Shown: piece by piece, positions 1 through 64,000 of the stretch
Position numbering within the stretch: the stretch's first letter is position 1
Layout: each line of letters begins with the position of its first letter
Assembly: GCA_020846975.1 (NCBI GenBank)
Contig: JADLCX010000068.1
Coordinates: 1-64,000, forward strand
Source: Phycisphaerales bacterium
GTDB lineage: Bacteria > Planctomycetota > Phycisphaerae > Phycisphaerales > UBA1924
Direction: 5' to 3'
Length of the DNA stretch: 64,000 bases
Made by a program: the position numbers and the translations under genes
Notes under the pieces: model-generated
The model's input: the letters and a program-made list of their open reading frames with translations, nothing else
Told to the model about the DNA's origin: nothing
The model's database searches: none

Positions 1-1
1 C

Positions 2-109
2 CTCAACCTGCTCCAACGCGACCGAACCCAGAAGATGGGCGTCAAGAACAAACGCCTCATGGCCGGCTGGAGCAGCGACTACCTCCTCCACCTTCTCACG
101 AGCGGATAA
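2..109 (+). CDS. ISAs1-family-like transposase, C-terminal fragment (cut by window edge)
   Basis: Only the last 35 codons are in the window, read in frame 2 and ending at TAA (107-109); the ORF track does not list it. The peptide has the form LNLLQRDRTQKMGVKNKR followed by AGWSSDYLLHLL. This resembles the conserved tail of ISAs1 (H-repeat type) DDE transposases, which end in a basic K-x-KR stretch and a W-x-x-DYL motif. Family assignment is from memory of the tail and the rest is outside the window, so I cannot say whether the element is intact. The likely terminal inverted repeat follows immediately at 108-122. Confidence 0.6.
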   Translation, partial: LNLLQRDRTQKMGVKNKRLMAGWSSDYLLHLLTSG

Positions 110-122
110 TGCGGTTGCCCTG
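108..122. mobile_element. Putative right terminal inverted repeat of the ISAs1-like element
   Basis: AATGCGGTTGCCCTG overlaps the transposase stop codon. Its reverse complement starts CAGGGCAACCGC, which looks like the CAGGG-type ends of ISAs1 elements. The left end is outside the window, so the inverted repeat and target duplication cannot be confirmed. Confidence 0.4.
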
Positions 123-253
123 CGGCCCGGATGCCTCGACAGAGCGGCGTCCGTAGGCTACTTTGTGATGAGTCGGTCGAGCGGCTGGATCCACGGCGTG
201 ATCCGGCGGTTGATGCCAGGGTTGTTGGCTTACTCGAAACGAGGGGCCGGAGC

Positions 254-1327
254 ATGGGTGAAGGTGCCACGGACAAGCGCGAGGCCGCGAACGCGGCAGC
301 CAGCCCTTCTCCCGGTTTGCATCGTTCTCCGCCACAGGCCGATTCGGGCTCGCTCGCGGCCATGCTCTGCCCGGTTCTGCAAAGCGCGTGTGAGGGCCGC
401 CTATCGCCCGTTCAGTGGTTCCGGTCGGCGTGGCAAGCGGGCGGAGCCTCAACCGGAACAGCGACCTATCAGCTCACCCCCACGCGATCGATCGATGTCG
501 TGGTCAAGCTCCCCGTCGGACCGCTGGAGTACCAGTGGACCACCCGCGTGGGCGCGTGCGAACCTGCTGTTGAGCACCACACCGGGCCCACCCCGCGGGT
601 TCTCGCGGCCGGAGCCGAGCTGGGCGGATACGACTTGGCCTGGCTCGTGGTCGAGAAACTGGCCGGGCAGCCGCTCTCGGCCATGCTCAGCCACGACGCC
701 GTACAGGGGCTGTTGCACGCCGCCGCCGTATGGTACAAGGCCGCGGCGGACGTGCGCGACATCGCCGACTGCACACCGCCGAAGCGAGAGAACTGGGCAG
801 ATCTGATCGCGCGCGGACGCGAGGCGGTTCGCGACAACTCGCTCCCCGACGAACAACGCTGGAACGAGGCTTTGAAGCACGTGCAGCGCGTGCTTCCCAG
901 ACTCGTCCAGCACTGGGAAGCGCGTCGCATCAACACCTGGTGCCACGGAGACCTGCACCCGGGCAACGCGATGCTCCGCGCCCCGGTCCCGGGAGCCAAC
1001 GGCGACACCAGCGCGGCGGGCCGCTGCGTGCTGATCGACCTGGCGCTGGTGCACGCGGGCCACTGGGTCGAGGATGCCCTGTATCTCGAAAGGTTGTTCT
1101 GGGCCAAGCCGGACATGCTCTTCGGCATCAAGCCCGTCGCGACGGTGGCGAGGTTCCGACGTGAACTCGGATTGGACACCTCCGACGACTACGGCTCGAT
1201 CGCGCTCCTCCGTCGCACGCTGATGGCGGCGACCGTGCCTGCGTTCTTGGAGCATGAGGGGCATCCCAAGTATGTTCGCTCGGCGTTAGATGTGTTGGAA
1301 CGAAGCATGCGGTCCATGGGGCTCTAA
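254..1327 (+). CDS. APH/choline kinase-like phosphotransferase family protein
   Basis: This is a predicted 357-residue small-molecule kinase of the aminoglycoside phosphotransferase (protein-kinase-like) fold. The Brenner catalytic motif is clear as HGDLHPGN near residues 231-238. It is followed about 25 residues later by IDLALV, the position of the metal-binding Asp motif, although the usual second acidic residue is not obvious. The substrate cannot be inferred, and family members need not confer resistance. The ORF is open from 131, but I chose ATG 254 because GAGG lies 9 nt upstream and because 131 is only 9 bp from the end of the insertion sequence. The IS probably displaced the original upstream region. 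The gene is separate from the Hc1 operon, with a 219-bp gap. Confidence 0.7.
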   Translation: MGEGATDKREAANAAASPSPGLHRSPPQADSGSLAAMLCPVLQSACEGRLSPVQWFRSAWQAGGASTGTATYQLTPTRSIDVVVKLPVGPLEYQWTTRVGACEPAVEHHTGPTPRVLAAGAELGGYDLAWLVVEKLAGQPLSAMLSHDAVQGLLHAAAVWYKAAADVRDIADCTPPKRENWADLIARGREAVRDNSLPDEQRWNEALKHVQRVLPRLVQHWEARRINTWCHGDLHPGNAMLRAPVPGANGDTSAAGRCVLIDLALVHAGHWVEDALYLERLFWAKPDMLFGIKPVATVARFRRELGLDTSDDYGSIALLRRTLMAATVPAFLEHEGHPKYVRSALDVLERSMRSMGL

Positions 1328-1394
1328 TCGGGGCCCGTTGCCTCGAGAAGCCCAAACAAAACACGATCAATTGGTGCGTTTTTGATCCTGCCTC

Positions 1395-1423
1395 CGAGAC
1401 GCGGATTCGGCCCCCGGTATACT
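1395..1423 (+). promoter_or_regulatory. Possible promoter upstream of the Hc1-fabZ-like-uvrC-like operon
   Basis: TATACT at 1418-1423 is a good -10 hexamer within the 219-bp gap between the kinase gene and the Hc1 gene. The -35 region is not recognisable. If real, the operon would have a leader of about 115 nt. Confidence 0.3.
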
Positions 1424-1546
1424 CCCGCGTCGCGGTACTCACGACTTGAGCGGTACCTCCGCCCGGGCGAACGGTACCGTCAGGCTTGGCTTTCGGCCAG
1501 GTGTCACCCAACGCGGCATGGATGGCCGCAGGATTCGAGGAACCCC

Positions 1547-1729
1547 ATGGAATCTTTCGACAAGCTCAAGAGCATGCTGGCCGAGATCGAGGAAGATCTG
1601 GCCAAGGCCGAGGGCGGCAACAAGGCCGCGGGTGTGCGCGTCCGGAAGGTCATGCAGGACGTGAAGGATGCGGCGCAGGAGATCCGGGTCAAGATCCTCG
1701 ACATGAACAAGACCGAGGAGAAGGCCTGA
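1547..1729 (+). CDS. Histone H1-like Hc1 domain protein
   Basis: This 60-residue protein is almost entirely charged helix: MESFDKLKSMLAEIEEDL, then KAEGGNKAAGVRVRK and a Lys-rich tail. The E-x-DL-x-KAE-GNKAA-x-RVRK pattern is the core of the Hc1 family, the chlamydial histone H1-like nucleoid protein, whose homologues also occur in Bacteroidetes and planctomycetes. It probably binds DNA non-specifically and compacts the nucleoid. Unlike chlamydial Hc1 it lacks the long Lys/Ala-rich tail, so only the domain is present. The start is ATG 1547 with GAGGAA just upstream; the 115-aa ORF in the track is an unsupported N-terminal extension. The FabZ-like gene starts 5 nt after its stop, so the two are co-transcribed. 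Confidence 0.8.
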   Translation: MESFDKLKSMLAEIEEDLAKAEGGNKAAGVRVRKVMQDVKDAAQEIRVKILDMNKTEEKA

Positions 1730-1734
1730 ATCGC

Positions 1735-2304
1735 ATGTCCACCGCGTCCACCCATCGGACCCAACCCGCGGCCCGTGCCGGGGTTCCCGCCTCGGACGGC
1801 GTTTCGCAATCCGGTGACGGCGCGGTGAGCCTCAAGGACCTGCTGTTTGATGTGACGTCGATCGACCTGTCCGCCCGCCTGCTGAGCCGCGCCGACCTGG
1901 AACGGGTCAATCCCCACCGTGGCGACATGGCCCTGCTCGACGCGATCGTCTGGCATTCGGCCGATCACACCCTCGGTATCGGCCTCAAGCACACTCGCGG
2001 CGATGAGTTCTGGGTCAAGGGCCACTTCCCGGGCAAGCCGATGTTCCCCGGTGTGCTCATGGTCGAGGCCGCGGCGCAGGTCGCGGTCTATCTCTACAAC
2101 GCCCGGCTGCCCGAACCCAAGCTCGCGGCGTTCACGAGGATCGAGAACGCGGTCTTCCGCGCCAGCGTGCTTCCGGGCGACGACCTGTTCCTGCTCTGCA
2201 AGGAAGTGAAGTGGTCGCGCCGCGGGTTCACGTGCGATGTGCAGGGCCTGGTCAACATGCAGAGGGTCGCGTTCGAGGCCCGTGTGCAGGGCCTGGCGCT
2301 CTGA
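1735..2304 (+). CDS. FabZ-like 3-hydroxyacyl-ACP dehydratase family protein
   Basis: This 189-residue hotdog-fold protein carries the FabZ/FabA dehydratase signature HFPGKPMFPGV near residue 96, followed by MVEAAAQ. The His and Glu of these motifs are the catalytic pair that removes water from 3-hydroxyacyl-ACP in fatty acid elongation. It is longer than E. coli FabZ (about 150 aa) because of a low-complexity N-terminus of about 35 residues. It is not beside fab, lpx or acc genes but between an Hc1 gene and a uvrC-like gene, so it may be a paralogue with a specialised acyl substrate. ATG 1735 is used; the track ORF from 1486 runs through the Hc1 gene in another frame. Confidence 0.8.
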   Translation: MSTASTHRTQPAARAGVPASDGVSQSGDGAVSLKDLLFDVTSIDLSARLLSRADLERVNPHRGDMALLDAIVWHSADHTLGIGLKHTRGDEFWVKGHFPGKPMFPGVLMVEAAAQVAVYLYNARLPEPKLAAFTRIENAVFRASVLPGDDLFLLCKEVKWSRRGFTCDVQGLVNMQRVAFEARVQGLAL

Positions 2305-2343
2305 CGCACGCCGGGTCGATCGTCTCTCGCATCCGGAACGCTC

Positions 2344-3699
2344 ATGGACAGTTCGCGCGGGTCAGGCTGGCTGCCGGAGCTTGATCGGGCCGCGTCACGG
2401 TGCGAACTGCTGGTGCCCCGGAGCGGCGACCCGGACTGGACCACGCTCCCCGGGCGTCCGGGTGTCGCGGTGTTCGAGGGGTCGGACGGCGCTGTTGTTC
2501 TGATCGCCGCGACCGCCGATCTTCGGGAACTCGCCAAGCGTCGGCTCGGCGCCGCCGAATCCGATGCGAAGTTGAAACCCGGCGCGACGAGTATCCGCGG
2601 CGTAGTTCGGAAGGTCATCGCGATGGAAGCGGCCTCTTCTCTGGAGGCCGACGCGGTCTACCTGCGCCTGGCCCGCGAGCACATGCCCGACACGCACCGC
2701 ATCGTGAGCGAACGGTGGCGGGCGTGGTTCGTCCATGCCGATGCCGATGCGCCCCACCCGCAGCTCTCCAAGACGAACCTGCTCGGTCTGGTCGCGCCGC
2801 GGTCCGCATCGGTGCTCCGCGGTGAGGCGGATTCGACCCTGCCTCGCGGCGTGCTCATCGGGCCGATCGCCGAAAAGGACGCCGCGGGTCGCCTGGTCGA
2901 GCAGATGACCGATGCGTTCGACCTGTGCAGGTATCACCACCTGCTCGCGCAGGCGCCGCGCGCCGTCGCGTGCGCCTACAAGGAAATGGGCCGCTGCGCC
3001 GCGCCGTGCGATGGGTCCGAACCGATGGACGGCTACCGCCAACGGCTGAGGTCCGCGTTCTCGCACATGACCGGCGATCGCGAGACAAGACTCCGGCGGT
3101 TGCGGGAGGACATGAACGAGGCCGCCGCATCCCACGACTTCGAGCGTGCCGCGGCGTTGAAGCAGTCGCTCGCACGGCTCGAAGCCCTGGATCGCCCCGC
3201 GTTCCGTCACATGGTGGAGTTGCGGGACTGGCGGGTGATGATCGTGCTCTCTTCGAGGACAACCGGCTCGGCACGTTGCGTGCTGTTCGCGGGCGCGAGG
3301 CTGGGCGACCTCGGGACGCTCAACGCTGGCGGCGACCTTGACCAGCAAGCCGCGCAAACGGTGGATCGCGCGATGGCCGCGATCCGATCCGCGCCGCCGA
3401 TCGTGCCGACGATCGATCAGATCGACACAATCGCCGTGGTCTCACGATGGATGCACACTCCCGATGCCAGGCGCCGTGGTCGGGCGATTCCCGTTCCAAG
3501 TGCGGCCGATCCCGCCGGGTTCGCGGCCGACCTTGTCGCCGCGGTCCGCAAGGCTGCACGCCCGTCACGAGCGGCCAGGCCCAAGCAGGAACTGGAGGAG
3601 CGAGAGATCGAAGTCCTGCCCAGCGACATGCCGCCGATCGGCCGGACCGGGGCATCCGGGCCCGAGACTCCCGGTACACACTCTTCGGCCATCGATTGA
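2344..3699 (+). CDS. UvrC-like protein with UVR motif and degenerate GIY-YIG region
   Basis: This 451-residue protein aligns in outline to the N-terminal half of UvrC. A GIY-YIG-like segment starts near residue 37 (PGVAVFEG), a Cys-containing motif GRCAAPCDG lies near 216, where UvrC has RCxGPC, and a UVR (UvrB/UvrC) helix, MNEAAASHDFERAAALKQSL, lies near 257-276. Catalytic residues of the GIY-YIG fold appear lost: GVY is GVA, and the Y-V-G-K stretch is replaced by hydrophobic residues. The C-terminal RNase H-like nuclease and HhH domains are absent (UvrC is about 600 aa). It is probably a non-cleaving paralogue or adaptor. It follows the FabZ-like gene by 39 nt and precedes the next gene by 15 nt. 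Confidence 0.7.
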   Translation: MDSSRGSGWLPELDRAASRCELLVPRSGDPDWTTLPGRPGVAVFEGSDGAVVLIAATADLRELAKRRLGAAESDAKLKPGATSIRGVVRKVIAMEAASSLEADAVYLRLAREHMPDTHRIVSERWRAWFVHADADAPHPQLSKTNLLGLVAPRSASVLRGEADSTLPRGVLIGPIAEKDAAGRLVEQMTDAFDLCRYHHLLAQAPRAVACAYKEMGRCAAPCDGSEPMDGYRQRLRSAFSHMTGDRETRLRRLREDMNEAAASHDFERAAALKQSLARLEALDRPAFRHMVELRDWRVMIVLSSRTTGSARCVLFAGARLGDLGTLNAGGDLDQQAAQTVDRAMAAIRSAPPIVPTIDQIDTIAVVSRWMHTPDARRRGRAIPVPSAADPAGFAADLVAAVRKAARPSRAARPKQELEEREIEVLPSDMPPIGRTGASGPETPGTHSSAID

Positions 3700-3714
3700 C
3701 CTGCGGATCGCGCG

Positions 3715-4470
3715 ATGCACGATGTCGAGCGCACAACCACCCCGCCCAGACGCCCGCGCCCGGGTCGCTGGTCGTTCGTTCTCGCCTCGCTTCTCGCGGC
3801 GAGCCTTCTGGTGGTTGCAATCGTCTTTCCGTTCATCTGGTCGGCGGCGACGGGCAAGCCCCTGGGAGGAACGCTCGGCAGGCTTGCGTCCAGCCTGACC
3901 GGCGCGAACTCAACACCCGCCGGAGCGCTCGTTCCGTATGGCACGCCCGGGGCCAGCGCGGTAGCGACCGACCAACTGACCTGGCCCGGCGGCAAGTCTG
4001 TTCTCGAAAAATGGAACGCGCGCACGGCGGGCCAGGGAACCATCTTCGGGTATTACATGACGTCCACCGCGCAGGGCGGCTACCGCTGGTCGGAGGGCAT
4101 CGCCTTTCCCATCCCGCCCGAACTCGGAGGGGATGGGTTTCGCGTGATGATCGTCGAGTGGCCACGGGGCGACGACCCGGCCGCTCCGGGCGAGATGCAC
4201 ATCGCCACCGGCAGGCTGTACAGGCAGGCCAACGGGGATCTGCTCCCGCGGGCCGAGACTTGGGTGGGCGGGTGCGTCCTCGACTCGTCGCAGGCCAGGT
4301 GGGTTGCCGCGAACGGGGTTCCCGACGGGCTGACCCACGAGATCGTTCAGGCGGCCGATGCGGCCCTCGGCGTGGGGAACCAGCACCAATACCCCAACCC
4401 ACAGGGTTCGATCGAGCCTGCCAAGCACATCCCCACGGATGACGCGAACGGCGGCAGCAAGCAGCCCTAG
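3715..4470 (+). CDS. Hypothetical single-pass membrane protein
   Basis: This is a 251-residue protein of unknown function. A Pro/Arg-rich cytoplasmic N-terminus (TTTPPRRPRPGRW) is followed by one membrane segment near residues 21-43, FVLASLLAASLLVVAIVFPF. A soluble extracytoplasmic domain of about 200 residues follows, containing several Trp and Gly residues and no motif I recognise. It begins 15 nt after the UvrC-like gene and is probably the last gene of that operon. The antisense ORF 3833-5284 in the track is a shadow. Confidence 0.65.
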   Translation: MHDVERTTTPPRRPRPGRWSFVLASLLAASLLVVAIVFPFIWSAATGKPLGGTLGRLASSLTGANSTPAGALVPYGTPGASAVATDQLTWPGGKSVLEKWNARTAGQGTIFGYYMTSTAQGGYRWSEGIAFPIPPELGGDGFRVMIVEWPRGDDPAAPGEMHIATGRLYRQANGDLLPRAETWVGGCVLDSSQARWVAANGVPDGLTHEIVQAADAALGVGNQHQYPNPQGSIEPAKHIPTDDANGGSKQP

Positions 4471-4553
4471 GTGAGCCGCGAAGACCTCGGTCCGAGAACA
4501 CCGAGGGGCTGGCGTCGCAGCGTGCATCCGTTAGAGTCGTAGCGAGGGAGCAC

Positions 4554-5405
4554 ATGCGGGAGCGAGCGACACCCATGCGGGCACTGTGGATGACGACCGC
4601 GCTTGTATCGACCGTCTGTGCTCTCCCGCGGGCGGTGGGAGCCGATCTGGCGTCGTGCCCCCCGGTTCGCGACAACACGTTGTACGAGTCGATCGACGGA
4701 ACGTTGAGCAACGGCGCCGGCCCGCACCTGTTTGCCGGAGTCACGTCCGAGGGGCTGATTCGAGAGGCCCTCATGTCTTTCAACCTCGCGGCGATCCCGG
4801 CGGGCTCCACCGTCACATCGGCAACACTCGTGGTCACGGTGTCACGCGCGAACGGAGCGCCGATCGGGACCCTGCACCGAGTGCTGTCGCCGTGGGGCGA
4901 GGGGGCATCGGTCGCGAGCGAGCCCGGCGGCGAGGGCGCGCAGGCCGCCGCCGGAGATGCGACCTGGACGCACGCGTTCTGGCCCGACGTTCCGTGGAAC
5001 ACCGTCGGAGGGGATGTCTTCCTCGATCCTTCTTCGCTCGCCGCGCTCCCGCCCGCGGGGGTCGTGACGTGGCCTTCGACCAGTGCGTTGGTCGCCGATG
5101 TGCAAGGCTGGCTCGAACAGCCCGGCGCCAACTTTGGCTGGATGGTTGTGGGCTTCGGCGGGGCCGCGAGGTTCTCGTCGAGAGAATCCTCTCTCGCCGG
5201 ATCGAGGCCCGCGCTCGTCGTCGAATACACCCCGCCCTGCGCGGCCGACTTCAACGGGTCGGGCGCCGTCAGCGTGCAGGACATCTTCGACTTTCTGACC
5301 GCCTACTTCGGCGGCGATCTCGCGGCCGACTTCAACGCCTCGGGCGGTGTGAGCGTGCAGGACATCCTTGATTTTCTGGCCGCGTACTTCTCGCCCTGCG
5401 CGTGA
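4554..5405 (+). CDS. Secreted protein with DNRLRE-like domain and C-terminal dockerin-type EF-hand pair
   Basis: This is a 283-residue exported protein. The N-terminus MRERATPMRALWMTTALVS leads into a hydrophobic stretch and an A-x-A-like cleavage region near residue 30. The middle (about 45-215) looks like a DNRLRE-type beta-sandwich: a Y/F-N-L repeat, a SATL-V-V strand, and a W-x-V-T-x-x-V region. The last 55 residues hold two near-identical Ca-binding repeats, ADFNGSGAVSVQDIFDFLTA and ADFNASGGVSVQDILDFLAA, the dockerin-like module common at planctomycete C-termini. It may anchor the protein to the cell surface; no cohesin was seen here. ATG 4554 has AGGGAG upstream; ATG 4575 is an alternative. 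Confidence 0.75.
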   Translation: MRERATPMRALWMTTALVSTVCALPRAVGADLASCPPVRDNTLYESIDGTLSNGAGPHLFAGVTSEGLIREALMSFNLAAIPAGSTVTSATLVVTVSRANGAPIGTLHRVLSPWGEGASVASEPGGEGAQAAAGDATWTHAFWPDVPWNTVGGDVFLDPSSLAALPPAGVVTWPSTSALVADVQGWLEQPGANFGWMVVGFGGAARFSSRESSLAGSRPALVVEYTPPCAADFNGSGAVSVQDIFDFLTAYFGGDLAADFNASGGVSVQDILDFLAAYFSPCA

Positions 5406-5507
5406 GAACGAGTTCGCGGCAATGGGGAGGGTGTGGGGCCGCGGACGTGGCGGATCAGTCTCCGCGCGTTCATCGACGCCTCCAGCGCACGTGGCCCGCA
5501 AACGAAC

Positions 5508-5535
5508 AGGGCCCGTCCGTCCCTGGACGGGCCCT
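5508..5535. terminator. Perfect 11-bp hairpin between convergent genes, probable bidirectional terminator
   Basis: AGGGCCCGTCC (5508-5518) pairs perfectly with GGACGGGCCCT (5525-5535) across a 6-nt loop. It lies between the convergent stops at 5405 and 5578. There is no proper T-tract, so termination is inferred from position and stem strength. Confidence 0.6.
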
Positions 5536-5577
5536 CGCCCCCTCCCGCGCCCCGGTCAACTCATCGTACCGCCGGTT

Positions 5578-8500
5578 TCATGCGACCACGACAAAGTCTG
5601 CCGCGCTCGACCACCACACGTTGTTGTCGCGGTCGCGCTCGGTCACCGCCTGCCCGACATCCAGCCGCACGCCGATGTGGTACGACCCGGCGGCCAGCGA
5701 GGCCTTCACACCATCAAACGCAACGGTCCCGGCGGCGGTCGTGCTCGAAGCGGCCTCCAGGCCGCGCTGCGTGCTCACCCACACCACCACATCGTCATCA
5801 TCGCCCCACACCGTGTTCAGGCTGAGCCGGACCTCGTACCGGAACACGCCCGCGGCCGCGGCCCCCGCGTTGGACATCGACACGCCCAGGGCGAGCTGGG
5901 AGCCGGTCGACGAGAGCGGGTGCGGTCCGGTGGAGTAGGTCAGGCCCGCGGCGAGCAGATCGACCGCGGGCGCGTTGGCGACGGTGACGGTTGCCCGGGA
6001 CTTGGCGGGCGCCGGATCCACACGGTAGCCGTCCCCGGCCGCGAGTGTGAGGATGACCGTTTCCGCGCTCTCCGTCAGCAGGTCGTAGATCGGCGTCACC
6101 GTCACCGTCGCGCTGGCGCTCTCGGCGTCGATCGTCACGAACCCGTCGATGCGCTGGTAGTCATCGCCCGCCGTCGCCGTTCCGGTGATGGTGTATACCA
6201 CCACGATCGCCTCATCCGTCGAGCCCGTGCGCCGGATCGTGAACGTGCCGTTGTTGCCGTTCTCGCCCGCGGCGGCGTCGGTCGCGGTTACCGAGACCAC
6301 CGGCTCGTTGTCGGTGATCCGGACCGTCGCCGTGCCGCCGGTCGCGTGGACGACGTACCCGCCCTCGCGTTCGAGCGTGAGGATGATGGTCTCCTCGCCC
6401 TCGCCGATCGTGTCGTCGATGGCCGCGAACGCGATGGTCACGCTCGCCTGGCCCGGCTCGAACTCGACCAGCCCTTCGAGCGGCTCGTAGTCCTCGCCGG
6501 GGTCCGCGGAGCCCTCGACCGTGTACAGCACGGTGAGCGCGCTCTCGAGCTGCGATGCCGTCCCCGTGCGTGTGAACACGACCGTCGCGGTGGTCTCGTC
6601 GGCCTCGGTCGCGGTGTTGTCGGTCGCCTGGATGCGCACGGTCGGCTCGTCATCGCGGATCGTCACCGTCGCGCGATCTCGGCCGGCCGCGCCCGTGATC
6701 GTGTACGAATCGCTTGTCGCGAGCGTGAGCACGACCGTTTCATCGCCCTCGCCCAGCCCGTCATCGACCGGCGTGATCGTGACCGTGGCCGAGGTCTGGC
6801 CGGCGGGGATGACGACCGATGCCGTGACGGCGGCATAGTCGGCGCCGTCGCCGGTGGCCGTCCCGCCGATCGTGAACAGCACGGTGAGGTCGCTCGCGCC
6901 CGCGGCGTCTCGGCTGATGGTGAACTGGCCCGTGCCCGGGTCCGCGTCGGTGCGGGCCTCGCCCGCGGCGGTATCGGTCGCGGTGGCGCTCACGACCGGC
7001 TCATCGTCGGCGATCATTACCGTCGCGCCCCGCCGGCTCGCGCTGATGACATACCCATCGTTTCCGGCCAGCGTGATCGCGACCGTCTCGCCCGCCTCCG
7101 CGAGCGCATCGTCGAGGGGCGTGACCAGGATGGTCGCGCTCGACTCGCCGGCTTCGATCGTGATCGAGCCCTCGAGCCCGGCCGCCAGCGCGGTGTAGTC
7201 GGCGCCCACGACACCCTCGCCGCCGGCGACGGCCGTGCCGCCGATCGTGAACCGCACGGTCAGCGCCGAGCCCGTGAGCCCCGTGCGGGTGATCGTGAAC
7301 AGCCCGGTCTGCCCCTGGGCCTCGCCGGCCTGCGCATCGGTGGCGAGGATGCTCACCACCGGCTCGTTGTCGGTGATCGTCACCCGCGCGGTCTTCCGCG
7401 TGGCGTCGCGCCGGTACGCCGCGCCGTCGGCCAGCGTCAGGATCACCGTCTCGCTCCCCTCGCCGGCCCGGTCGTCGATCGGGGTGAGCGTGATGGTCGC
7501 GCTGGTCTGGCCCGCGGGGATCGTGACCGTGCCGCCCAGCGGCTCGTAGTCGTCGCCGGCGGTGGCCGCGCCGCCGATGGTGTAGTTGACCACCAGGTCG
7601 GCGACCGTCGCGCCCGTGCGGGTGAACGTGAACGTGCCGGTGGTCGTGTTGGTCTCGGTCGCGGTCGCGTCCGAGGCCGTCAGCCGCACCTGCGGCGAGA
7701 TGTCGCGGATCGTCGCGGTGGCGCGGGCCCGCGGCGCATCCAGCCGGTAGCCCGCGCCCGCGCCGAGCGTCAGGATCACCGTCTCGTTGGGTTCGGCGGA
7801 CTGGTCGGCCCTGGGGGTCAGGACGATGCGGGCCGAGAGCTGGCCGGCGGGGATCGTCACCGTTCCCGGCAGGCTCTCGAAGTCCGCCTCCCCGCCCGTC
7901 GCCGTGGCCGTGCCGCCGAGCGTGTACGGGATCACGATCTCGAACGTGCTCAGGCCGGTTCGCGAGACGGTGTAGACGATCGTGTTGGTCCCATCCTCGC
8001 TCCCGGTCGAGTCCGTCGCCTGCGCCTTCACCACCGGCTCATCGTCGATGATCCTCGCCCGCGCGGTCCTTCTTCCCGCGACGGTGATGTACAACGGGTC
8101 CTCGACCAGCGTCAGGATCACCGTCTCGGTCGCCTCTCCCTCGCGGTCGTCCAGCGCGGTCAGCGTGATGGTCGCCGACCGCTCCCCATCGGGGATCGTC
8201 ACGATGCCGGAGAGGGCCTCGAAGTCCGTCCCGGAGCCGGCGGTCCCGCCGACGGTGTACCGCACCGCGAGGTCCCCGTCGAGCTCGTTGGCGCGGGTGA
8301 TCGTGAACGTCGCGATCGCGCCCGCGCCCCCAGCCACGGTCTCCGCGGCCGTGGCATCGGTCGCCATGAGCCGGACCTTCGGCCCGTCATCGTCGAAGAT
8401 CTCGATCCTCGCCGAGGTGGTTGTCCCGAGCGTGTACGTCTCGGCGGCCTCGAGCGTGATCGTGACGCGCTCCTGGCCCTCGATCCGCGAATCGTTGATG

Positions 8501-9186
8501 GGCCGCACGGTGATCACCGCGCCGGCCTGGCCCGCGGCGATCGTGAGTTCCCCGGTCAGTTCCTCGAAGTCGGCCTCGCCGCCGGTGGAAGCCGCCGTGC
8601 CCCCCAGCGTGTACCGCACCGTCAGCGGCGCGGTCGTCGGGCCGGTGCGGTTGATGCGCACGCGGCCGGTGTTGTTGCCGATCTCCGAGGCGGTCAGGTC
8701 GGTGGTGGCCATCGTGACCACCGCGCGGGCGATGATGATGTTCGCGGTGTCGGAGGTCCAGGTGTTGTTGTCTTCGCCGGTCTCGTCGATCGCGCCCAGG
8801 GCATCCATCCGCGCGATGAGGTGGTAGCTCCCCGAGGGGATCGAGGGGCCGACCGTCGGGTTCACCGTCCGCTGCGAGGACTGCCCGGCCCCGACGGGTT
8901 CGGTGGGGGGGCGGTCCAGGACCGCCAGTTCGACATCATCCCCGTTGCCGTACTCGCGGTCGGTGGAGAGGACCAGGCGGATGCGGTCGCCCGCCGCCGC
9001 GGCATCGCCGAGGTTCAGGGTCTCGAGGGTGATGGTCGGCAGGCTCATGCCGGGGTAGAACGTGCCCCCGGTGTGGGTCACCGACCCGACCAGGTCGGCC
9101 GCGAGGAGGCGGCGGGGCTCCATCGGTTCCAGGAGCGGCGAGGCGGCGGGCCGAGTGCGGAGCCAGGTGAGGGAGGGGGAGCGCAT
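5578..9186 (-). CDS. Giant extracytoplasmic protein with eight Calx-beta domains and an LEPR-type N-terminus
   Basis: This 1202-residue protein is the largest gene here. The N-terminus ends in LLEPMEPRRLLAAD near residue 30, the LEPRxLL-type motif that precedes surface proteins in planctomycetes. A CARDB-like beta domain follows (about 30-160, ending near DETGEDNNTW). I then count eight consecutive Calx-beta repeats of about 115 residues, each with the A-T-D-x-x-A-E opening, a YT-x-GGTA turn, an acidic D-x-x-x-E-G-x-ET-V-I-LTL strand and a DDEP/DNEP boundary. A final CARDB-like domain ends near DRDNNVW. The acidic loops suggest calcium binding and adhesion. ATG 9186 begins MRSPSLTW; the track's extension to 9447 only reads through the 21-bp repeats. 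Confidence 0.85.
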   Translation of the reverse strand: MRSPSLTWLRTRPAASPLLEPMEPRRLLAADLVGSVTHTGGTFYPGMSLPTITLETLNLGDAAAAGDRIRLVLSTDREYGNGDDVELAVLDRPPTEPVGAGQSSQRTVNPTVGPSIPSGSYHLIARMDALGAIDETGEDNNTWTSDTANIIIARAVVTMATTDLTASEIGNNTGRVRINRTGPTTAPLTVRYTLGGTAASTGGEADFEELTGELTIAAGQAGAVITVRPINDSRIEGQERVTITLEAAETYTLGTTTSARIEIFDDDGPKVRLMATDATAAETVAGGAGAIATFTITRANELDGDLAVRYTVGGTAGSGTDFEALSGIVTIPDGERSATITLTALDDREGEATETVILTLVEDPLYITVAGRRTARARIIDDEPVVKAQATDSTGSEDGTNTIVYTVSRTGLSTFEIVIPYTLGGTATATGGEADFESLPGTVTIPAGQLSARIVLTPRADQSAEPNETVILTLGAGAGYRLDAPRARATATIRDISPQVRLTASDATATETNTTTGTFTFTRTGATVADLVVNYTIGGAATAGDDYEPLGGTVTIPAGQTSATITLTPIDDRAGEGSETVILTLADGAAYRRDATRKTARVTITDNEPVVSILATDAQAGEAQGQTGLFTITRTGLTGSALTVRFTIGGTAVAGGEGVVGADYTALAAGLEGSITIEAGESSATILVTPLDDALAEAGETVAITLAGNDGYVISASRRGATVMIADDEPVVSATATDTAAGEARTDADPGTGQFTISRDAAGASDLTVLFTIGGTATGDGADYAAVTASVVIPAGQTSATVTITPVDDGLGEGDETVVLTLATSDSYTITGAAGRDRATVTIRDDEPTVRIQATDNTATEADETTATVVFTRTGTASQLESALTVLYTVEGSADPGEDYEPLEGLVEFEPGQASVTIAFAAIDDTIGEGEETIILTLEREGGYVVHATGGTATVRITDNEPVVSVTATDAAAGENGNNGTFTIRRTGSTDEAIVVVYTITGTATAGDDYQRIDGFVTIDAESASATVTVTPIYDLLTESAETVILTLAAGDGYRVDPAPAKSRATVTVANAPAVDLLAAGLTYSTGPHPLSSTGSQLALGVSMSNAGAAAAGVFRYEVRLSLNTVWGDDDDVVVWVSTQRGLEAASSTTAAGTVAFDGVKASLAAGSYHIGVRLDVGQAVTERDRDNNVWWSSAADFVVVA

Positions 9187-9347
9187 GGGGAGGGGACTCC
9201 GTGGTCCAGGATTGAGTAGGGTTGGGATGGTGTGCCTCCGCAAACGCCGCGCCCCGGTGGTTGGCGCAGGAAATGCGCCCGACGGCGTGTTTGGGTCCTG
9301 GTACCGCCTGTTGTGGTGCCCGCGTGGTCCAATAAGGGCTCCGACAG

Positions 9348-9452
9348 CTCTGATCGTGCCAACGATTGCTCTGATCGTGCCAACGATTGCTCTGATCGTG
9401 CCCACGATTGCCCTGATCGTGCCCACGATTACCCTGATCGTGCCCACGATTG
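9348..9452. repeat. Five tandem 21-bp repeats, each containing an operator-like dyad
   Basis: Five contiguous 21-bp units lie between the divergent Calx-beta and epimerase genes. Units 3-5 carry the inverted repeat ATCGTG-CC-CACGAT; units 1-2 carry the slightly shorter ATCGT-GCCA-ACGAT. The dyads are therefore spaced exactly two helical turns apart. No spacers exist, so this is not CRISPR. The rest of 9187-9538 holds no gene that I see. Confidence 0.9.
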
Positions 9453-9526
9453 CTCCTTCCGCGAGGCCGATCTTCCCGCCCGGGTGGGGGCCAACGGCCC
9501 GCTTCCGCCCATCCTCCCCGATCGTG

Positions 9527-9532
9527 TAAGAT
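9527..9532 (+). promoter_or_regulatory. TAAGAT -10-like hexamer 6 nt before the epimerase start
   Basis: TAAGAT is followed by 6 nt and then GTG 9539, with no Shine-Dalgarno sequence. The spacing fits leaderless transcription from the start codon. Confidence 0.4.
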
Positions 9533-9538
9533 CACCTC

Positions 9539-10582
9539 GTGCTTCGTCTTCCCCAGGAGTGGTTCGCGCGGCTCAGGCCGCGGTACGAGGGCAAGCGGGT
9601 CTGCATCACGGGCGGCGCCGGGTTCATCGGCGGCCACCTGGTGGATGCCCTGCTGTCGCTGGGGTCGTCCATCACCGTCATCGACGACCTGTCCAACTCG
9701 ACCGCGGCGCACCTGGCCGGACTGATCGACATCGAGCCCGAGCGGGTCCGGTTCATCCACGGGTCGATCCTCGACGATGCCGCGCTGGTGCAGGCGGTCG
9801 AGGGCGCCGAGCGGGTCTTCCACCTCGCGGCGGTCTCGAGCGTGCCGCGCTCGATCGCCGACCCGGAGCGTTCGTACACCGTGAACGTGACGGGCACGAT
9901 GCGTCTGGCGGAGGCCGCGCGGAGGGCGGGCGCGAGGCGGATCGTGTACTCGGCCTCGAGCTCGGCCTACGGGCAGGGCGAGCGGCTGCCGAAGGTCGAG
10001 ACCGATACGCCGGCGCCGGTGTCCCCGTACGCCGCGAGCAAACTCGCCGCCGAGCACATCATGCTGGCGTGGGCGGCGAGCTACGGGCTCTCCACGGTGA
10101 GCCTGCGGTACTTCAACATCTTCGGGCCGCGGCAGCCGGCCGATTCGCCGTACTCGGCGGTGATCGCGGTCTTTGCCCGCAAACTGCTGGAGGGCAAGGC
10201 GCCGATCATCTTCGGCGACGGGGGCCAGACGCGGGATTTCACCTACGTCTCGAACGCGGTGTTGGCCAACCTGCTGGCCGGCTCGTCGGAGCGGGCGCTG
10301 GCGGGCGAGGTGGTCAACATCGGCGCGGGGGCGCGGATCGACCTGCTCACGCTTTTCCGCAAGATCGCCGAGCAGTGCGGGGTCGGGCACATCCAGCCGG
10401 AGCACCAGCCCTCGCGCGCGGGCGATGTGCGGCACTCGCTGGCGGATCTTTCGCGGGCGCGCGAGTTGATCGGGTACGAGCCGGTCGTCGCGCTGGATGT
10501 GGGGCTGGCGGAGACGATCGCGTGGTACAAGGAGCAGTGGGCCCCGGAGGCCGGGGGGGCCGGGGCCCGCGCGCGGCGGTAG
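9539..10582 (+). CDS. NAD-dependent epimerase/dehydratase (UDP-hexose 4-epimerase-like)
   Basis: This 347-residue extended short-chain dehydrogenase probably epimerises a nucleotide sugar. The Rossmann motif ITGGAGFIGGHL lies near residues 23-34 and is followed by the DDLSNS adenine-ribose contact region. The catalytic SSSAYG is near 139 and the Y-x-x-x-K pair is in SPYAASKLAAEH near 164-168. The R-Y-F-N-I-F-G-P-R-Q segment matches GalE/WbpP-type UDP-GlcNAc or UDP-Glc 4-epimerases. Substrate choice cannot be read from the sequence. The start is GTG 9539, preceded by a -10-like TAAGAT. A conserved small protein gene follows by 13 nt. Its product probably feeds surface polysaccharide. Confidence 0.85.
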   Translation: MLRLPQEWFARLRPRYEGKRVCITGGAGFIGGHLVDALLSLGSSITVIDDLSNSTAAHLAGLIDIEPERVRFIHGSILDDAALVQAVEGAERVFHLAAVSSVPRSIADPERSYTVNVTGTMRLAEAARRAGARRIVYSASSSAYGQGERLPKVETDTPAPVSPYAASKLAAEHIMLAWAASYGLSTVSLRYFNIFGPRQPADSPYSAVIAVFARKLLEGKAPIIFGDGGQTRDFTYVSNAVLANLLAGSSERALAGEVVNIGAGARIDLLTLFRKIAEQCGVGHIQPEHQPSRAGDVRHSLADLSRARELIGYEPVVALDVGLAETIAWYKEQWAPEAGGAGARARR

Positions 10583-10595
10583 AGGCCACCCAAAG

Positions 10596-10799
10596 GTGCG
10601 GAGCGTCGTGGAAATCCCGCTGGCGGTGTACGAACTCGCGAGGCTCGCGGTGTTGACGCGGTTCCGCTTCGGCGGCGCGTACTGGGCCTGGCGGATGCAG
10701 ACCGCGTTCGGGCGTGGGAAGCCGGCTTCGCGGTGGGCGATGATGTCCTCGATCCTGGACTACGGGCGGTGGATGCACCGCACGCGGCGGATGCGGTAG
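10596..10799 (+). CDS. Small protein of unknown function, Trp/Arg-rich
   Basis: This 67-residue protein follows the epimerase by 13 nt and reads VRSVVEIPLAVYELARLAVL, then TRFRFGGAYWAWRMQTAFG and a basic end. The aromatic-basic core (RFRFGGAYWAWRMQTAFG) looks conserved rather than random; I recall similar short ORFs in planctomycete genomes but cannot name a family. The helical N-terminal half could be a membrane-surface segment. The start is uncertain: GTG 10596, or GTG 10608, which has GGAG 4 nt upstream. The track's 100-aa version begins inside the epimerase gene and is not credible at its N-terminus. Confidence 0.5.
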   Translation: MRSVVEIPLAVYELARLAVLTRFRFGGAYWAWRMQTAFGRGKPASRWAMMSSILDYGRWMHRTRRMR

Positions 10800-10933
10800 C
10801 CAGCGGCCTATCGTGTGCCGAACTTTGCGCGGCCCGGAGCAAGCGGCCGCGGGAGAGGCGAGAATTCGTCATGGATGGGGGGCGGCGGGGACCGATCATG
10901 GCGGATCAGGTCCTGTTTTCGAGGGTTGATCTC

Positions 10934-11233
10934 ATGTCCAACGCGCCCGCTTCCGCATCCACGAACATCTTCACCAAGGGCTTCATCCCCGGCCTGATCG
11001 TCGGCCTGCTGGTCGGGCTGGCGGTGGGTGTGTTCATGCCCGCGCTGATCGGGCCGGAGACGGTCATCAAGCCCAACCCCAATCCGCACCGACAGGCCGG
11101 ACCCTCGGAGCGCGATCCGGGCATGGAAGCGCCGCCACCAGCCCCCACGAGCGATCCGGCGGCCCCCGCGAAGCCCGAAGACAAGCCGGTGGCGACACCT
11201 CCCGCGGCCACAAACGACCCCAAGCCCGGCTGA
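10934..11233 (+). CDS. Hypothetical single-pass membrane protein with Pro-rich tail
   Basis: This 99-residue protein has one strong membrane segment near residues 17-37, GLIVGLLVGLAVGVFMPALI, rich in glycine. A disordered tail of Pro, Ala, Lys and Asp follows (PPPAPTSDPAAPAKPEDK). ATG 10934 is chosen because GAGGG lies 8 nt upstream; ATG 10871 in the same frame is an alternative. No function can be assigned. The uracil-DNA glycosylase gene follows after 39 nt but has its own -10-like box, so the pair need not be an operon. Confidence 0.6.
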   Translation: MSNAPASASTNIFTKGFIPGLIVGLLVGLAVGVFMPALIGPETVIKPNPNPHRQAGPSERDPGMEAPPPAPTSDPAAPAKPEDKPVATPPAATNDPKPG

Positions 11234-11260
11234 GCCCTCCTCCCCGCTCGGGTGGACGGA

Positions 11261-11266
11261 TACGCT
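11261..11266 (+). promoter_or_regulatory. TACGCT -10-like hexamer 6 nt before the UDG start
   Basis: TACGCT-GGGGCC-ATG (11273) matches the TANNNT plus short spacer arrangement seen at many genes in this window. Confidence 0.4.
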
Positions 11267-11272
11267 GGGGCC

Positions 11273-12202
11273 ATGCCGACCCTCACCTCCGCCGAGCCGA
11301 GCGCTCCGGTCGATCCACGCGCGGTTCGCGCTGCGCGGCAGCAACTCCGGGCGAGCATCCTGTTCGGGGCGGAGGCGGTCCCGCTGCGGGCGGGGGCGGC
11401 GACGACGCCCGTCTTGACGTCGGAGTTCGTCGATCGCGGACCAACTTCGCCGTCCGCGCTGGCGCCCGCACCCTCACCCAAGCCCGTGATGGCAACCGAG
11501 CCAAGGCCGGCGACGCCGCCCGCGCCGATCGCGGTGCAAGCCGTGGCGCCGGTGATCGTCGAGAACAAGCCTCGCACGCTCGCGGCCCACCAGGTCGAAA
11601 AGCAATCCGCGCTGGATGCGCTGCGAACGCGGTACGAGAAGGAAGCTCCGCACCAGCACTTCGTGACCGACCATCACTGCATCGTGTGGGGCGATGGCGA
11701 TCCGGCCGCGAGGCTGATGATCATCGGTGAAGCGCCGGGCGCCGAAGAGGACAAGGTCGGCATCCCGTTCGTCGGGAGGGCGGGGCAACTCCTTGAGAAG
11801 ATGCTGACGGCGATGGGCCTGCACCGCTCGCGGGTGTACATCACCAACGTGCTCAAGACCCGGCCGCCGAACAACGCAACGCCGACCGCGGATGAGGCGG
11901 CCGCGTGCGCGCCGTTCCTGTTCGAGCAGATCAGGATCATCGGGCCCGAGTGCATCCTCGCGCTGGGGCTGCCCGCCACCAAGGTGCTGCTGAACACGGT
12001 GGACTCGATGAGCCGGCTGCGGGGGCGGTGGTGGGACTACTCGGACCCACGGACCACGGGGTTCCGGGTGCCGGTCATGCCGACCTACCACCCGGCTTTC
12101 CTGCTGAGGTCGTACACGCGTGAGAACCGGGAGAAGGTCTGGTCGGACCTGCAGATGGTGATGCAGCGGTTGGGCGGCGCCTCCACGATGGCGGCGGTCT
12201 GA
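11273..12202 (+). CDS. Uracil-DNA glycosylase superfamily protein, family-4-like, lacking most Fe-S cysteines
   Basis: This 309-residue base-excision repair enzyme has a Pro/Ala-rich N-terminus of about 100 residues before the catalytic domain. Family-4/5 motif A is GEAPGAEEDKVGIPFVGRAG, followed by YITNVLKTRPPNN and, near the end, MPTYHPAFLLR (motif B). In family-4 enzymes four cysteines bind a 4Fe-4S cluster: an N-terminal CxxC pair, the Cys of KCRPP, and one in the CxP motif. Here the KCRPP position is KTRPP and no N-terminal CxxC exists; only ACAP and isolated Cys remain. The cluster is therefore probably absent. ATG 11273 is preferred over GTG 11252. Confidence 0.8.
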   Translation: MPTLTSAEPSAPVDPRAVRAARQQLRASILFGAEAVPLRAGAATTPVLTSEFVDRGPTSPSALAPAPSPKPVMATEPRPATPPAPIAVQAVAPVIVENKPRTLAAHQVEKQSALDALRTRYEKEAPHQHFVTDHHCIVWGDGDPAARLMIIGEAPGAEEDKVGIPFVGRAGQLLEKMLTAMGLHRSRVYITNVLKTRPPNNATPTADEAAACAPFLFEQIRIIGPECILALGLPATKVLLNTVDSMSRLRGRWWDYSDPRTTGFRVPVMPTYHPAFLLRSYTRENREKVWSDLQMVMQRLGGASTMAAV

Positions 12203-12344
12203 CCACGCGAGCGAAATCGGTCACCGTTTCGGGTGGCGTGCGCTGTGCCGTCGGCCCGACAGGGCTATTCTCGGAACCCAGAGCAATGTGCCCGCGAGCG
12301 CATCGTTCTGCCTGAGTCGACCCAATCGCCTGACCCCCACGAGA

Positions 12345-12381
12345 CCCGGCGCTCGGCCTCACGGCCGGCGCTGGGTTTTTT
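12345..12381 (+). terminator. Rho-independent terminator with T6 tract
   Basis: CCCGGCGC-T-CGGCC pairs with GGCCG-GCGCTGGG around a TCAC loop, with one bulged T and one G-T pair, followed by TTTTTT at 12376-12381. It probably ends transcripts from the UDG gene. The 12203-12344 stretch before it contains no gene I can support. Confidence 0.7.
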
Positions 12382-12389
12382 CCTGGGCG

Positions 12390-12875
12390 TTACCCGCCCT
12401 TGAGGTTGAGTTGGGCATCGGCGGCGAGTTTCGTGACCCGCGTGGCTTCCATGTGCAGGTTGCCGGGCTTCATCCAGACCGCAAACTCGAGCTCGACCAT
12501 GTCGCCGACGGCGATGGCGGAGAGGTCGAGGCTCTTCGCGGGCGGGAACGGCATGCTCATCTCGTTCATGCCGAGCTTGCCGTCGAGGCGCTTGAAGTCC
12601 GGGATGGCCTCGTGATGGACGACGAACTCGGTCTGGGGCTTACCGGCGACCGGGACCATCTCGACGCGGCCGCGAACCGTGTACCTGGCATCAGGCTCGC
12701 CGCGCGCTCCGGCAACCGTCTTCGGCGACTGGCCATCGTCGCGCTCCCCGCCGAGACAGTCGCAGCCGTCGGCGCGCGCCCTGTCGCCGCCCGCGTCGCA
12801 ACACTCGTCGCACGCGGGCAGCGCAAGGCCCAGTACACACCCGATCATCAACATCCGCGCGGTTGCTCGCCACAT
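12390..12875 (-). CDS. CusF-like copper-binding lipoprotein with Cys-rich N-terminus
   Basis: This 161-residue predicted lipoprotein starts MWRATARMLMIGCVLGLALP and has a lipobox-like A-L-P-A-C. The mature N-terminus is remarkably cysteine-rich (ACDECCDAGGDRARADGCDC). The C-terminal 95 residues form an OB-like CusF/copper-binding domain: YTVRGRVEMVP, then FVVHHEAIPDF and MNEMSMPFPP, with the His and Met-x-Met residues that bind Cu(I) in this family, then the AIAVGDMVELEFAVW strand. It probably chelates periplasmic or surface copper, although no CusA/B/C or CopA gene is adjacent. ATG 12875 is supported by TACGAT 6 nt upstream; the track extension to 12959 is not needed. Confidence 0.75.
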   Translation of the reverse strand: MWRATARMLMIGCVLGLALPACDECCDAGGDRARADGCDCLGGERDDGQSPKTVAGARGEPDARYTVRGRVEMVPVAGKPQTEFVVHHEAIPDFKRLDGKLGMNEMSMPFPPAKSLDLSAIAVGDMVELEFAVWMKPGNLHMEATRVTKLAADAQLNLKGG

Positions 12876-12881
12876 GATGGG

Positions 12882-12887
12882 ATCGTA
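12882..12887 (-). promoter_or_regulatory. TACGAT -10-like hexamer 6 nt before the copper lipoprotein start
   Basis: On the minus strand TACGAT-CCCATC-ATG (12875), with no Shine-Dalgarno sequence. Confidence 0.4.
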
Positions 12888-12888
12888 G

Positions 12889-13245
12889 TCACTTCTTGTC
12901 GGGAACCGGCTGGCCGACCGGCGGGCAATGACCGACGGCGAGCATCTGCAGGAAATCAAAGATGTCCTGCACGCTGAGGCGTCCGTCCCAGTTCACATCG
13001 CCGCCGCAACTGCCGGAGTACCACTCATTCAGGAACGGGTACAGGTCGCTGACATCCACCGTTCCGCTGTGGTCCCAATCGGCCGGGCACCACGGGACTT
13101 CGGGGATCTTGACGGGAATCTCGTCGAGCGTGAACGCGGACTGAGCCGCCGCGGCCCAATCGTCCGCATCCGAAGCGGCCGAGGTCGCGCCGCACAGCCC
13201 GCAACCGATCACGCACGCGCTTGCCATCCAGTTTCGACGCTTCAT
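12889..13245 (-). CDS. Small secreted protein with dockerin-type EF-hand pair
   Basis: This 118-residue exported protein has a signal-like N-terminus, MKRRNWMASACVIGCGLCGA, cleaved near TSAAS. Nearly all of the rest is a Ca-binding dockerin-like module: DWDHSGTVDVSDLYPFLNEW, then GGDVNWDGRLSVQDIFDFLQ. Its two loops differ from each other, unlike the near-duplicate loops in the 4554 gene. ATG 13245 has a near-perfect Shine-Dalgarno AGGAGGT 6 nt upstream, so the 211-aa track ORF is wrong at its N-terminus. With no other obvious domain, it may be a free surface calcium-binding module or a small anchor. Confidence 0.75.
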   Translation of the reverse strand: MKRRNWMASACVIGCGLCGATSAASDADDWAAAAQSAFTLDEIPVKIPEVPWCPADWDHSGTVDVSDLYPFLNEWYSGSCGGDVNWDGRLSVQDIFDFLQMLAVGHCPPVGQPVPDKK

Positions 13246-13344
13246 TCGGCACCTCCTGGGGTTCGGAGTGGCTTGTCCCCACCCAAGAGGTTCAGCGTCG
13301 GCGCTTGGGCGGCGTGACACGTTGTCGAGGCCGAGCCGCCACAA

Positions 13345-13374
13345 CAAAAAAACGCGGCCCTTTCGGGGCCGCGT
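13345..13374 (-). terminator. Rho-independent terminator for the 13745-13410 gene
   Basis: On the minus strand ACGCGGCCC and GGGCCGCGT form a 9-bp stem with a short loop, followed by a run of seven T (the A-run at 13346-13352 on plus). It lies 36 nt after the stop codon at 13410. Confidence 0.85.
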
Positions 13375-13409
13375 GGCGTATGCGAATGTCCGGCGAACGC
13401 CGCGAGCGA

Positions 13410-13745
13410 TCAGGCCTGCTCGATCTTCAGGTACGACGCGACTGAGGCGATGTCCTTCGCAAGGTCGAGGTGGTAGACCAGGGTCCAGGTCTGGCCCTTG
13501 GTCACTTCGACGATGCGAGCGCACTCCTGACGCTGCACCCAGTCGCGATTACCGCGGTTGTAGACCACGGTGGTCCGCTGGCGAACCTTGTGGCTCTTGC
13601 GGAGGCCCCTGGCGGTGACGGCGTCGCGCCACATGAGCCGCTCGACGGTCTTGCGGGCGGCACGGGCCCGGGGAGCCTTGGTGATGGTCAGCTTGAGCTT
13701 GGAGCCGGGCTTGAAGTTGGCGGTCGAGGCAGCGGCGGTGGCCAT
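13410..13745 (-). CDS. Conserved-looking basic protein of unknown function
   Basis: This 111-residue protein has no membrane segment. An Ala-rich start is followed by KLKLTITKAPRARAARKTVE, several basic patches, and a C-terminal segment with TKGQTWTLVYHLDLAKDIAS. The mixture of basic residues, Trp and regular beta-like strands suggests a nucleic-acid-binding or small beta-barrel protein, but I recognise no family. ATG 13745 is used; upstream residues in the track ORF are untranslated. A clean terminator follows 36 nt after its stop, so it is probably a single-gene transcript with an expressed product. Confidence 0.6.
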   Translation of the reverse strand: MATAAASTANFKPGSKLKLTITKAPRARAARKTVERLMWRDAVTARGLRKSHKVRQRTTVVYNRGNRDWVQRQECARIVEVTKGQTWTLVYHLDLAKDIASVASYLKIEQA

Positions 13746-13861
13746 GGGCAGGTTCCGTTCTGAAATGGGCGGGAATGGTAGCGGTGAGTTCCGCCCAATC
13801 CAGCCCGAATGGCAGGCACAAACCCGTCCGTTTGCCAAACACGCTCGGCCTGGCCGCGAAT

Positions 13862-14362
13862 CTAGACCTCAACAGGCTCAAACTGGACATGCCCCTCCAT
13901 CACACGGGCGAAGTAGGCCTCGATGGTGTTCAGACCCGTGACGCGGTGCACGTACGCGGCGGCCCGGACCAGATCGGCGCGTTGGACGAGTTCGAGCCGT
14001 GGCTCCTTGAGTTCCAGCCTCGCGGTGTAAAAGGCACACGAGGTATGGGCGATCAGGACGATGCGCTTGAGTTTGTGCACCTCGACGAGGAACTTGAGTT
14101 CATCGACGACCCCTTCTTCCTCCAGGACGGCCTGTGGGTGGCCCGCAAGGCAGGCCGGGCCGCCCGGAAGCGTGACCCGGTCGTAGCGTGGGAGCGAGAG
14201 CCCCTGCTGCAGGAAGTCATCGAAGTGCTCGCCCAATCGCCCGTCGGAGCAGTAGATCGCGGCCGCGTGAATACGGGCCGACTCGTAGCGCAGGCGGCTG
14301 GAGTAGGGCGCCTGCGTGGCGGCGGCGTGAGACGCCGCGGAGCGGGGAGTGGGGGTGTTCAC
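13862..14362 (-). CDS. Beta-carbonic-anhydrase-like protein
   Basis: This protein of about 166 residues has the zinc ligand arrangement of beta-carbonic anhydrases. IYCSDGR carries the C-x-D-x-R motif near residue 35, and AHTSC carries H-x-x-C about 65 residues later, preceded by the buried strand LKRIVLI. Between them lie LPGGPACL and VVDELKFLV. The protein is shorter than typical beta-CA (about 200-220 aa) and its sequence departs from the classical family, so carbonic anhydrase activity is probable but not certain. The only plausible start I see is GTG 14362, 41 nt after the PAP2 gene; the ORF track merges it with antisense reading through PAP2. Confidence 0.6.
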   Translation of the reverse strand: MNTPTPRSAASHAAATQAPYSSRLRYESARIHAAAIYCSDGRLGEHFDDFLQQGLSLPRYDRVTLPGGPACLAGHPQAVLEEEGVVDELKFLVEVHKLKRIVLIAHTSCAFYTARLELKEPRLELVQRADLVRAAAYVHRVTGLNTIEAYFARVMEGHVQFEPVEV

Positions 14363-14403
14363 GGCGGGATTGTTAGGCCTGGTGGAAACCGGAGGGTGGC
14401 GAG

Positions 14404-15204
14404 TCAGGAAGGGCCTCCTTTCAGGCGCGGCCAGATGGGCTGGGCGGTGCGGTCGATGAACCTGATCCAGACCCAGTCTACCACGCGGACACCGCAGCCT
14501 CGTCGGGTGACGACCGTCCCGATGGCGGCGCCGATGGCCCACCCGGCGATGACGTCGGTGGGCCAGTGGGCTCCGAACACAACTCGGCCGGTGCCGACCA
14601 CCAGCGCGGCGAGCACGAACAGCCAGAGTCCGCGCGGGAAGAGCACCCCGAGGAACGCGCTGAGCATCGCCGCGAAGAGCGAATGGCTGGAGGGCATCGA
14701 CCACATGTCCGCCCCCGCGCCGTTCCAGACTTCCCATCCGTGGAGGAGGCGCCACTGGCCGTCGATCTTGAGCGGGTAGAGCCCGAACGGGCCGGGAAAC
14801 GTGTCGGGATCCATGAGGTCGGGTCGCGGGCGCGGGCGGCCGATGAGCATCTTGAACACCGAAGATACGAGCTGCGCCAAGGCGACCGACAGGCCAAGAT
14901 CGAGCAGGCGTCGGCGCTTGGCGGGCGCGAGCGACCAGATGAGCAGGGCGGTGAAGACAACCGCGACGCCTTGGCCATACTGCTGCCACGCGGACCACTC
15001 GCGGCGGAGATCGCTGGGCAGGGCGGTCTCGATGCGGCGCATGGTCTCGAAGAGGCGGAGGTCGAAAGGATGCACGATCGTCACGGCGGCAGAGCCGAGG
15101 GCCAGCCCGATCAGGCACGTCCGGCATCCCCGGTTTGTGTCGCGTGCGCCCGGCTGTCCCCCGGCGTTATCATCCGGCCGCATGTCCGTCGCCCGCGGTG
15201 ACAT
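14404..15204 (-). CDS. PAP2-family membrane phosphatase
   Basis: This 266-residue multi-pass phosphatase is of the lipid phosphatase/vanadium haloperoxidase type. The three catalytic motifs are present: K-x6-RP as KMLIGRPRP near residue 118, the PSSHS motif in MWSMPSSHS near 168, and R-x5-HxxxD as GRVVFGAHWPTD near 205. Hydrophobic segments separate them, so the active site faces the periplasm. It may act on undecaprenyl pyrophosphate or phospholipids. ATG 15204 is chosen for AGGAG about 7 nt upstream; the track start at 15207 is a GTG. Its 5' end overlaps the divergent GT39 gene by 23 nt. Confidence 0.85.
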   Translation of the reverse strand: MSPRATDMRPDDNAGGQPGARDTNRGCRTCLIGLALGSAAVTIVHPFDLRLFETMRRIETALPSDLRREWSAWQQYGQGVAVVFTALLIWSLAPAKRRRLLDLGLSVALAQLVSSVFKMLIGRPRPRPDLMDPDTFPGPFGLYPLKIDGQWRLLHGWEVWNGAGADMWSMPSSHSLFAAMLSAFLGVLFPRGLWLFVLAALVVGTGRVVFGAHWPTDVIAGWAIGAAIGTVVTRRGCGVRVVDWVWIRFIDRTAQPIWPRLKGGPS

Positions 15205-16963
15205 CACGTACTCCTGCTCAGAAGCGAATCGTGTGCGATCGAGGTGGTGGCGTCGGTGGTGTGCATCTTGGGGTTGCGGGGTGGCGCTGGTGCTCCTGGG
15301 GCTGGCAGTGTACCTTCCCGGGCTTTCGGCGATCCCGGCGGTCGATCGGGACGAATCACGGTTCGCGCAGGCCTCGCGGCAGATGTTCGAGTCGGGGGAC
15401 TATGTGCTGCCGCGGGTGCAGGATCGGCCGCGGCTGAACAAGCCGCCCTTGATCTACTGGCTGCAGTGCGGGTCGGTCGCGATCTTCGGGGATGGTCCGG
15501 GTCAGTACGTCAACGCGAACATCTGGGTGTTCCGCGTGCCGTCGGTGCTGTGTGCGATCGGGACGCTGCTCATCACGTGGCGGATCGGGCTGCGGGTGTT
15601 CGACCCGCGCGCGGCCGCGCTCGGGGCCGCGCTGCTGGCGGTGTGTCCGATGGTGGTGTGGGATGCGCACCAGGCGCGAGCGGACCAGTCGCTGCTGCTG
15701 ATGACGACCGCGGCGATGTGGGGGTTGCTGCGCGCGTGGTTGGCGCGCGGCACGGACACGGGGGCGTGCGTGGTGTTCTGGCTGGCGATCGGTCTCGGGG
15801 TGTTGGCCAAGGGTCCCGTCACGCCGTTGGTCGCGGGCTTGGCGGCGGTCGCGCTGGGCCTGAGCACGGGCAGGTGGGCTTGGCTCGCGAGGCTTCGGCC
15901 GGTGCTTGGGACTCTCGCCGTGTGCGCGATCGCGGGGCCGTGGGTGGCGCTGCTCGGCGAGCGGGTGGGTTGGAGCGAGTTTGGACGCACGGTGGTGAGC
16001 GAGACACTTGGCCGCAGCACGAGCCCGAAGGAGAACCATTGGTTCCCGCCGGGGTTTCACCTGGTGCTGTTTTCGGCGCTGTTCTGGCCGGGCTCGCTGC
16101 TGACGGGCCTGGCGTTCGGCCGAGCGGCGGCTCGGGCGTTCCCGCCGGGCGTCAGGGCGACGGACGCTGGACGGTGGACTCGACTCAGACACCGGCTCTG
16201 TCAACGAGCCGGCGATCCACGCTCCAAGTTCCTGATCTGCTGGATCGTGCCGGCTTGGGTGTTCTTCGAGTTGATCTCGACGAAACTGCCGCACTACGTC
16301 ATGCCGCTCTACCCCGCGCTCGCGCTGGTCTCGGCGCGTGGGGTGCTGGCGGCCGAGTGCGGGAGAGTCCCGGGAGTCAGGAAGGTCGGCTCGAAGATCG
16401 GGTTTGGCATCTGGGTCGCGATCGGCGCGGGGGCGATGATCGGGCTCTCGATCGTGGTGCTGATCGCGGGCCGGGTCGATGCGGACGCGGGGTGGTTCGA
16501 TCCATCGCGCGGACTGTGGCTGCCGGGAGCGGTGCTCGTCGTCGGGTTGATCGCGGCGGCGCGGGCCGTGCAGCGGGGCCTGATGATGAGGGCGCAGGTC
16601 TGGGGTGTGGCGATGGCCGTGGTGTGGGGGGCCACGTTCCTTCAGATGGTCCTGCCAAGCGCCGGGCGATTGTGGATCAGCCGGCGGATCGCGGAGCAGA
16701 CGGGCGGCGCGGCCGTGATCAACGCATCGAAGTTCCGCGAGGACAGCCTGATCTTCGTGCATCGGGGGCGTGTCGAGCGGATGGACGATGCGGCGGCGGC
16801 GGTCGCGGACACGTCGGGACGGATGGTCTTGATGCAGCCCGAGGACGCGGCCCGCGCCACGGCGGGCGTGCGAGTCGTGACGATCGAGGGCTGGAACTAC
16901 TCGAACGGAAAGCCGGTCAGGGTGCTGGTGGCGGAGCCGCCGTCGAAGGAGCCGCGGGAGTGA
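15182..16963 (+). CDS. GT39-type membrane glycosyltransferase (ArnT/PMT-like)
   Basis: This 593-residue polytopic protein looks like an ArnT/PMT dolichyl- or undecaprenyl-phosphate sugar transferase. After a first membrane helix near residue 37 comes DRDESRFAQASRQM (about 55-68), matching the luminal catalytic D-E motif of family 39, then LNKPPLIYWLQ, typical of ArnT-like enzymes. At least nine further hydrophobic helices follow, with a soluble C-terminal portion of about 100 residues. It probably glycosylates a lipid or protein on the periplasmic face. ATG 15182 is preceded by TATCAT with an 8-nt spacer. Its stop overlaps the truB start (GTGA), so the two are cotranscribed. Confidence 0.8.
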   Translation: MSVARGDITYSCSEANRVRSRWWRRWCASWGCGVALVLLGLAVYLPGLSAIPAVDRDESRFAQASRQMFESGDYVLPRVQDRPRLNKPPLIYWLQCGSVAIFGDGPGQYVNANIWVFRVPSVLCAIGTLLITWRIGLRVFDPRAAALGAALLAVCPMVVWDAHQARADQSLLLMTTAAMWGLLRAWLARGTDTGACVVFWLAIGLGVLAKGPVTPLVAGLAAVALGLSTGRWAWLARLRPVLGTLAVCAIAGPWVALLGERVGWSEFGRTVVSETLGRSTSPKENHWFPPGFHLVLFSALFWPGSLLTGLAFGRAAARAFPPGVRATDAGRWTRLRHRLCQRAGDPRSKFLICWIVPAWVFFELISTKLPHYVMPLYPALALVSARGVLAAECGRVPGVRKVGSKIGFGIWVAIGAGAMIGLSIVVLIAGRVDADAGWFDPSRGLWLPGAVLVVGLIAAARAVQRGLMMRAQVWGVAMAVVWGATFLQMVLPSAGRLWISRRIAEQTGGAAVINASKFREDSLIFVHRGRVERMDDAAAAVADTSGRMVLMQPEDAARATAGVRVVTIEGWNYSNGKPVRVLVAEPPSKEPRE

Positions 16964-17727
16964 CCGAGTTCCGCACCCAGCCGACCGAGCCGCTCGCGGG
17001 CGTGGTCCTGATCGACAAGCCCGCCGATCGGCGGATCACCTCGATGACGGTGGTTCGGTCGGTGCGTCGAAGGTTGATCCACGGGGGCGTGGCGAACTTC
17101 GGCCCGGCGGGCGGGACGAGCAAGAACCTCAAGGTCGGCCACGCGGGCACGCTCGATCCGCTGGCCAGCGGGCTGATGGTTGTGCTGGTCGGACGCGCGA
17201 CCCGCCTGTGCGACGTGATGATGGCCGGGAGCAAGACCTACCGCGCGGTGATCGACCTGGCGCACCGCTCGTCCACCGACGATCTGGAGGGCGTGCTCGT
17301 GCCCAACCCGGCCGTGTCGCCGCCGGATCGTGCGCGGATCGAGCACGTGTTGGAAGGGTTCGTGGGCGAGGTTCAGCAGCGGCCTCCCGCGCATTCGGCG
17401 ATCTGGGTCGATGGCGCCCGGGCGTACGAACTGGCTCGAGCGGGCGAGCTGGATGAGCTGCCGGCGCGGCCGGTGCGGATCGACGAGATCCGCGTGCTGA
17501 GCTGGGCGTGGCCGCGGCTCGGGATCGAGGTGCGGTGCGGGAAGGGGACGTACATCCGCTCGCTGGCGCGGGATGTCGGGCTGGCGATCACGGGCAGCCC
17601 GGGGTGTCTGGCCGCGCTCAGACGCACAAGGATCGAGCCGTTCGATGTCGAACAGGCACGCGAGTTGGAACGACTGCCGGAGTCATTGGCCAGGAGCGAT
17701 CTGCTGCCGGTGCCGGCTGCGGGTTGA
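16960..17727 (+). CDS. truB: tRNA pseudouridine(55) synthase
   Basis: This 255-residue enzyme makes pseudouridine 55 in the T-loop of tRNAs. The catalytic motif is KVGHAGTLDPLASGLMVV near residues 57-74, with the nucleophilic Asp in TLD. YRAVIDL follows and the C-terminal half contains GTYIRSLARDVG, both family hallmarks. There is a short insertion near residue 35 (GPAGGTSKN) compared with E. coli TruB. No C-terminal PUA domain is present, as in many short bacterial TruBs. The start is GTG 16960, overlapping the GT39 stop by 4 nt. It converges with the 18016-17738 gene, leaving only 10 bp. Confidence 0.9.
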   Translation: MTEFRTQPTEPLAGVVLIDKPADRRITSMTVVRSVRRRLIHGGVANFGPAGGTSKNLKVGHAGTLDPLASGLMVVLVGRATRLCDVMMAGSKTYRAVIDLAHRSSTDDLEGVLVPNPAVSPPDRARIEHVLEGFVGEVQQRPPAHSAIWVDGARAYELARAGELDELPARPVRIDEIRVLSWAWPRLGIEVRCGKGTYIRSLARDVGLAITGSPGCLAALRRTRIEPFDVEQARELERLPESLARSDLLPVPAAG

Positions 17728-17737
17728 GTGTGGTCGA

Positions 17738-18016
17738 TCAGGCGCAAGCGGCGGCGATCTCGCGAGCGAGGCCGTCGCTCTGGGCATCCCATTGGACCGA
17801 GTCCTGGGTGAAGCGGATGCTCAGACCCTCGCTCGCGAGATCGATGGAGCCCTCGAGCAGCAGCGCGGGCAGGTCGGTCGCGCGGGCGTCGCAGGTGATC
17901 TGCTGATCGGGGCGGCGCAGCGTGAGCCGCGTTCGGCCGAACTCGGCGAGGGTGCCGGCGATACGGCACGCGATCTCGAAGCGGCGGGATGGATCGGGGT
18001 GAGCGGTGCCGGTCAT
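17738..18016 (-). CDS. Small hypothetical protein
   Basis: This 92-residue protein has no signal peptide or membrane helix. It begins MTGTAHPDPSRRFEIACRIA and alternates short strands with a C-terminal helix; no family is recognised. ATG 18016 overlaps the stop of the upstream membrane protein gene (ATGA), which supports this start and translational coupling. It may assist or bind the membrane protein; that is only inferred from coupling. Confidence 0.6.
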   Translation of the reverse strand: MTGTAHPDPSRRFEIACRIAGTLAEFGRTRLTLRRPDQQITCDARATDLPALLLEGSIDLASEGLSIRFTQDSVQWDAQSDGLAREIAAACA

Positions 18017-19251
18017 CGGTCGTCCGCAGGTCCGTTGTCGAGGATGGCCTCGCTCATGCCGGACGGTTGCGATGGCTGCGCGAGAGAGGATTCGGAACTC
18101 GAGAGCGAGCCGCCGACCATGCCCGAGGACCAGAGTTCGCCGACGTCCTGTCCATCTCCGACGCGGCGCATGGCGAGGAAGAGCGCGGTGGCGGCGCACC
18201 ACGCGTAGCTGACCATGACGGCCCACCCGCCGAGCCTGAACACGACAGTCGAAACCTTGACAAGCCCACCGCCCGTGGCGGCGAGCCTTCCCGCGGCCTG
18301 CGCGGACGAGTCCGGCTTGCCGAGGTCGGAGCCCGCGACGATCGCCGCGTGGGATGGGTCGAGCCACGCGCCTGCGCACGAGCGTGCAAAGCCGATCGCG
18401 AGGCTGACGATCACCAGCACCAGCAGGCCCAGCACGAGGCCCTGGACCGCCAGGATGAACAGGTAGAGCACCAGACGCAGGGGCCGGGAGAACACCAGCG
18501 CGAGGGCGTGCTGGGCGGCGTCGATCGCGTCGGCGCCCTCACAGACCACCGCGGGGATGAGCATCCAATGCCCGAAGGCCAGGCCCAGAAGGACCAGCGC
18601 GACCACCGCGCCGATGGCGAGGAACACGAGCCAGAAGAGCCCGCCGAGCACGCTCAGCACCCCCGTGGAAAACAGGGCCCAGCCCGCGATCGCCAGAAGA
18701 AGCGACGACACCCACACCAGCGCGAGCGGGAGAACAAGCGCGCCGAACAGCGATCGCCACCTGGAGAGGCCGATCGCCAGCGCCGACGGCCAGGGGATCG
18801 GCTTTGACCACGCCAGCTCGGTCGCGGCCGTGCGGCTGATCGCGCCGCCGACGATCGCCGTGAGCAGCAGCAGCGCGGGCAGGAACAGCACCGTCGTGAA
18901 CGGGATCGCGCGAACGCACGACCACGGTTCGATCACGAACGCGGCGAGCAGGCCCGACGAGGCGCCCTCGGCGCGGCCGGTCCACGAGGCCGAGGCGAAC
19001 GCGGACAGGCCGCGGACGGCGCGTTCGCCGTGTTCGGCCAGTGTGTTGGAGCGTGCGGACCCGTCCATCAGGTCCGCCAGCGAGAGCAGGGCAAAGGCAC
19101 CGAGCAGGAACATGAGCGAGATGCCCACCCGCGCAGGCCGGAGAGCGAGCCTCGCGGCGCTGAGCAGGATGGGCCATGTCAGTTCCGCGAACAGGTCCTC
19201 GAGGATCGGTTGCGGGGGCGTGGAGCGCGGGGGTGACGGGGCTGCTGCCAT
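18013..19251 (-). CDS. Hypothetical polytopic membrane protein
   Basis: This 412-residue protein has about six long hydrophobic segments (for example VGISLMFLLGAFALL and LLSALLLL-like stretches), interspersed with short charged loops, and an acidic/Ser-rich C-terminal tail (SLSSSESSLAQPSQPSGMSE). I see no transporter signature. The overall plan resembles membrane proteins of unknown function with internal Pro-Ala-rich loops. ATG 19251 (MAAAPSPP) is preferred; the track start at 19299 overlaps the upstream thioredoxin gene. It is in a minus-strand run after mutS and the thioredoxin-like gene, and its stop overlaps the next gene. Confidence 0.65.
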   Translation of the reverse strand: MAAAPSPPRSTPPQPILEDLFAELTWPILLSAARLALRPARVGISLMFLLGAFALLSLADLMDGSARSNTLAEHGERAVRGLSAFASASWTGRAEGASSGLLAAFVIEPWSCVRAIPFTTVLFLPALLLLTAIVGGAISRTAATELAWSKPIPWPSALAIGLSRWRSLFGALVLPLALVWVSSLLLAIAGWALFSTGVLSVLGGLFWLVFLAIGAVVALVLLGLAFGHWMLIPAVVCEGADAIDAAQHALALVFSRPLRLVLYLFILAVQGLVLGLLVLVIVSLAIGFARSCAGAWLDPSHAAIVAGSDLGKPDSSAQAAGRLAATGGGLVKVSTVVFRLGGWAVMVSYAWCAATALFLAMRRVGDGQDVGELWSSGMVGGSLSSSESSLAQPSQPSGMSEAILDNGPADDR

Positions 19252-19295
19252 GTTGGGGTCATGGTACAGCGCCGATCGTTGCCACGCATGGTGCG

Positions 19296-19868
19296 TCAAT
19301 CCCCGTGGCGGGTCCGCAGTTTGGTGCTCAGACGAAGCAGCAGGTGCGCCCGCTCGAACTCGTCCACCCAGTCCTGGCGCGTCGCGGCGATTTCGTCTTC
19401 GGGAACAGGGGCGCCCGGCAGCGGGCAGGAGGGCCCGAGTTGGCGTGCCGCGAGGGCGCGGTAGCGAGAGAGCGTCCGATCGCCAGCCAGACCGACGAAG
19501 TCAAAGTCTTCGTTCGCCAGAAGCAGGACCGGCACGCGGTCGCCGCCGCAGATGCGCAGCAGCCCGGACAGGTCCTTGTGCTGGTCGCGGTCGAGGAAAC
19601 GCAGGTCGATGGCCGACGGGTTGGCGCGGGCGATGTGGTCGAGAAACGGGCACTGCTGGACGCAGTCGCCGCACCAGATGCCGGAAATGCACAGCGCGTT
19701 GATGCGGCGAACAAACCCGGCGACAAGCGAGGACTGGGCGGTCGTCAGGGCGGATCGGGCGTGGAACGCGCTCCAGTTCGCCCGCTCGTTGGGCTTTCCG
19801 GTCTGCACGTAGTCGGCGTAGTTCAGAGCGAGCGAGAACTTGGATCGGAAAAAGTCGTTGGTCAGCAT
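19296..19868 (-). CDS. Thioredoxin-family protein with WCGDC motif
   Basis: This 190-residue protein has a thioredoxin-like fold with the redox motif GIWCGDCVQQCP near residue 67. The third Cys five residues further on is notable. Downstream, VPVLLLANEDFDFVG is the expected beta-cis-Pro segment. The family (Thioredoxin_9/YtpP-like) contains cytoplasmic thiol proteins of general function. No signal peptide is seen. The gene begins 25 nt downstream of mutS, so it shares that transcript; there is no functional link to mismatch repair that I know of. Confidence 0.75.
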   Translation of the reverse strand: MLTNDFFRSKFSLALNYADYVQTGKPNERANWSAFHARSALTTAQSSLVAGFVRRINALCISGIWCGDCVQQCPFLDHIARANPSAIDLRFLDRDQHKDLSGLLRICGGDRVPVLLLANEDFDFVGLAGDRTLSRYRALAARQLGPSCPLPGAPVPEDEIAATRQDWVDEFERAHLLLRLSTKLRTRHGD

Positions 19869-19893
19869 GGTCTTGGTTGCGTGGCCGGGAGGA

Positions 19894-22680
19894 TCAGTGT
19901 TCGGTCAGCGACTTGAGTTGCCGCAGCGCATCAAACGCCTGCAGCGGTGAGAGGCCGTCGATCTTGATCTCGCGGAGCTGATCGACGGCCGGGTGCGGGA
20001 CAAACTCGGTGAACAGGGACATCTGGCCCGAACGCGGGTGCGATGCGATCCCGCCCGTGTCGTGGCTGCGCGAACGCCGGCCGTTCGCGGAAGGCGTTGA
20101 TCCGTCGGACGGTTCCTCGCCGAGCGGGTGATGGTGCACGGCGAGCGAACCGAGCACCTCGCGGGCACGGCCGATCGTGCGTGCCGGAAGGCCCGCGAGC
20201 TTGGCGACGTGGATGCCGTAGCTCTGATCCGTCCTGCCGGGCAGGATGCGGTGCAGAAAGACGATCTCGTCGTTGAACTCCCGCACCGCGACGTGCAGGT
20301 TGATCACGCGGCCGGCGAGACGCTCTTCGAGATCGGTCAGTTCGTGGTAGTGCGTGGCGAAGAGCGTGCGCGGTCCGGGTCGGTCGGCTTCGGCGGCCGA
20401 TGCCAGGGTCTCGGCGATCGCCCACGCCAGGCTGAGACCGTCGAGCGTGCTGGTGCCGCGTCCGATCTCGTCGAGGATGATCAGGCTGCGCGGCGTCGCG
20501 TGGTTCAGGATTCTCGCGGTCTCGGTCATCTCGACCATGAACGTGGACTGTCCCGCGTGGAGCGCATCGTCGGCGCCGATGCGGGTGAAGATGCGGTCGG
20601 TCAGGCCTACGACGGCGCGGTCGGCGGGGATGAAGCTCCCGGTGTGGGCGAGCAGGCTGAGCAGCGCGGCGGTGCGGATGTACGTGGACTTGCCGGCCAT
20701 GTTCGGGCCGGTGATGAGCGCGAGCGTGGCCTGTGCCGGGGACGGCGAGTCATCACCACCGAGTTCGAGGTCGTTGGGAACAAACCGTGACTCCAGCAGC
20801 TCGTCGAGCACCGGATGCCGACCCTGATGGATCCGCAGCACCGGGGCATCGGTGATCTCCGGCCGCACCCATCGCCGACGATGGGCCTTCTCGGCGAAGC
20901 AGGCCAGGACATCCAGTTCGGCGCAGACGTCCGCGAACGTGGTGATCGAACCGATCAGCGCGGACGCTCGCCGGCACAGTTCGTCGAAGATCGCGTGCTC
21001 TCGCTCGAGCGCGCGGGCCTCGGCGTGCCGGATCTTCGACTCGAACTCCTTGAGTTCGGGCGTGATGTACCTCTCGGCGCTCTTGAGCGTCTGCTTGCGG
21101 GTGAAGTCGGTCGGCGCTCGCCGAGCCTGGGCGGCGGGCAGTTCGATGTAGTACCCGAAGACGCTGTTGTAGCCAACCTTGAGCGACGGAAGTTCATGCT
21201 GGTCGATGAGCCGCTTCTGGTACTCGGCCATGAACCCGGCCGCGTCGCGCTGGAGGGTGCGGGCCTCGTCGAGAGCCGCGTCGAATCCATCGCGGATGAG
21301 ACCGCCGTCACGGAGGTGGTTCGGCGGCGAGTCCACGCACGCGGTCGTGATTGCGCCGGCGAGGGTCGAGAGCGCGACGGCGAGCGGGTCGATCGTGTTG
21401 AGGTGGCGTGCGAAGGCTCGCGCGTTGGTCAGCGCTTCGGAGACGCCGCGGATGTGCGCGAGCGATCGGCCGAGTGCGAGCAGATCGCGAGGGCCGGCGC
21501 GCCCGAGCGCCAGCCGGGCCGCGATCCGTGCGATGTCCTGGACCTGGGCGAGTTCGTCGGTCAGTTGTGATGCGGCGCGGCGGTCCTCCAGGAGCGTCGA
21601 GACCGCGTGCTGCCGCGCCTCGATCCCGCCGATATCGCAGAGCGGAGCGCACAGCCACTCGCGGAGGAGTCGCCGGCCCATCGGCGTCCGGCAGCCGGGG
21701 AACGTCCTGGAAGCGCCGAATACGCCGCAGAGCGAGGCGTCGGGCGAGTCGGGCGTCGGGGGGCGGATCGTGGCGAGCACCTCGAGCGATCGCAGCGAGG
21801 TGGCGTCAAGCCGGCAGAGTCCTGTGGCATCGTCGCGGCGTGGGGGTTGGAGGTGCGCGAGCGATCGGGCACGACCCTCGGGCGTGGATTGACCCGTCGT
21901 GCTCCCCGCGCTCGCCGCCAACTGCGTGCTGACGAGATACCTCACGATCGCGCCCGCCGAACGCAGCAGCGGATCGTCGTCGGCGAAGCCGAAGCCCGCC
22001 ATGGTCGAAACGCCGAACTGGGCGCGGATCGCTTCGGCCGCCTCGTCCTGCCGGAAGTGCCACGCGGGTTGTGGCGAGCCGGAGACGCCGAGCGCTGTCA
22101 GGATGGTGGCGATCCGCGGCGGCGTGTCTCCTACGGCGGTCGCGGCGAACAGCAGTTCGCCGACCTGGTGACGGGCGAGTTCGTCGCCGACCGTCGCGGC
22201 GGTGGATTCGAGCGTCAGGAACCGACCGGTCGAGAGATCGGTGATGGCCGCCGCGACCCGCGCGCTCGGAGCGTCGCCGGAATCGAGGAAGCAGACCGCC
22301 GCGAGCGTTCGAGACGAGTCCGGGGAGAGCAGGGAGTCGTCCACAAGCGTGCCGGGTGTGAGCACGCGGTCAACCGCTCGATCGATCACCCCCTTGGCTT
22401 CGGACGGGTCCTGCACCTGCTCGGCCACCGCGACCCGGAAGCCCTTGTCGATCAGTTTTCGGAGGTAGTTTTCAAGCTGGTGGAACGGGACGCCCGCCAT
22501 GGGCACGCCCTCGGTCCGCTGGGTGAGCGTGAGGCCGATCGCCTTCGAGACGTTCACGGCATCGTCGTCGAACATCTCGTAGAAGTCGCCGATGCGGAAC
22601 AGCAGCACGCAGTCCGGGTGCGCCCGCTTGAAGCGGTAGTACTGACGCATCGCCGGGGTGTCGCGGGGGTCCGTGGCCAT
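19894..22680 (-). CDS. mutS: DNA mismatch repair protein MutS
   Basis: This 928-residue ATPase recognises mismatches and starts repair. The N-terminal mismatch-binding domain has the diagnostic LFRIGDFYEMF near residue 28, containing the Phe-x-Glu that stacks on the mispair. The clamp and lever regions follow. The ABC-type ATPase has Walker A GPNMAGKST near 656 and Walker B LIILDEIGRGTST near 735. The C-terminus ends in ...LSPLQAFDALRQLKSLTEH, as in other MutS1 proteins. The protein is longer than average (about 850) because of a Ser/Gly-rich stretch near 860-885. Start ATG 22680. No mutL is in the window. Confidence 0.95.
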   Translation of the reverse strand: MATDPRDTPAMRQYYRFKRAHPDCVLLFRIGDFYEMFDDDAVNVSKAIGLTLTQRTEGVPMAGVPFHQLENYLRKLIDKGFRVAVAEQVQDPSEAKGVIDRAVDRVLTPGTLVDDSLLSPDSSRTLAAVCFLDSGDAPSARVAAAITDLSTGRFLTLESTAATVGDELARHQVGELLFAATAVGDTPPRIATILTALGVSGSPQPAWHFRQDEAAEAIRAQFGVSTMAGFGFADDDPLLRSAGAIVRYLVSTQLAASAGSTTGQSTPEGRARSLAHLQPPRRDDATGLCRLDATSLRSLEVLATIRPPTPDSPDASLCGVFGASRTFPGCRTPMGRRLLREWLCAPLCDIGGIEARQHAVSTLLEDRRAASQLTDELAQVQDIARIAARLALGRAGPRDLLALGRSLAHIRGVSEALTNARAFARHLNTIDPLAVALSTLAGAITTACVDSPPNHLRDGGLIRDGFDAALDEARTLQRDAAGFMAEYQKRLIDQHELPSLKVGYNSVFGYYIELPAAQARRAPTDFTRKQTLKSAERYITPELKEFESKIRHAEARALEREHAIFDELCRRASALIGSITTFADVCAELDVLACFAEKAHRRRWVRPEITDAPVLRIHQGRHPVLDELLESRFVPNDLELGGDDSPSPAQATLALITGPNMAGKSTYIRTAALLSLLAHTGSFIPADRAVVGLTDRIFTRIGADDALHAGQSTFMVEMTETARILNHATPRSLIILDEIGRGTSTLDGLSLAWAIAETLASAAEADRPGPRTLFATHYHELTDLEERLAGRVINLHVAVREFNDEIVFLHRILPGRTDQSYGIHVAKLAGLPARTIGRAREVLGSLAVHHHPLGEEPSDGSTPSANGRRSRSHDTGGIASHPRSGQMSLFTEFVPHPAVDQLREIKIDGLSPLQAFDALRQLKSLTEH

Positions 22681-22750
22681 CGGGTGGCCATCGTAGGTTC
22701 ATGGTCGCGGCGATCGCGAGACAATGGCGGCTCCGCGCCGCGGGCTCGCG

Positions 22751-24958
22751 CTATTTCGCGAGCTTCGCGATCACGCGCCACAAGTCGTGCGGATCGAGCG
22801 ATCGGCCGGTCGCCTGGTTGAATCGGTTGAGCAGGAGCTCGAATCGAGGGGTGAAAGGCAACTGATCGCGCTGACCGAGCGAGCCGACCGACTCGATGAT
22901 CGCGGAGGTGAGCCATTCCTCTTCCGATTCGGAGAGTCGCGGAGGGCGGCTGGGGGCGCGCCCGATCGGCGGCAGTTTCCCCGCCTTGCGGATGTTCTGC
23001 AATCGACGGAAGACGGCTTGCTCGCCCATTCCCGCCTCGGCCGCGCCCGCGGCCTCGCACAGGTGCAGAAAATCCTCGGTGTAGGGCAGATCGTCCAGCG
23101 TGCGCCCGATCGCGACGTAGGTCTCGATCAGCTTCTGATTGAACTTCGAGACCGTGGTGCCGCCCGCCGGGTCGTCATCGGCGAACAACTGGGTGGCCGG
23201 CTCCGGCGCGGCGGGCGCATCGACCGCCGCCGCCCGTACGCGGCCCTTGCGAAGGATCGGCGTCGCCGGGCGGGCTTCGCTTGCGCGAGTTTCGGATTGC
23301 TGTGCGGCGATCGAAGTCGGAGGTGGCGGGCCCTTGATGAACGCCGCAGCCGGCTCGGCGGGCGGCGGTGGGGGAGGGGGAGGAGGCGGCGTGCTGGCGA
23401 GCGAACCGGATTCGCCGCGAGGTGCGGATCGAGGTGAGGGCTTTCGCGGGGCAGCCTCCCCGCGAGGTTGGAACACGTCCTGATACCCGCCGCGCGTGAG
23501 CCCGGCGTGGCCGGCCGAGCGGTACGCGAGCACGGCGTTCTCCGCGCCGAGCGCGGCGATCACCCTTGAGGCATCGATGGCCGGCCACGTCAGGCCCCGC
23601 GACTTGAGGGCCGCGACCAACTCCTGCGGCGCAAGTTCGCTCAGCGAGTTCCGGCCCGACGAATCGCAGAGCTGAACGAGCGCGCCCACGACCTGGTGCG
23701 CCGTGCGGAAGGGAACACCGCCGACGACCAGTTGCTCGGCCAGGATCGTCGCGTCGAGGTGGCCGCGGTCGAGCCCGCCGCCCGCTTCGCGGATCGAGTC
23801 CTGGTCGAACCTCGCGCTGGCGACGATCCGCGCCGCCATCCGCAGGCAGTCCGCAACCGTGTCGTACGCGGCGAACACATGCCGCTTGTCCTCCTGCAGG
23901 TCACGGTTGTAGCCGATCGGCAGGCCCTTGCAGATGGTGAGCAGCGCGGTGAGGTGGCCATAGACACCGCCGCAACGGCCGCGGATCAGCTCGAGCATGT
24001 CCGGGTTCCGCTTCTGCGGCATCATGCTCGACCCGGTCGTGAACCGTTCGTCGAGTCTGAGGAAGCCAAACTCGGTGGTGCAATACAGCACCCACTGCTC
24101 GGCCAGACGTGACAGGTGCATGGCCGTGCGAGACAAGCCGTACAGGAAGTCCAGGGCCTCGTCGCGGCTGGCGGTGGCGTCGATGCTGCTGGGCGACGGC
24201 GCGTCGAATCCCAGGGCCGCGGCGGTCGCGGAACGGTCGAGCGGGAGCGTCGATCCGGCCAGTGCGCCCGATCCGATCGGGCACTCCGATGAGTTCTGGG
24301 CGCACAACCGATCGAGCAGGTTGCGGTCGCGCGCGAACATCGTGTCCCACGCGGCCAGTTCGGCGCCGAGCGTGATCGGCTGCGCCCGCTGGAGGTGCGT
24401 ATAACCGGGCAGCACGATCGTTCCCTGAGCCGCCGCGAGCGAGGCGAGCGCGTTCCGCAGGGCATCGAGTTCGCCGACGATCGAACCGGCCGCGTCCCGC
24501 AGCCAGAGCCGGAGGTCGAGCGCGACCTGATCGTTCCTCGACCGTCCGGTGTGCAGGCGCCGCCCCGCATCGCCGATCTTGGCGATCAACGCGGCCTCGA
24601 TGCACATGTGCACATCTTCGAGCTCGACTTTCCAGCCCGACCAGCGTGCGATACCCGCCGATTCAATCTCGGACTTGATCTCGGCCAGTCCGCGCACGAT
24701 CGCGTCGAGGTCGGAGGTCGTGATCAGTCCGACACTCTCCAACATGCCGGCGTGCGCGATCGAGCCGCGGATGTCGGCGTCGTAGAGCCGGGTGTCGTAG
24801 CTCAGAGACTCCACGAACCTCGCGGCCAGCGGATCGGACGCCGAGCCCTCGCCGGACTTGGCGTGCTCCCACGGCTTTGCGCTCGGCTGGGGCGACGGGT
24901 CCGATGTTGGGCCCGACGCCGGTGTGTGTGCTTGGGGAGTTCGTGGGGGGACGCTCAT
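22751..24958 (-). CDS. argH: Argininosuccinate lyase fused to a C-terminal domain of unknown function
   Basis: This 735-residue protein has two parts. Residues about 40-490 are argininosuccinate lyase, the last step of arginine synthesis: HTGRSRNDQVALDLRLWLRD, the TxxP/H motif region GYTHLQRAQP, and the fumarase-superfamily signature GSSMMPQKRNPD near 308, with its catalytic Ser. A disordered linker (about 495-600) includes a run of 10 prolines. The last 135 residues form a second folded domain: SKFNQKLIETYVAIGRTLDD, a helical middle with VFRRLQNIRKAGKLPPIGR, then a C-terminal LWRVIAKLAK. I do not recognise that domain. ArgH is normally about 460 aa. Start ATG 24958; mutS follows 70 nt downstream. 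Confidence 0.9.
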   Translation of the reverse strand: MSVPPRTPQAHTPASGPTSDPSPQPSAKPWEHAKSGEGSASDPLAARFVESLSYDTRLYDADIRGSIAHAGMLESVGLITTSDLDAIVRGLAEIKSEIESAGIARWSGWKVELEDVHMCIEAALIAKIGDAGRRLHTGRSRNDQVALDLRLWLRDAAGSIVGELDALRNALASLAAAQGTIVLPGYTHLQRAQPITLGAELAAWDTMFARDRNLLDRLCAQNSSECPIGSGALAGSTLPLDRSATAAALGFDAPSPSSIDATASRDEALDFLYGLSRTAMHLSRLAEQWVLYCTTEFGFLRLDERFTTGSSMMPQKRNPDMLELIRGRCGGVYGHLTALLTICKGLPIGYNRDLQEDKRHVFAAYDTVADCLRMAARIVASARFDQDSIREAGGGLDRGHLDATILAEQLVVGGVPFRTAHQVVGALVQLCDSSGRNSLSELAPQELVAALKSRGLTWPAIDASRVIAALGAENAVLAYRSAGHAGLTRGGYQDVFQPRGEAAPRKPSPRSAPRGESGSLASTPPPPPPPPPPAEPAAAFIKGPPPPTSIAAQQSETRASEARPATPILRKGRVRAAAVDAPAAPEPATQLFADDDPAGGTTVSKFNQKLIETYVAIGRTLDDLPYTEDFLHLCEAAGAAEAGMGEQAVFRRLQNIRKAGKLPPIGRAPSRPPRLSESEEEWLTSAIIESVGSLGQRDQLPFTPRFELLLNRFNQATGRSLDPHDLWRVIAKLAK

Positions 24959-25094
24959 TTCGGTCCGGCTTCGTGCTGGGCGGATGGTTGACGGCAGGGG
25001 CGATGCGGGAGGGGCGAACATTCCGCGGAGATCGGCCGCGGCGAAGTTGGGCTTGCGCTGCGGGCTGTGCGGCCTGCGGAAGCCCGCGAGGACG

Positions 25095-26480
25095 CTACGG
25101 ATGCGAGGGCGGGACGGCCGGTGCGGGACCTTCGGGCCGCTGGTCGGGCAGGTTATCGAACAGGTGCGCGGGGTCTGAGAATCCACCGGCCCCGGGATGC
25201 ACCTCCGCGATCCAGAGCTGGCTGGAAGGTCTGGTCTCATCGCCGATGATCGGTCCACGCTGCGCGGTCCACATCATGAGCCTGCCGTCGTCGGAGAAGA
25301 CCGGCAGGACATCCGCGCCGGTCGAGAACGTGACGCGACGCTTGCGGAGTTGTGAAGCGGCCTTGGCCGTATCCACCTCGACGGCGAAGATCTCGTAGTT
25401 GCTGTGCCCGACACCCGACGAGCCGTAGACGAGGAACCTGCCCGACGGGTGCCAGTAGGGGGCCCAGTTGACGTGCTCGTCGTCGGTGACTTGGTGCTCG
25501 CTGACGATGCCGACGGGTACACCGGACTCGTCGAACTTCAGCCTGGCGACGAACAGCTGCAGCAGGTCGTCGCCGCGCCGATCGGAGCGGTAGCAGATCA
25601 TCGTGTTGTCGGGGCTGAAAAAGGGCCCGCCGTCGTACCCGTCGCCGTGCACGATCTCGTGATGCTGCTTTGTTTGCGTGTCGTAGATCCAGATGTCGGC
25701 ATCGGGTCGGCCGCGTGTCGGCTCGTCGCGGACATGGGCGTAGAGGATGAAGCGGCCGTCCTTGCTGTACGAACACTCGGCGTCGTAGTTGGCGCGTGTG
25801 AATACGGCACCGAACCTCTGATCGCCCATGGCGAGAAAAACGCTCGGCCCGTGGAGCGCTGGTTGCGTCCGTGGAGACGCGGAGTCGCCCATCGCCGCCC
25901 GCAGCGATTCACCGCTCAGTCGAACCACCTCCATCTCCGCGGGAAACATCCACACGTACTTCCGCGTGCCGACCTGGAAGCCGGACTTCTCGTTGTTCGC
26001 CGGCCGTCGCATGGTCGAGCCGAACAGGAGCGTTCCGGGCTCGGTCGGGTGGAACCACCCGCACGTGTTCGCCGAGCCGTCCGGGCTGATCTTGACGGGC
26101 TCCTCGGTCGCGGTGATGTGACCGGAGGCATCACGCGTCAGTTTCGCGACGTACATCGCGTAGAACGGGTCGGGATCGGCGCCCTTCGGTGCGACGGCGA
26201 CAGCCTGAAACACCACCCAGCTCGGCGGCGTGTGGTGGTCGAAATACGCCTCGCCCGCCTTGTAGAACCTGTCGCGCGAGGTGATCTGCACGTGGTTGGT
26301 GAGCAGCGGCCGCTCCAGCGAGCGCCAATCAAGGCCGTCGGTCGGTGGCGCGGTCGTCGCCGGCTGCGAGGACCGGCTGTGCGCCGACTCGGAGGAGCGT
26401 GCCTCGGGCTCATCGTGTTTCGGAGAGCAGCCGCCGGCCGACGTCAGCAAGGCGATCAGCAGTGGGGTCGTTGTGCGCAT
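25095..26480 (-). CDS. PD40/TolB-like beta-propeller lipoprotein
   Basis: This 461-residue predicted lipoprotein begins MRTTTPLLIALLTSAGGCSP with a lipobox-like cysteine at residue 19, followed by a Ser/Pro-rich spacer of about 35 residues. The rest is a six- or seven-bladed propeller with PD40 motifs: SKDGRFILYAH, FFSPDNTMICYRSDRRG, WHPSGRFLVYGSSG and FSDDGRLMMW, each ending a blade as in TolB. It probably binds or senses ligands at the periplasmic side, or is a secreted scaffold. ATG 26480 has GGAG 5 nt upstream. It is the first gene of the long minus-strand run and diverges from the RluA-type gene. Confidence 0.8.
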   Translation of the reverse strand: MRTTTPLLIALLTSAGGCSPKHDEPEARSSESAHSRSSQPATTAPPTDGLDWRSLERPLLTNHVQITSRDRFYKAGEAYFDHHTPPSWVVFQAVAVAPKGADPDPFYAMYVAKLTRDASGHITATEEPVKISPDGSANTCGWFHPTEPGTLLFGSTMRRPANNEKSGFQVGTRKYVWMFPAEMEVVRLSGESLRAAMGDSASPRTQPALHGPSVFLAMGDQRFGAVFTRANYDAECSYSKDGRFILYAHVRDEPTRGRPDADIWIYDTQTKQHHEIVHGDGYDGGPFFSPDNTMICYRSDRRGDDLLQLFVARLKFDESGVPVGIVSEHQVTDDEHVNWAPYWHPSGRFLVYGSSGVGHSNYEIFAVEVDTAKAASQLRKRRVTFSTGADVLPVFSDDGRLMMWTAQRGPIIGDETRPSSQLWIAEVHPGAGGFSDPAHLFDNLPDQRPEGPAPAVPPSHP

Positions 26481-26560
26481 GAAGGCTCCGGTTGTGGACG
26501 CGGCAAGTGTAGAGTGCGACCATTCGCGGCATCGGCCCCCCGCCGACGCGATTGTTGCGC

Positions 26561-27235
26561 ATGCCTTCCCACCCGCCACCCAATCCCGTCGGCCGCCCGG
26601 TCAGCGTTGTGCGCCTCGATCCGCTCCGCCGATGGGTGGTGATCGACAAGCCGACCGGGATGCTCAGTGTTCCCGGAAAGGGCGCCGACAAACAGGATTG
26701 CGCGGCCGCGAGGGTGCGGGCCGCGTTCCCGCACTCGTCCGGGCCGCTGGTCGTCCATCGCCTCGATATGGACACGTCCGGCTTGCTGGTCTTCGGCCTC
26801 GACAGCGCGGCGCAGCGGGATCTCTCGGCGCAGTTTGAGTCGCGCCGCGTCTTCAAGGCTTACACCGCGCTCGTTGCAGGCGTCCCTGCCGCCGAGTCCG
26901 GCCAGATCGAAGTGCCCATGCGCCTCGACATCGATCGCCGACCGTTGCAGGTTGTGGACCATGTCCACGGGCGACCGGCGCTTACGCGGTGGCGGGTGCT
27001 GTCGATCGAGACCGACCGCGCACGCCTGCGACTCGAACCCCTGACCGGCCGCACTCACCAACTTCGAGTCCATCTCGCGAACATCGGACATCCGATTCTC
27101 GGCGATGTGCTGTACGGGCCTCAACCCGCGACATCGCGGTTGTCGGAGCGGCTCATGCTGCACGCCAGCGAGTTGGAGTTCGCCGATCCGTGCACGGGCG
27201 AACGCGTTCGCGTCGCCAGCGCGGCCCCGTTCTGA
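26561..27235 (+). CDS. RluA-family RNA pseudouridine synthase
   Basis: This 224-residue enzyme has the RluA catalytic motif VVHRLDMDTSGLLVFGL near residues 64-80; the Asp of HRLD is the nucleophile. VIDKPTGMLSVPG (about 25-37) is motif I and RTHQLRVHLANIGHPILGD (about 165) is the usual later motif. There is no S4 domain, so it belongs to the short RluA/TruC group acting on rRNA or tRNA. The target position is unknown. ATG 26561 is used because the upstream TTG 26552 in the track gives only three extra codons. Confidence 0.85.
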   Translation: MPSHPPPNPVGRPVSVVRLDPLRRWVVIDKPTGMLSVPGKGADKQDCAAARVRAAFPHSSGPLVVHRLDMDTSGLLVFGLDSAAQRDLSAQFESRRVFKAYTALVAGVPAAESGQIEVPMRLDIDRRPLQVVDHVHGRPALTRWRVLSIETDRARLRLEPLTGRTHQLRVHLANIGHPILGDVLYGPQPATSRLSERLMLHASELEFADPCTGERVRVASAAPF

Positions 27236-27252
27236 GCGTCGAACGCGGGTGG

Positions 27253-27561
27253 TCACAACTTCTGGAACCGTTCCCAGCTCGTCCGCACCGCGGCCCGGGT
27301 CATCCGCCGCGAACAGCGCGGGCACTGGAACACTCCCCCATCAAGGTGACGGAGTTCGGCGCGGCATCGCGGGCACAACATCAGCGAGGTCCCATTGAGC
27401 CGCCGCCGAAAGCGTGATACGCGCCGGGCGTTCCAGATCGCCACCGTCGGAAGTCCGATCCAGAGCGGCAGGGCCGTCCACCACGCAACGGACTTGGTGG
27501 AGATCAACGAAACCGAGCCGAGGGTGAGCGGCGCCAACAGCACGATGGGGATAACGGTCAT
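27253..27561 (-). CDS. Small membrane protein with C-terminal zinc ribbon
   Basis: This 102-residue protein has two hydrophobic segments in the first 45 residues (IPIVLLAPLTLGSVSLI and WWTALPLWIGLPTVAIW) and then a zinc ribbon CPRCRAELRHLDGGVFQCPRC. Such membrane-plus-zinc-ribbon proteins recur in this window (27640, 49083, 56651, 61216). The function is unknown. ATG 27561 follows the related gene 27975-27640 after 78 nt, and the pair may be tandem duplicates. It converges with the RluA-type gene. Confidence 0.65.
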   Translation of the reverse strand: MTVIPIVLLAPLTLGSVSLISTKSVAWWTALPLWIGLPTVAIWNARRVSRFRRRLNGTSLMLCPRCRAELRHLDGGVFQCPRCSRRMTRAAVRTSWERFQKL

Positions 27562-27639
27562 GCCCAGGATGCTCGGCCCGCGCGCGATCGGGATGGGCGG
27601 ATCGTGCGCCGCGGCCGACTCTCGACGCGGCTGGAGGTA

Positions 27640-27975
27640 CTAGCGATTCTTGGTGTGGTCCTGTAGCCAGATCGACCATAGACGTTCGAGCCGCGTGCGC
27701 TCGTACGCCTCGCCGCACTCCGGGCAGTCACCCTCATCGGGCAGGCCGTGCAGGTCGTAGTGGCAGTTGAGGCACAAGAAGCCGTCGGAGCGCTCGATCC
27801 GACGAGCGAACAGCGCGATGCGCACGCCCATCAGGATCAGACCCAGCGTCGCCGCCCCCACCGCCGCGAATCCGATCCAGGGCGGGAACCACGTCCAGCC
27901 CAGTCGCGACGGAATGATCAGGGTGCAGACCGCCGTGCCGAGGAAGAACAGAGGAGCCATCGCCACGGCGGCCAT
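27640..27975 (-). CDS. Small membrane protein with C-terminal zinc ribbon
   Basis: This 111-residue protein has two membrane segments (MAPLFFLGTAVCTLIIP and GFAAVGAATLGLILMG) followed by a zinc ribbon, LCLNCHYDLHGLPDEGDCPE, with a second C-x-x-C-G pair. The NCHYDLHGL...CPECGEAYER form is the CPxCGYDLxGL...CPECG type that is common in planctomycete proteins. ATG 27975 is chosen; a GTG at 28023 in the same frame would add 16 residues and lies 13 nt from the upstream stop. Probably cotranscribed with the GAF-domain gene. Confidence 0.6.
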   Translation of the reverse strand: MAAVAMAPLFFLGTAVCTLIIPSRLGWTWFPPWIGFAAVGAATLGLILMGVRIALFARRIERSDGFLCLNCHYDLHGLPDEGDCPECGEAYERTRLERLWSIWLQDHTKNR

Positions 27976-28036
27976 GCTCGGCGACCTTGGTTCAAACCGT
28001 GCTCGTGCCCTCGTTTCGGCCACGTGCGGTTCCGGT

Positions 28037-28537
28037 TCATACGGTCTCGATGCGGTCCCGCCACTGCCGCGGTGTTGACAACCCGGTGGCTTCCAGGATC
28101 ACCTGCAGCCCGTGCACGTCGGCATCGCCGAACGCGCCGACCTCGTGGCTGTCGATATCGAGCACGCCCCAGCACTCGTCCGAATCCCGATCGAAGACCG
28201 GCAGCACAACCTCTGACCGGTCGCGCGGGTCGCAGGCGATGTAGCCCGCGCCAAGATGCGCAACGTCACGAACGACCAGCGGCCGCTGCGACTTCCACGC
28301 CCGGCCGCACGCGCCGTGCAGACCGATCGGCGAGCAGGCGGGCTTGTCGCGGCGTGGGCCGAGGGCCATTTCCTCGGCGTCCGGGCTCTTGATGTAGAAC
28401 CCGACCCAGGAAACGCCGGTGTTCTTGAACGCAGACCAGAGCGAATCGACCACCGCGGCCATGGCCGCCTCGCGGCTTTGACCACGAGCCGCAGCCCGCG
28501 CCACCGCCGCGTAATCGCGATGTGCCGATTGGATCAT
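28037..28537 (-). CDS. GAF-domain protein, free methionine-(R)-sulfoxide reductase-like
   Basis: This 166-residue GAF protein has the cysteine pattern of fRMsr enzymes, which reduce free methionine-R-sulfoxide: PACSPIGLHGACGRAW (about 94-109) and ACDPRDRSEVVLPVF about 25 residues later. The neighbouring VVRDVAHLGAGYIACD matches the active loop. It is slightly divergent (IGLHGACG rather than IGxGxGVCG), so the activity is likely but not proven. It contributes to oxidative stress repair. ATG 28537 is used; a -10-like TATTGT lies 5 nt upstream. rpsR ends 33 nt further upstream. Confidence 0.75.
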   Translation of the reverse strand: MIQSAHRDYAAVARAAARGQSREAAMAAVVDSLWSAFKNTGVSWVGFYIKSPDAEEMALGPRRDKPACSPIGLHGACGRAWKSQRPLVVRDVAHLGAGYIACDPRDRSEVVLPVFDRDSDECWGVLDIDSHEVGAFGDADVHGLQVILEATGLSTPRQWRDRIETV

Positions 28538-28570
28538 GGGCAACAATATCGGGCGCGGACCGCGGGGCTC

Positions 28571-28813
28571 TTACAGCGTCGCCGATGTGTACGGCAGCAG
28601 CCCCATGAACCGGGCACGCTTGATCGCCTGCGCCACCAGCCGCTGCTCGCCGGCCGAGGCTTGGATCCGCTTGCGCCCGTAGATCTTGCCGTTCGGTGAC
28701 ATCAGGCGGCGAAGGTTCTCGACATCCTTGTAGTCGACAAACGCCTTGCCGACGGAGCCTTCCTTGAGAACCTTGACCTTGGGTTGAGCGCCGAAACGGG
28801 AGAATCGAGACAT
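28571..28813 (-). CDS. rpsR: 30S ribosomal protein S18
   Basis: This 80-residue protein has the S18 core: FVDYKDVENLRRLMSPNGKI, YGRKRIQASAGEQRLVAQAI and KRARFMGLLPYT. It binds S6 and 16S rRNA in the platform of the small subunit. In most bacteria rpsR is between rpsF, ssb and rplI; here none of those is adjacent, and the neighbours are a DoxX-type gene upstream and a GAF gene downstream. The N-terminus is short and starts MSRFSRFGAQPK. ATG 28813 has GGAG 7 nt upstream. Confidence 0.95.
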   Translation of the reverse strand: MSRFSRFGAQPKVKVLKEGSVGKAFVDYKDVENLRRLMSPNGKIYGRKRIQASAGEQRLVAQAIKRARFMGLLPYTSATL

Positions 28814-28906
28814 CGTTGAGCTCCGTCGTGGACTTGGGCTCGGCCAGCCGACCAACACGGTCGAAGGCGCCGAGCGACGGGGTGCGTTTGGGAATGGGCC
28901 GGGATA

Positions 28907-29422
28907 CTAGGCCGGTCGCGCCGCCCGGGCCAGCATGGATCGGGGCGTGAGGGCCACGATCAGCGAACCGGCCAGCATGACCGAGTTCTGCACGATGTTG
29001 CACCAGCCAACCTTCTCCGGGCAGAACGGGGAGAGCTTGCCGAAACAGCCGCAGTGCAGGTCATAGCCGTTGTTGATCGCCCGCAGAATGATCGCGATGA
29101 AAGCGACCAGCATGATCGACAGCACCGCGGCGGCGGCGCGGCTCCAGATGCCGAGCAGGAGCAGCAACGCCGCGACGAACTCGATCCACGGTGTCACCGA
29201 GGTGGAGAATCTCACACCGAGCTCGCCGATCCCGCTCTCGGGATCAAACATCTTGAACGCCTTGACGCTGTTGGCGAACAACTCCGGGGCCTTGGCGCCC
29301 AGGAGCTTTTCCTTGGCCGCGACCAGGAACAAGGCGGCCACCAGGACCTCGCAGCGGGTCACGACCACGCCGATCGGCGTGAGGTTGCTCCAGCGCGTGA
29401 TGAACGTGTTCGTCATGTTCAT
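28907..29422 (-). CDS. DoxX/MauE-like membrane protein
   Basis: This 171-residue four-helix membrane protein is of the DoxX/MauE type. A first helix, VVTRCEVLVAALFLVAAKEKL, is followed by a loop containing PWIEFVAALLLLLGIW, a third helix, and the segment HCGCFGKLSPFC with the C-x-C motif found in MauE-like proteins. MauE takes part in making or handling disulfides for methylamine dehydrogenase; here a thiol or electron-transfer role is inferred. Its start overlaps the rhodanese stop (ATGA), so it is translationally coupled to it. Confidence 0.75.
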   Translation of the reverse strand: MNMTNTFITRWSNLTPIGVVVTRCEVLVAALFLVAAKEKLLGAKAPELFANSVKAFKMFDPESGIGELGVRFSTSVTPWIEFVAALLLLLGIWSRAAAAVLSIMLVAFIAIILRAINNGYDLHCGCFGKLSPFCPEKVGWCNIVQNSVMLAGSLIVALTPRSMLARAARPA

Positions 29423-30120
29423 GGGTTCATGTCGAAGGGATCAGTACCCGTGGCGCTGGGGTGGCCGGCGGCTTGCCAGCCCGGGAATCCGTCGTGGAGC
29501 ACGTAGACCTTCTTGTACCCCGAACCGTCGAGCAGGCGCGCCAGGTTCTCCGACTCGTCGCAGTGCCCACCGTTGCAGTACACCACGACCAGCGCCTCAC
29601 GGGGGATGAGGGCGAGCTTGGGCGGGTCGCCATCCTTGAACATGTGCGTGTCCATCCGCAACGCGTTCTCGACGTGCCCGATCGAGTATTCCTCGGCCTT
29701 GCGAGAATCGACGAACGTCGCCCCCGCGTCGAAGAGTTTCCGCGCGTCTTCAACCGTGATGTGACCCGCGGGAAGTTTGTCTTTCGGAGTGAAAGCGAAC
29801 GATCCCGGCGCAGCCGGGGCCGACTGTGTCGCCGCGGCGGGGGGCTGTCCGACCGGCCGCGGTGCCCTGTCGGGCACCGGAGATGGCGCGGGTTCAGCCG
29901 GCTCGGTGCCCGGCCGGGCGTCTGCCGGTCGTCGAGTCCCCGTCGCCGCGCCGGCGATCGCCTCGTCGGGCGTTGGCGGCGCACTTCGCGCATCAAGATT
30001 CACGCGCCGGAAGACGAACGCATCGGCCAGGCCGATCACGAATCCCACCGCGATGATCACCCCCATCTGCACCAGCACGCGGCCGGCACGAGCATGCGAT
30101 GAGCGGCTGCGTTGAGTCAT
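29419..30120 (-). CDS. Membrane-anchored rhodanese-domain protein
   Basis: This 233-residue protein has an N-terminal membrane helix (GVIIAVGFVIGLADAFVF), a Pro/Ala-rich linker of about 60 residues, and a C-terminal rhodanese domain. The domain contains TFVDSRKAEEYSIGHVENA and the active-site loop VVYCNGGHCDES, whose first Cys is the expected sulfur acceptor. The domain would be on the periplasmic side. It probably transfers sulfane sulfur or acts in thiol chemistry with the coupled DoxX/MauE-type protein and the DUF1573 protein just upstream (58 nt). Confidence 0.8.
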   Translation of the reverse strand: MTQRSRSSHARAGRVLVQMGVIIAVGFVIGLADAFVFRRVNLDARSAPPTPDEAIAGAATGTRRPADARPGTEPAEPAPSPVPDRAPRPVGQPPAAATQSAPAAPGSFAFTPKDKLPAGHITVEDARKLFDAGATFVDSRKAEEYSIGHVENALRMDTHMFKDGDPPKLALIPREALVVVYCNGGHCDESENLARLLDGSGYKKVYVLHDGFPGWQAAGHPSATGTDPFDMNP

Positions 30121-30139
30121 TTCGGCGCACCTCTGAAAA

Positions 30140-30165
30140 AGAACAAACCCCGCGGTCAGGCGGGG
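30140..30165 (-). terminator. Weak terminator hairpin after the DUF1573 gene
   Basis: CCCCGC (30148-30153) pairs with GCGGGG (30160-30165) in the 58-nt gap between the DUF1573 and rhodanese genes. On the minus strand the hairpin is followed by TTTGTTC and then a TTTTT run, so it could partly end the DUF1573 transcript. Confidence 0.45.
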
Positions 30166-30178
30166 ATTGTCGTGTGGT

Positions 30179-31414
30179 TCAGTGCTTGATGATCGTCGGC
30201 TTCGCGGGCGAGGCGGAGCCGGGCACCGGCTGGACCATCGGTTTGCCGGCCGTCGGCATGGCGTCGGCCTTGCGGACCGCGGCCGTGAAGGGCACGCGGA
30301 TCGTCTCGCCGCCCTGGGCGTCGGTTGAGATCACGATGGTTCCGTTGACGATGCCGGGCTGATCGGGCGTCTGGCCCGCGATGGTCAGCATGTAGTATCC
30401 GCCGTCCGCGTTCTTGACCGCGTCGGCGACCAGCTTCATATCCTGCCGCCCCTCGACATCAATCGAGGTGATGTTGAAGGCGGATCCCGAGCGGCTGTCG
30501 ATCCGCACCTGGGTGCTGAACGGCGTGCCCACGGTCGTGACACGCAGCATCGCCTGGGGCGGCGTGGCCTTCATGTCGCCGATCACGTCGGCGCCGATGA
30601 AGTATGCGGGCACCTTCATCTTCGCGTCGTTGCTGTTGAACGTGATCTGGCCGCTGAGGCTGCCGATGGGCGCGCCCTTGCCGACCTGGAGTTCCACGTC
30701 GTACTGCGTCATCTTCTCGCCGCCCTCTTCGATCGGCTTGGGCTCGCCGAGATTGATCTTGACGAACTCGCTGTTCGCCTCGGCGGTCGAGATGCGGAAG
30801 TCGCCGCTGCGGGCCTTGATCGTCAGTTTCGACGTCTGGCCGGCCTTGTGATCGACCTCCGTCAGGTACATCTTCGGCGGCTCGACCGTCACCAGCGCCT
30901 TGACGTTGCTGGTGATCGTCATCGTCTGCTGCGCGAACACACCCTGCGGATCGATGACCGTCATCGTCAGCACCTTGGTCTGCGAGCCGTTGCGGCCCTG
31001 GGGGTTGAAGGTCGCCGTGACCTTGCCCTTCTCGCCCGGCGCGTAGGTGTCCTTCTCCAGACCCGCGACGGTGCAGCCGCACGAGGCCGCGACGGTGATC
31101 TTCACGGTTCGGTCCGAGACGTTCGTGAAGTTGAAGGTGTGGTTCACCGGCTCGGCATCGGAGATGTCGCCGAAGTCAAATGTTCCGTTCTCGATGTTGA
31201 GCGCGTTCGGCAGAGCCTGACCGGCAACCGCGGGCTGCTGATGCACGACCGGCTGCTGCGCCTTGAGCTTGGCCAGTTCCTCCGGGGAAACCTGCTTGGG
31301 CTGAACCGGCTGCGGGTGCGCGGCCTTGTCCTGGGCCAGCAGGCTGGACGGCAGAGCCAGGAGCGAAGCCGTCAGGGCCGCTCCGATCAGTTGACGACGA
31401 GTTCGACGATGCAT
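30179..31414 (-). CDS. Secreted DUF1573-domain protein
   Basis: This 411-residue exported protein has a signal peptide, MHRRTRRQLIGAALTASLLA, with cleavage after ...SSLLAQ. A Gln/Pro-rich spacer follows to about residue 65. The DUF1573 immunoglobulin-like domain starts near NGTFDFGDISDAEPVNHTFN and includes the SCGCT motif with its two cysteines (ASCGCTVAGLEKDTYAPGEK). Two further beta-rich repeats continue to the C-terminus. DUF1573 proteins are periplasmic and common in Bacteroidetes and planctomycetes. With a rhodanese and a DoxX/MauE protein downstream, a role in extracytoplasmic thiol chemistry is plausible. Confidence 0.85.
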   Translation of the reverse strand: MHRRTRRQLIGAALTASLLALPSSLLAQDKAAHPQPVQPKQVSPEELAKLKAQQPVVHQQPAVAGQALPNALNIENGTFDFGDISDAEPVNHTFNFTNVSDRTVKITVAASCGCTVAGLEKDTYAPGEKGKVTATFNPQGRNGSQTKVLTMTVIDPQGVFAQQTMTITSNVKALVTVEPPKMYLTEVDHKAGQTSKLTIKARSGDFRISTAEANSEFVKINLGEPKPIEEGGEKMTQYDVELQVGKGAPIGSLSGQITFNSNDAKMKVPAYFIGADVIGDMKATPPQAMLRVTTVGTPFSTQVRIDSRSGSAFNITSIDVEGRQDMKLVADAVKNADGGYYMLTIAGQTPDQPGIVNGTIVISTDAQGGETIRVPFTAAVRKADAMPTAGKPMVQPVPGSASPAKPTIIKH

Positions 31415-31677
31415 GTTGCGATTCTCCCAGTGGCTATCAGTGAAATTCGGGGTGGTTTTGTTCGGAGAAAGTACGGACTGGCCGCACCCGTTCCCGGAGC
31501 CAAGACTCTAGGCTCACCGCGGTTATTCACGAACAGAGCCGCCGCGCTCGGCGGATTCTCCATTTCGTGTCGAACGCCTCGCGTGGTCGAGGAAACAACC
31601 CCCTCGATCGCGAGCGCAGGTTCTGCTGGGTGAGGCGCGGGTCTTTCGCCACCCGTGGCGGCTTTCGGACGGACAGC

Positions 31678-32343
31678 GTGGTTCAGAACGGACATCAGCC
31701 AACCCCGGAGTCATGCCAGTCGGCGGCGCAGACATTGCGAACGCTTGCCCACGCCTGCGCGAAGGGCGACCGGTTCGCGTTCGAGCGGCTGCACGACCGG
31801 TTTTCGCGGGGAATTCTGGCGTTCTTTGCCAAGCGAGGGGCATCGGCTGCCGACGCGCCTGATCTCGCGCAGAAGGTTTGGACCGGCGTCTGGGCCGCCT
31901 GTGAGGCCGGCCGATTTGACCCCGAGCGAGCCTCGATCTCGACGTTCATCTACGCCGTGGCCAGCAAGTGCTGGCTGCAATACCTGCGCGCGGGTGGGGT
32001 TTGTTCGTCCGATAACTCCGGTGGGGACGAGGCGATCGAGAGCATCGTCGATGCCGATCTCGAACCGATGGCCGGATTGGCGGCCGCGGCGGAGCGGTTG
32101 GAGGCGCTCCGCGGCTACCTCAGGCAGCGTGGGCGCGATGAGTCGCTGACGGACCAGGAGCACCAGATCCTGATCCTTGCCGCGAGCGGGGGGAGCGATC
32201 GCGAGGTCGCCGAGAAGTTGTCGCTCGCTCCGAGCACCGTGAACGCCAAGAAGCAGGCGGGTATGGGAAAAGTTCGGAGGTTTCTCGCCCGACTCGGATA
32301 TCGATCGGAAGTCGGCGAGCGCGCCGCGGACATCCGTGAATAA
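31678..32343 (+). CDS. RNA polymerase sigma-70 family factor, ECF type
   Basis: This protein of about 221 residues has a sigma region 2, FERLHDRFSRGILAFFAKRG and AQKVWTGVWAACEAGRFDPE, with the W-x-x-x-x-x-x-F-R/D-P motif. Region 4 is TDQEHQILILAASGGSDREVAE followed by KLSLAPSTVNAKKQAG, a helix-turn-helix. A separate linker (about 115-150) is Ser/Asp-rich. It is planctomycete-type ECF rather than a housekeeping factor. GTG 31678 is preferred; the track start at 31567 adds an unlikely Arg-rich N-terminus. The next gene, 17 nt downstream, looks like its anti-sigma partner. Confidence 0.8.
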   Translation: MVQNGHQPTPESCQSAAQTLRTLAHACAKGDRFAFERLHDRFSRGILAFFAKRGASAADAPDLAQKVWTGVWAACEAGRFDPERASISTFIYAVASKCWLQYLRAGGVCSSDNSGGDEAIESIVDADLEPMAGLAAAAERLEALRGYLRQRGRDESLTDQEHQILILAASGGSDREVAEKLSLAPSTVNAKKQAGMGKVRRFLARLGYRSEVGERAADIRE

Positions 32344-32360
32344 CAGCGTGAGGGCTTGGC

Positions 32361-33137
32361 ATGAACGACCGGCAGATCCATGACCTGATGCGCGTGGCGC
32401 ACGAGATCGAGGAGCTTGAGCGCTCCGCGCTCGGGGAGCCGTCGTCGGTGCATCCCGCGACGCTGCGGATCGTTGACCGCGAACACGCCCGTCGTCTTCG
32501 TGCCCATCGGCGCACGTGGTTGTTCCGCACCGTCGGCATCGCGGCCGCGGCGGCCTGTGTCGGGTTTGCTGTGCGCATATCCATTCCGACGCCGAACCCG
32601 CCGCACGGCGCCAGTCCCACGAATGTCGCCTCGACCGATGAGCCCCCGAACCGGACCTCCAACTCGGCAACGACCGTCGCCGCCAAGCCGACGGATCGAC
32701 CTGCCGTCGCCCCGCCCCGGGCGGTGCAGTACCACATCGCTCGCAACACCCGCTCGGAAGGGCGTGCGGATGCGAACGGCTCGGTTGTTCTCGCCATCTA
32801 CGAAGACGCTGGCGGCGTCGTGCGATGTGTGCGCTGGCGTGAGCACGACTTCGGAGGTCGGGACATCAGCGCGGTTCGCCCGGGCGAGCTCGCGGCCGTG
32901 ACCTACGGCTCACAGTGTGTTGTCGGTCCGCACCGCCTGATCGCGGTCGGGCTCTCCGGCCCGCGCGATCAGCTCCCGACGACCGAGGAGCGCGCTCAGG
33001 CCATGGCCCAGTGCATCATCGGCGGAAACAACCCTACCGGGTGCGACATCGAGCCTTCCGCGGCCAGTTCCTCGACACTGTCATGCCTGCCCAACGGCTT
33101 GAAGGTCATGGTGGAGACACTCGCCATGGGCAAGTAG
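32361..33137 (+). CDS. Putative anti-sigma factor, single-pass membrane protein
   Basis: This 258-residue protein has an N-terminal helical cytoplasmic portion (MNDRQIHDLMRVAHEIEELE, then a basic HARRLRAHRR), one membrane helix near residues 56-72 (TVGIAAAAACVGFAVRI), a Pro/Thr/Asn-rich periplasmic linker and a C-terminal domain with four or more cysteines. Its place, directly after the sigma factor, is what suggests an anti-sigma role. The usual HxxxCxxC zinc anti-sigma motif is absent, so binding would use a different domain. It could also be an unrelated co-transcribed membrane protein. Confidence 0.55.
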   Translation: MNDRQIHDLMRVAHEIEELERSALGEPSSVHPATLRIVDREHARRLRAHRRTWLFRTVGIAAAAACVGFAVRISIPTPNPPHGASPTNVASTDEPPNRTSNSATTVAAKPTDRPAVAPPRAVQYHIARNTRSEGRADANGSVVLAIYEDAGGVVRCVRWREHDFGGRDISAVRPGELAAVTYGSQCVVGPHRLIAVGLSGPRDQLPTTEERAQAMAQCIIGGNNPTGCDIEPSAASSSTLSCLPNGLKVMVETLAMGK

Positions 33138-33179
33138 CGGGGTGGGGGGGGCGACACGAGCAACCACGCGTAGCACGGA

Positions 33180-33207
33180 CCGGCGTCGGCCTTGTGGCCG
33201 GCGCCGG
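33180..33207. terminator. 12-bp GC-rich hairpin between convergent genes
   Basis: CCGGCGTCGGCC pairs with GGCCGGCGCCGG around TTGT, with one T-G pair. It lies between the anti-sigma-like gene and dus stops; there is no T-tract, so a terminator role is inferred from position. Confidence 0.5.
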
Positions 33208-33228
33208 CTGTGCATCCGCCGCGCGGCC

Positions 33229-34287
33229 CTATTCGACCCGCGCCGCATCGGCATCGATCTCGTCGGCGGCGTGCGCGTCCGAGACGTACGCATCGATCGC
33301 CTCGTACACCGCCTCGGGATCGGGAGCGACCCGAACTCGCTCGCGGAACTTCTTGCAGGGTCCGCGGAGCCGCTTGGCGAACCACGACACGCGCCGGCGG
33401 ATCTGGAACATCGCGTAGTGGTCGTTGCGGTACTCGCGCATCAGGTCGAAGTACCGGCGCATGATCGCCAGAACGCCCGCGTTGTCGGGCGGATCGGGAA
33501 CGGATCCGCTGGTCTGCAACGACCACGCGTCGCGGAAGATCCAGGGTGTCGAGAGCGCGCCGCGCCCGATCATCACGCCGTCACAGCCGGTTTCCCGGAT
33601 CATCGTGAGAACGTGCCCGGCTTCGGTCACATCGCCGTTGCCGATGACCGGGATCCGCGGGAACTCGCCCTTTACCGCTTCGACCACGCGCCGGATTCCC
33701 GCGCGGCTCACCGAGCCGCTGAACTTCTGTTGCGTTGTGCGCCCATGAATCGTGATCATCGCGGCGCCGGCCCGCACCAGGCGCGGCGCCAGCCACTCGG
33801 CCACGGGCTGGTCGTCGAACCAGCCAAGCCGCAGCTTCGCGGTCACCGGAATCCCCCCCCCGGGCCCCGACCCGCTCCCCGGCCCAACCGCTCCCAGCAC
33901 GGCCTCGACGATCTTCTCCGCCGTGTCGGGAATGCAGAGCAGCCGCGAGCCACCGTCCTTCTTGCAGACCTTATCAACCGGGCAGCCCATGTTGATGTCG
34001 ATCACGGTCGCGCCGTGGTCGCGGGCCCATCGGGCCCCATCCGCCATGATCGTCGGGTGCGCCCCGTAGAGCTGCATCCCCACGGGCTTGTCGAAGTCGT
34101 TGGTTTGCGCGAGGTCGAGGCTCGTCGCCGTTCCGCGCAGAAGTCCCTGCGGCGAGAGCAGGTCGGTGCAGGCCAGCCCCACACCGCCCTGCTCGCGGCA
34201 GATCGTCCGAAACGCCAGATCACAATACCCGGCGATCGGTGCCAGGAGCAGGTTCGTCTGGAGTTGAACGGGGCCGATGCGGAGCAT
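33229..34287 (-). CDS. dus: tRNA-dihydrouridine synthase (DusB-like)
   Basis: This 352-residue FMN enzyme reduces uridine in the D-loop of tRNAs. The TIM-barrel start has LLAPIAGYCDLAFRTICREQ; the catalytic Cys is in DINMGCPVDKVCKKDGGSRL near residue 105, and VTAKLRLGW, the ITIHGRTTQQ strand and GNGDVTEAG are the usual phosphate- and flavin-binding strands. The NMGCPV-K form fits the DusB/NifR3 subgroup. ATG 34287 starts 9 nt after the upstream DUF3568-like gene, whose stop contributes to a -10-like TAAGAT. The minus-strand ORF is complete. Confidence 0.9.
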   Translation of the reverse strand: MLRIGPVQLQTNLLLAPIAGYCDLAFRTICREQGGVGLACTDLLSPQGLLRGTATSLDLAQTNDFDKPVGMQLYGAHPTIMADGARWARDHGATVIDINMGCPVDKVCKKDGGSRLLCIPDTAEKIVEAVLGAVGPGSGSGPGGGIPVTAKLRLGWFDDQPVAEWLAPRLVRAGAAMITIHGRTTQQKFSGSVSRAGIRRVVEAVKGEFPRIPVIGNGDVTEAGHVLTMIRETGCDGVMIGRGALSTPWIFRDAWSLQTSGSVPDPPDNAGVLAIMRRYFDLMREYRNDHYAMFQIRRRVSWFAKRLRGPCKKFRERVRVAPDPEAVYEAIDAYVSDAHAADEIDADAARVE

Positions 34288-34296
34288 CCGCGAATC

Positions 34297-34809
34297 TTAG
34301 TTCGTGCTCGGGGCCACCGGTGCCCGCTGATCGGTGGACATCTGCGCACGCTCATAAGCCCCCGACTTCCGCAGTTTGTCGATCGTCATGTTGACGATCA
34401 GGCTCGCCAGCGGGGTCGGACCAAATGTTCCGACATCGGCGTGGATCATCGTCACCGTTTCCGTGCGGCGCTCGATCACGACAACGGTCGTCTCATGCCG
34501 CTCGTCGCGCAGAACCATGCGGTGACGCCGCCCGCGTTCATCGCCCTCCCCGGCCTCGTCCTCGATGACCTTGAGCCTGAGCGTCGCAACGCTCGTCCGC
34601 ACCGCCTCGATCGCGTCGTCGATCCCCACCGCCTCGAACGAAGTCACCCGGCCCTTGGCGAAGAAACTCGCGCTGGTCTCAGCGGCGGAAGCCCCGGCCC
34701 CGATCGCGGCGGGCTCCAGACCCGTGCAGGAGGACGGTGCAAGCGGGATCAGGAGACCGGCGAGCCCGCAGACGATCCGCTCGCAAACTGGCCACGGTGT
34801 GCGACCCAT
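34297..34809 (-). CDS. DUF3568-like lipoprotein
   Basis: This 170-residue predicted lipoprotein has a signal GRTPWPVCERIVCGLAGLLI and a cysteine in the SSCTG segment near residue 27. The body (VTSFEAVGIDDAIEAVRTSVA and the strand HETTVVVIERRTETVTMIHA) has the alpha-beta arrangement of DUF3568 proteins, with VGTFGPTPLASLIVNMTID as the terminal helix region. The function is unknown; envelope localisation is predicted. ATG 34809 is preceded by TACACT (5 nt). Dus follows 9 nt downstream. The track extension to 34938 is unnecessary. Confidence 0.6.
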   Translation of the reverse strand: MGRTPWPVCERIVCGLAGLLIPLAPSSCTGLEPAAIGAGASAAETSASFFAKGRVTSFEAVGIDDAIEAVRTSVATLRLKVIEDEAGEGDERGRRHRMVLRDERHETTVVVIERRTETVTMIHADVGTFGPTPLASLIVNMTIDKLRKSGAYERAQMSTDQRAPVAPSTN

Positions 34810-34913
34810 GGTTGAGTGTACCGATCCGACGGACGCCGGGTTCGCATTGAACCTGTCAGGATCGATCGTCGCTCCACCGATCAGTCGGGTTCCGAGTTCC
34901 CGGTTCTCGCTCC

Positions 34914-34919
34914 TACCCT
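34914..34919 (+). promoter_or_regulatory. TACCCT -10-like hexamer 6 nt before the LolC-like start
   Basis: TACCCT-CCGCCC-GTG (34926), with no Shine-Dalgarno sequence, consistent with a leaderless mRNA. Confidence 0.4.
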
Positions 34920-34925
34920 CCGCCC

Positions 34926-36500
34926 GTGTACCAATCACTCCTGACCCGCCGCTACCTCACCTCCAAGCTCATGCCGCTGCTCGCGGCGCTGGCGGTGATG
35001 CTCTGTTCGGCCATGGTGCTCATCACCTGGTCGATCATGGGCGGCTTTCTCGTCAAGTTCCTCGATGTCGGCCGCAACACCGACGGCGATGTCATCATCT
35101 CCTGGCCGACCGCCGGCTTTGCGCACTACGAAGAACTCATCACCATGCTCGAAAAGGACCCGATGGTGCAGGCCGCGGCCCCTTGCATCGAGTCGTGGGG
35201 CATGCTTGCGCTTCCCGATGATCGTCTGGTCGTCGTCAAGATTCGCGGCATCGACGGGCGCTACGCGAGCGTGTCGGGCTTCCGCGACTCGCTGTGGTGG
35301 CGGCCGATCGACGAGCCTCTGCCCAAGGACGCCGAGCGGCTCGACCCCCGGCTGACCAACCATCGGCTCTTCGAGCAGACGCTCGCCGACGGCCTTGCGC
35401 TCAAGAAGAAAGACCCCGAGACCGGTCGGCTGGAGCCCGCGGTGATTCTCGGAATCGAGGCCGCGGGGTTCAGCCGAAGGATGGAGGCGGGGTACTACGA
35501 GATCCCACCCACGAGCATCCTCGCGCGGCCGAGCAAGGGCGACATGGAGTCGGGCCGTCGGCTCAGCCCGTTCATCTGCGATCACTCGGTGGTGATCAAC
35601 GTCCTGCCGCTCACGAGCGGCGGCCGCGACATCAAGGTCGCTTCGCGCAAGCTGCCGGTTGCCAACGAGTTCCGGACGGGCGTCTTCGAGGCAGACCAGA
35701 AATCGGTGCTCATGGACCTCGGCGAACTGCAGCGGATGCTCAAGCTCGACCGCGGCGAAGCGCTCGGGGTGCGGGGCTCCAACCCGTACGAACTGGGAGC
35801 AGAGAACGGGCGCGAGCAAGCGGCCCGGCGCGAAGTCGTCGGCGCCGCGGAGGCCCGCGTCACCAACATCTTCGTGAAGGGCAAGGGCGGGGCGGAGGGG
35901 GACATCAACGCGCTGCGGGACCGCTGCGAGTCGGTCTACCGCCAGTTCGAGGCCAGGTTCAAGGGGCAGGTGCCGACGCCGGACGCGATGGAGCGAGCCA
36001 AGGGCATCGGCACGTGGGAGCAGAACTACGCGATGTTCATCGGCGCGGTCAAGAAGGAGATCGCCATGGTGCTCGGGCTGCTCATGTTCATCTCATTCGT
36101 AGCCGTGTTCCTCGTGCTGGCGATCTTCTGGGCGATGGTGAGCGAAAAGACCAAGGATGTCGGCATCCTGCGGGCCATCGGCGCCAGCCGCGCGGGGATC
36201 GCCTGGCTCTGGCTGCGCTACGGCATGGCCCTGGGCGTGGTCGGCACGATCCTCGGCCTGGCCGCCTCGTTCCTGATCGTTCGGAACATCAACCCCATCC
36301 ACGAGTGGCTCGGCCGGGCATTCGGCGTGGTCATCTGGGACCCGCGCGTCTACTACTTCACCGAACTTCCGAACCAGGTCGAGACGCACAAGGCCGCGAT
36401 CGTCGCCGCCGGCGGCCTGGTGTTCAGCGTGCTCGGCGCGCTCATCCCCGCGCTGCGTGCGGCGACCTACGACCCCGTCAAGTCCCTCCGCTTCGAGTAG
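34926..36500 (+). CDS. FtsX/LolC-type ABC transporter permease
   Basis: This 524-residue permease has the MacB/LolC plan: a first helix near residues 17-37 (LAALAVMLCSAMVLITWSIM), a large periplasmic domain of about 340 residues, then three helices in the C-terminal 150 residues. The last helices contain GFxxVFLVLAIFWAMV-like and LGVVGTILGLAASFLIV sequences of FtsX domains. Together with the downstream ATPase it resembles the LolCDE system, which releases lipoproteins from the inner membrane, or a MacB-like exporter. The start is GTG 34926, with TACCCT 6 nt upstream. The partner ATPase starts 153 nt downstream. Confidence 0.8.
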   Translation: MYQSLLTRRYLTSKLMPLLAALAVMLCSAMVLITWSIMGGFLVKFLDVGRNTDGDVIISWPTAGFAHYEELITMLEKDPMVQAAAPCIESWGMLALPDDRLVVVKIRGIDGRYASVSGFRDSLWWRPIDEPLPKDAERLDPRLTNHRLFEQTLADGLALKKKDPETGRLEPAVILGIEAAGFSRRMEAGYYEIPPTSILARPSKGDMESGRRLSPFICDHSVVINVLPLTSGGRDIKVASRKLPVANEFRTGVFEADQKSVLMDLGELQRMLKLDRGEALGVRGSNPYELGAENGREQAARREVVGAAEARVTNIFVKGKGGAEGDINALRDRCESVYRQFEARFKGQVPTPDAMERAKGIGTWEQNYAMFIGAVKKEIAMVLGLLMFISFVAVFLVLAIFWAMVSEKTKDVGILRAIGASRAGIAWLWLRYGMALGVVGTILGLAASFLIVRNINPIHEWLGRAFGVVIWDPRVYYFTELPNQVETHKAAIVAAGGLVFSVLGALIPALRAATYDPVKSLRFE

Positions 36501-36515
36501 TTCAGTATCATCAAT

Positions 36516-36634
36516 CAAGACCTAGGCGGAGGGGACAGGAGGGTCCCGCAGAGGACCGGAGTCGATTCCCTTCTTTCAACGCATCCCCTCTTGACCTCTG
36601 CGTGATCCTCTTTTTCCGTGCGCCTCCGTCTTGC
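36516..36634. repeat. Imperfect inverted-repeat element between the LolC-like and LolD-like genes
   Basis: Left arm AAGACCTAGGCGGAGG...CGCAGAGGACC (36518-36556) is complementary to the right arm GACCTCTGCG...GCGCCTCCGTCTT (36592-36634), with mismatches. It fills most of the 152-bp spacer (36501-36652). It is similar in composition to the element at 53331-53566. Confidence 0.6.
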
Positions 36635-36652
36635 ATCCGGCAGTGCGAGTCC

Positions 36653-37411
36653 ATGCCCGTCCCTACCCTCACCAACCCCGTGCGCGTTCAATCCCCCTCC
36701 ACCAGTCCCGCGACCGACCCGATCCTCTCGGCACGCAACGTCTTCAAGACCTACCGCCTTGACCGTGTCGAGGTCCCGGTGCTCAAGGGCGCTTCGATCG
36801 AAGTCCCCGCCGGCGCTTGGGTCGCCATTCTCGGCGCCTCCGGCTCAGGCAAGAGCACGCTGATGCATCTTCTCGGGGGTCTCGATCGGCCCGACCGTGA
36901 CAAGGGCGAGGTGCACTTCGACGGCAGGATGCTCAGTTCGATGTCCGCTTCCGAACTCGACCGCTACCGCAACGTCTCGGTCGGCTTTGTCTTCCAGTTC
37001 TACCACCTGCTCCCCGAACTCAGTGTCATCGAGAACGCCCTCATCCCGGCGATGGTGCTGCACGGGCGGCTCGGCTTCTCCCGCCGTCGCGCGGAGCTGA
37101 CCGCCCATGCCGACGCGCTCCTCAAGTCGTTCGGACTCGGGCACCGCCTCACTCACCGTCCCGCGCAACTCTCCGGCGGCGAGCGCCAGCGCGTGGCGAT
37201 CGCCCGCGCGCTGGTCAACGACCCGCCCGTCCTGCTCGCCGATGAACCCACCGGCAACCTCGATCGGCACACCGGCGAGGCGATACTCGATCTGATCACG
37301 CGGCATCGTGCCGAGACCGGCCGCACGCTGGTCATGGTCACGCACGATCCAGAGGTCGCGGGCCGGGCCGACCGCATCGTGCGGCTTGAAGACGGGCGCG
37401 TGGCGGGCTGA
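36653..37411 (+). CDS. lolD: LolD-like ABC transporter ATP-binding protein
   Basis: This 252-residue ATPase has Walker A GASGSGKST near residue 66, the Q-loop in VFQFYHLLPEL (about 117), the ABC signature LSGGERQRVAIARAL near 172, Walker B VLLADEPTGNLD (about 195-206) and the H-loop THDPEV. The ADEPTGNLD and FQFYHLLP forms are typical of LolD/MacB/FtsE. It has a slightly long N-terminus of about 28 residues. It pairs with the upstream permease; only one permease is present, so LolCDE, LolF-type or MacB-type complexes remain possible. No LolA or LolB was identified in the window. Confidence 0.85.
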   Translation: MPVPTLTNPVRVQSPSTSPATDPILSARNVFKTYRLDRVEVPVLKGASIEVPAGAWVAILGASGSGKSTLMHLLGGLDRPDRDKGEVHFDGRMLSSMSASELDRYRNVSVGFVFQFYHLLPELSVIENALIPAMVLHGRLGFSRRRAELTAHADALLKSFGLGHRLTHRPAQLSGGERQRVAIARALVNDPPVLLADEPTGNLDRHTGEAILDLITRHRAETGRTLVMVTHDPEVAGRADRIVRLEDGRVAG

Positions 37412-37428
37412 TCGTCCGCCGGTCGGAC

Positions 37429-39237
37429 CTACCGCTTGCTCCTCAGCCAGGCGTGGAGCTTCTTCTTGTCCCAGGTGTTGATGCACTGTTCCGGCGGGAG
37501 CCAGCCGCGCCGGCCGGTCATCACGCCGTACCGCAGGCAGTCAAAGTCGTCCACCGCGTGCACATCGCAGTCGATCGCGATCAGGCACCCCGCCTCGACG
37601 GCGGCCCGCACGTGGTGGTCCCGCAGATCCAGACGCATCCAGTGGGCGTTGATCTCCATCGCGACGTTGTGGGCCTTCGCCGCCGCGAACAGTTCCGCCA
37701 TGTCGGGCGCCAGGCCCGCGCGCCGGTTGATCAGCCTCCCCGTGGGGTGTCCGATGATGTGGACCATGGGGTGCTCGATCGCCCTCAGCAACCGCCTGGT
37801 CGCCGTCGCGGGATCCTGCGAGAGCGCCGCGTGCGGCGACGCGACCACGACGTCGAGCTGTGCGAGCAGCTCATCGTCATAATCCAGAGACCCGTCTGAC
37901 AGGATGTCCACCTCCGATCCCGGCAGGATCGAGATGCCCTCGATCCACGCATCCGCCGCGCGCACCGCCTTGATGTGCTCACGCAGCCGCTCCGGCGTCA
38001 GCCCGCCGGCGATCACCGAGCTCTTGCTGTGGTCGGTCACGGCGATGGTGTGAAACCCGCGATGCTTGGCCTCGCGCGCCAGTTCCTCGATGATCAGTTC
38101 GCCGTCCGACTCGGTCGTGTGGGCGTGCAGTTCGGCGCGGACATCGCCGACCTCGACCAGTCGCGGCGTGGACTTCAGCGAGAGTTCGCCCCGGTTCTCC
38201 CTGAGCTCGGGCGGAATGAACGGCAGGCCGAGCGCCTTGAAGATGTCGTCTTCAGTCCTCGAAGCAATCGGCTTCAGGCCGCGCTTGTGCGGCTCGGCCT
38301 TTCCGTCATCCTCGAACAACCCATATTCATTCAGCGTCCATCCGCGATCGAGCGAGCGCTGCCGCACCGCAACGTTGTGGTCCTTCGAGCCGGTGAAGTA
38401 GTAAAGGGCCGCACCCCAGGACGCCTCCGGGATGATCTTGAGATCGACCTGGATCGAAGGCCCTGCTTGTCCTTCCTGCAAGGCGCCCCACCGCCCCGCG
38501 TCGCCGCCGATACGCACCCGCACGCTCGAGCGTGTCTCGCCGGCGCTGATCACCTGCACGACATCGTCGGCTCCGCGAAACACCGCACCGACCGCGTCGG
38601 GATCGCTCGTCGAGACGAGGATATCGATATCGCCGATCGTCTCCTTTCCCCGCCGCAGCGAGCCCGCGAACGCGATCCGCTCCACGCCCTTCGCGCTCCG
38701 AAGTTTCGCGACGATCGCCTCGGCGATCGGCATCGCCATGCCCAGCGGCAGCCGTGTTTCCCCCTGCTCCGCGAGCGCGATCGACTCCTTGAGCTTCTGC
38801 ACGCTCTTCTCACCCATGCGAGGGAGTTCGAGGATCCTGCCGGATTCGATCGCTTTCTTCAGTCCGGCCAGGTCCTTCACCCCGCCTTCCTTCCAAAGCG
38901 CGTGCAGGGTCTTGGGCCCGAGACCCGGAATCTGCATCAGGGGCAACAGCCCCGCGGGGACCTCTGCGCGAAGTTCGTCCAGTTCCTGGACTCTGCCCTT
39001 CGTGCAGTACTCGATGATCTTGTCGGCGATCTTCGGTCCAACTCCCTCGATCTCGGTCAGCCGTTTCCTGGCATCGGCGCCGCTGCCGGCGACGATCGTC
39101 TTCAGGTCGGTCGGATAGGCCTCGATGATCCGCGAAGCCTTGTCGTGCGCGATCGCGCGGAACTTGTCCTGCCCCAGGATCTCGATCAGTTTCGCGATCT
39201 CGCCGAACGCCGCGGCCAGCTCTGCGTTCACGCTCAT
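37429..39237 (-). CDS. polX: DNA polymerase X family protein with PHP domain
   Basis: This 602-residue polymerase works in gap-filling DNA repair. The N-terminal helix-hairpin-helix units are clear: GVGPKIADKIIEY (about 70) and IPGLGPKTLHALWKE (about 105). The nucleotidyltransferase site is GSLRRGKETIGDIDILVS (about 190-207), with the D-x-D metal ligands. YYFTGSKDHNVAVRQR and RGWTLNEYGLF follow. The C-terminal PHP domain (ELHAHTTESDGELII near 373, then VTDHSKS and later His/Asp motifs) provides a 3'-5' exonuclease. ATG 39237 is preceded by TACCAT (5 nt). Confidence 0.93.
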   Translation of the reverse strand: MSVNAELAAAFGEIAKLIEILGQDKFRAIAHDKASRIIEAYPTDLKTIVAGSGADARKRLTEIEGVGPKIADKIIEYCTKGRVQELDELRAEVPAGLLPLMQIPGLGPKTLHALWKEGGVKDLAGLKKAIESGRILELPRMGEKSVQKLKESIALAEQGETRLPLGMAMPIAEAIVAKLRSAKGVERIAFAGSLRRGKETIGDIDILVSTSDPDAVGAVFRGADDVVQVISAGETRSSVRVRIGGDAGRWGALQEGQAGPSIQVDLKIIPEASWGAALYYFTGSKDHNVAVRQRSLDRGWTLNEYGLFEDDGKAEPHKRGLKPIASRTEDDIFKALGLPFIPPELRENRGELSLKSTPRLVEVGDVRAELHAHTTESDGELIIEELAREAKHRGFHTIAVTDHSKSSVIAGGLTPERLREHIKAVRAADAWIEGISILPGSEVDILSDGSLDYDDELLAQLDVVVASPHAALSQDPATATRRLLRAIEHPMVHIIGHPTGRLINRRAGLAPDMAELFAAAKAHNVAMEINAHWMRLDLRDHHVRAAVEAGCLIAIDCDVHAVDDFDCLRYGVMTGRRGWLPPEQCINTWDKKKLHAWLRSKR

Positions 39238-39297
39238 GCGCGATGGTAGCCGCCGGGCCATCACCCGCCGCTACGGTCGGCGCGAGAGAGGGGAGGT

Positions 39298-39669
39298 CTA
39301 CCGACTGCCCGTCGCGGCCGCCTCGCCCCCGGTGCGTGCGCCCGCGAACACCGCGACCTCGAGCCTCGCCACGCGCTCGTTCATGCTGTCGAACTTCCGC
39401 GCGATCTCGCCGATCAACTGCTCGTTGGTCGCGTGCTTGAGCGCTTCGGCGTGCACGCCCTCGAGCAGCATCGGGCCCTCCCCCAGCAGCAGCCACTCGG
39501 CATTGAGCCCGAGCTTCTCGCACACCCTGCCCAGAAACTCGCTGCTGGGCGTGGTGCCGTTCATGTACCGCCGCGCCGTCTCCACGCTGACCCCGCCGAT
39601 CTTCGCGATCTGGCGCAGGGTCTGCGACCCGACGACCAGGCGGACGCGTCGATTCAACTCCGCCTCCAT
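39298..39669 (-). CDS. XRE-type helix-turn-helix regulator
   Basis: This protein of about 123 residues has a HTH, LRQIAKIGGVSVETARRYMNG (shortened here), near residues 18-38, followed by FLGRVCEKLGLNAEWLLLG, the usual XRE recognition helix and the L-N-A-E-W-L-L-x-G ending of phage-type repressors. A Glu/Met-rich C-terminus (NERVARLEVAVFAG) may be a dimer helix. The start is not certain: ATG 39669 follows a GGGAG too close to be a good ribosome site, and GTG 39720 is an alternative. Its targets are unknown. It lies in the gap between recG and polX. Confidence 0.65.
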   Translation of the reverse strand: MEAELNRRVRLVVGSQTLRQIAKIGGVSVETARRYMNGTTPSSEFLGRVCEKLGLNAEWLLLGEGPMLLEGVHAEALKHATNEQLIGEIARKFDSMNERVARLEVAVFAGARTGGEAAATGSR

Positions 39670-39788
39670 CTCCCGGCGGTCGATCACGGTCGTTCGGGAT
39701 TGTGGGGCGGAAGTAACCACGGTGGGCAGTAGTGTACCGAATCGCGTGCCCGGCTCCAACCCCGCCAGCCCCGAATTCGCCCGACCGC

Positions 39789-42053
39789 CTACCCCACATC
39801 GCCCAGCCCCAGCCATTCGCCATGCGTGCGCAGCAACCGCTTTCTCAGAAGTTCCTCGCCCGGGCCTTCCAGGCGCGGCGACCGCTCGATCCACGCGACA
39901 GCATCGCGCCGGGCCAGGGCCAACAACTCCCGATCCTGCATCAGGTCGGCGACCTTGAAGGGGGGAGATCCCGCCTGCCTGAGCCCGAACACCTCGCCCG
40001 GGCCGCGAATCTCAAGGTCTTTTTCGGCCACCACGAACCCGTCGGTTGTGCCGGCCATGACGTTCAGCCTCGCCTCGGCATCTGGAGTCTTCGGCTCGGC
40101 GATCAGGACGCACGCCGAACGTTTGCGGCCCCGCCCGACGCGGCCTCGGAGCTGGTGCAACTGCGCGAGTCCGAACCGCTCGGCGTGCTCCACGACCATG
40201 ATCGTCGCGCTCGGCACATCGACCCCGACCTCAATGACGGTCGTGCAGATCAGCGCGTCGATCAGCCCCGATCGGAATCTCGCCATGATGTGGTCGCGGG
40301 TCTGGGCGCTCATCCGCCCGTGAAGCGCGGCGACACGCTTTCCCGTCAACTCGCCTTGTTCGAGCCGGGCCTGCAACGATCGCAGGTCGTTCAAGTCCGC
40401 ATCGCCGCCGTCGCCGGCCGCGCTCGCGCCCGAGTCGATCGCGGGCACGACGATGTACGCCTGCTCCAGTTCCTCCCCCGCCTTGCCCAGTCGCGACGCA
40501 ACCCATCGGTAGACCTCGGCGGACTGTGCCGGCGACACGACGCGCGTCACGATCGGCGATCGTCCCGGCGGGAGTTCGCGGATGGTCGAGACGTCGAGGT
40601 CGCCGAAGAGCGTGAGCGCGAGGGTCCGTGGGATGGGCGTCGCCGTCATCACCAGCACGTGGGGCGAGGATCGCCCCGATCCCGATTCGCTCGCCGGATC
40701 CTCACCCTTCTCCCGCAATGTCGCGCGCTGGTGCACGCCGAAGCGGTGCTGCTCGTCGATCACCACCACGGCCAGCGACTCGAACCTCACGTGCTCGGTC
40801 AACAGCGCGTGCGTGCCCACGACGATGTCCGCATCGCCCGACGCGATCCGGGCCACGGTCGCTTCTCGCTCGCGCCCGCCCACGCTCCCGGTGAGCAGCT
40901 CGACCCGAACCTCCGACCCGGACAGGAACTTCGAGATCGAGCCGAAGTGCTGCTCGGCGAGCAGCTCCGTCGGGGCCATCAGCACGGCCTGCTTCCTGGT
41001 CGCCACCGCCATCAGCATCGCGTACAGCGCGACAACCGTCTTTCCCGAACCGACATCGCCCTGGATCAGCCGGTTGCTCGGTCGATCGAGTGTCAGATCG
41101 GCGGCGACCTGCTGGATGACCTCGTCCTGTGCTTCGGTGAGCCTGAACGGAAACCGTGCCCGGATCCTCGCGTCGATCTCGACCGTCCACCGCAGCGACG
41201 CCGCGGCCGTCCCGCCCCGCTGCTGGGCACGCCGCATGAAAACCCCGAGTTGGAACAGCAGGAGTTCGTCGAACGCCAGACGCCTCCTCGCCTCACGCCA
41301 ATCGACATCGGTCTCGGGCCGATGGGCGAGCCGGTACGCGTCCGCCAGCGGGAGCATGGAACGCTTCTGACGATACTCGGTCGTCAGGTGATCCTCGATC
41401 TGCCCGACGGCGCGCTCGAGCACGATCCCGACCGCCCGTTCGATCCCCGCGCTCTCGATCGCCTCGCTCGCGGAATACACGGGTCGGATTCGACCCTCGG
41501 TCGGCGGCGGCTCCTCCGCATCCTCTTTCAGAATCAGGAACTTCGGATTGGCCATCTGAAAGCCGGGTCCGCGCCTCTTGGCCTGGCCGTGCGCCCGGAG
41601 CCGCAGCCCGGGGTAGATCTGGCTTCTGAGGTACGAGCCGTTGAACCACACCAGGTCCATGCGGCCCGTTTCGTCCAGCAGGACCGCCTCGAATCGCTGC
41701 TTGCCGAACGGCCCGGCGACTCGGGTCGCCGTGACATCGCCGCGGACGGTCACGATCTGATCCGGCGCGACCTTCGCGATCGACTCCTCGGCCTGATGCC
41801 GTTCATACCGCATGGGCACGTGCTTGATCAGGTCGCCGACGGTGACGAGTTCCAGCCTTCTCAGCGCGCCCGCCGTCGCCGATCCGATTCCCGCCACGCC
41901 CGCGAGCGGTGTGGTCAGCGAGAACCCTCCGCGCGGCGAGCCCTCGCGTCCGGCACCGCCCATCTGGTTGCCCGCCACTTCTTCGGAGCGTTCGATCGCC
42001 GGCTTGCGCGGCGGTTCGCCAGCAGTCCCCGCATCATCCGCCCGACGCCCCAT
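39789..42053 (-). CDS. recG: ATP-dependent DNA helicase RecG
   Basis: This 754-residue helicase reverses stalled replication forks. The N-terminal wedge/OB region has VGDLIKHVPMRYERH (about 73) and the DQIVTVRGDV strand. The SF2 core has Walker A GDVGSGKTVVALYA near 330 and the motif II form VIDEQHRFG. The C-terminal motifs have DVGVDVPSATIMVVEHAERF-type sequence and LRGRVGRGRKRS. The N-terminus begins with a Gly/Arg-rich stretch (MGRRADDAG). The start ATG 42053 overlaps the end of the DUF971 gene by 20 nt. The ORF track's extra residues to 42164 read into DUF971. Confidence 0.93.
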   Translation of the reverse strand: MGRRADDAGTAGEPPRKPAIERSEEVAGNQMGGAGREGSPRGGFSLTTPLAGVAGIGSATAGALRRLELVTVGDLIKHVPMRYERHQAEESIAKVAPDQIVTVRGDVTATRVAGPFGKQRFEAVLLDETGRMDLVWFNGSYLRSQIYPGLRLRAHGQAKRRGPGFQMANPKFLILKEDAEEPPPTEGRIRPVYSASEAIESAGIERAVGIVLERAVGQIEDHLTTEYRQKRSMLPLADAYRLAHRPETDVDWREARRRLAFDELLLFQLGVFMRRAQQRGGTAAASLRWTVEIDARIRARFPFRLTEAQDEVIQQVAADLTLDRPSNRLIQGDVGSGKTVVALYAMLMAVATRKQAVLMAPTELLAEQHFGSISKFLSGSEVRVELLTGSVGGREREATVARIASGDADIVVGTHALLTEHVRFESLAVVVIDEQHRFGVHQRATLREKGEDPASESGSGRSSPHVLVMTATPIPRTLALTLFGDLDVSTIRELPPGRSPIVTRVVSPAQSAEVYRWVASRLGKAGEELEQAYIVVPAIDSGASAAGDGGDADLNDLRSLQARLEQGELTGKRVAALHGRMSAQTRDHIMARFRSGLIDALICTTVIEVGVDVPSATIMVVEHAERFGLAQLHQLRGRVGRGRKRSACVLIAEPKTPDAEARLNVMAGTTDGFVVAEKDLEIRGPGEVFGLRQAGSPPFKVADLMQDRELLALARRDAVAWIERSPRLEGPGEELLRKRLLRTHGEWLGLGDVG

Positions 42054-42384
42054 CGTGCCTTCGCTCCTTGCTCGCCGGGTCGATCTCACGCAGGTAGGCC
42101 CACGAGTAGATCCCCGTGTCGTGCCCGTCGCTGAAGCGTAGTCGGATCGCGTAGTTCCCCACAAGTTCCGCGCCCTCGGCCCTCAGCGGTCCGGTCGCCG
42201 CGGTCCCGCGTGATGGCAGAACCGTCAGCGGGTTGCGGGCCATGTCCTCCCTCATCTGGCGTGCCTCGGCCGAGGGCGACATCCTCCGCAGGTACACGAT
42301 CGAGTAGTACGACGTGGATCCGTCGTCCCATTCCACGGTCAGCCCGCGGTCCTTCTTGAGGTCGATGTTCCGTGGGGCGTGCAT
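42034..42384 (-). CDS. DUF971-family protein
   Basis: This 116-residue protein has the DUF971/gamma-butyrobetaine hydroxylase N-terminal-like fold: LTVEWDDGSTSYYSIVYLRR near residues 15-34, with YAIRLRFSDGHDTGIYSWAYLREI as the terminal Fe-S/zinc-binding-like strand set. The D-G-H-x-T-G-I-Y motif is the family hallmark. Members are stand-alone in many bacteria and are sometimes linked to Fe-S cluster carriers (ApbC/Mrp). ATG 42384 is used. The gene diverges from pyrF (34 nt apart) and overlaps recG. Confidence 0.7.
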   Translation of the reverse strand: MHAPRNIDLKKDRGLTVEWDDGSTSYYSIVYLRRMSPSAEARQMREDMARNPLTVLPSRGTAATGPLRAEGAELVGNYAIRLRFSDGHDTGIYSWAYLREIDPASKERRHDGASGG

Positions 42385-42405
42385 CGCGTTCAGTCCGGCG
42401 AACCC

Positions 42406-42411
42406 TATGCT
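42406..42411 (+). promoter_or_regulatory. TATGCT -10-like hexamer 6 nt before pyrF
   Basis: TATGCT-CCTCCC-ATG (42418), without a Shine-Dalgarno sequence. Confidence 0.45.
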
Positions 42412-42417
42412 CCTCCC

Positions 42418-43359
42418 ATGCCCGCCGCCAACGCCGATCACGCCGCCGCCGAGCCCGCCTTGGCCAACTTTGCCGACCGCCTGCACGAGGCGATTTCCCG
42501 CGCCGGCACGCCGGCCTGTGTCGGACTCGACCCCGTGTACGAGAAACTGCCGCCTTCGCTGCGAAGGGCGCAATCAGGCGAGGCCGAAGCGATTCTCGAG
42601 TTCTGCACGGGCGTGATCGACGCGATCCACGACATCGTTCCGGTCGTGAAGCCGCAGTCCGCCTGCTTCGAGCGGTACGGTCAGGCGGGTGTGCGCGCCC
42701 TGCGTCGCACGATCCAGGCCGCGCACAACCGCGGGATGCTCGTCGTTCTCGACGCCAAGCGCGGCGACATCGGCGTTTCCGCCGAGCACTACGCGCAGGC
42801 CGCGTTCGGCGGCGAAGGCGGCCGGCCTGCCCACGCGGCCGACGCCGTGACCCTCAACGGTTACCTCGGCCCCGACACGATCGAGCCCTTCCTGGCCCGC
42901 CAGGGCCGGGGCGTGTTTGTCCTCGTGCGCACGAGCAACCCCGGCTCGGACGCTGTCCAATCGCAGCGGCTCGCGGATGGGCGGACCGTCGCCGAACTGA
43001 TGGCCGATCAGGTCGCAGAGCTCGGACGCGCCGCCGACCGTATCGGCGCGTGCGGCCTCAGCAGCGTGGGCGCCGTCGTCGGAGCGACCAAGTCCGCCGA
43101 GGCGGGCGCGTTGCGCGCGCGTATGCCGGAGACGACGTTCCTCGTCCCCGGCTACGGCGCACAAGGTGGCACGCTCGACGACCTGAAGCCGATGCTGCGC
43201 AGCACTGCCTCCGCTGCCGACAGCGGCGTCATCGTCAACGCGAGCCGTTCCGTGCTTTACCCGACCAACCCCGCCAACCCCGAGGGATCGGACTACCGAT
43301 CCGCCATCCGCGACGCCGCCCGCCGGTTCGCCGACGAGCTGCGTTCGCTCTTCGCCTAA
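42418..43359 (+). CDS. pyrF: Orotidine 5'-phosphate decarboxylase, type 2 (PyrF-like)
   Basis: This 313-residue enzyme makes UMP. The TIM-barrel entry is PACVGLDPVYEKLPPSL (about 30-46); VVKPQSACFERYG carries a catalytic Lys, and the D-x-K-x-x-D-I motif is LDAKRGDIGVSAEHYA near residues 110-125. SNPGSDAVQSQ and VPGYGAQGGTLDDL are typical of the mycobacterial/PyrF2 subgroup. It is longer than the E. coli-type enzyme, as usual for type 2. The start is ATG 42418, just after a -10-like TATGCT; ATG 42379 would overlap the divergent DUF971 gene. The 3' end overlaps the PEP-CTERM gene by 4 nt. Confidence 0.9.
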   Translation: MPAANADHAAAEPALANFADRLHEAISRAGTPACVGLDPVYEKLPPSLRRAQSGEAEAILEFCTGVIDAIHDIVPVVKPQSACFERYGQAGVRALRRTIQAAHNRGMLVVLDAKRGDIGVSAEHYAQAAFGGEGGRPAHAADAVTLNGYLGPDTIEPFLARQGRGVFVLVRTSNPGSDAVQSQRLADGRTVAELMADQVAELGRAADRIGACGLSSVGAVVGATKSAEAGALRARMPETTFLVPGYGAQGGTLDDLKPMLRSTASAADSGVIVNASRSVLYPTNPANPEGSDYRSAIRDAARRFADELRSLFA

Positions 43360-44150
43360 CGCCGCGGCAGCGCCTTGCGGCGCCGCCTCACCCCGGCCAT
43401 CAATCCAAACACTCCCGCCGCCGCGGCCGCGCCGGGCGTGGGAATCTCAAATGCCCGCCCGGAGTGCGAGGCCTCCGAGATCCACGACGTCGTGGGCAGG
43501 TGGCCCACGTTGAGCGCGACCGACCCACCGTCCGCCGCGATACTCGTCATGGTGAACGCGAAGTCCTCAAGCACAAACGTCGTGAATCCAAGCCCGTACT
43601 GGTTCGGGTCGAACCCCAGCGAGGTCATGTACGCCGCGAGCCCCGCGTTGGTGTAGTCCACGCCGCTGGCGCTCCCCGCGGCCACATCCGAGCCGGTGAT
43701 CGATCCGGCCGAGCCCCACGAACTCGGGCTGCCGATGATGTTCATCGACGCCGCGCCCGGCGCGATCTGCACGCTCAGGAGCGTCGCGCCCGAGACCGGA
43801 TGCACGAACGAGTACGACCCCGTGATGGCGTACACGTGGTTCCATTCGGTACCGAACGGCGTGCTCGTGACATAACTCGCGGTCAGGTTGACAAGCATGC
43901 CCACCGGCACGGAAGCCGTGGGCACGGCGCCGTTGTTGTCATCCACGCGCAGCGTGACCGGGGTTGAGGCCGGCACCCGCCCGTTGCGGATCAGGAACGT
44001 TCCGCCCGAGCCCGAGGTGCCGTTGAACGTCGGGAAGTTCGAGTCGTCGTCGGAGGCGAAACTGACGAGCGTGGCGTTTGCCGAACTCGCCGCGGCGAGC
44101 AGTGCCGCCGCGCCGACGGCGCCGATGATTGTGGTGCGACCCCGGTCCAT
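43356..44150 (-). CDS. PEP-CTERM-like exported protein, paralogue A
   Basis: This 264-residue exported protein has a signal MDRGRTTIIGAVGAAALLAA ending ANA. The mature N-terminus, TLVSFASDDDSNFPTFNGT, contains the acidic SDDDS loop also found in the 45425 gene. The body is a beta-rich domain with VDDNNGAVPTAS and PVGMLVNLTASYV. The C-terminus is a sorting-like tripartite end: a PTPG motif (EIPTPGAAAAAGVFGLM), one membrane helix and a basic RRRRK cluster. Such tails are processed by exosortase-like systems in planctomycetes and proteobacteria. ATG 44150 has AAAGGA 5 nt upstream. Confidence 0.75.
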   Translation of the reverse strand: MDRGRTTIIGAVGAAALLAAASSANATLVSFASDDDSNFPTFNGTSGSGGTFLIRNGRVPASTPVTLRVDDNNGAVPTASVPVGMLVNLTASYVTSTPFGTEWNHVYAITGSYSFVHPVSGATLLSVQIAPGAASMNIIGSPSSWGSAGSITGSDVAAGSASGVDYTNAGLAAYMTSLGFDPNQYGLGFTTFVLEDFAFTMTSIAADGGSVALNVGHLPTTSWISEASHSGRAFEIPTPGAAAAAGVFGLMAGVRRRRKALPRR

Positions 44151-44405
44151 GCCGTTCCTTTCTCAATCGCGCCCGGGCGCTTTCGCCGGGGCGTCATGTG
44201 ATCACGCGATGTCTCTCTCGAACCCCCCGCGACACCCACCGTGCCGGGCACGAATCGGAGCACGCCCGACGGGTCGATCCTGCGCCGGGCCGTCTGAACG
44301 GCCAGTTCGCGAGGTCTCGCACCTCGAATCGGGGTTGGGGTTGTGACGGTTGTGCGGCCCGCAGCGATGGTCGATCGGGTTATTCGACGGCGCCGGGCTC
44401 GCCGC

Positions 44406-44449
44406 AAAAAGCAAGTCGGACGCCGAGTCGCCGTGACTCAGCGTCCGAC
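44406..44449 (-). terminator. Long hairpin with T-tract, probable terminator
   Basis: GTCGGACGC-x-GAGTC pairs with GACTC-x-GCGTCCGAC across a 5-nt loop and one mismatch (44415-44449). On the minus strand it is followed by TTTTT (44406-44410). It lies 180 nt after the 44628 stop. The rest of 44151-44627 holds no other feature that I see. Confidence 0.65.
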
Positions 44450-44627
44450 AATCGCGGGACCGCCGCAGTCGCGGCCGATGAACGGGGTTCGTTCATGGCG
44501 GCACTCCGCCCAGCGCCAAACACAACGCTGTCACGGAGTGCCGCGATCTCGCGGATCTATATCTACGGCCCTCTCGCCCCGGTGTGCAAGACAGAAGCAC
44601 ACCGGGACTCGGACCGACAAGCCGAAG

Positions 44628-45425
44628 TTACCGGCGACGGCGACCCAACGCGATGAGCCCGGCCAAGCCGATCAGGCTCAGCGCGCCGGGCGTCGGGATG
44701 CCATTGACCGCCGAACCGCTGAACGAACCCTCGGAAGCCCACGCCGCGGTCGGCAGACGGCTTGTCGAGTTGATCGGCACCGGGCCGCCGCCCGTGTTCA
44801 GGTTCGTGAGCGTAAAGCTGAAGTCGTCCGGGGTGTTCGAGCTGCCTCCGGCGACGGGCACGCCGTAGTTCAGCGGATTCTGACCCGCGCCCGAGATCGC
44901 CGTCGCCAACCCGGCCGCGGCCGTCCAGGTCACGGCGCCCGCGAAGTTGTACGCGGTGTCGGAGCTGAACAGCGAGCCGGAAGAACCCCACGTCGTGCTC
45001 GTACCGAGGATCGTCAGCGCGCCGGGCTGGTTGCCGCCGCCGATCGTTCCCGTCAGCAGAGCCGCGCCGCTGGCCGAATCGACGAACGAGAACGAGCCGG
45101 TCACGCTGTACAGGAACGTCTGTGCTCCCGCGAGCCCCACGCTGTTCACGAACGTTGCCGTGAAGTTCGCGCGGAAGTTGACGTTCAGCGTAACGGTCGG
45201 GTTCGCGCCGTTGTTGTCGTCAATCTTGAGCGTAACGGGCGTGCCCTGCGGGTCCCGCCCGTTCACGACCCCGAACGACGAGCCTGAGGCCGCCGTGCCG
45301 CGGAACGTGAACTGGCTGGAATCGTCGTCCGACGCGAAGCTGAAAAGCGTCGCATGGGCCGAGCCCGCCAGGAGTGTGAGGGTGAGAACAGATGTGGACA
45401 GTGACTTGAACGAAGTGAAAGCCAT
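44628..45425 (-). CDS. PEP-CTERM-like exported protein, paralogue B
   Basis: This 265-residue exported protein is a paralogue of the 44150 gene: the mature start TLFSFASDDDSSQFTFRGTA, the KIDDNNGANPTV segment and the C-terminal IPTPGALSLIGLAGLIALGRR share its layout. The signal peptide is MAFTSFKSLSTSVLTLTLLA. Between them the two genes differ in the central domain but keep the NGRDP-Q-GTPVTL motif. They are consecutive on the same strand, so they are a tandem duplication. ATG 45425 has AAGGGG about 8 nt upstream. Confidence 0.75.
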   Translation of the reverse strand: MAFTSFKSLSTSVLTLTLLAGSAHATLFSFASDDDSSQFTFRGTAASGSSFGVVNGRDPQGTPVTLKIDDNNGANPTVTLNVNFRANFTATFVNSVGLAGAQTFLYSVTGSFSFVDSASGAALLTGTIGGGNQPGALTILGTSTTWGSSGSLFSSDTAYNFAGAVTWTAAAGLATAISGAGQNPLNYGVPVAGGSSNTPDDFSFTLTNLNTGGGPVPINSTSRLPTAAWASEGSFSGSAVNGIPTPGALSLIGLAGLIALGRRRR

Positions 45426-45714
45426 TGCCGAAACCCCTTCAGTTCGGCTCTCTCACCTCTCAAGTTGGTTATAGAACCCGGCGCGGTCTCCCACCGCTTC
45501 GGGTTGTTGGACAGACCACAGAATACCCATTCCTGGTCCGAAAGCCAGCACTATCTGCGCGATTCTGGACTTTTTTTTCAAGTTGGGAGGTTCGATCGGC
45601 GCGCATAACCGCACAAACCTCTTGCAAAGCGGTCGATCAGTGTTCCGTCAGGCTGATGGTTATCGAATCCTCACGACGTTGGCACAGATCGTTCGGTGCG
45701 GCGGGCGATGCGGC

Positions 45715-46260
45715 CTACATGGGCTTCTTGGCGATCGTCACGTCGTACACCTTCAGGAGTTTCTCCTTGTCGAAGATCATCTCCTGGCGCGTGTACCCGA
45801 CCACGTCGTACTCGGTGGTCAGTTCGATGGCGTCCACCGGGCAGGCTTCCTCGCACATGCCGCAGTAGATGCAGCGCAGTTCGTCGATCTCGAACTTCTT
45901 TGGGTACTTTTCGCGGTCATCCCACGGCGATTCGTCGGCCACGATGTGGATGCAGTTGGCCGGGCACAGCGTCGGGCACATCATGCACGCGACGCACTTG
46001 ACCCGCCCCATCTCGTCCCGATTCAGTCGGTGCACGCCCCGGAAGTTCCGGGGCTCAAACCCGCTCACCTCGGCGGAAAAATGCTCGCGACGCTCCTCGG
46101 GATACTGCAGCGCGCGGCTGGTCCGACCCTGCCCGAAGCTTGTCACCAGGTGCCGAAGCGTCGTGCCAAAACCCCTGAAAATCTCGGGCAAATACGCGGA
46201 TTCACGCGGTCCAAGCTTCGCCGGTCCGACCGCGAGAATGTCTTCCTGTTTCACCGTCAT
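45715..46260 (-). CDS. nuoI: NADH-quinone oxidoreductase subunit I
   Basis: This 181-residue ferredoxin-like subunit of complex I carries two 4Fe-4S clusters. The cysteine motifs are KCVACMMCPTLCPANCIHIV (about 88-107) and RCIYCGMCEEACPVDAIEL (about 127-145), both complete. PEIFRGFGTTLRHLV precedes them as in NuoI. No other nuo gene is adjacent, which is unusual. ATG 46260 is preceded by TACGCT (7 nt). About 290 nt separate it from the PEP-CTERM paralogue. Confidence 0.9.
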   Translation of the reverse strand: MTVKQEDILAVGPAKLGPRESAYLPEIFRGFGTTLRHLVTSFGQGRTSRALQYPEERREHFSAEVSGFEPRNFRGVHRLNRDEMGRVKCVACMMCPTLCPANCIHIVADESPWDDREKYPKKFEIDELRCIYCGMCEEACPVDAIELTTEYDVVGYTRQEMIFDKEKLLKVYDVTIAKKPM

Positions 46261-46267
46261 GCCCGAG

Positions 46268-46273
46268 AGCGTA
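46268..46273 (-). promoter_or_regulatory. TACGCT -10-like hexamer 7 nt before nuoI
   Basis: On the minus strand TACGCT, 7 nt, ATG (46260), without a clear Shine-Dalgarno sequence. Confidence 0.4.
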
Positions 46274-46343
46274 TGCGTCCGAGCTCCACCCGGCGTCACA
46301 GGTCTTTCTTGCTGCGCCGCCCGGATCGGCGATAATCTTGGTC

Positions 46344-47153
46344 ATGGGCCGCATGCGACGAACCCCGCCGTTGTTCGAGGCCGTGGGCAGAGCCCCGGGC
46401 TCTTCACAGCCCGTGAAGCCGGTTGTCCATTCCGGTAACGGGACAGCCACGAGCCCGGCCGCGCCAGCGCGTGTCGCCCCACCGACTCTCCACGCCCCGG
46501 TTGTCGTCGAGCCGGTGCGATCCATCCCGGTCGTCAAGCCGACCGCGTCGCGCGGCCGCATGGTGCCACTCCTGCTCATGTCGGCCGCGGCGGTCCTGCT
46601 TGTCGGGTTCGTGGCCTGGTCGGTCGGTTATTCTCGCGGCCAAGATGACGGCAAAAAGGCCATGTTGCCGCACACCAGCGCGGAAGACGCCGCGATTATC
46701 ACGGGAAACGGCACGCCCGCGGCACCGCTTCCTCCGGTGTCTGGCCCTACAAAAACACGAACAAATACGGAGAGCATCTCCTCATCCGTCCCGTCCCTGG
46801 GCATGCCCCCGGTCACGGGTCCGGATCCGCGAAACCCGGGTGAGAACTACCTCACGATCGTCACGCTGACATGGAAAGATGCGCAGGCCGCGGTGCGATT
46901 CCTGCAGAAAAACGGTCTGCCCGCCACGTGCATCCCGGTTGGAAAGGTTGATCCCGCGGCTGCTCAGGCGAACAATGCCAACCACTTGGTCTTTGTGCTG
47001 GACGGCATCCCCTCCGGGCAGTACAAGGCGAGCGAGTCCAAGCGCAACGACCTCATTGCCAAAGTCCGAACCCTCGGCAAGCGTTGGCAGCGGGAGGAGC
47101 GTGGCGCCAGCGATTTCGGTGAGCCTCAGTGGGTACTTTTCAGGGGAAAATGA
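46344..47153 (+). CDS. Hypothetical single-pass membrane protein with SPOR-like C-terminus
   Basis: This 269-residue protein has a cytoplasmic Pro/Val-rich N-terminus of about 70 residues, one membrane helix near residues 75-95 (VPLLLMSAAAVLLVGFVAWS), a Thr/Pro/Gly-rich linker, and a C-terminal domain near 165-269 (ENYLTIVTLTWKDAQAAVRF, a V-L-D-G-I strand, a terminal FRGK). The repeated alpha-beta pattern is similar to a SPOR (septal peptidoglycan-binding) domain, but this is only a resemblance. ATG 46344 is used (TAATCT 5 nt upstream); TTG 46338 adds two codons. The small basic protein gene follows 49 nt downstream. Confidence 0.55.
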   Translation: MGRMRRTPPLFEAVGRAPGSSQPVKPVVHSGNGTATSPAAPARVAPPTLHAPVVVEPVRSIPVVKPTASRGRMVPLLLMSAAAVLLVGFVAWSVGYSRGQDDGKKAMLPHTSAEDAAIITGNGTPAAPLPPVSGPTKTRTNTESISSSVPSLGMPPVTGPDPRNPGENYLTIVTLTWKDAQAAVRFLQKNGLPATCIPVGKVDPAAAQANNANHLVFVLDGIPSGQYKASESKRNDLIAKVRTLGKRWQREERGASDFGEPQWVLFRGK

Positions 47154-47202
47154 CTGGATTCCGGCCGTGTCCCGCACGGCTTACTTCAAGCTGGAGCACG
47201 AC

Positions 47203-47364
47203 ATGAGCCTCGATCGATCCCTCAAGAGCAAGGGCAGCCTGACCGGTGTTCGCAGCGTACTCACCCGCGCCGAGCGGGTTGCCAAGATGAAGGCGGACCG
47301 CAAGTTCGACGAGAGCAAGAACTCGCCGATCGGCCTGCCCAAGACCCTCTCCGGCAAGCGCTAG
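47203..47364 (+). CDS. PVC-type small basic protein
   Basis: This 53-residue protein, too short to be listed cleanly in the ORF track, is MSLDRSLKSKGSLTGVRSVL, then TRAERVAKMKADRKFDES and NSPIGLPKTLSGKR. It matches the family of small basic proteins found in chlamydiae, verrucomicrobia and planctomycetes (start MSLxxSL, an R-SVL-x-R-x-ER core, and the terminal GLPK). I regard it as a lineage marker; its function is not known to me, though it is often discussed as ribosome- or RNA-associated. ATG 47203 has GGAG 6 nt upstream. Confidence 0.8.
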   Translation: MSLDRSLKSKGSLTGVRSVLTRAERVAKMKADRKFDESKNSPIGLPKTLSGKR

Positions 47365-47456
47365 GCCCCTTCGACGCCCGTCAATCTGCGCCGTTTCCAC
47401 GAATTCAGGCCGTTCCGTCAGGCCGGTCGCGGTATGCTGCGCGCCGGTGAGCCACC

Positions 47457-48662
47457 ATGGACATAGAGAGACTCATCTCCGACCGCGCCCTGAGCATCAG
47501 CGCATCGGGGATTCGCCGCGTCTTTGACCTCGGGGCAAAGCTCAAGGATCCGATCAACCTGTCGATCGGGCAGCCGGATTTTCCGGTTCCGGACCCGCTC
47601 AAGTCCGCGGCCATTTCGGCGATCCAGAACAACGCCAACGGCTACACCGTCACACAGGGGATCGCGGGCCTGCGGACTCGGATCGCCGCCCACCTCAAGG
47701 CCGATCTGGGTTGGCAGGTCGATACCCGACCCAGTGCCGAAGCCGATCCCAGCGCTCCGGGGCTCCTGGTCGCTTCCGGCACATCCGGCGACCTGCTCCT
47801 CGCCTTCCTGGCGCTGCTCAATCCCGGCGATGAAGTGATCTTCGCGGATCCCTACTTCGTAATGTACCCGCACGTCGCCCGAATGGTTGGGGCCGTGCCG
47901 GTGATGTGCGACACCTACCCCGACTTTCGGCTGACCGCCGAGCGGGTTGCACCCCTGATCACGTCCAGGACCAAGTTGGTTCTGCTGAACACACCCAGCA
48001 ATCCGGCCGGGGTGGTTGCCTCGGAATCGGAGTGCCACAGGCTGCTGGAACTCTGCCGAAGCAAAGGGGTGTTGCTGGTCAGCGACGAGATCTACGACGA
48101 GTTCACCTACACCGACGCACGCGAGCCGGGAGCCAGAGGCGAGCTCGGTCGTCGGTGTCCCAGCCCGGGCCGATTCCAGGATGCCGAGCGCAACGTCCTG
48201 CTGGTGCGAGGGTTCGGAAAGACCTATGGGTGCACGGGCTGGCGACTGGGCTACGCGGCGGGTCCTCGCCGCATCATCGAGGAGATGAGCAAACTCCAGC
48301 AGTACACGTTCGTCTGCGCCCCGGCGCCGCTGCAGTGGGGGGTCATCCCCGCGCTGGACTACGACATGTCGCCGCACATCGACGCCTACCAGAAACGCCG
48401 GGACTTGGTCGTGCGGACGCTCTCGCCCCATACCCACGTCGCGGCCCCCGGCGGTGCGTTCTACGCCTTCCCGCAAGTCCCTGAGCGACTTGGACTTACG
48501 GCGACCCAGTTCGTCGAGAAGTGCGTCGGCCGCAACGTGCTGGTCATCCCAGGCAATGTCTTCTCAGCCCGGGACACCCATTTCAGGTTGTCGTACGCAA
48601 CCGACGAACGGTCGCTGCTTCGCGGGTTGGAGGTTCTCGCCGAACTCATGCAAGGCGGTTGA
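47457..48662 (+). CDS. Class I/II aminotransferase (aspartate aminotransferase-like)
   Basis: This 401-residue PLP enzyme has the fold-type I features: NLSIGQPDFPVPDPL near residues 33-47, YTVTQGIAGLRTRIAAHL, NTPSNPAGVVASESE near 180 and the catalytic Lys in VRGFGKTYGCTGWRLGYAAG (about 255). RVLSYATD-like sequence with an Arg near the end is the carboxylate-binding Arg region. It is an aspartate- or broad-specificity aminotransferase; its amino acid cannot be fixed. The start ATG 47457 lies 92 nt after the small basic protein gene. Confidence 0.85.
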   Translation: MDIERLISDRALSISASGIRRVFDLGAKLKDPINLSIGQPDFPVPDPLKSAAISAIQNNANGYTVTQGIAGLRTRIAAHLKADLGWQVDTRPSAEADPSAPGLLVASGTSGDLLLAFLALLNPGDEVIFADPYFVMYPHVARMVGAVPVMCDTYPDFRLTAERVAPLITSRTKLVLLNTPSNPAGVVASESECHRLLELCRSKGVLLVSDEIYDEFTYTDAREPGARGELGRRCPSPGRFQDAERNVLLVRGFGKTYGCTGWRLGYAAGPRRIIEEMSKLQQYTFVCAPAPLQWGVIPALDYDMSPHIDAYQKRRDLVVRTLSPHTHVAAPGGAFYAFPQVPERLGLTATQFVEKCVGRNVLVIPGNVFSARDTHFRLSYATDERSLLRGLEVLAELMQGG

Positions 48663-48671
48663 TCCCGGTAG

Positions 48672-48700
48672 TTGACGAAGCCCGGTTCTCGGGTTATGTT
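48672..48700 (+). promoter_or_regulatory. Sigma-70-like promoter TTGACG - 17 bp - TATGTT
   Basis: TTGACG (48672-48677) and TATGTT (48695-48700) are separated by exactly 17 bp. The next start codon is 49083, giving a leader of about 375 nt or room for a small RNA. A short stem GACGA/TCGTC followed by TTTTC is near 48819-48846. Nothing else is annotated in 48663-49082. Confidence 0.5.
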
Positions 48701-49082
48701 GTTGGGGTCTGATTGTCGGGAGAGAGAGAACCCCCCGCACAACTGGACGCGTTCACCCGCCCGCCGCCAATCTCCCCATTGGGCTGCGATTGCGTGTGCT
48801 CTGGCCGCACAGAAACCCCGGACGATCTGGACAGTCGTCTTTTCTCGCGTGCTGAGCCTCGCCGGTGTGTTCGCGAGGTTGGCGAGTTCTCTCCGAGCGC
48901 GGTGTTTGTTGGGTTGCCCGAGTGATCGGGTTTGTTGTGGTTTTGCACCAATCCGGACCACGACGCGAGAGTCGGGCTCGAGCTCCGGCTTGGGCTTGGC
49001 CGATGTGCTCGTTGCCTTGCCGGGTGGCAACCCGGACCACGCTCCGTGGTATCGGTTTGCGAACCTCGCACCAGGGCCGCCC

Positions 49083-49994
49083 ATGAACACTTCCGCACAA
49101 CCGGGCAAGGTCTGCATCCATTGCGGGCGAGACTGTGCGACGCGCCCTCGCGTCCGCGATCAGGCCGGGAAGTACCACTGCCGTGAGTGCGTGGACCGGC
49201 TGAAGCTCGCGCACAGGCCCGTACCCGATCGAGAGCAGGAGGCCGACGGCGGGTTCATCCCGATCGTGGAGGATCCGGAACCGCCGCACCCGCGCGAGGA
49301 CCAGTGCCCGGGCTGCGCCAAGCCGATCAGCCCCGCCGCGGCGGTCTGCATCCACTGCGGATTCAACCGCGACACCGGCGAGCGCATCGCAACGACGCTC
49401 GATGTCTCCAAGCAACTCAAACGCAAGAGCAAGCCGCGGGCCTGCCGCGATTGCGGCGCCGACCTGACCGGGCTTGCGGCGCCGAACTGCCCGGACTGCG
49501 GACGCGTGAACGATGCGAGGGCCGATCGGGCCGAGCGCGATGCGGAGGAATCCCGCCGCATCACGCGGCGATCGTGGGTTCACCCCATCATCATGCTCGC
49601 GATCGGCATGGGCATCATGCTCGCGGTCTACACGGCGAGAATGGGCTCCGACGGCGTGGTGTTCTACCTCGCTCGCTTCGGCGTCGGCCTGGCGATCGGG
49701 GTCGTCGTCTACTTCATGTGCAGCGTGATGTGGATCGGCTTCGACCAGCCGCCGCTCCAGACGATCATCCGGCTCGCGGGCGTGTACGCGCTGGCCGATG
49801 TCGCCTACACGCTCACCGCCATGGCGGGCATGAGCCTGATCGGCATGATCGCCATTCTCCTCATGGTGGTCCCGACGCTGGTCTACATGGGCCTGCTCTG
49901 CAAACTCATGGACATCGACCTGCACGATGCGCTGTTCGTGGCCATCATCACCACGGTGTGCAAGATCGTGGCCGCCGCGGTGCTGTTCTCCTGA
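49083..49994 (+). CDS. Zinc-ribbon membrane protein
   Basis: This 303-residue protein has a cytoplasmic N-terminus with several Cys motifs (VCIHCGRDC, YHCREC, DQCPGCAKPISPAAAVCIHC and RACRDCGADLTGLAAPNCPD), at least three zinc ribbons. The second half has about five membrane helices, for example IIMLAIGMGIMLAVYTA and LIGMIAILLMVVPTLVYMG. The CxxCGADLTGLxxPxCPxCG pattern is planctomycete-type. The function is unknown. ATG 49083 has no strong Shine-Dalgarno. The 440-aa track ORF starts upstream in the leader and is not credible. Confidence 0.7.
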   Translation: MNTSAQPGKVCIHCGRDCATRPRVRDQAGKYHCRECVDRLKLAHRPVPDREQEADGGFIPIVEDPEPPHPREDQCPGCAKPISPAAAVCIHCGFNRDTGERIATTLDVSKQLKRKSKPRACRDCGADLTGLAAPNCPDCGRVNDARADRAERDAEESRRITRRSWVHPIIMLAIGMGIMLAVYTARMGSDGVVFYLARFGVGLAIGVVVYFMCSVMWIGFDQPPLQTIIRLAGVYALADVAYTLTAMAGMSLIGMIAILLMVVPTLVYMGLLCKLMDIDLHDALFVAIITTVCKIVAAAVLFS

Positions 49995-50008
49995 GGCCGG
50001 CGGGTCGG

Positions 50009-50479
50009 CTACGCACGCGCCGGAGCGGTCTGTTCGAGCATGCCCTGCATGTAGCGGTGGAAGGGGTCGTGCATGATCTTCCTGCGGTCCGAGGCCATCA
50101 TCGCCCTGAACGATTCTTCCTCGGCGATCTCGCGCATGCGCTCCTCCCAGCTCCGGAAGTAGTCGTCGGGGATCTGGCCGCTCTGGTGGCCGAACCACAC
50201 GATCTCGAAGACCGAGAGCTGCATGAGGTTGAAGAAGTGCTGGCGGATCTCGGCCTGCGAGGTCATCTCGGCGACATCGTGCCTGTAGACCTCGGCGAGC
50301 GACGGGTCGCTGACCCGCATCTCCCGGAGGTGCATCTGGAGCTCGACGAGCTTGGAGAAGTTGGCGAAGTGCTGGGCCTTGCGGTAGTTGAGGAACTGTC
50401 GGGCTGTGTAGAGAAAGCCGCCCGCGATGGCGAGCGAGGAGAGGGCCTGGAAGAGGACCTGGGCTTGCTGGAGGGTCAT
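50009..50479 (-). CDS. Hypothetical protein with N-terminal membrane helix
   Basis: This 156-residue protein starts MTLQQAQVLFQALSSLAIAG with a helix that continues LAIAGGFLYTARQFL, then a long helical region (RKAQHFANFSKLVELQMHLR) and charged helices to the C-terminus (YFRSWEERMREIAEEESFRA). It may be a membrane-attached coiled-coil protein. I recognise no family. ATG 50479 is used. It converges with the 49994 gene (14 nt gap) and follows the RecQ end by 93 nt on the other side. Confidence 0.55.
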   Translation of the reverse strand: MTLQQAQVLFQALSSLAIAGGFLYTARQFLNYRKAQHFANFSKLVELQMHLREMRVSDPSLAEVYRHDVAEMTSQAEIRQHFFNLMQLSVFEIVWFGHQSGQIPDDYFRSWEERMREIAEEESFRAMMASDRRKIMHDPFHRYMQGMLEQTAPARA

Positions 50480-50572
50480 CGCGAGGCTCCGTGGAAGGGG
50501 GGAGGCTATGCGCGGAGAACCTGGATTGCGGGGCACAACCGCTCGGGGGGTGAGGCCGGAGAAGACATGGGC

Positions 50573-52936
50573 CTACTCGCCCGCGCCGGCCCCGAGCGCG
50601 CGCCGATGGCTCAGCACCGCGCGGATCTGGATGCAGGTCACGCCCTCTCCGAGGTGCTCGCGGATCGGTTTGAGCCTGGACTCGCCGAGCCTGTCGGCGG
50701 TGCCGGCGATCAGGCGGTAGGTGTCGTCATCCACCCACGCGGCGATGCTCGCCGGGCGCGTGCGCACGATGAACTCGGCCAGGTACTGCTCGGCCGTGCT
50801 CGGGGCCCTGTGCACCGCCGCCGCGACCTCGAGCGTGGAGGCCCCGCGTGTGTACATCTCGAACGCACGCCCGCGGGACTCGCTCAGCGGCCGGTCGGGA
50901 TCGAGCGGGGCGGTCGATCTCGGCCGCGGCCGCGAGCCCGCCGCGGCGTCGAGCGTGAGCTTGTGCTCGCGGCAATACGCCTGGATGTTCCTGACGAACC
51001 GCTCCCCGAACTCCTCGAGCTTGGCCCGGCCGACGCCCCGGATGCGCGCGAAGGCTTCCACCGTGCCGGGGCGGGCCCGCGCCAGTTCTTCGAGCGTGAC
51101 ATCCCCGAAGATCAGGTACGCGGGCACACCCTTCTCCTCGGCGATGGCGCGTCGCAGGGCGCGGAGCGCCTCGAACACGCCCTGTTCCTCGGCCGAGAGC
51201 GGGGGGGCGGAGTCCGCGGATGCCCCCGCGATGCCCGCGCCCCCGCGGCCCTTCCGCGCGGCCGGCGCGGCGACCGACCTGGGGTCGAAGAGCGTGACTT
51301 CGAGCCGGTCCCTCAGGATCGCCCCCGACTCCGGCCCCAGCGCGAGCGTGGCGAACTCGCCGGGCTCGCGGACCAGCCCGCCCCGGTCGATGAGCTGGTT
51401 GATGTAGCTGGCCAGCCGCTCCTTGTCGAGCGTGCGCAGGAGGCCGAAGGTCGAGAGGTTCTCGTGCCCGCGCCGCAGCACCTTCGCGGTCATCGCGCCG
51501 CGGAGCACCTCCGCCACGTGCCCGGCGCCGAAGCCGAACCCGGCGGACTGCCGGAGCCGGTACACGCACGAGATGATCTTCTTGGCGATGGTCGCGCTGT
51601 CGGCGACGGCGGCCAGTTCGTTGAGGCACACATCGCAGGCGCCGCACCCCCCATCCCCCCCCGCGCGATCGGCCCGCCCCTGCCGGACCGAGGGGGCGGG
51701 GGGAGGGGGGGCGTACTCCTGCCCGAAGTACGCGCTCAGGGCCCGGTGCCGGCACCGCGCTGAGGCGCAGTAGTTCTGCATGTGGCCGAGCAGCTCGTGC
51801 TGGGCCCGGATGTTGGCGGGGTCGGGGGGCGCATCGGCGTTCTCCGCCGCCATCTCCATCAGCCGCTTCCACTTCAGCACATCCGCCGCCGAGTAGAACA
51901 GCACGCACTCGCTGGCCAGCCCGTCGCGTCCGGCCCGGCCGGTCTCCTGCTGGTAGTGCTCGACGGTCTTGGGCATCGAGGCGTGGACCACGCAGCGGAC
52001 ATCGCTCCGGTCGATGCCCATGCCGAAGGCCACCGTGGCCACGACGATGTCGAGCCGCTCGGTGGCGAACCTGTCCTGCACGCGCTGCCGCACGGTCGGG
52101 CTCAGGCCGGCGTGGTAGGCCCCGGCTTCCAGCCCCCGCTCGGTCAGGACCTCCGCGAGCCGCTCGGTGTCCTTGCGGCTGATGCAGTAGACGATCGCGG
52201 CGCGGCCCTTGTGCCTGTTCAACGCCCCGACGACCTGGTCAATCCCGCTGATGCGCGGCAGCACGCGGTAGGTGAGGTTGGGCCGGTCGAACACGCCCAC
52301 CAGCACCTCCGGCTCGCGGAGCCGCAGCTGCTCGGCGATGTCGGACCGCACGCGCGGGGTCGCCGTCGCGGTGTAGGCGTGGATCGCCAGCCCCGGGAAG
52401 TGCGTGCGCAGCTCGGCCAGCCGGCGGTACTCGGGGCGGAAATCGTGCCCCCACTGGCTGATGCAGTGCGCTTCATCGATCGCAAACGAGCCGACATCCG
52501 CCCGCCGCAGGAACGAAATGAAGGAAGAGTTCAAGAGCCGCTCGGGGGCGACGAACAGCAGCCTGAGTTCCCCCGCGACCGCCCTCCGCCGGACCTGGTC
52601 CATCTCCTCACCCGAGACCCCGCTGTGCATGGCCGCGGCCGGGTAGTTCGCGAGCCTCAGCCCATCGACCTGGTCCTTCATCAGCGAGATCAGGGGCGAG
52701 ACCACCACCGTGAGTCTGCCGGTGAGCAGGGGCGGGACCTGGTAGCACAGGCTCTTGCCCCCGCCGGTGGGGAGCACGACCAGCGAATCCCTGTGCGTGA
52801 CCCCCGCGCGGATGGCCTCGATCTGCAGCGGCCGGAGCGTGTCGAAGCCCCAGTACCGCCGGAGCAACTCCGGCACCCGCGCGGCGAGGTCATCCCCGGC
52901 CGGTGCGCTGCGTGTTGAGGTCCCCGGACTGGCCAT
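50573..52936 (-). CDS. recQ: ATP-dependent DNA helicase RecQ
   Basis: This 787-residue helicase unwinds DNA in recombination and repair. Walker A is LPTGGGKSLCYQV near residue 56 and motif II IDEAHCISQWGHDFRPEY near 152. RGQ motif V/VI is FGMGIDRSDVRCVVH...QQETGRAGRDG. The RQC zinc module is CDVC-x-N with GGCGACDVC. HRDC is near residue 590 (LFEALRALRRAIAEEKGVPA). A C-terminal helix-turn-helix-like extension (SESRGRAFEMYTRGASTLEV) is not in E. coli RecQ. ATG 52936 is preceded by TATAGT (8 nt). Confidence 0.93.
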   Translation of the reverse strand: MASPGTSTRSAPAGDDLAARVPELLRRYWGFDTLRPLQIEAIRAGVTHRDSLVVLPTGGGKSLCYQVPPLLTGRLTVVVSPLISLMKDQVDGLRLANYPAAAMHSGVSGEEMDQVRRRAVAGELRLLFVAPERLLNSSFISFLRRADVGSFAIDEAHCISQWGHDFRPEYRRLAELRTHFPGLAIHAYTATATPRVRSDIAEQLRLREPEVLVGVFDRPNLTYRVLPRISGIDQVVGALNRHKGRAAIVYCISRKDTERLAEVLTERGLEAGAYHAGLSPTVRQRVQDRFATERLDIVVATVAFGMGIDRSDVRCVVHASMPKTVEHYQQETGRAGRDGLASECVLFYSAADVLKWKRLMEMAAENADAPPDPANIRAQHELLGHMQNYCASARCRHRALSAYFGQEYAPPPPAPSVRQGRADRAGGDGGCGACDVCLNELAAVADSATIAKKIISCVYRLRQSAGFGFGAGHVAEVLRGAMTAKVLRRGHENLSTFGLLRTLDKERLASYINQLIDRGGLVREPGEFATLALGPESGAILRDRLEVTLFDPRSVAAPAARKGRGGAGIAGASADSAPPLSAEEQGVFEALRALRRAIAEEKGVPAYLIFGDVTLEELARARPGTVEAFARIRGVGRAKLEEFGERFVRNIQAYCREHKLTLDAAAGSRPRPRSTAPLDPDRPLSESRGRAFEMYTRGASTLEVAAAVHRAPSTAEQYLAEFIVRTRPASIAAWVDDDTYRLIAGTADRLGESRLKPIREHLGEGVTCIQIRAVLSHRRALGAGAGE

Positions 52937-53048
52937 GCCCGCCCACTATACCCGGCGATGGGCCCGGGGCGGGGCCGCGGCGGGCGCGAGGGGCGGCCCC
53001 GGGAGCGTGCCCCCCGCCCCCGCCCCCGCGCGATCCGCGCGGCCGATC

Positions 53049-53300
53049 GGCCGGGCCATCGGGCCGACCGTCCGGCCGGGTCGGACGACCTCACCATCGG
53101 CCCATCCGACCGGCCGCTTGAGTCGGGCGGCCATCCGGATGCGTTGTCCGATCGTCCGGACAAGTTGTGTGAGCGTCCGGACAAGTTGTGTGAGCGTCCG
53201 GATAAGTTGTCCGAGCGCGCGGATAAGTTGGATGGCCGTCCGGAGAAGTCGCACGGTCGGACGGATGGGTTGTCCGATCGGCCGATCCGGTCGGCGGGTG
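53049..53300. repeat. Degenerate 21-bp tandem array upstream of recQ
   Basis: The core 53154-53216 has three near-identical units based on GTCCGGACAAGTTG, and similar units of exactly 21 bp continue on both sides with decreasing similarity (about 12 units total). It occupies the gap 52937-53330 upstream of recQ, and all six frames show heptad-like translations because 21 nt is 7 codons. No gene is likely here. Confidence 0.75.
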
Positions 53301-53330
53301 GTGCGGGCGGTCCACGGAGGGGAAGAGCCT

Positions 53331-53566
53331 CACGCGGAGGCGCGGGGGCGCAGAGGAAGAACGAAATCGAACTCAGAGGGATGGGAGAGAGGGGAGGATA
53401 TGGGAGGGGGACTTTGTCATTGGCCTTTCCCGCGCCTTCGCGCCTCCGCGTAAGGCCCGCGTTGAGGGCCAAGGGGAAACGCGGAGGGCACGGAGAAGAT
53501 GCAGAGAGCACAGAGAAAAAGCCTTGTCTTGAAAGACACGCCTCTGGTTCTTCTCTGTGCTCTCTG
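53331..53566. repeat. Composite inverted-repeat element
   Basis: Two nested hairpins: ACGCGGAGGCGCG (53332-53344) pairs with CGCGCCT-like arm 53431-53452, and CAGAGAGCACAGAGAA (53502-53517) pairs perfectly with TTCTCTGTGCTCTCTG (53551-53566) around a further TGTCTT-GA-AAGACA hairpin. A direct CTCTGTG motif repeats four more times to about 53590. Together with the 21-bp array it fills the 52937-53611 gap. Confidence 0.7.
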
Positions 53567-53611
53567 TGCGACCTCTGTGTTCTCTGTGTTCCTGCCTCGT
53601 GCCTTGTGTGA

Positions 53612-56497
<2,886 letters not shown>

Positions 56498-56650
56498 GGT
56501 GGTGCTCCTCCTGGTGAGGGCCCCGTGGGGAGGGGGCGGTGTGGTCGGTTCCTGCCCTAACGATACCAACGGGGCGGCATGAGTCGAATCAATCAGGGAA
56601 TCGGCGTGCATCAACGGGGTTGATGGCGCGCCGCCGGTTCCCGCGCCGGC

Positions 56651-57013
56651 TCAACCGCTGATGCGGCCGCACGACGGGCACACGACCCGCACGACGTTCA
56701 GCCCGTCGATGGACACCGGGCGGGGGTCCACATCCTCGAGCGAGGTCCCGCACTTGCGGCAGCGGGGCGTGGCGGTGCCGATGCGGGTTCCCGCGCGCCC
56801 GCCGGCCCTGAGCCATTCCTCGTGCCGCGTGCGGTTCCACCAGCGGATGCCGATGATGGCGCACGCGATCAGCAGCAGCGGGGCGAGGATGATCGGGAGG
56901 CGGGCCTTGTCCTCGAACCCCCACACCGCGGCCTTGCCGCCCATGATGGCCGCGTAGGTGATCGCCGTCACGTAGCCGAGAAGGATGCGGGGATCGCGCC
57001 TGGGCCTGGACAT
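56651..57013 (-). CDS. Small membrane protein with zinc ribbon
   Basis: This 120-residue protein begins MSRPRRDPRILLGYVTAITY and has two hydrophobic segments (LLGYVTAITYAAIMGG and IILAPLLLIACAIIGI), then a zinc ribbon, PRCRKCGTSLEDVDPRPVSI, and a second pair C-P-S-C-G near the end. It joins the other membrane-plus-zinc-ribbon genes in the window. ATG 57013 has TAGAGT 8 nt upstream. acnA is the next gene downstream, 153 nt away. Confidence 0.65.
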   Translation of the reverse strand: MSRPRRDPRILLGYVTAITYAAIMGGKAAVWGFEDKARLPIILAPLLLIACAIIGIRWWNRTRHEEWLRAGGRAGTRIGTATPRCRKCGTSLEDVDPRPVSIDGLNVVRVVCPSCGRISG

Positions 57014-57217
57014 CCGGGCTGACTCTATCCACCGGGTCGCCCGGGGGGCTCGGTCCGGGTGCGCGGGCTCGTGCGCGATCCCGGCATCGCGCGGCCCGCG
57101 GGCGACGCCGGGGGCCCCTTGCCCATCGCCCGCGGTCGCGGTCCATCGCGCGGTGCCGCCGCCCGCGCGGGTCTTGGCCCGCCCGGTCAACGGCCCGCCG
57201 CGGTCCGGCTGTCGCGG

Positions 57218-57952
57218 TCAGGGTCGGGCCGCCGGCGGCACGCCCGGCCCGGGATCGTTCCGCCGCGGGCCGTACCAGATGTCCAGCGCGGAGCGGTCCC
57301 GCGCGATCGAGGGCCTGAAGACGGCGCGGGTGCACACGCCGAGGATCTCGCGGGCCGAGTGGGTCCGGAGCTTGCGTCCCGAGGTGACCACCCGCTCGCG
57401 GATCAGCACGAACCGCCCGTGGCGCTTGAGGGCCCTGGCCAGCGCGACTTCCTCGCCCGCGAACACGCCCTCGTCCCAGCCGCCCACCGCGTCCAGCCCG
57501 TCGCGCGTGCAGAAGAAGAAGCAGCCGCCGGCCAGTTTCAGGATGCGGAACAGCGCGTTGACGGCCAGCAGGATGATGCGGGCGTAGAGCGGCACGCGCC
57601 CGTCGAAGCCCGCGGGGGCTCCGCCGCCGATCGCGCCGGCCTTCACGGCCGCCAGCGCCTGCCGCACGGCCTCGACGGGCACGATCGTGTCGGCATCGAC
57701 GAAGATCAGCAGGGAGCCCTGCGCGGCCTCGGCCGCGGCGTTCCGCGCCGCCGCGATGTGGCGTTTGTCGATCACGACCGCCCTGGCGCCCGCCGCCTCG
57801 GCCGCCGCCCGGGTCGCATCGGTGCAGGCGTCGCAGGCCACCACCACCTCGTGCCCGATGCCCAGTTCATCCCCGGCCCGCACCAGCGCGGCCACCGTCG
57901 GGCCGATCAACGCCTCCTCATCGTGCGCGGGGATGCAGAACGAGACGAGCAC
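57218..57952 (-). CDS. Family 2 glycosyltransferase
   Basis: This 244-residue enzyme has the GT2 start VSFCIPAHDEEALIGPTVAAL, the nucleotide-binding DACTDATR, a DxD-like metal site LIFVDADTIVP near residues 82-92 and GGWDEGVFAGEEVALA near the acceptor motif. It lacks a membrane helix except a possible one near 120 (ARIILLAVNALFRILKLAG). It probably adds sugar to a surface glycan or lipid. The start is GTG 57952 with AAAGGA upstream. It follows the LysR gene by 21 nt and may be its operon partner. Confidence 0.8.
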   Translation of the reverse strand: MLVSFCIPAHDEEALIGPTVAALVRAGDELGIGHEVVVACDACTDATRAAAEAAGARAVVIDKRHIAAARNAAAEAAQGSLLIFVDADTIVPVEAVRQALAAVKAGAIGGGAPAGFDGRVPLYARIILLAVNALFRILKLAGGCFFFCTRDGLDAVGGWDEGVFAGEEVALARALKRHGRFVLIRERVVTSGRKLRTHSAREILGVCTRAVFRPSIARDRSALDIWYGPRRNDPGPGVPPAARP

Positions 57953-57973
57953 GCGGTCCTTTCTTCACGCTCA

Positions 57974-58861
57974 CTACCGAACGGTCTTCACCAGCACCCG
58001 CTCGAACTCCGCCACCGCCGCGCTCACCGCGCGGTCGCGCCGGCGCACGATCGCCAGCCCGCGGGTCAGTTTCCCGTCGCGGCACGGCATGCCCTCGCCC
58101 TCGCGCAGGGCGAACCGCGACACGAACCCCACGCCGATCCCCGCCGCGACCATCTGCTTGATCGACTCGATCGAGCGGAGCTCCATGACCACGTTCAGCG
58201 AGACGCCCGCCGCGCCCGCGCCGCGATCGATCAACTCCCGCACCGCCGTGCCGGCCTCGAACGCGATGATCGTCTCGTCCCGGAGCCGCCCCCACTCGAA
58301 GGCCCGCGTGGTCCCCGCCAGAGCGTGCCGCGCGGGCACGATCAGCCGCAGCTCGTCCTCCACCAGCAGCACCTTGACCAGTTCGTCGGACTCCGGCCCC
58401 CCCGGCCCCTTGATCGGCAGCGTCACGATGCCCAGGTCCAGCTCCCCGCTCAGCACCGCCGACGCGACCGCGCTGCTCCCGGCCTCGCGCACGTAGAACC
58501 GCAGGCCCGGGTGCTGCCTGCGGATCGCGCTGACGACCTTCGGGAGCAGGTAGCTCGTCGCCGTCGCCCCGCCCCCGATGCGGATCGAGCCCCGCTCCAG
58601 CCCGAGCAGCTCGCGGACGGCCTTGGTCCCCGCCTCCGCGGCGCGGACGGCCTCCTCGGCGTGGCGCAGGAAGATGCGGCCCGCCTCGGTCAACTCCACG
58701 CCGCGGCCCGTGCGCGTCAGCAGCGTTGCGCCCGCCTCGCTCTCGAGTTTCTTCAGCATCGCCGAGAGGGCCGGCTGGGTCACGCCGAGCCGGCTCGCCG
58801 CACGGGTCAGGTGCCCGGCGCGGGCGATGGCCACGAAGTACCGCAGGGGCGTGAGCTCCAT
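57974..58861 (-). CDS. LysR-family transcriptional regulator
   Basis: This 295-residue regulator has the LysR HTH at residues 1-60: MELTPLRYFVAIARAGHLTR, ASRLGVTQPALSAMLKKLES and GATLLTRTGRGVELTEAG. The C-terminal half is a periplasmic-binding-protein-like effector domain (LDLGIVTLPIKG and so on) for an unknown ligand. It is divergent to bamD and precedes the GT2 gene on the same strand. ATG 58861 is preceded by TACTCT (5 nt). Confidence 0.85.
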   Translation of the reverse strand: MELTPLRYFVAIARAGHLTRAASRLGVTQPALSAMLKKLESEAGATLLTRTGRGVELTEAGRIFLRHAEEAVRAAEAGTKAVRELLGLERGSIRIGGGATATSYLLPKVVSAIRRQHPGLRFYVREAGSSAVASAVLSGELDLGIVTLPIKGPGGPESDELVKVLLVEDELRLIVPARHALAGTTRAFEWGRLRDETIIAFEAGTAVRELIDRGAGAAGVSLNVVMELRSIESIKQMVAAGIGVGFVSRFALREGEGMPCRDGKLTRGLAIVRRRDRAVSAAVAEFERVLVKTVR

Positions 58862-58866
58862 GGCCA

Positions 58867-58872
58867 AGAGTA
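58867..58872 (-). promoter_or_regulatory. TACTCT -10-like hexamer 5 nt before the LysR gene
   Basis: TACTCT-TGGCC-ATG (58861) on the minus strand, without a Shine-Dalgarno sequence. Confidence 0.4.
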
Positions 58873-58939
58873 CCGGAGGCGGAATACCGGGCAACCCGTG
58901 GGCAGCGGGGGGGATAGCGCACGCGACTCCGCGGCGAGA

Positions 58940-58945
58940 TATCCT
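58940..58945 (+). promoter_or_regulatory. TATCCT -10-like hexamer 7 nt before bamD-like gene
   Basis: TATCCT, 7 nt, ATG (58953), divergent to the LysR gene with its own box 68 bp away. Confidence 0.4.
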
Positions 58946-58952
58946 GTGCCCG

Positions 58953-60065
58953 ATGCTGCGAACGGGATCTGTGAGCGTGATGTCCCGCGGTCTGGCGCGG
59001 ACGGTCGCCGGTGCGACGATCGGCCTGGCGGTCGCCTCGGCCGCGCACGGCCAGCTCCGCGAGACGCGGATGGATGCCAACGGAGAGTGGCTGAACACCA
59101 GGGAGCCCGCCGAGGGGACCGACGAGTGGGTCGTCGCCCGGGCCCGCACCGACATGGCCGATGACCGCCCCTCGGCCGCGTACTCCACGATCAACCGGTG
59201 GATCGAGGAGCAGGAGGCGAGGCTCGGCGACCCCTCGCCCATGATGCCCGAGGCCGTGCTGGTTCGCGGAGATGCCCTCACCGCGATGGGCGATGAGTAC
59301 AACGCCCTCTACGACTACGAGCGGGTCATCCGCGAATACCCGGGCGACCCGGCCTACGTGCTCGCCGTCGAGCGGGAGCTGGACATCGGCGTTCGCTACC
59401 TCGAGGGCTACAAGCGCAAGATCCTCGGGGTCCGCATCCTCAACGCCGACGACATCGGCGAGGAACTGCTCATCCGCTGCCAGGAGCGATTGCCCGGCAG
59501 CCGCATCGCCGAGCGGGCCGGGATCGAGCTCGCCGACTACTACTACCGCGAGCACAACCTCCCGCTCGCGGCCGAGGCCTACGAGATCTTCAACGAGCTC
59601 TACCGCAACAGCCAGTACACGATGAAGGCCATGCAGCGCCGCGTCTACGCCACGATCGCGCAGTTCAAGGGCCCCAGGTACGACGGCTCCAAGCTCGTCG
59701 ACGCCCGGATCCTCGTCAAGCGTTTCTCGAGCCTCTACCCCGGCGAGGCCCAGAAGGCCGGGCTCGATGAATCGCTCCTGGCCCGCCTCGACGAGTCCGC
59801 GGCCAACGCCCGGCTTGAAAAGGCCAGGTACTACCTCAAGCAGGGCGATGGCCCCTCGGGCCGCTACGTGATGAAGCGGCTCATCGCCGACCACCCGCAC
59901 ACCGCCGCCGCGCGCGAGGCGTACGCGACCATGGAACAGCGCGGCTGGAAGCCCGACGAAGCGAAGGCCCCGCCGGCACCCCAGGCAACGCAGAGCCCGC
60001 GGAGTTCCCGCGCAGAACAGAGCAAGGAGAAGCAGGCCGAGGATGGAGGCGAGCATGGCCGCTGA
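58953..60065 (+). CDS. bamD: BamD-like outer-membrane assembly lipoprotein with TPR-type repeats
   Basis: This 370-residue protein has an N-terminal signal (MLRTGSVSVMSRGLARTVAG) with a possible cleavage near AAHG. The body consists of tetratricopeptide-like helices: VVARARTDMADDRPSAAYST, TAMGDEYNALYDYERVIREY, NLPLAAEAYEIFNELYRNSQ and so on, as in BamD, which recruits outer-membrane proteins to the Bam complex. It has a Pro/Ser-rich C-terminus. ATG 58953 has TATCCT 7 nt upstream; ATG 58980 is an alternative. The last codons overlap the lptE-like start by 11 nt. Confidence 0.65.
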   Translation: MLRTGSVSVMSRGLARTVAGATIGLAVASAAHGQLRETRMDANGEWLNTREPAEGTDEWVVARARTDMADDRPSAAYSTINRWIEEQEARLGDPSPMMPEAVLVRGDALTAMGDEYNALYDYERVIREYPGDPAYVLAVERELDIGVRYLEGYKRKILGVRILNADDIGEELLIRCQERLPGSRIAERAGIELADYYYREHNLPLAAEAYEIFNELYRNSQYTMKAMQRRVYATIAQFKGPRYDGSKLVDARILVKRFSSLYPGEAQKAGLDESLLARLDESAANARLEKARYYLKQGDGPSGRYVMKRLIADHPHTAAAREAYATMEQRGWKPDEAKAPPAPQATQSPRSSRAEQSKEKQAEDGGEHGR

Positions 60066-60609
60066 ACCCCATCCTTCTTCCCGCCTTTCTCCGCGGCGCA
60101 TCCCGGCGTTGGCCGCGTTGTCCTGCGCGTTGGTCCTCTCCGCCTGTTCCTCCGACCCGCGCCAGGGCTATTCGTTCAACTCCTCCTTCTCGTCGGATGT
60201 CAAGACCGTGCACGTCGCGCTCTTTGACAACCCGACCTTCCAGCGCGGGATCGAGGTCGAGCTCACCGACGCGGTGATCAAGGAGATCCAGTCGAACACC
60301 CCGTGGAAGGTCACCGACTCCTCGGTCGCCGACACCACGCTCTCGGGCAGGATCACCGCGGCGACGATGAACCGCCTCAGTTCCAACCGCGACTCGGGCC
60401 TCTCGCAGGAGATCGCCTTCGCGATCACGCTCGACTTCGACTTCAAGGATGCCCGCACCGGCAAGCCGCTGGTCAGCCGCCGCGCGTTCACCGCCAGCGA
60501 GACCTTCGTCCCCACCAAGCCCGTGGGCGAGCGGCTCGAGGTCGGCCAGCACGCGACGGTCCAGCAGATGGCGCGGGACATCGTCAGCGAGCTGCGGTCG
60601 AGCTGGTGA
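60055..60609 (+). CDS. lptE: LptE-like LPS-assembly lipoprotein
   Basis: This 184-residue predicted lipoprotein has a lipobox near residue 30 (ALSCALVLSACSSDP). The mature domain starts GYSFNSSFSSDVKTVHVALF and continues with a two-layer beta-alpha fold (FDNPTFQRGIEVELTDAVIK, then the D-S-x-L-S-G-x-I strand), like LptE/RlpB, the plug of the LPS transporter LptD in the outer membrane. ATG 60055 has GGAGG 5 nt upstream and overlaps the bamD-like stop, so translation is coupled. This pair supports a double-membrane cell. Confidence 0.75.
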   Translation: MAAEPHPSSRLSPRRIPALAALSCALVLSACSSDPRQGYSFNSSFSSDVKTVHVALFDNPTFQRGIEVELTDAVIKEIQSNTPWKVTDSSVADTTLSGRITAATMNRLSSNRDSGLSQEIAFAITLDFDFKDARTGKPLVSRRAFTASETFVPTKPVGERLEVGQHATVQQMARDIVSELRSSW

Positions 60610-60738
60610 GAAAGCAGAGAGCGGTAAGCGGGAAAGAGGAAGCAGGAAGGCATCCGACGATCGGGCGGCGGGGCTGGGGGGTTGAGAGGTTGTTCGGACT
60701 TTGACGAACAAACAGCGCTGCGTCCCGGATCACGCCCG

Positions 60739-60843
60739 CGGCGCATCGCGCCGTTCGGACGTAGCGTCGCGCAGCCCGGCCGTAGCGTCGCGCTGTGCGG
60801 ATGGAGCGTGGCGCAGCCCGGGCTGGCGTCGCGCCGTGCGACT
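60739..60843. repeat. Degenerate 21-bp tandem array
   Basis: Units of 21 bp (for example GCGTCGCGCAGCCCGG and GCGTCGCGCTGTGCGG, each with a flanking CGTA) recur from 60739 to about 60843, with 60-90 percent identity by eye. It lies in the gene-free interval 60610-61215. A further weaker unit may precede it at 60718. Confidence 0.6.
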
Positions 60844-60992
60844 CCCGTGCGGGGTTCGCAGTTGCTCTTTGGTGTGGGTCGGGGCACGTGCGCGGAATAA
60901 CACGCTGCGGCCCTTGGGCCCGGATCCAGTGAGGTCGAAGGTGATCGTTCGTGCCGCGGCATCCGCATCTAAGCCGCTTCGGCGGAACAGCG

Positions 60993-61149
60993 TTAGCCGG
61001 GGGCGAAAGCCCCCGGTGAGCGTCGGTCTTGTTCAGAGAGCCCTGAAAGGGCGGCACAAGATAGTGCGCGCTTGATGAACCGCTGTGTCGCCCCGTTGGG
61101 GCTCACGGATCAAATCGCACGCCAACCGGGGGCTCACGCCCCCGGCTAC
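60993..61149. repeat. Inverted-repeat element with four small hairpins
   Basis: TTAGCCGGGGGC-GAAA-GCCCCCGG (60993-61016) is mirrored by CCGGGGGC-TCAC-GCCCCCGGCTA (61126-61148). Between them lie GCCC-TGAAA-GGGC (61040-61052) and GCCCC-GTT-GGGGC (61090-61102). The interval 60610-61215 otherwise shows nothing but this and the 21-bp array. Confidence 0.65.
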
Positions 61150-61202
61150 GGCTGTTGGGCCGCTGGCGCGGCTCCGAGCCAAGCACACGCGCGCCCGCGC
61201 GG

Positions 61203-61208
61203 TACGAT
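61203..61208 (+). promoter_or_regulatory. TACGAT -10-like hexamer 7 nt before the 61216 gene
   Basis: TACGAT-CCGCACG-ATG (61216), without a Shine-Dalgarno sequence. Confidence 0.35.
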
Positions 61209-61215
61209 CCGCACG

Positions 61216-61839
61216 ATGAGCGTCGCGCCCGCCCCCACCCCCACCCCCCGCAAGCGAAGACGATGGCGCTGCTGGGGACGGCGGAGAAGCTGGGCGCTCC
61301 GCTGGGGCGGGCTCGCGGTGTGCGTGGCGGTGGCGGGGGTGTGGGGGGTGAGTGAGTGGCGGCAGTTCGCAGCATCCAACGAACACAGTTACTTGAGCCA
61401 CTCGCAGGAAAAGCGCCGTGGCGGAGTCAGCGCGGCGTGCTGGCGCGGAACCGTGGCCTTGAGCTGGTCTGATGGCGTGTGGGATCGTCGCACGCGCAAG
61501 CCCGAGCCGACTTCGGAACACCCCAGACACAGCCGGTGGACTTGGACAACAACGCGGACGCCCAACACGCTCATCTTCGGTCGAGACTGGTGGTTTCACT
61601 TCGAGAGCTACGCGAGCACCTCGCTACGGATTCGGATGGCTCGCTTTCCCCTCTGGTTCCCCCTGCTCCTCGCCGCCGCGCCCACCGCCCTCGCCTGGCG
61701 CTCCGAGCTCCGACGCCGCCGACGCGAGCGCGGGGGGAAGTGTGCGAAGTGCGGGTATGACCTTGCGGGGCTGGCGAGGGGGGGTGGGGCCGCGTGCCCG
61801 GAGTGCGGGGCGAAGCAAGCAGAGGAGCCGGGGAGCTGA
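61216..61839 (+). CDS. Hypothetical membrane protein with C-terminal zinc ribbon
   Basis: This 207-residue protein starts with a Lys/Arg-rich stretch and a membrane helix near residues 36-53 (GLAVCVAVAGVWGV), then a large Trp/Ser-rich soluble region with no clear homology, a second helix (FPLWFPLLLAAAPTALAW) and a C-terminal zinc ribbon CAKCGYDLAGLARGGGAACP with CG. The last is the same type as at 27640. ATG 61216 is preceded by TACGAT (7 nt). The ORF's 255-aa version starts inside the repeat element. Confidence 0.6.
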   Translation: MSVAPAPTPTPRKRRRWRCWGRRRSWALRWGGLAVCVAVAGVWGVSEWRQFAASNEHSYLSHSQEKRRGGVSAACWRGTVALSWSDGVWDRRTRKPEPTSEHPRHSRWTWTTTRTPNTLIFGRDWWFHFESYASTSLRIRMARFPLWFPLLLAAAPTALAWRSELRRRRRERGGKCAKCGYDLAGLARGGGAACPECGAKQAEEPGS

Positions 61840-61895
61840 GGAGCAGAGGAGAGATAAGACATTCGCGCTCCCCCTCTCCCCTGCTCCTCAGCTCC
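61832..61895. repeat. Inverted repeat with 15-bp perfect arms
   Basis: GGAGCTGAGGAGCAG (61832-61846) is complementary to CTGCTCCTCAGCTCC (61881-61895). The left arm overlaps the last codons and stop of the 61216 gene; the right half lies in a C/T-rich tract leading to the M3 peptidase gene. Confidence 0.7.
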
Positions 61896-61963
61896 TCTGC
61901 TCCCCCTCTCCCCCGCTCCTCCGCTCCTCAGCCGCCCTCCCCCCGCCCCTACCCTCCCCCCGC

Positions 61964-63700
61964 ATGATTCCCTCCTTCACACGCGCTTCTGATCTTGTCC
62001 CCGCGGACCTCGACGCCACGAGCTGGGCCGCGCTCGAGCCGCTCTACCGCGAGCTGCTCGGCCGCGAGCTGCGCTGCGGGAACTGTCTGGAGCACCTCAT
62101 CCTCGACCGCAGCGAGCTCGATGCGGCCGTCTCGGAGGCGGGCAACAGGCTGTACATCAACATGAGCTGCCACACCGACGATGAGGCGGCGAACAGGGCC
62201 TTCCTCGCGTTCGTCGAGGGCGTGCAGCCGCGGCACAAGGAGATGGGCTTCGAGCTGGACCGCAAGATCGTCGGCTCGCCGCACGTGAAGGATCTCGATC
62301 AGGAGCGGTACCGCGTCTACCTCCGCGACCTGAAACTCGCCGTCGAGCTCTTCCGGCCGGAGAACGTGCCGATCGAGACCGAGCTGACGCGCCTGGAGAC
62401 CGAGTACTCGCAGATCGCCGGGGCGATGACCGTGGCCTTCCGCGGCGAGGAGATGACGCTCCCGCGGATGGCGAAGTTCAACGAGGACACCGACCGGGCG
62501 GTGCGCGAGGAGGCCTGGCGGCTGGTCGCCGAGCGGCGGTTCAAGGATGCCGACACGCTCGATGCCCTGTACGAGAAGATGCTGGGCCTGCGGCAGCGGG
62601 TAGCGGTGAATGCGGGGTTTACGAACTTCCGCGACTACATGCACAAGGCCAAGAAGCGGTTCGACTACACACCCGAGACCTGCCACGAGTTCGCCCGCGG
62701 CGTCGAGGAGGTGTGCACACCGCTCCTGCGCGAGTTGATGGCCGAGCGGAAGAAGGCGCTGGGGGTGGAGAAGTTGAGGCCGTGGGATGGGCAGGTGGAC
62801 CCGAAGGGGCGGCCGGGCCTGCGGCCGTTCGCGACCGCGGCGGAAATGGTGGAGAAGACCAGCCGCGTGTTCAGGAAGATGGACCCCTCGCTGGCGGAGA
62901 TGTTCGAGTTTCTGCGGGAAGGCGCCGGAGCGAATGGCACAGCGCGGGCCTGCCTGGATCTCGAGTCTCGCAAGGGCAAGGCGCCCGGCGGGTACCAGAC
63001 CACGCTCGAGCGGCAGCGCAAGCCGTTCATCTTCATGAACGCCGCCGGTGTGCAGCGCGATGTCGAGACGATCCTGCACGAGGCGGGGCACGCCTTTCAC
63101 GCGATCCTCTGCCGGGCCGACCCGCTGGTGTCCTACCGCGGCGACATCCCGCTGGAGTTCTGCGAGGTCGCGTCGATGAGCATGGAGTTGACCGCGCACC
63201 CCTTCCTCGAAGAGTTCTATTCGTCGGCCGATTCGGACCGCGCCCGGCGCGTGCACATCGAGGACACCATCGCGAGCCTGACGACGATCGCGACGGTGGA
63301 CCAGTTCCAGCACTGGATCTACACGCACCCCGACCACACGCGGGCCGAGCGCCACGAGAAGTGGAAGGAACTGGTCGCCCGCTACGGCCCGGGGCTCGAC
63401 TGGTCGGGGCTCGAGAAGTTCGCCGGTGTCGCGTGGCAGCGGATCCCGCACCTCTATGGCACTCCTTTCTACTACATCGAGTACGGCATCGCGCAGCTCG
63501 GCGCCCTGCAGGTGTGGATCAACTACCGCCGCGATCCGAGGGCCGCGATCGAGTCGTACAAGCGCGGGCTCTCGCTCGGCGGCTCGCGGCCGCTGCCCGA
63601 GCTCTTCCGCGCCGCCGGGCTGGAGTTTGAGTTCGGGCCGGAGACGGTCCGGCGGCTGATCGACGAAGTTCGCGGCGAGCTGGCCCGGATGCCCGCGTGA
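61964..63700 (+). CDS. M3-family oligoendopeptidase (PepF/M3-type)
   Basis: This 578-residue zinc metallopeptidase degrades short peptides. The catalytic motif is ETILHEAGHAFHAIL (residue about 370), with HEAGH and the second zinc ligand Glu in the EFCEVASMSMELTA segment 25-30 residues later. YYIEYGIAQLGALQVW is the usual C-terminal M3 motif. No signal peptide is present, so the enzyme is cytoplasmic. ATG 61964 is chosen; TACCCT lies 8 nt upstream. The 742-aa track ORF extends into the repeat element upstream. Confidence 0.9.
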   Translation: MIPSFTRASDLVPADLDATSWAALEPLYRELLGRELRCGNCLEHLILDRSELDAAVSEAGNRLYINMSCHTDDEAANRAFLAFVEGVQPRHKEMGFELDRKIVGSPHVKDLDQERYRVYLRDLKLAVELFRPENVPIETELTRLETEYSQIAGAMTVAFRGEEMTLPRMAKFNEDTDRAVREEAWRLVAERRFKDADTLDALYEKMLGLRQRVAVNAGFTNFRDYMHKAKKRFDYTPETCHEFARGVEEVCTPLLRELMAERKKALGVEKLRPWDGQVDPKGRPGLRPFATAAEMVEKTSRVFRKMDPSLAEMFEFLREGAGANGTARACLDLESRKGKAPGGYQTTLERQRKPFIFMNAAGVQRDVETILHEAGHAFHAILCRADPLVSYRGDIPLEFCEVASMSMELTAHPFLEEFYSSADSDRARRVHIEDTIASLTTIATVDQFQHWIYTHPDHTRAERHEKWKELVARYGPGLDWSGLEKFAGVAWQRIPHLYGTPFYYIEYGIAQLGALQVWINYRRDPRAAIESYKRGLSLGGSRPLPELFRAAGLEFEFGPETVRRLIDEVRGELARMPA

Positions 63701-63812
63701 CGGGAGAGCCGAGGTTACGCGAGCGCAGCACGCGCCGACGCCGGGCTAACATCCGTGCGGCCCGAGCCCGTCGATTGGCCGACGGTCTGGCTCGCGCGCC
63801 ACGGAGCCGGTC

Positions 63813-64000
63813 ATGAGGTCTGGGACCATCGGAGTCTGCCTGCTCGCCGCGGCCTGCGGCGGTCGACCGGGTCACGCGGTAGCGCAGCCGCCCGCCGCGC
63901 CGCTCAAGGTCGCCGTGGTCCCGATCCGCACCGACGGGCCCAAGAGCCTCGATCCGGTGAAGGGCTCGACCCAGTACGACAACCAGGCGTGCAGCCAGAT
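63813..64000 (+). CDS. ABC transporter solute-binding protein, family 5-like, N-terminal part (cut by window edge)
   Basis: Only 62 codons are in the window, ending at the edge, so the gene is not in the ORF track. The protein has a short signal (MRSGTIGVCLLAAACGG) and then PLKVAVVPIRTDGPKSLDPV with KGSTQYDNQACSQ. The D-P-x-x-x-S/T-x-x-x-Y/D-N-x-x-x-x-x motif is the start of peptide/nickel-type solute-binding proteins (SBP_bac_5), so it is probably the substrate-binding subunit of an oligopeptide ABC importer. The lipobox-like A-A-A-C suggests a lipoprotein. GGAG lies 6 nt before ATG 63813. Confidence 0.65.
   Translation, partial: MRSGTIGVCLLAAACGGRPGHAVAQPPAAPLKVAVVPIRTDGPKSLDPVKGSTQYDNQACSQ

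Follow-up and report, generated by a model that had tools for sequence, protein, structure and literature searches.

A palindrome in a lolC-lolD-like spacer of a Phycisphaerales bacterium is probably a diverged copy of a dispersed element whose long form encloses a GxxExxY gene

The spacer between a LolC/E-like permease gene and a LolD-like ATPase gene of a Phycisphaerales bacterium (36501–36652, 152 bp) is taken up for the most part by a palindrome of 118 bp (36516–36633). This palindrome has no ORF and is probably a diverged copy of an element that is dispersed through the genome and palindromic, the long form of which encloses a GxxExxY gene between arms of the same RCRCRGAG type. Coordinates refer to the window, the whole stretch of 64,000 nucleotides that was analysed.

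Palindromic alignment placed a purine-rich left arm (36516–36554, + strand, 72 % purine) opposite a pyrimidine-rich right arm (36595–36633, + strand), so that the purine-rich arm comes first, with 30 Watson–Crick pairs, plus G–T pairs, over 39 columns. The score of 33 exceeded that of 100 dinucleotide shuffles (14.3 ± 2.6, maximum 26). Eight palindromes in the window, this one among them, scored at least 30, whereas the best of 490 shuffled stretches scored 29. An inverted-repeat search lengthened the arms to 51 nt at 73 %; the 40 nt loop (36555–36594) contains no ORF and pairs weakly in its inner part. The imperfect palindrome reported at this site by the first-pass annotation is therefore real and its left end stands, but the right end, given as 36634 (119 bp), was corrected by one base. 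The long hairpin proposed for its transcript also agreed with the computed fold of 36500–36650 (−60.7 kcal/mol, z −3.3, with none of 200 shuffles as low). Covariation among copies, suggested as a check, proved weak, with two-sided changes in 3 of 34 pairs; it was rejected as proof of RNA function, and selection of the hairpin as RNA is thus not demonstrated. Only chance-level matches to Rfam were obtained, none at the gathering threshold.

The element lies between two protein genes, outside rRNA genes. The permease gene (34926–36500, + strand; FtsX PF02687, 3.8e-14; best match TIGR02212, lolCE, 3.3e-42) ends 15 nt upstream of the palindrome, and the right arm stops 19 nt before the start codon of the ATPase gene (36653–37411, + strand; PF00005, 2.2e-33; TIGR02211, LolD, 3.3e-74). 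Both proteins matched the Lol families clearly, yet fell under the curated cut-offs. As the copy directly follows the permease stop codon, both reading frames stay intact. No target-site duplication was seen on inspection of this locus.

BLAST of the palindrome against its own genome gave no convincing copy, whereas the query 53320–53605 revealed dozens of partial copies, with a consensus of an arm (GGAACACAGAGGGCACGGAGAAGTCACAGAGAGCACAGAGAAAA), a loop of about 25 nt and the complement of the arm. A covariance model (R1) was built from eight copies in the genome, the spacer palindrome being left out. R1 matched 36516–36633, precisely the ends of the palindrome (model positions 1–130, 19.9 bits, E 0.0029 in 77 kb, a modest value), and within the left arm the words CGGAG, ACAGG and GCAGAG align with the family. 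The same model matched 53322–53461 (22.8 bits, E 0.0005), 53469–53599 (124.5 bits; a typical copy belonging to the building set), both also found as inverted repeats, and the purine-first palindrome 61815–61912 (33.3 bits, E 7e-7; palindrome score 45), which bears out the likeness to an element at 53331 that had been noticed earlier. On the whole genome R1 identified about 40 loci, and it is these, together with the exact match at the spacer, that argue for a copy. Against this, the spacer palindrome is diverged: it has no BLAST-like copy, and its 19.9 bits were too weak for listing at E ≤ 1 in the whole-genome search. The similarity of its arms to GxxExxY arms was reached by 8 of 300 composition-preserving shuffles for the left arm and by 11 to 32 of 300 for the right, and these shuffles back its family membership only moderately.

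In 852 kb of the genome there were 11 purine-first palindromes (purine content of the left arm 68 % or more), but not one in the reverse orientation; a profile HMM of the arm gave 19 weak matches there, not including the spacer palindrome, compared with none in the shuffle. Taken alone, the words GCGGAGG and CGCAGAGG were not above chance frequency; the signal is one of arrangement. The region 53062–53605 (about 540 bp, with two palindromes and GTCCGGACAAGTTGT repeats) has a 91 % duplicate on contig C22 (approximately 4700–5250), where one palindrome is present in two copies. A strong palindrome of a different type (60980–61162, score 59, with CCCTGAAAGGGCG-like sub-hairpins) resembles repeats near a Y1 transposase gene, also on C22.

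The same joint was compared in relatives, using the 3' ends of permease genes from 131 family loci, 120 of which had LolD downstream. The distance from the permease stop codon to LolD residue 24 had a median of 39 nt and was at most 104 nt in 106 of the 120 loci, compared with 221 nt in the window, of which 69 nt are LolD's own start. In most relatives the two genes abut or overlap, which bears out the earlier statement that such pairs are normally tightly coupled. Because the joint is mostly short, the palindrome represents extra DNA in an otherwise tight operon joint. The view of it as an inserted inverted-repeat element was thus supported: further copies exist in the genome and the orthologous spacers are mostly short, whereas the first-pass annotation would have taken a lack of copies, together with orthologous spacers of similar sequence without pairing, as a refutation.

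Nevertheless, a few of these spacers were filled by palindromes, which also argues for a copy. One with the same words (R1, 38 bits) occurs in G009, from another genus, and two others, with CACAAAGA words in G056 and GACGCAGAG words in G044, occur in another family of the order. By a rough estimate of our own, in which 344 strand-wise R1 matches correspond to about 190 elements spread over some 3,000 spacers per genome, about 0.06 palindromes would be expected at one named spacer outside the window's genome, compared with the three seen, two of which, in G044 and G056, come from one family and are perhaps not independent. In that family G048 carries GCTGGAT heptamers in the spacer. Genus g91 shows single arms, built of GGCAATAGG or GGGATCA words, that begin at most a few bases 3' of the stop codon. 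The spacer of G147 (genus g29) holds a GGCAATGGG palindrome, whilst that of G148 measures 3 bases there. At locus L236 of G052, which belongs to the family of G044 and G056, GAAATCC heptamer arms enclose a gene for an IVP four-helix bundle within the lolC-lolD spacer. GxxExxY genes were also seen directly upstream of a LolC-like permease gene (G044:C35:37601-37945 and G045:C30:33326-33673).

The identity of the element, with the arms of GxxExxY-type elements, was unforeseen by the first-pass annotation. On contig C36 of the same genome, two arms of 52 nt composed of family words (score 76) lie about 550 bases apart around a GxxExxY ORF (PF13366, E 4e-36). In relatives, 23 of 27 GxxExxY loci and 21 of 28 IVP (PF05635) loci had inverted arms with a score of 30 or more in their flanks, compared with 1 of 55 further-out (shifted) flanks, none of 47 permease flanks and none of 55 shuffled flanks. 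Across more than 12 phyla, from Planctomycetota, Bacteroidota, Chloroflexota, Acidobacteria and Cyanobacteria to Methanosarcinales, such arms occurred at 52 of 70 usable GxxExxY loci and at none of 53 controls. The arm word RCRCRGAG was shared among GxxExxY loci, whereas IVP loci mostly had other words, often heptamers. A mismatched-pair control was unsuitable for the flank test, as GxxExxY arms have words in common. R1 found matches in 30 of 61 genomes, the window's own included, and at least three matches were present in 19 of the 28 genomes with a strong GxxExxY gene but in only 2 of the 33 without one (Fisher p 3e-7, not corrected for phylogeny). The link to GxxExxY is drawn from the C36 element, the two sets of flanks and this association.

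Long and short forms could be compared at one site. It is a spacer 3' of one gene in genus g40, which contains arms with GxxExxY in G047, pieces of the same in G059 and only the end of the right arm in G039. In G043 and G055 this spacer is arm-poor and measures 78 to 104 bases. The stop codon formed the left boundary in every genome compared. This series and the contrast within g29 are in keeping with a mobile-element copy in the window, although both concern other copies, in genera other than the window's. The g40 forms would fit decay of long elements and insertion alike. At L396:2001-2345 a GxxExxY frame has an in-frame stop between well-kept arms (score 68), which suggests that GxxExxY ORFs may decay as arms persist. 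The IVP class shows long and short forms as well: the window's genome contains an IVP gene between GGTGACAAGGTGAC arms (C60:71254-71568) and an ORF-less palindrome with GGTGACAAGGTGAC words (C58:347552-347742).

In 29 GxxExxY sequences from many phyla, D63, E73, K75 and Q87 were invariant. The structure was predicted with confidence (pLDDT 95.7), and the best PDB fold matches of the model, none at E below 0.001, were SSO0001, a Cas4 protein, and lambda-type exonucleases. On the basis of these matches to the predicted model, a nuclease fold of the PD-(D/E)XK type is likely. A PDB sequence search with GxxExxY gave no match, and PADLOC and PHROGs matched neither GxxExxY nor the IVP protein. In the open literature searched, GxxExxY (PF13366/TIGR04256) was almost absent and no account of it with inverted arms was found; the novelty of the link is provisional, since the search was limited to open papers.

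Short forms may relate to the GxxExxY long form roughly as MITEs or REPs relate to a transposase gene, the element being mobile, or once mobile, with the involvement of GxxExxY. Its position right after a stop codon would avoid gene damage. The spacer transcript should form a long hairpin, as computed, and by analogy with rRNA intervening sequences this stem is a plausible RNase III substrate; cleavage could separate the lolC-like and lolD-like messages, with loss of translational coupling and a possible effect on expression. The first-pass annotation had proposed that such a hairpin might alter the ratio of the two subunits. Otherwise the element may be selfish or nearly neutral. We offer a wider generalization tentatively, as a possibility that we do not rate as probable. 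GxxExxY genes between RCRCRGAG arms, and IVP genes whose arms have different words, would represent widespread, unnamed, transposase-free mobile palindromes. A nuclease resembling Cas4 and lambda exonuclease would recognize its own arms, folded as a hairpin or cruciform, as its substrate and would mobilize ORF-less copies too, with a preference for sites just 3' of stop codons, the lolC-lolD spacer being a recurrent target.

The alternative that survives best, although we consider it unlikely, is a non-mobile product similar to STRRs, in which purine-rich words expand by slippage and inverse copies arise by fold-back replication, recurrently and locally, so that enclosed genes are captured passengers. 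Such an origin would suit arms made of degenerate word repeats whose words vary from genome to genome, even where the spacer is the same, the partnerless single arms common in the lolC-lolD spacer, and, through strand-specific copying, the exclusive purine-first orientation; Xanthomonas has convergent repeats of heptamers that are comparable (PMC4692102). It does not account for the word type tracking the enclosed protein across phyla, or for the presence of GxxExxY predicting the number of palindromes.

A conserved regulatory RNA setting the subunit ratio at the lolC-lolD joint is much less probable again: spacer palindromes do occur in several genera and in four genomes of one other family, but the spacer is too short in most relatives, the words vary among genomes, covariation is weak and some 40 other loci carry the same palindromes. 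The idea that the spacer holds a transcription terminator or attenuator was rejected; a hairpin directly 3' of a stop codon would suit it, but 36400–36700 contains no terminator-like site, the loop is 40 nt and no T run follows the stem. A REP or REPIN moved by a RAYT transposase is largely refuted, for although the palindrome is dispersed and intergenic in a genome with Y1 transposase genes, none of 7 Y1_Tnp loci was flanked by the family, no GTAG/CGTC tag was seen at the base of the element by inspection, and its length is 118 bp rather than 20–40 bp.

If the preferred reading, a diverged copy of a GxxExxY-type element, is correct, it would explain the origin of a class of intergenic palindromes recurring across bacterial phyla, supply a candidate for their partner protein, and provide a setting for the GxxExxY family. 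A connection of ordinary intergenic palindromes with the intervening sequences of rRNA genes would become testable, and the widened lolC-lolD joint would be explained without a dedicated regulator.

Among known systems, the intervening sequences of rRNA genes in Coxiella and Leptospira are complementary at their ends, between which an S23p/IVP ORF may lie (PMC4990558). The element described here likewise has complementary ends that form a long stem with a small ORF possible between them, occurs sporadically and is tolerated owing to its location, and IVP genes themselves lie between arms of repeated words in other genomes of this comparison. Intervening sequences, however, lie in 16S or 23S rRNA genes, whereas the present copy is ORF-less, lies in a protein operon and belongs to a family associated with GxxExxY and not with IVP; cleavage by RNase III has been shown for the former and is assumed for the latter. 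The convergent G-rich heptamers of Xanthomonas (GGGAATC) and of Nostoc (PMC4692102) are similar in being intergenic purine-rich words, often in convergent inverted pairs, located close 3' of stop codons between co-directional genes, but the words found here are not G-quadruplex heptamers, and no protein partner was described for those repeats. With REP/RAYT and TIRYT elements (REPtrons and TIRtrons; PMC3733652) the family shares a gene flanked by inverted repeats and many gene-less palindromic copies; it differs in having a protein of PD-(D/E)XK fold, as predicted, instead of a Y1 tyrosine transposase and in lacking the GTAG/CGTC tag, and it does not border the RAYT genes of the window's genome. 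Finally, the TAACTGA repeats of Beggiatoaceae (PMC4679880), for which a translational role has been proposed, are also intergenic repeats of a short word near start codons, but consist of a different word and are nearly all direct, not palindromic.
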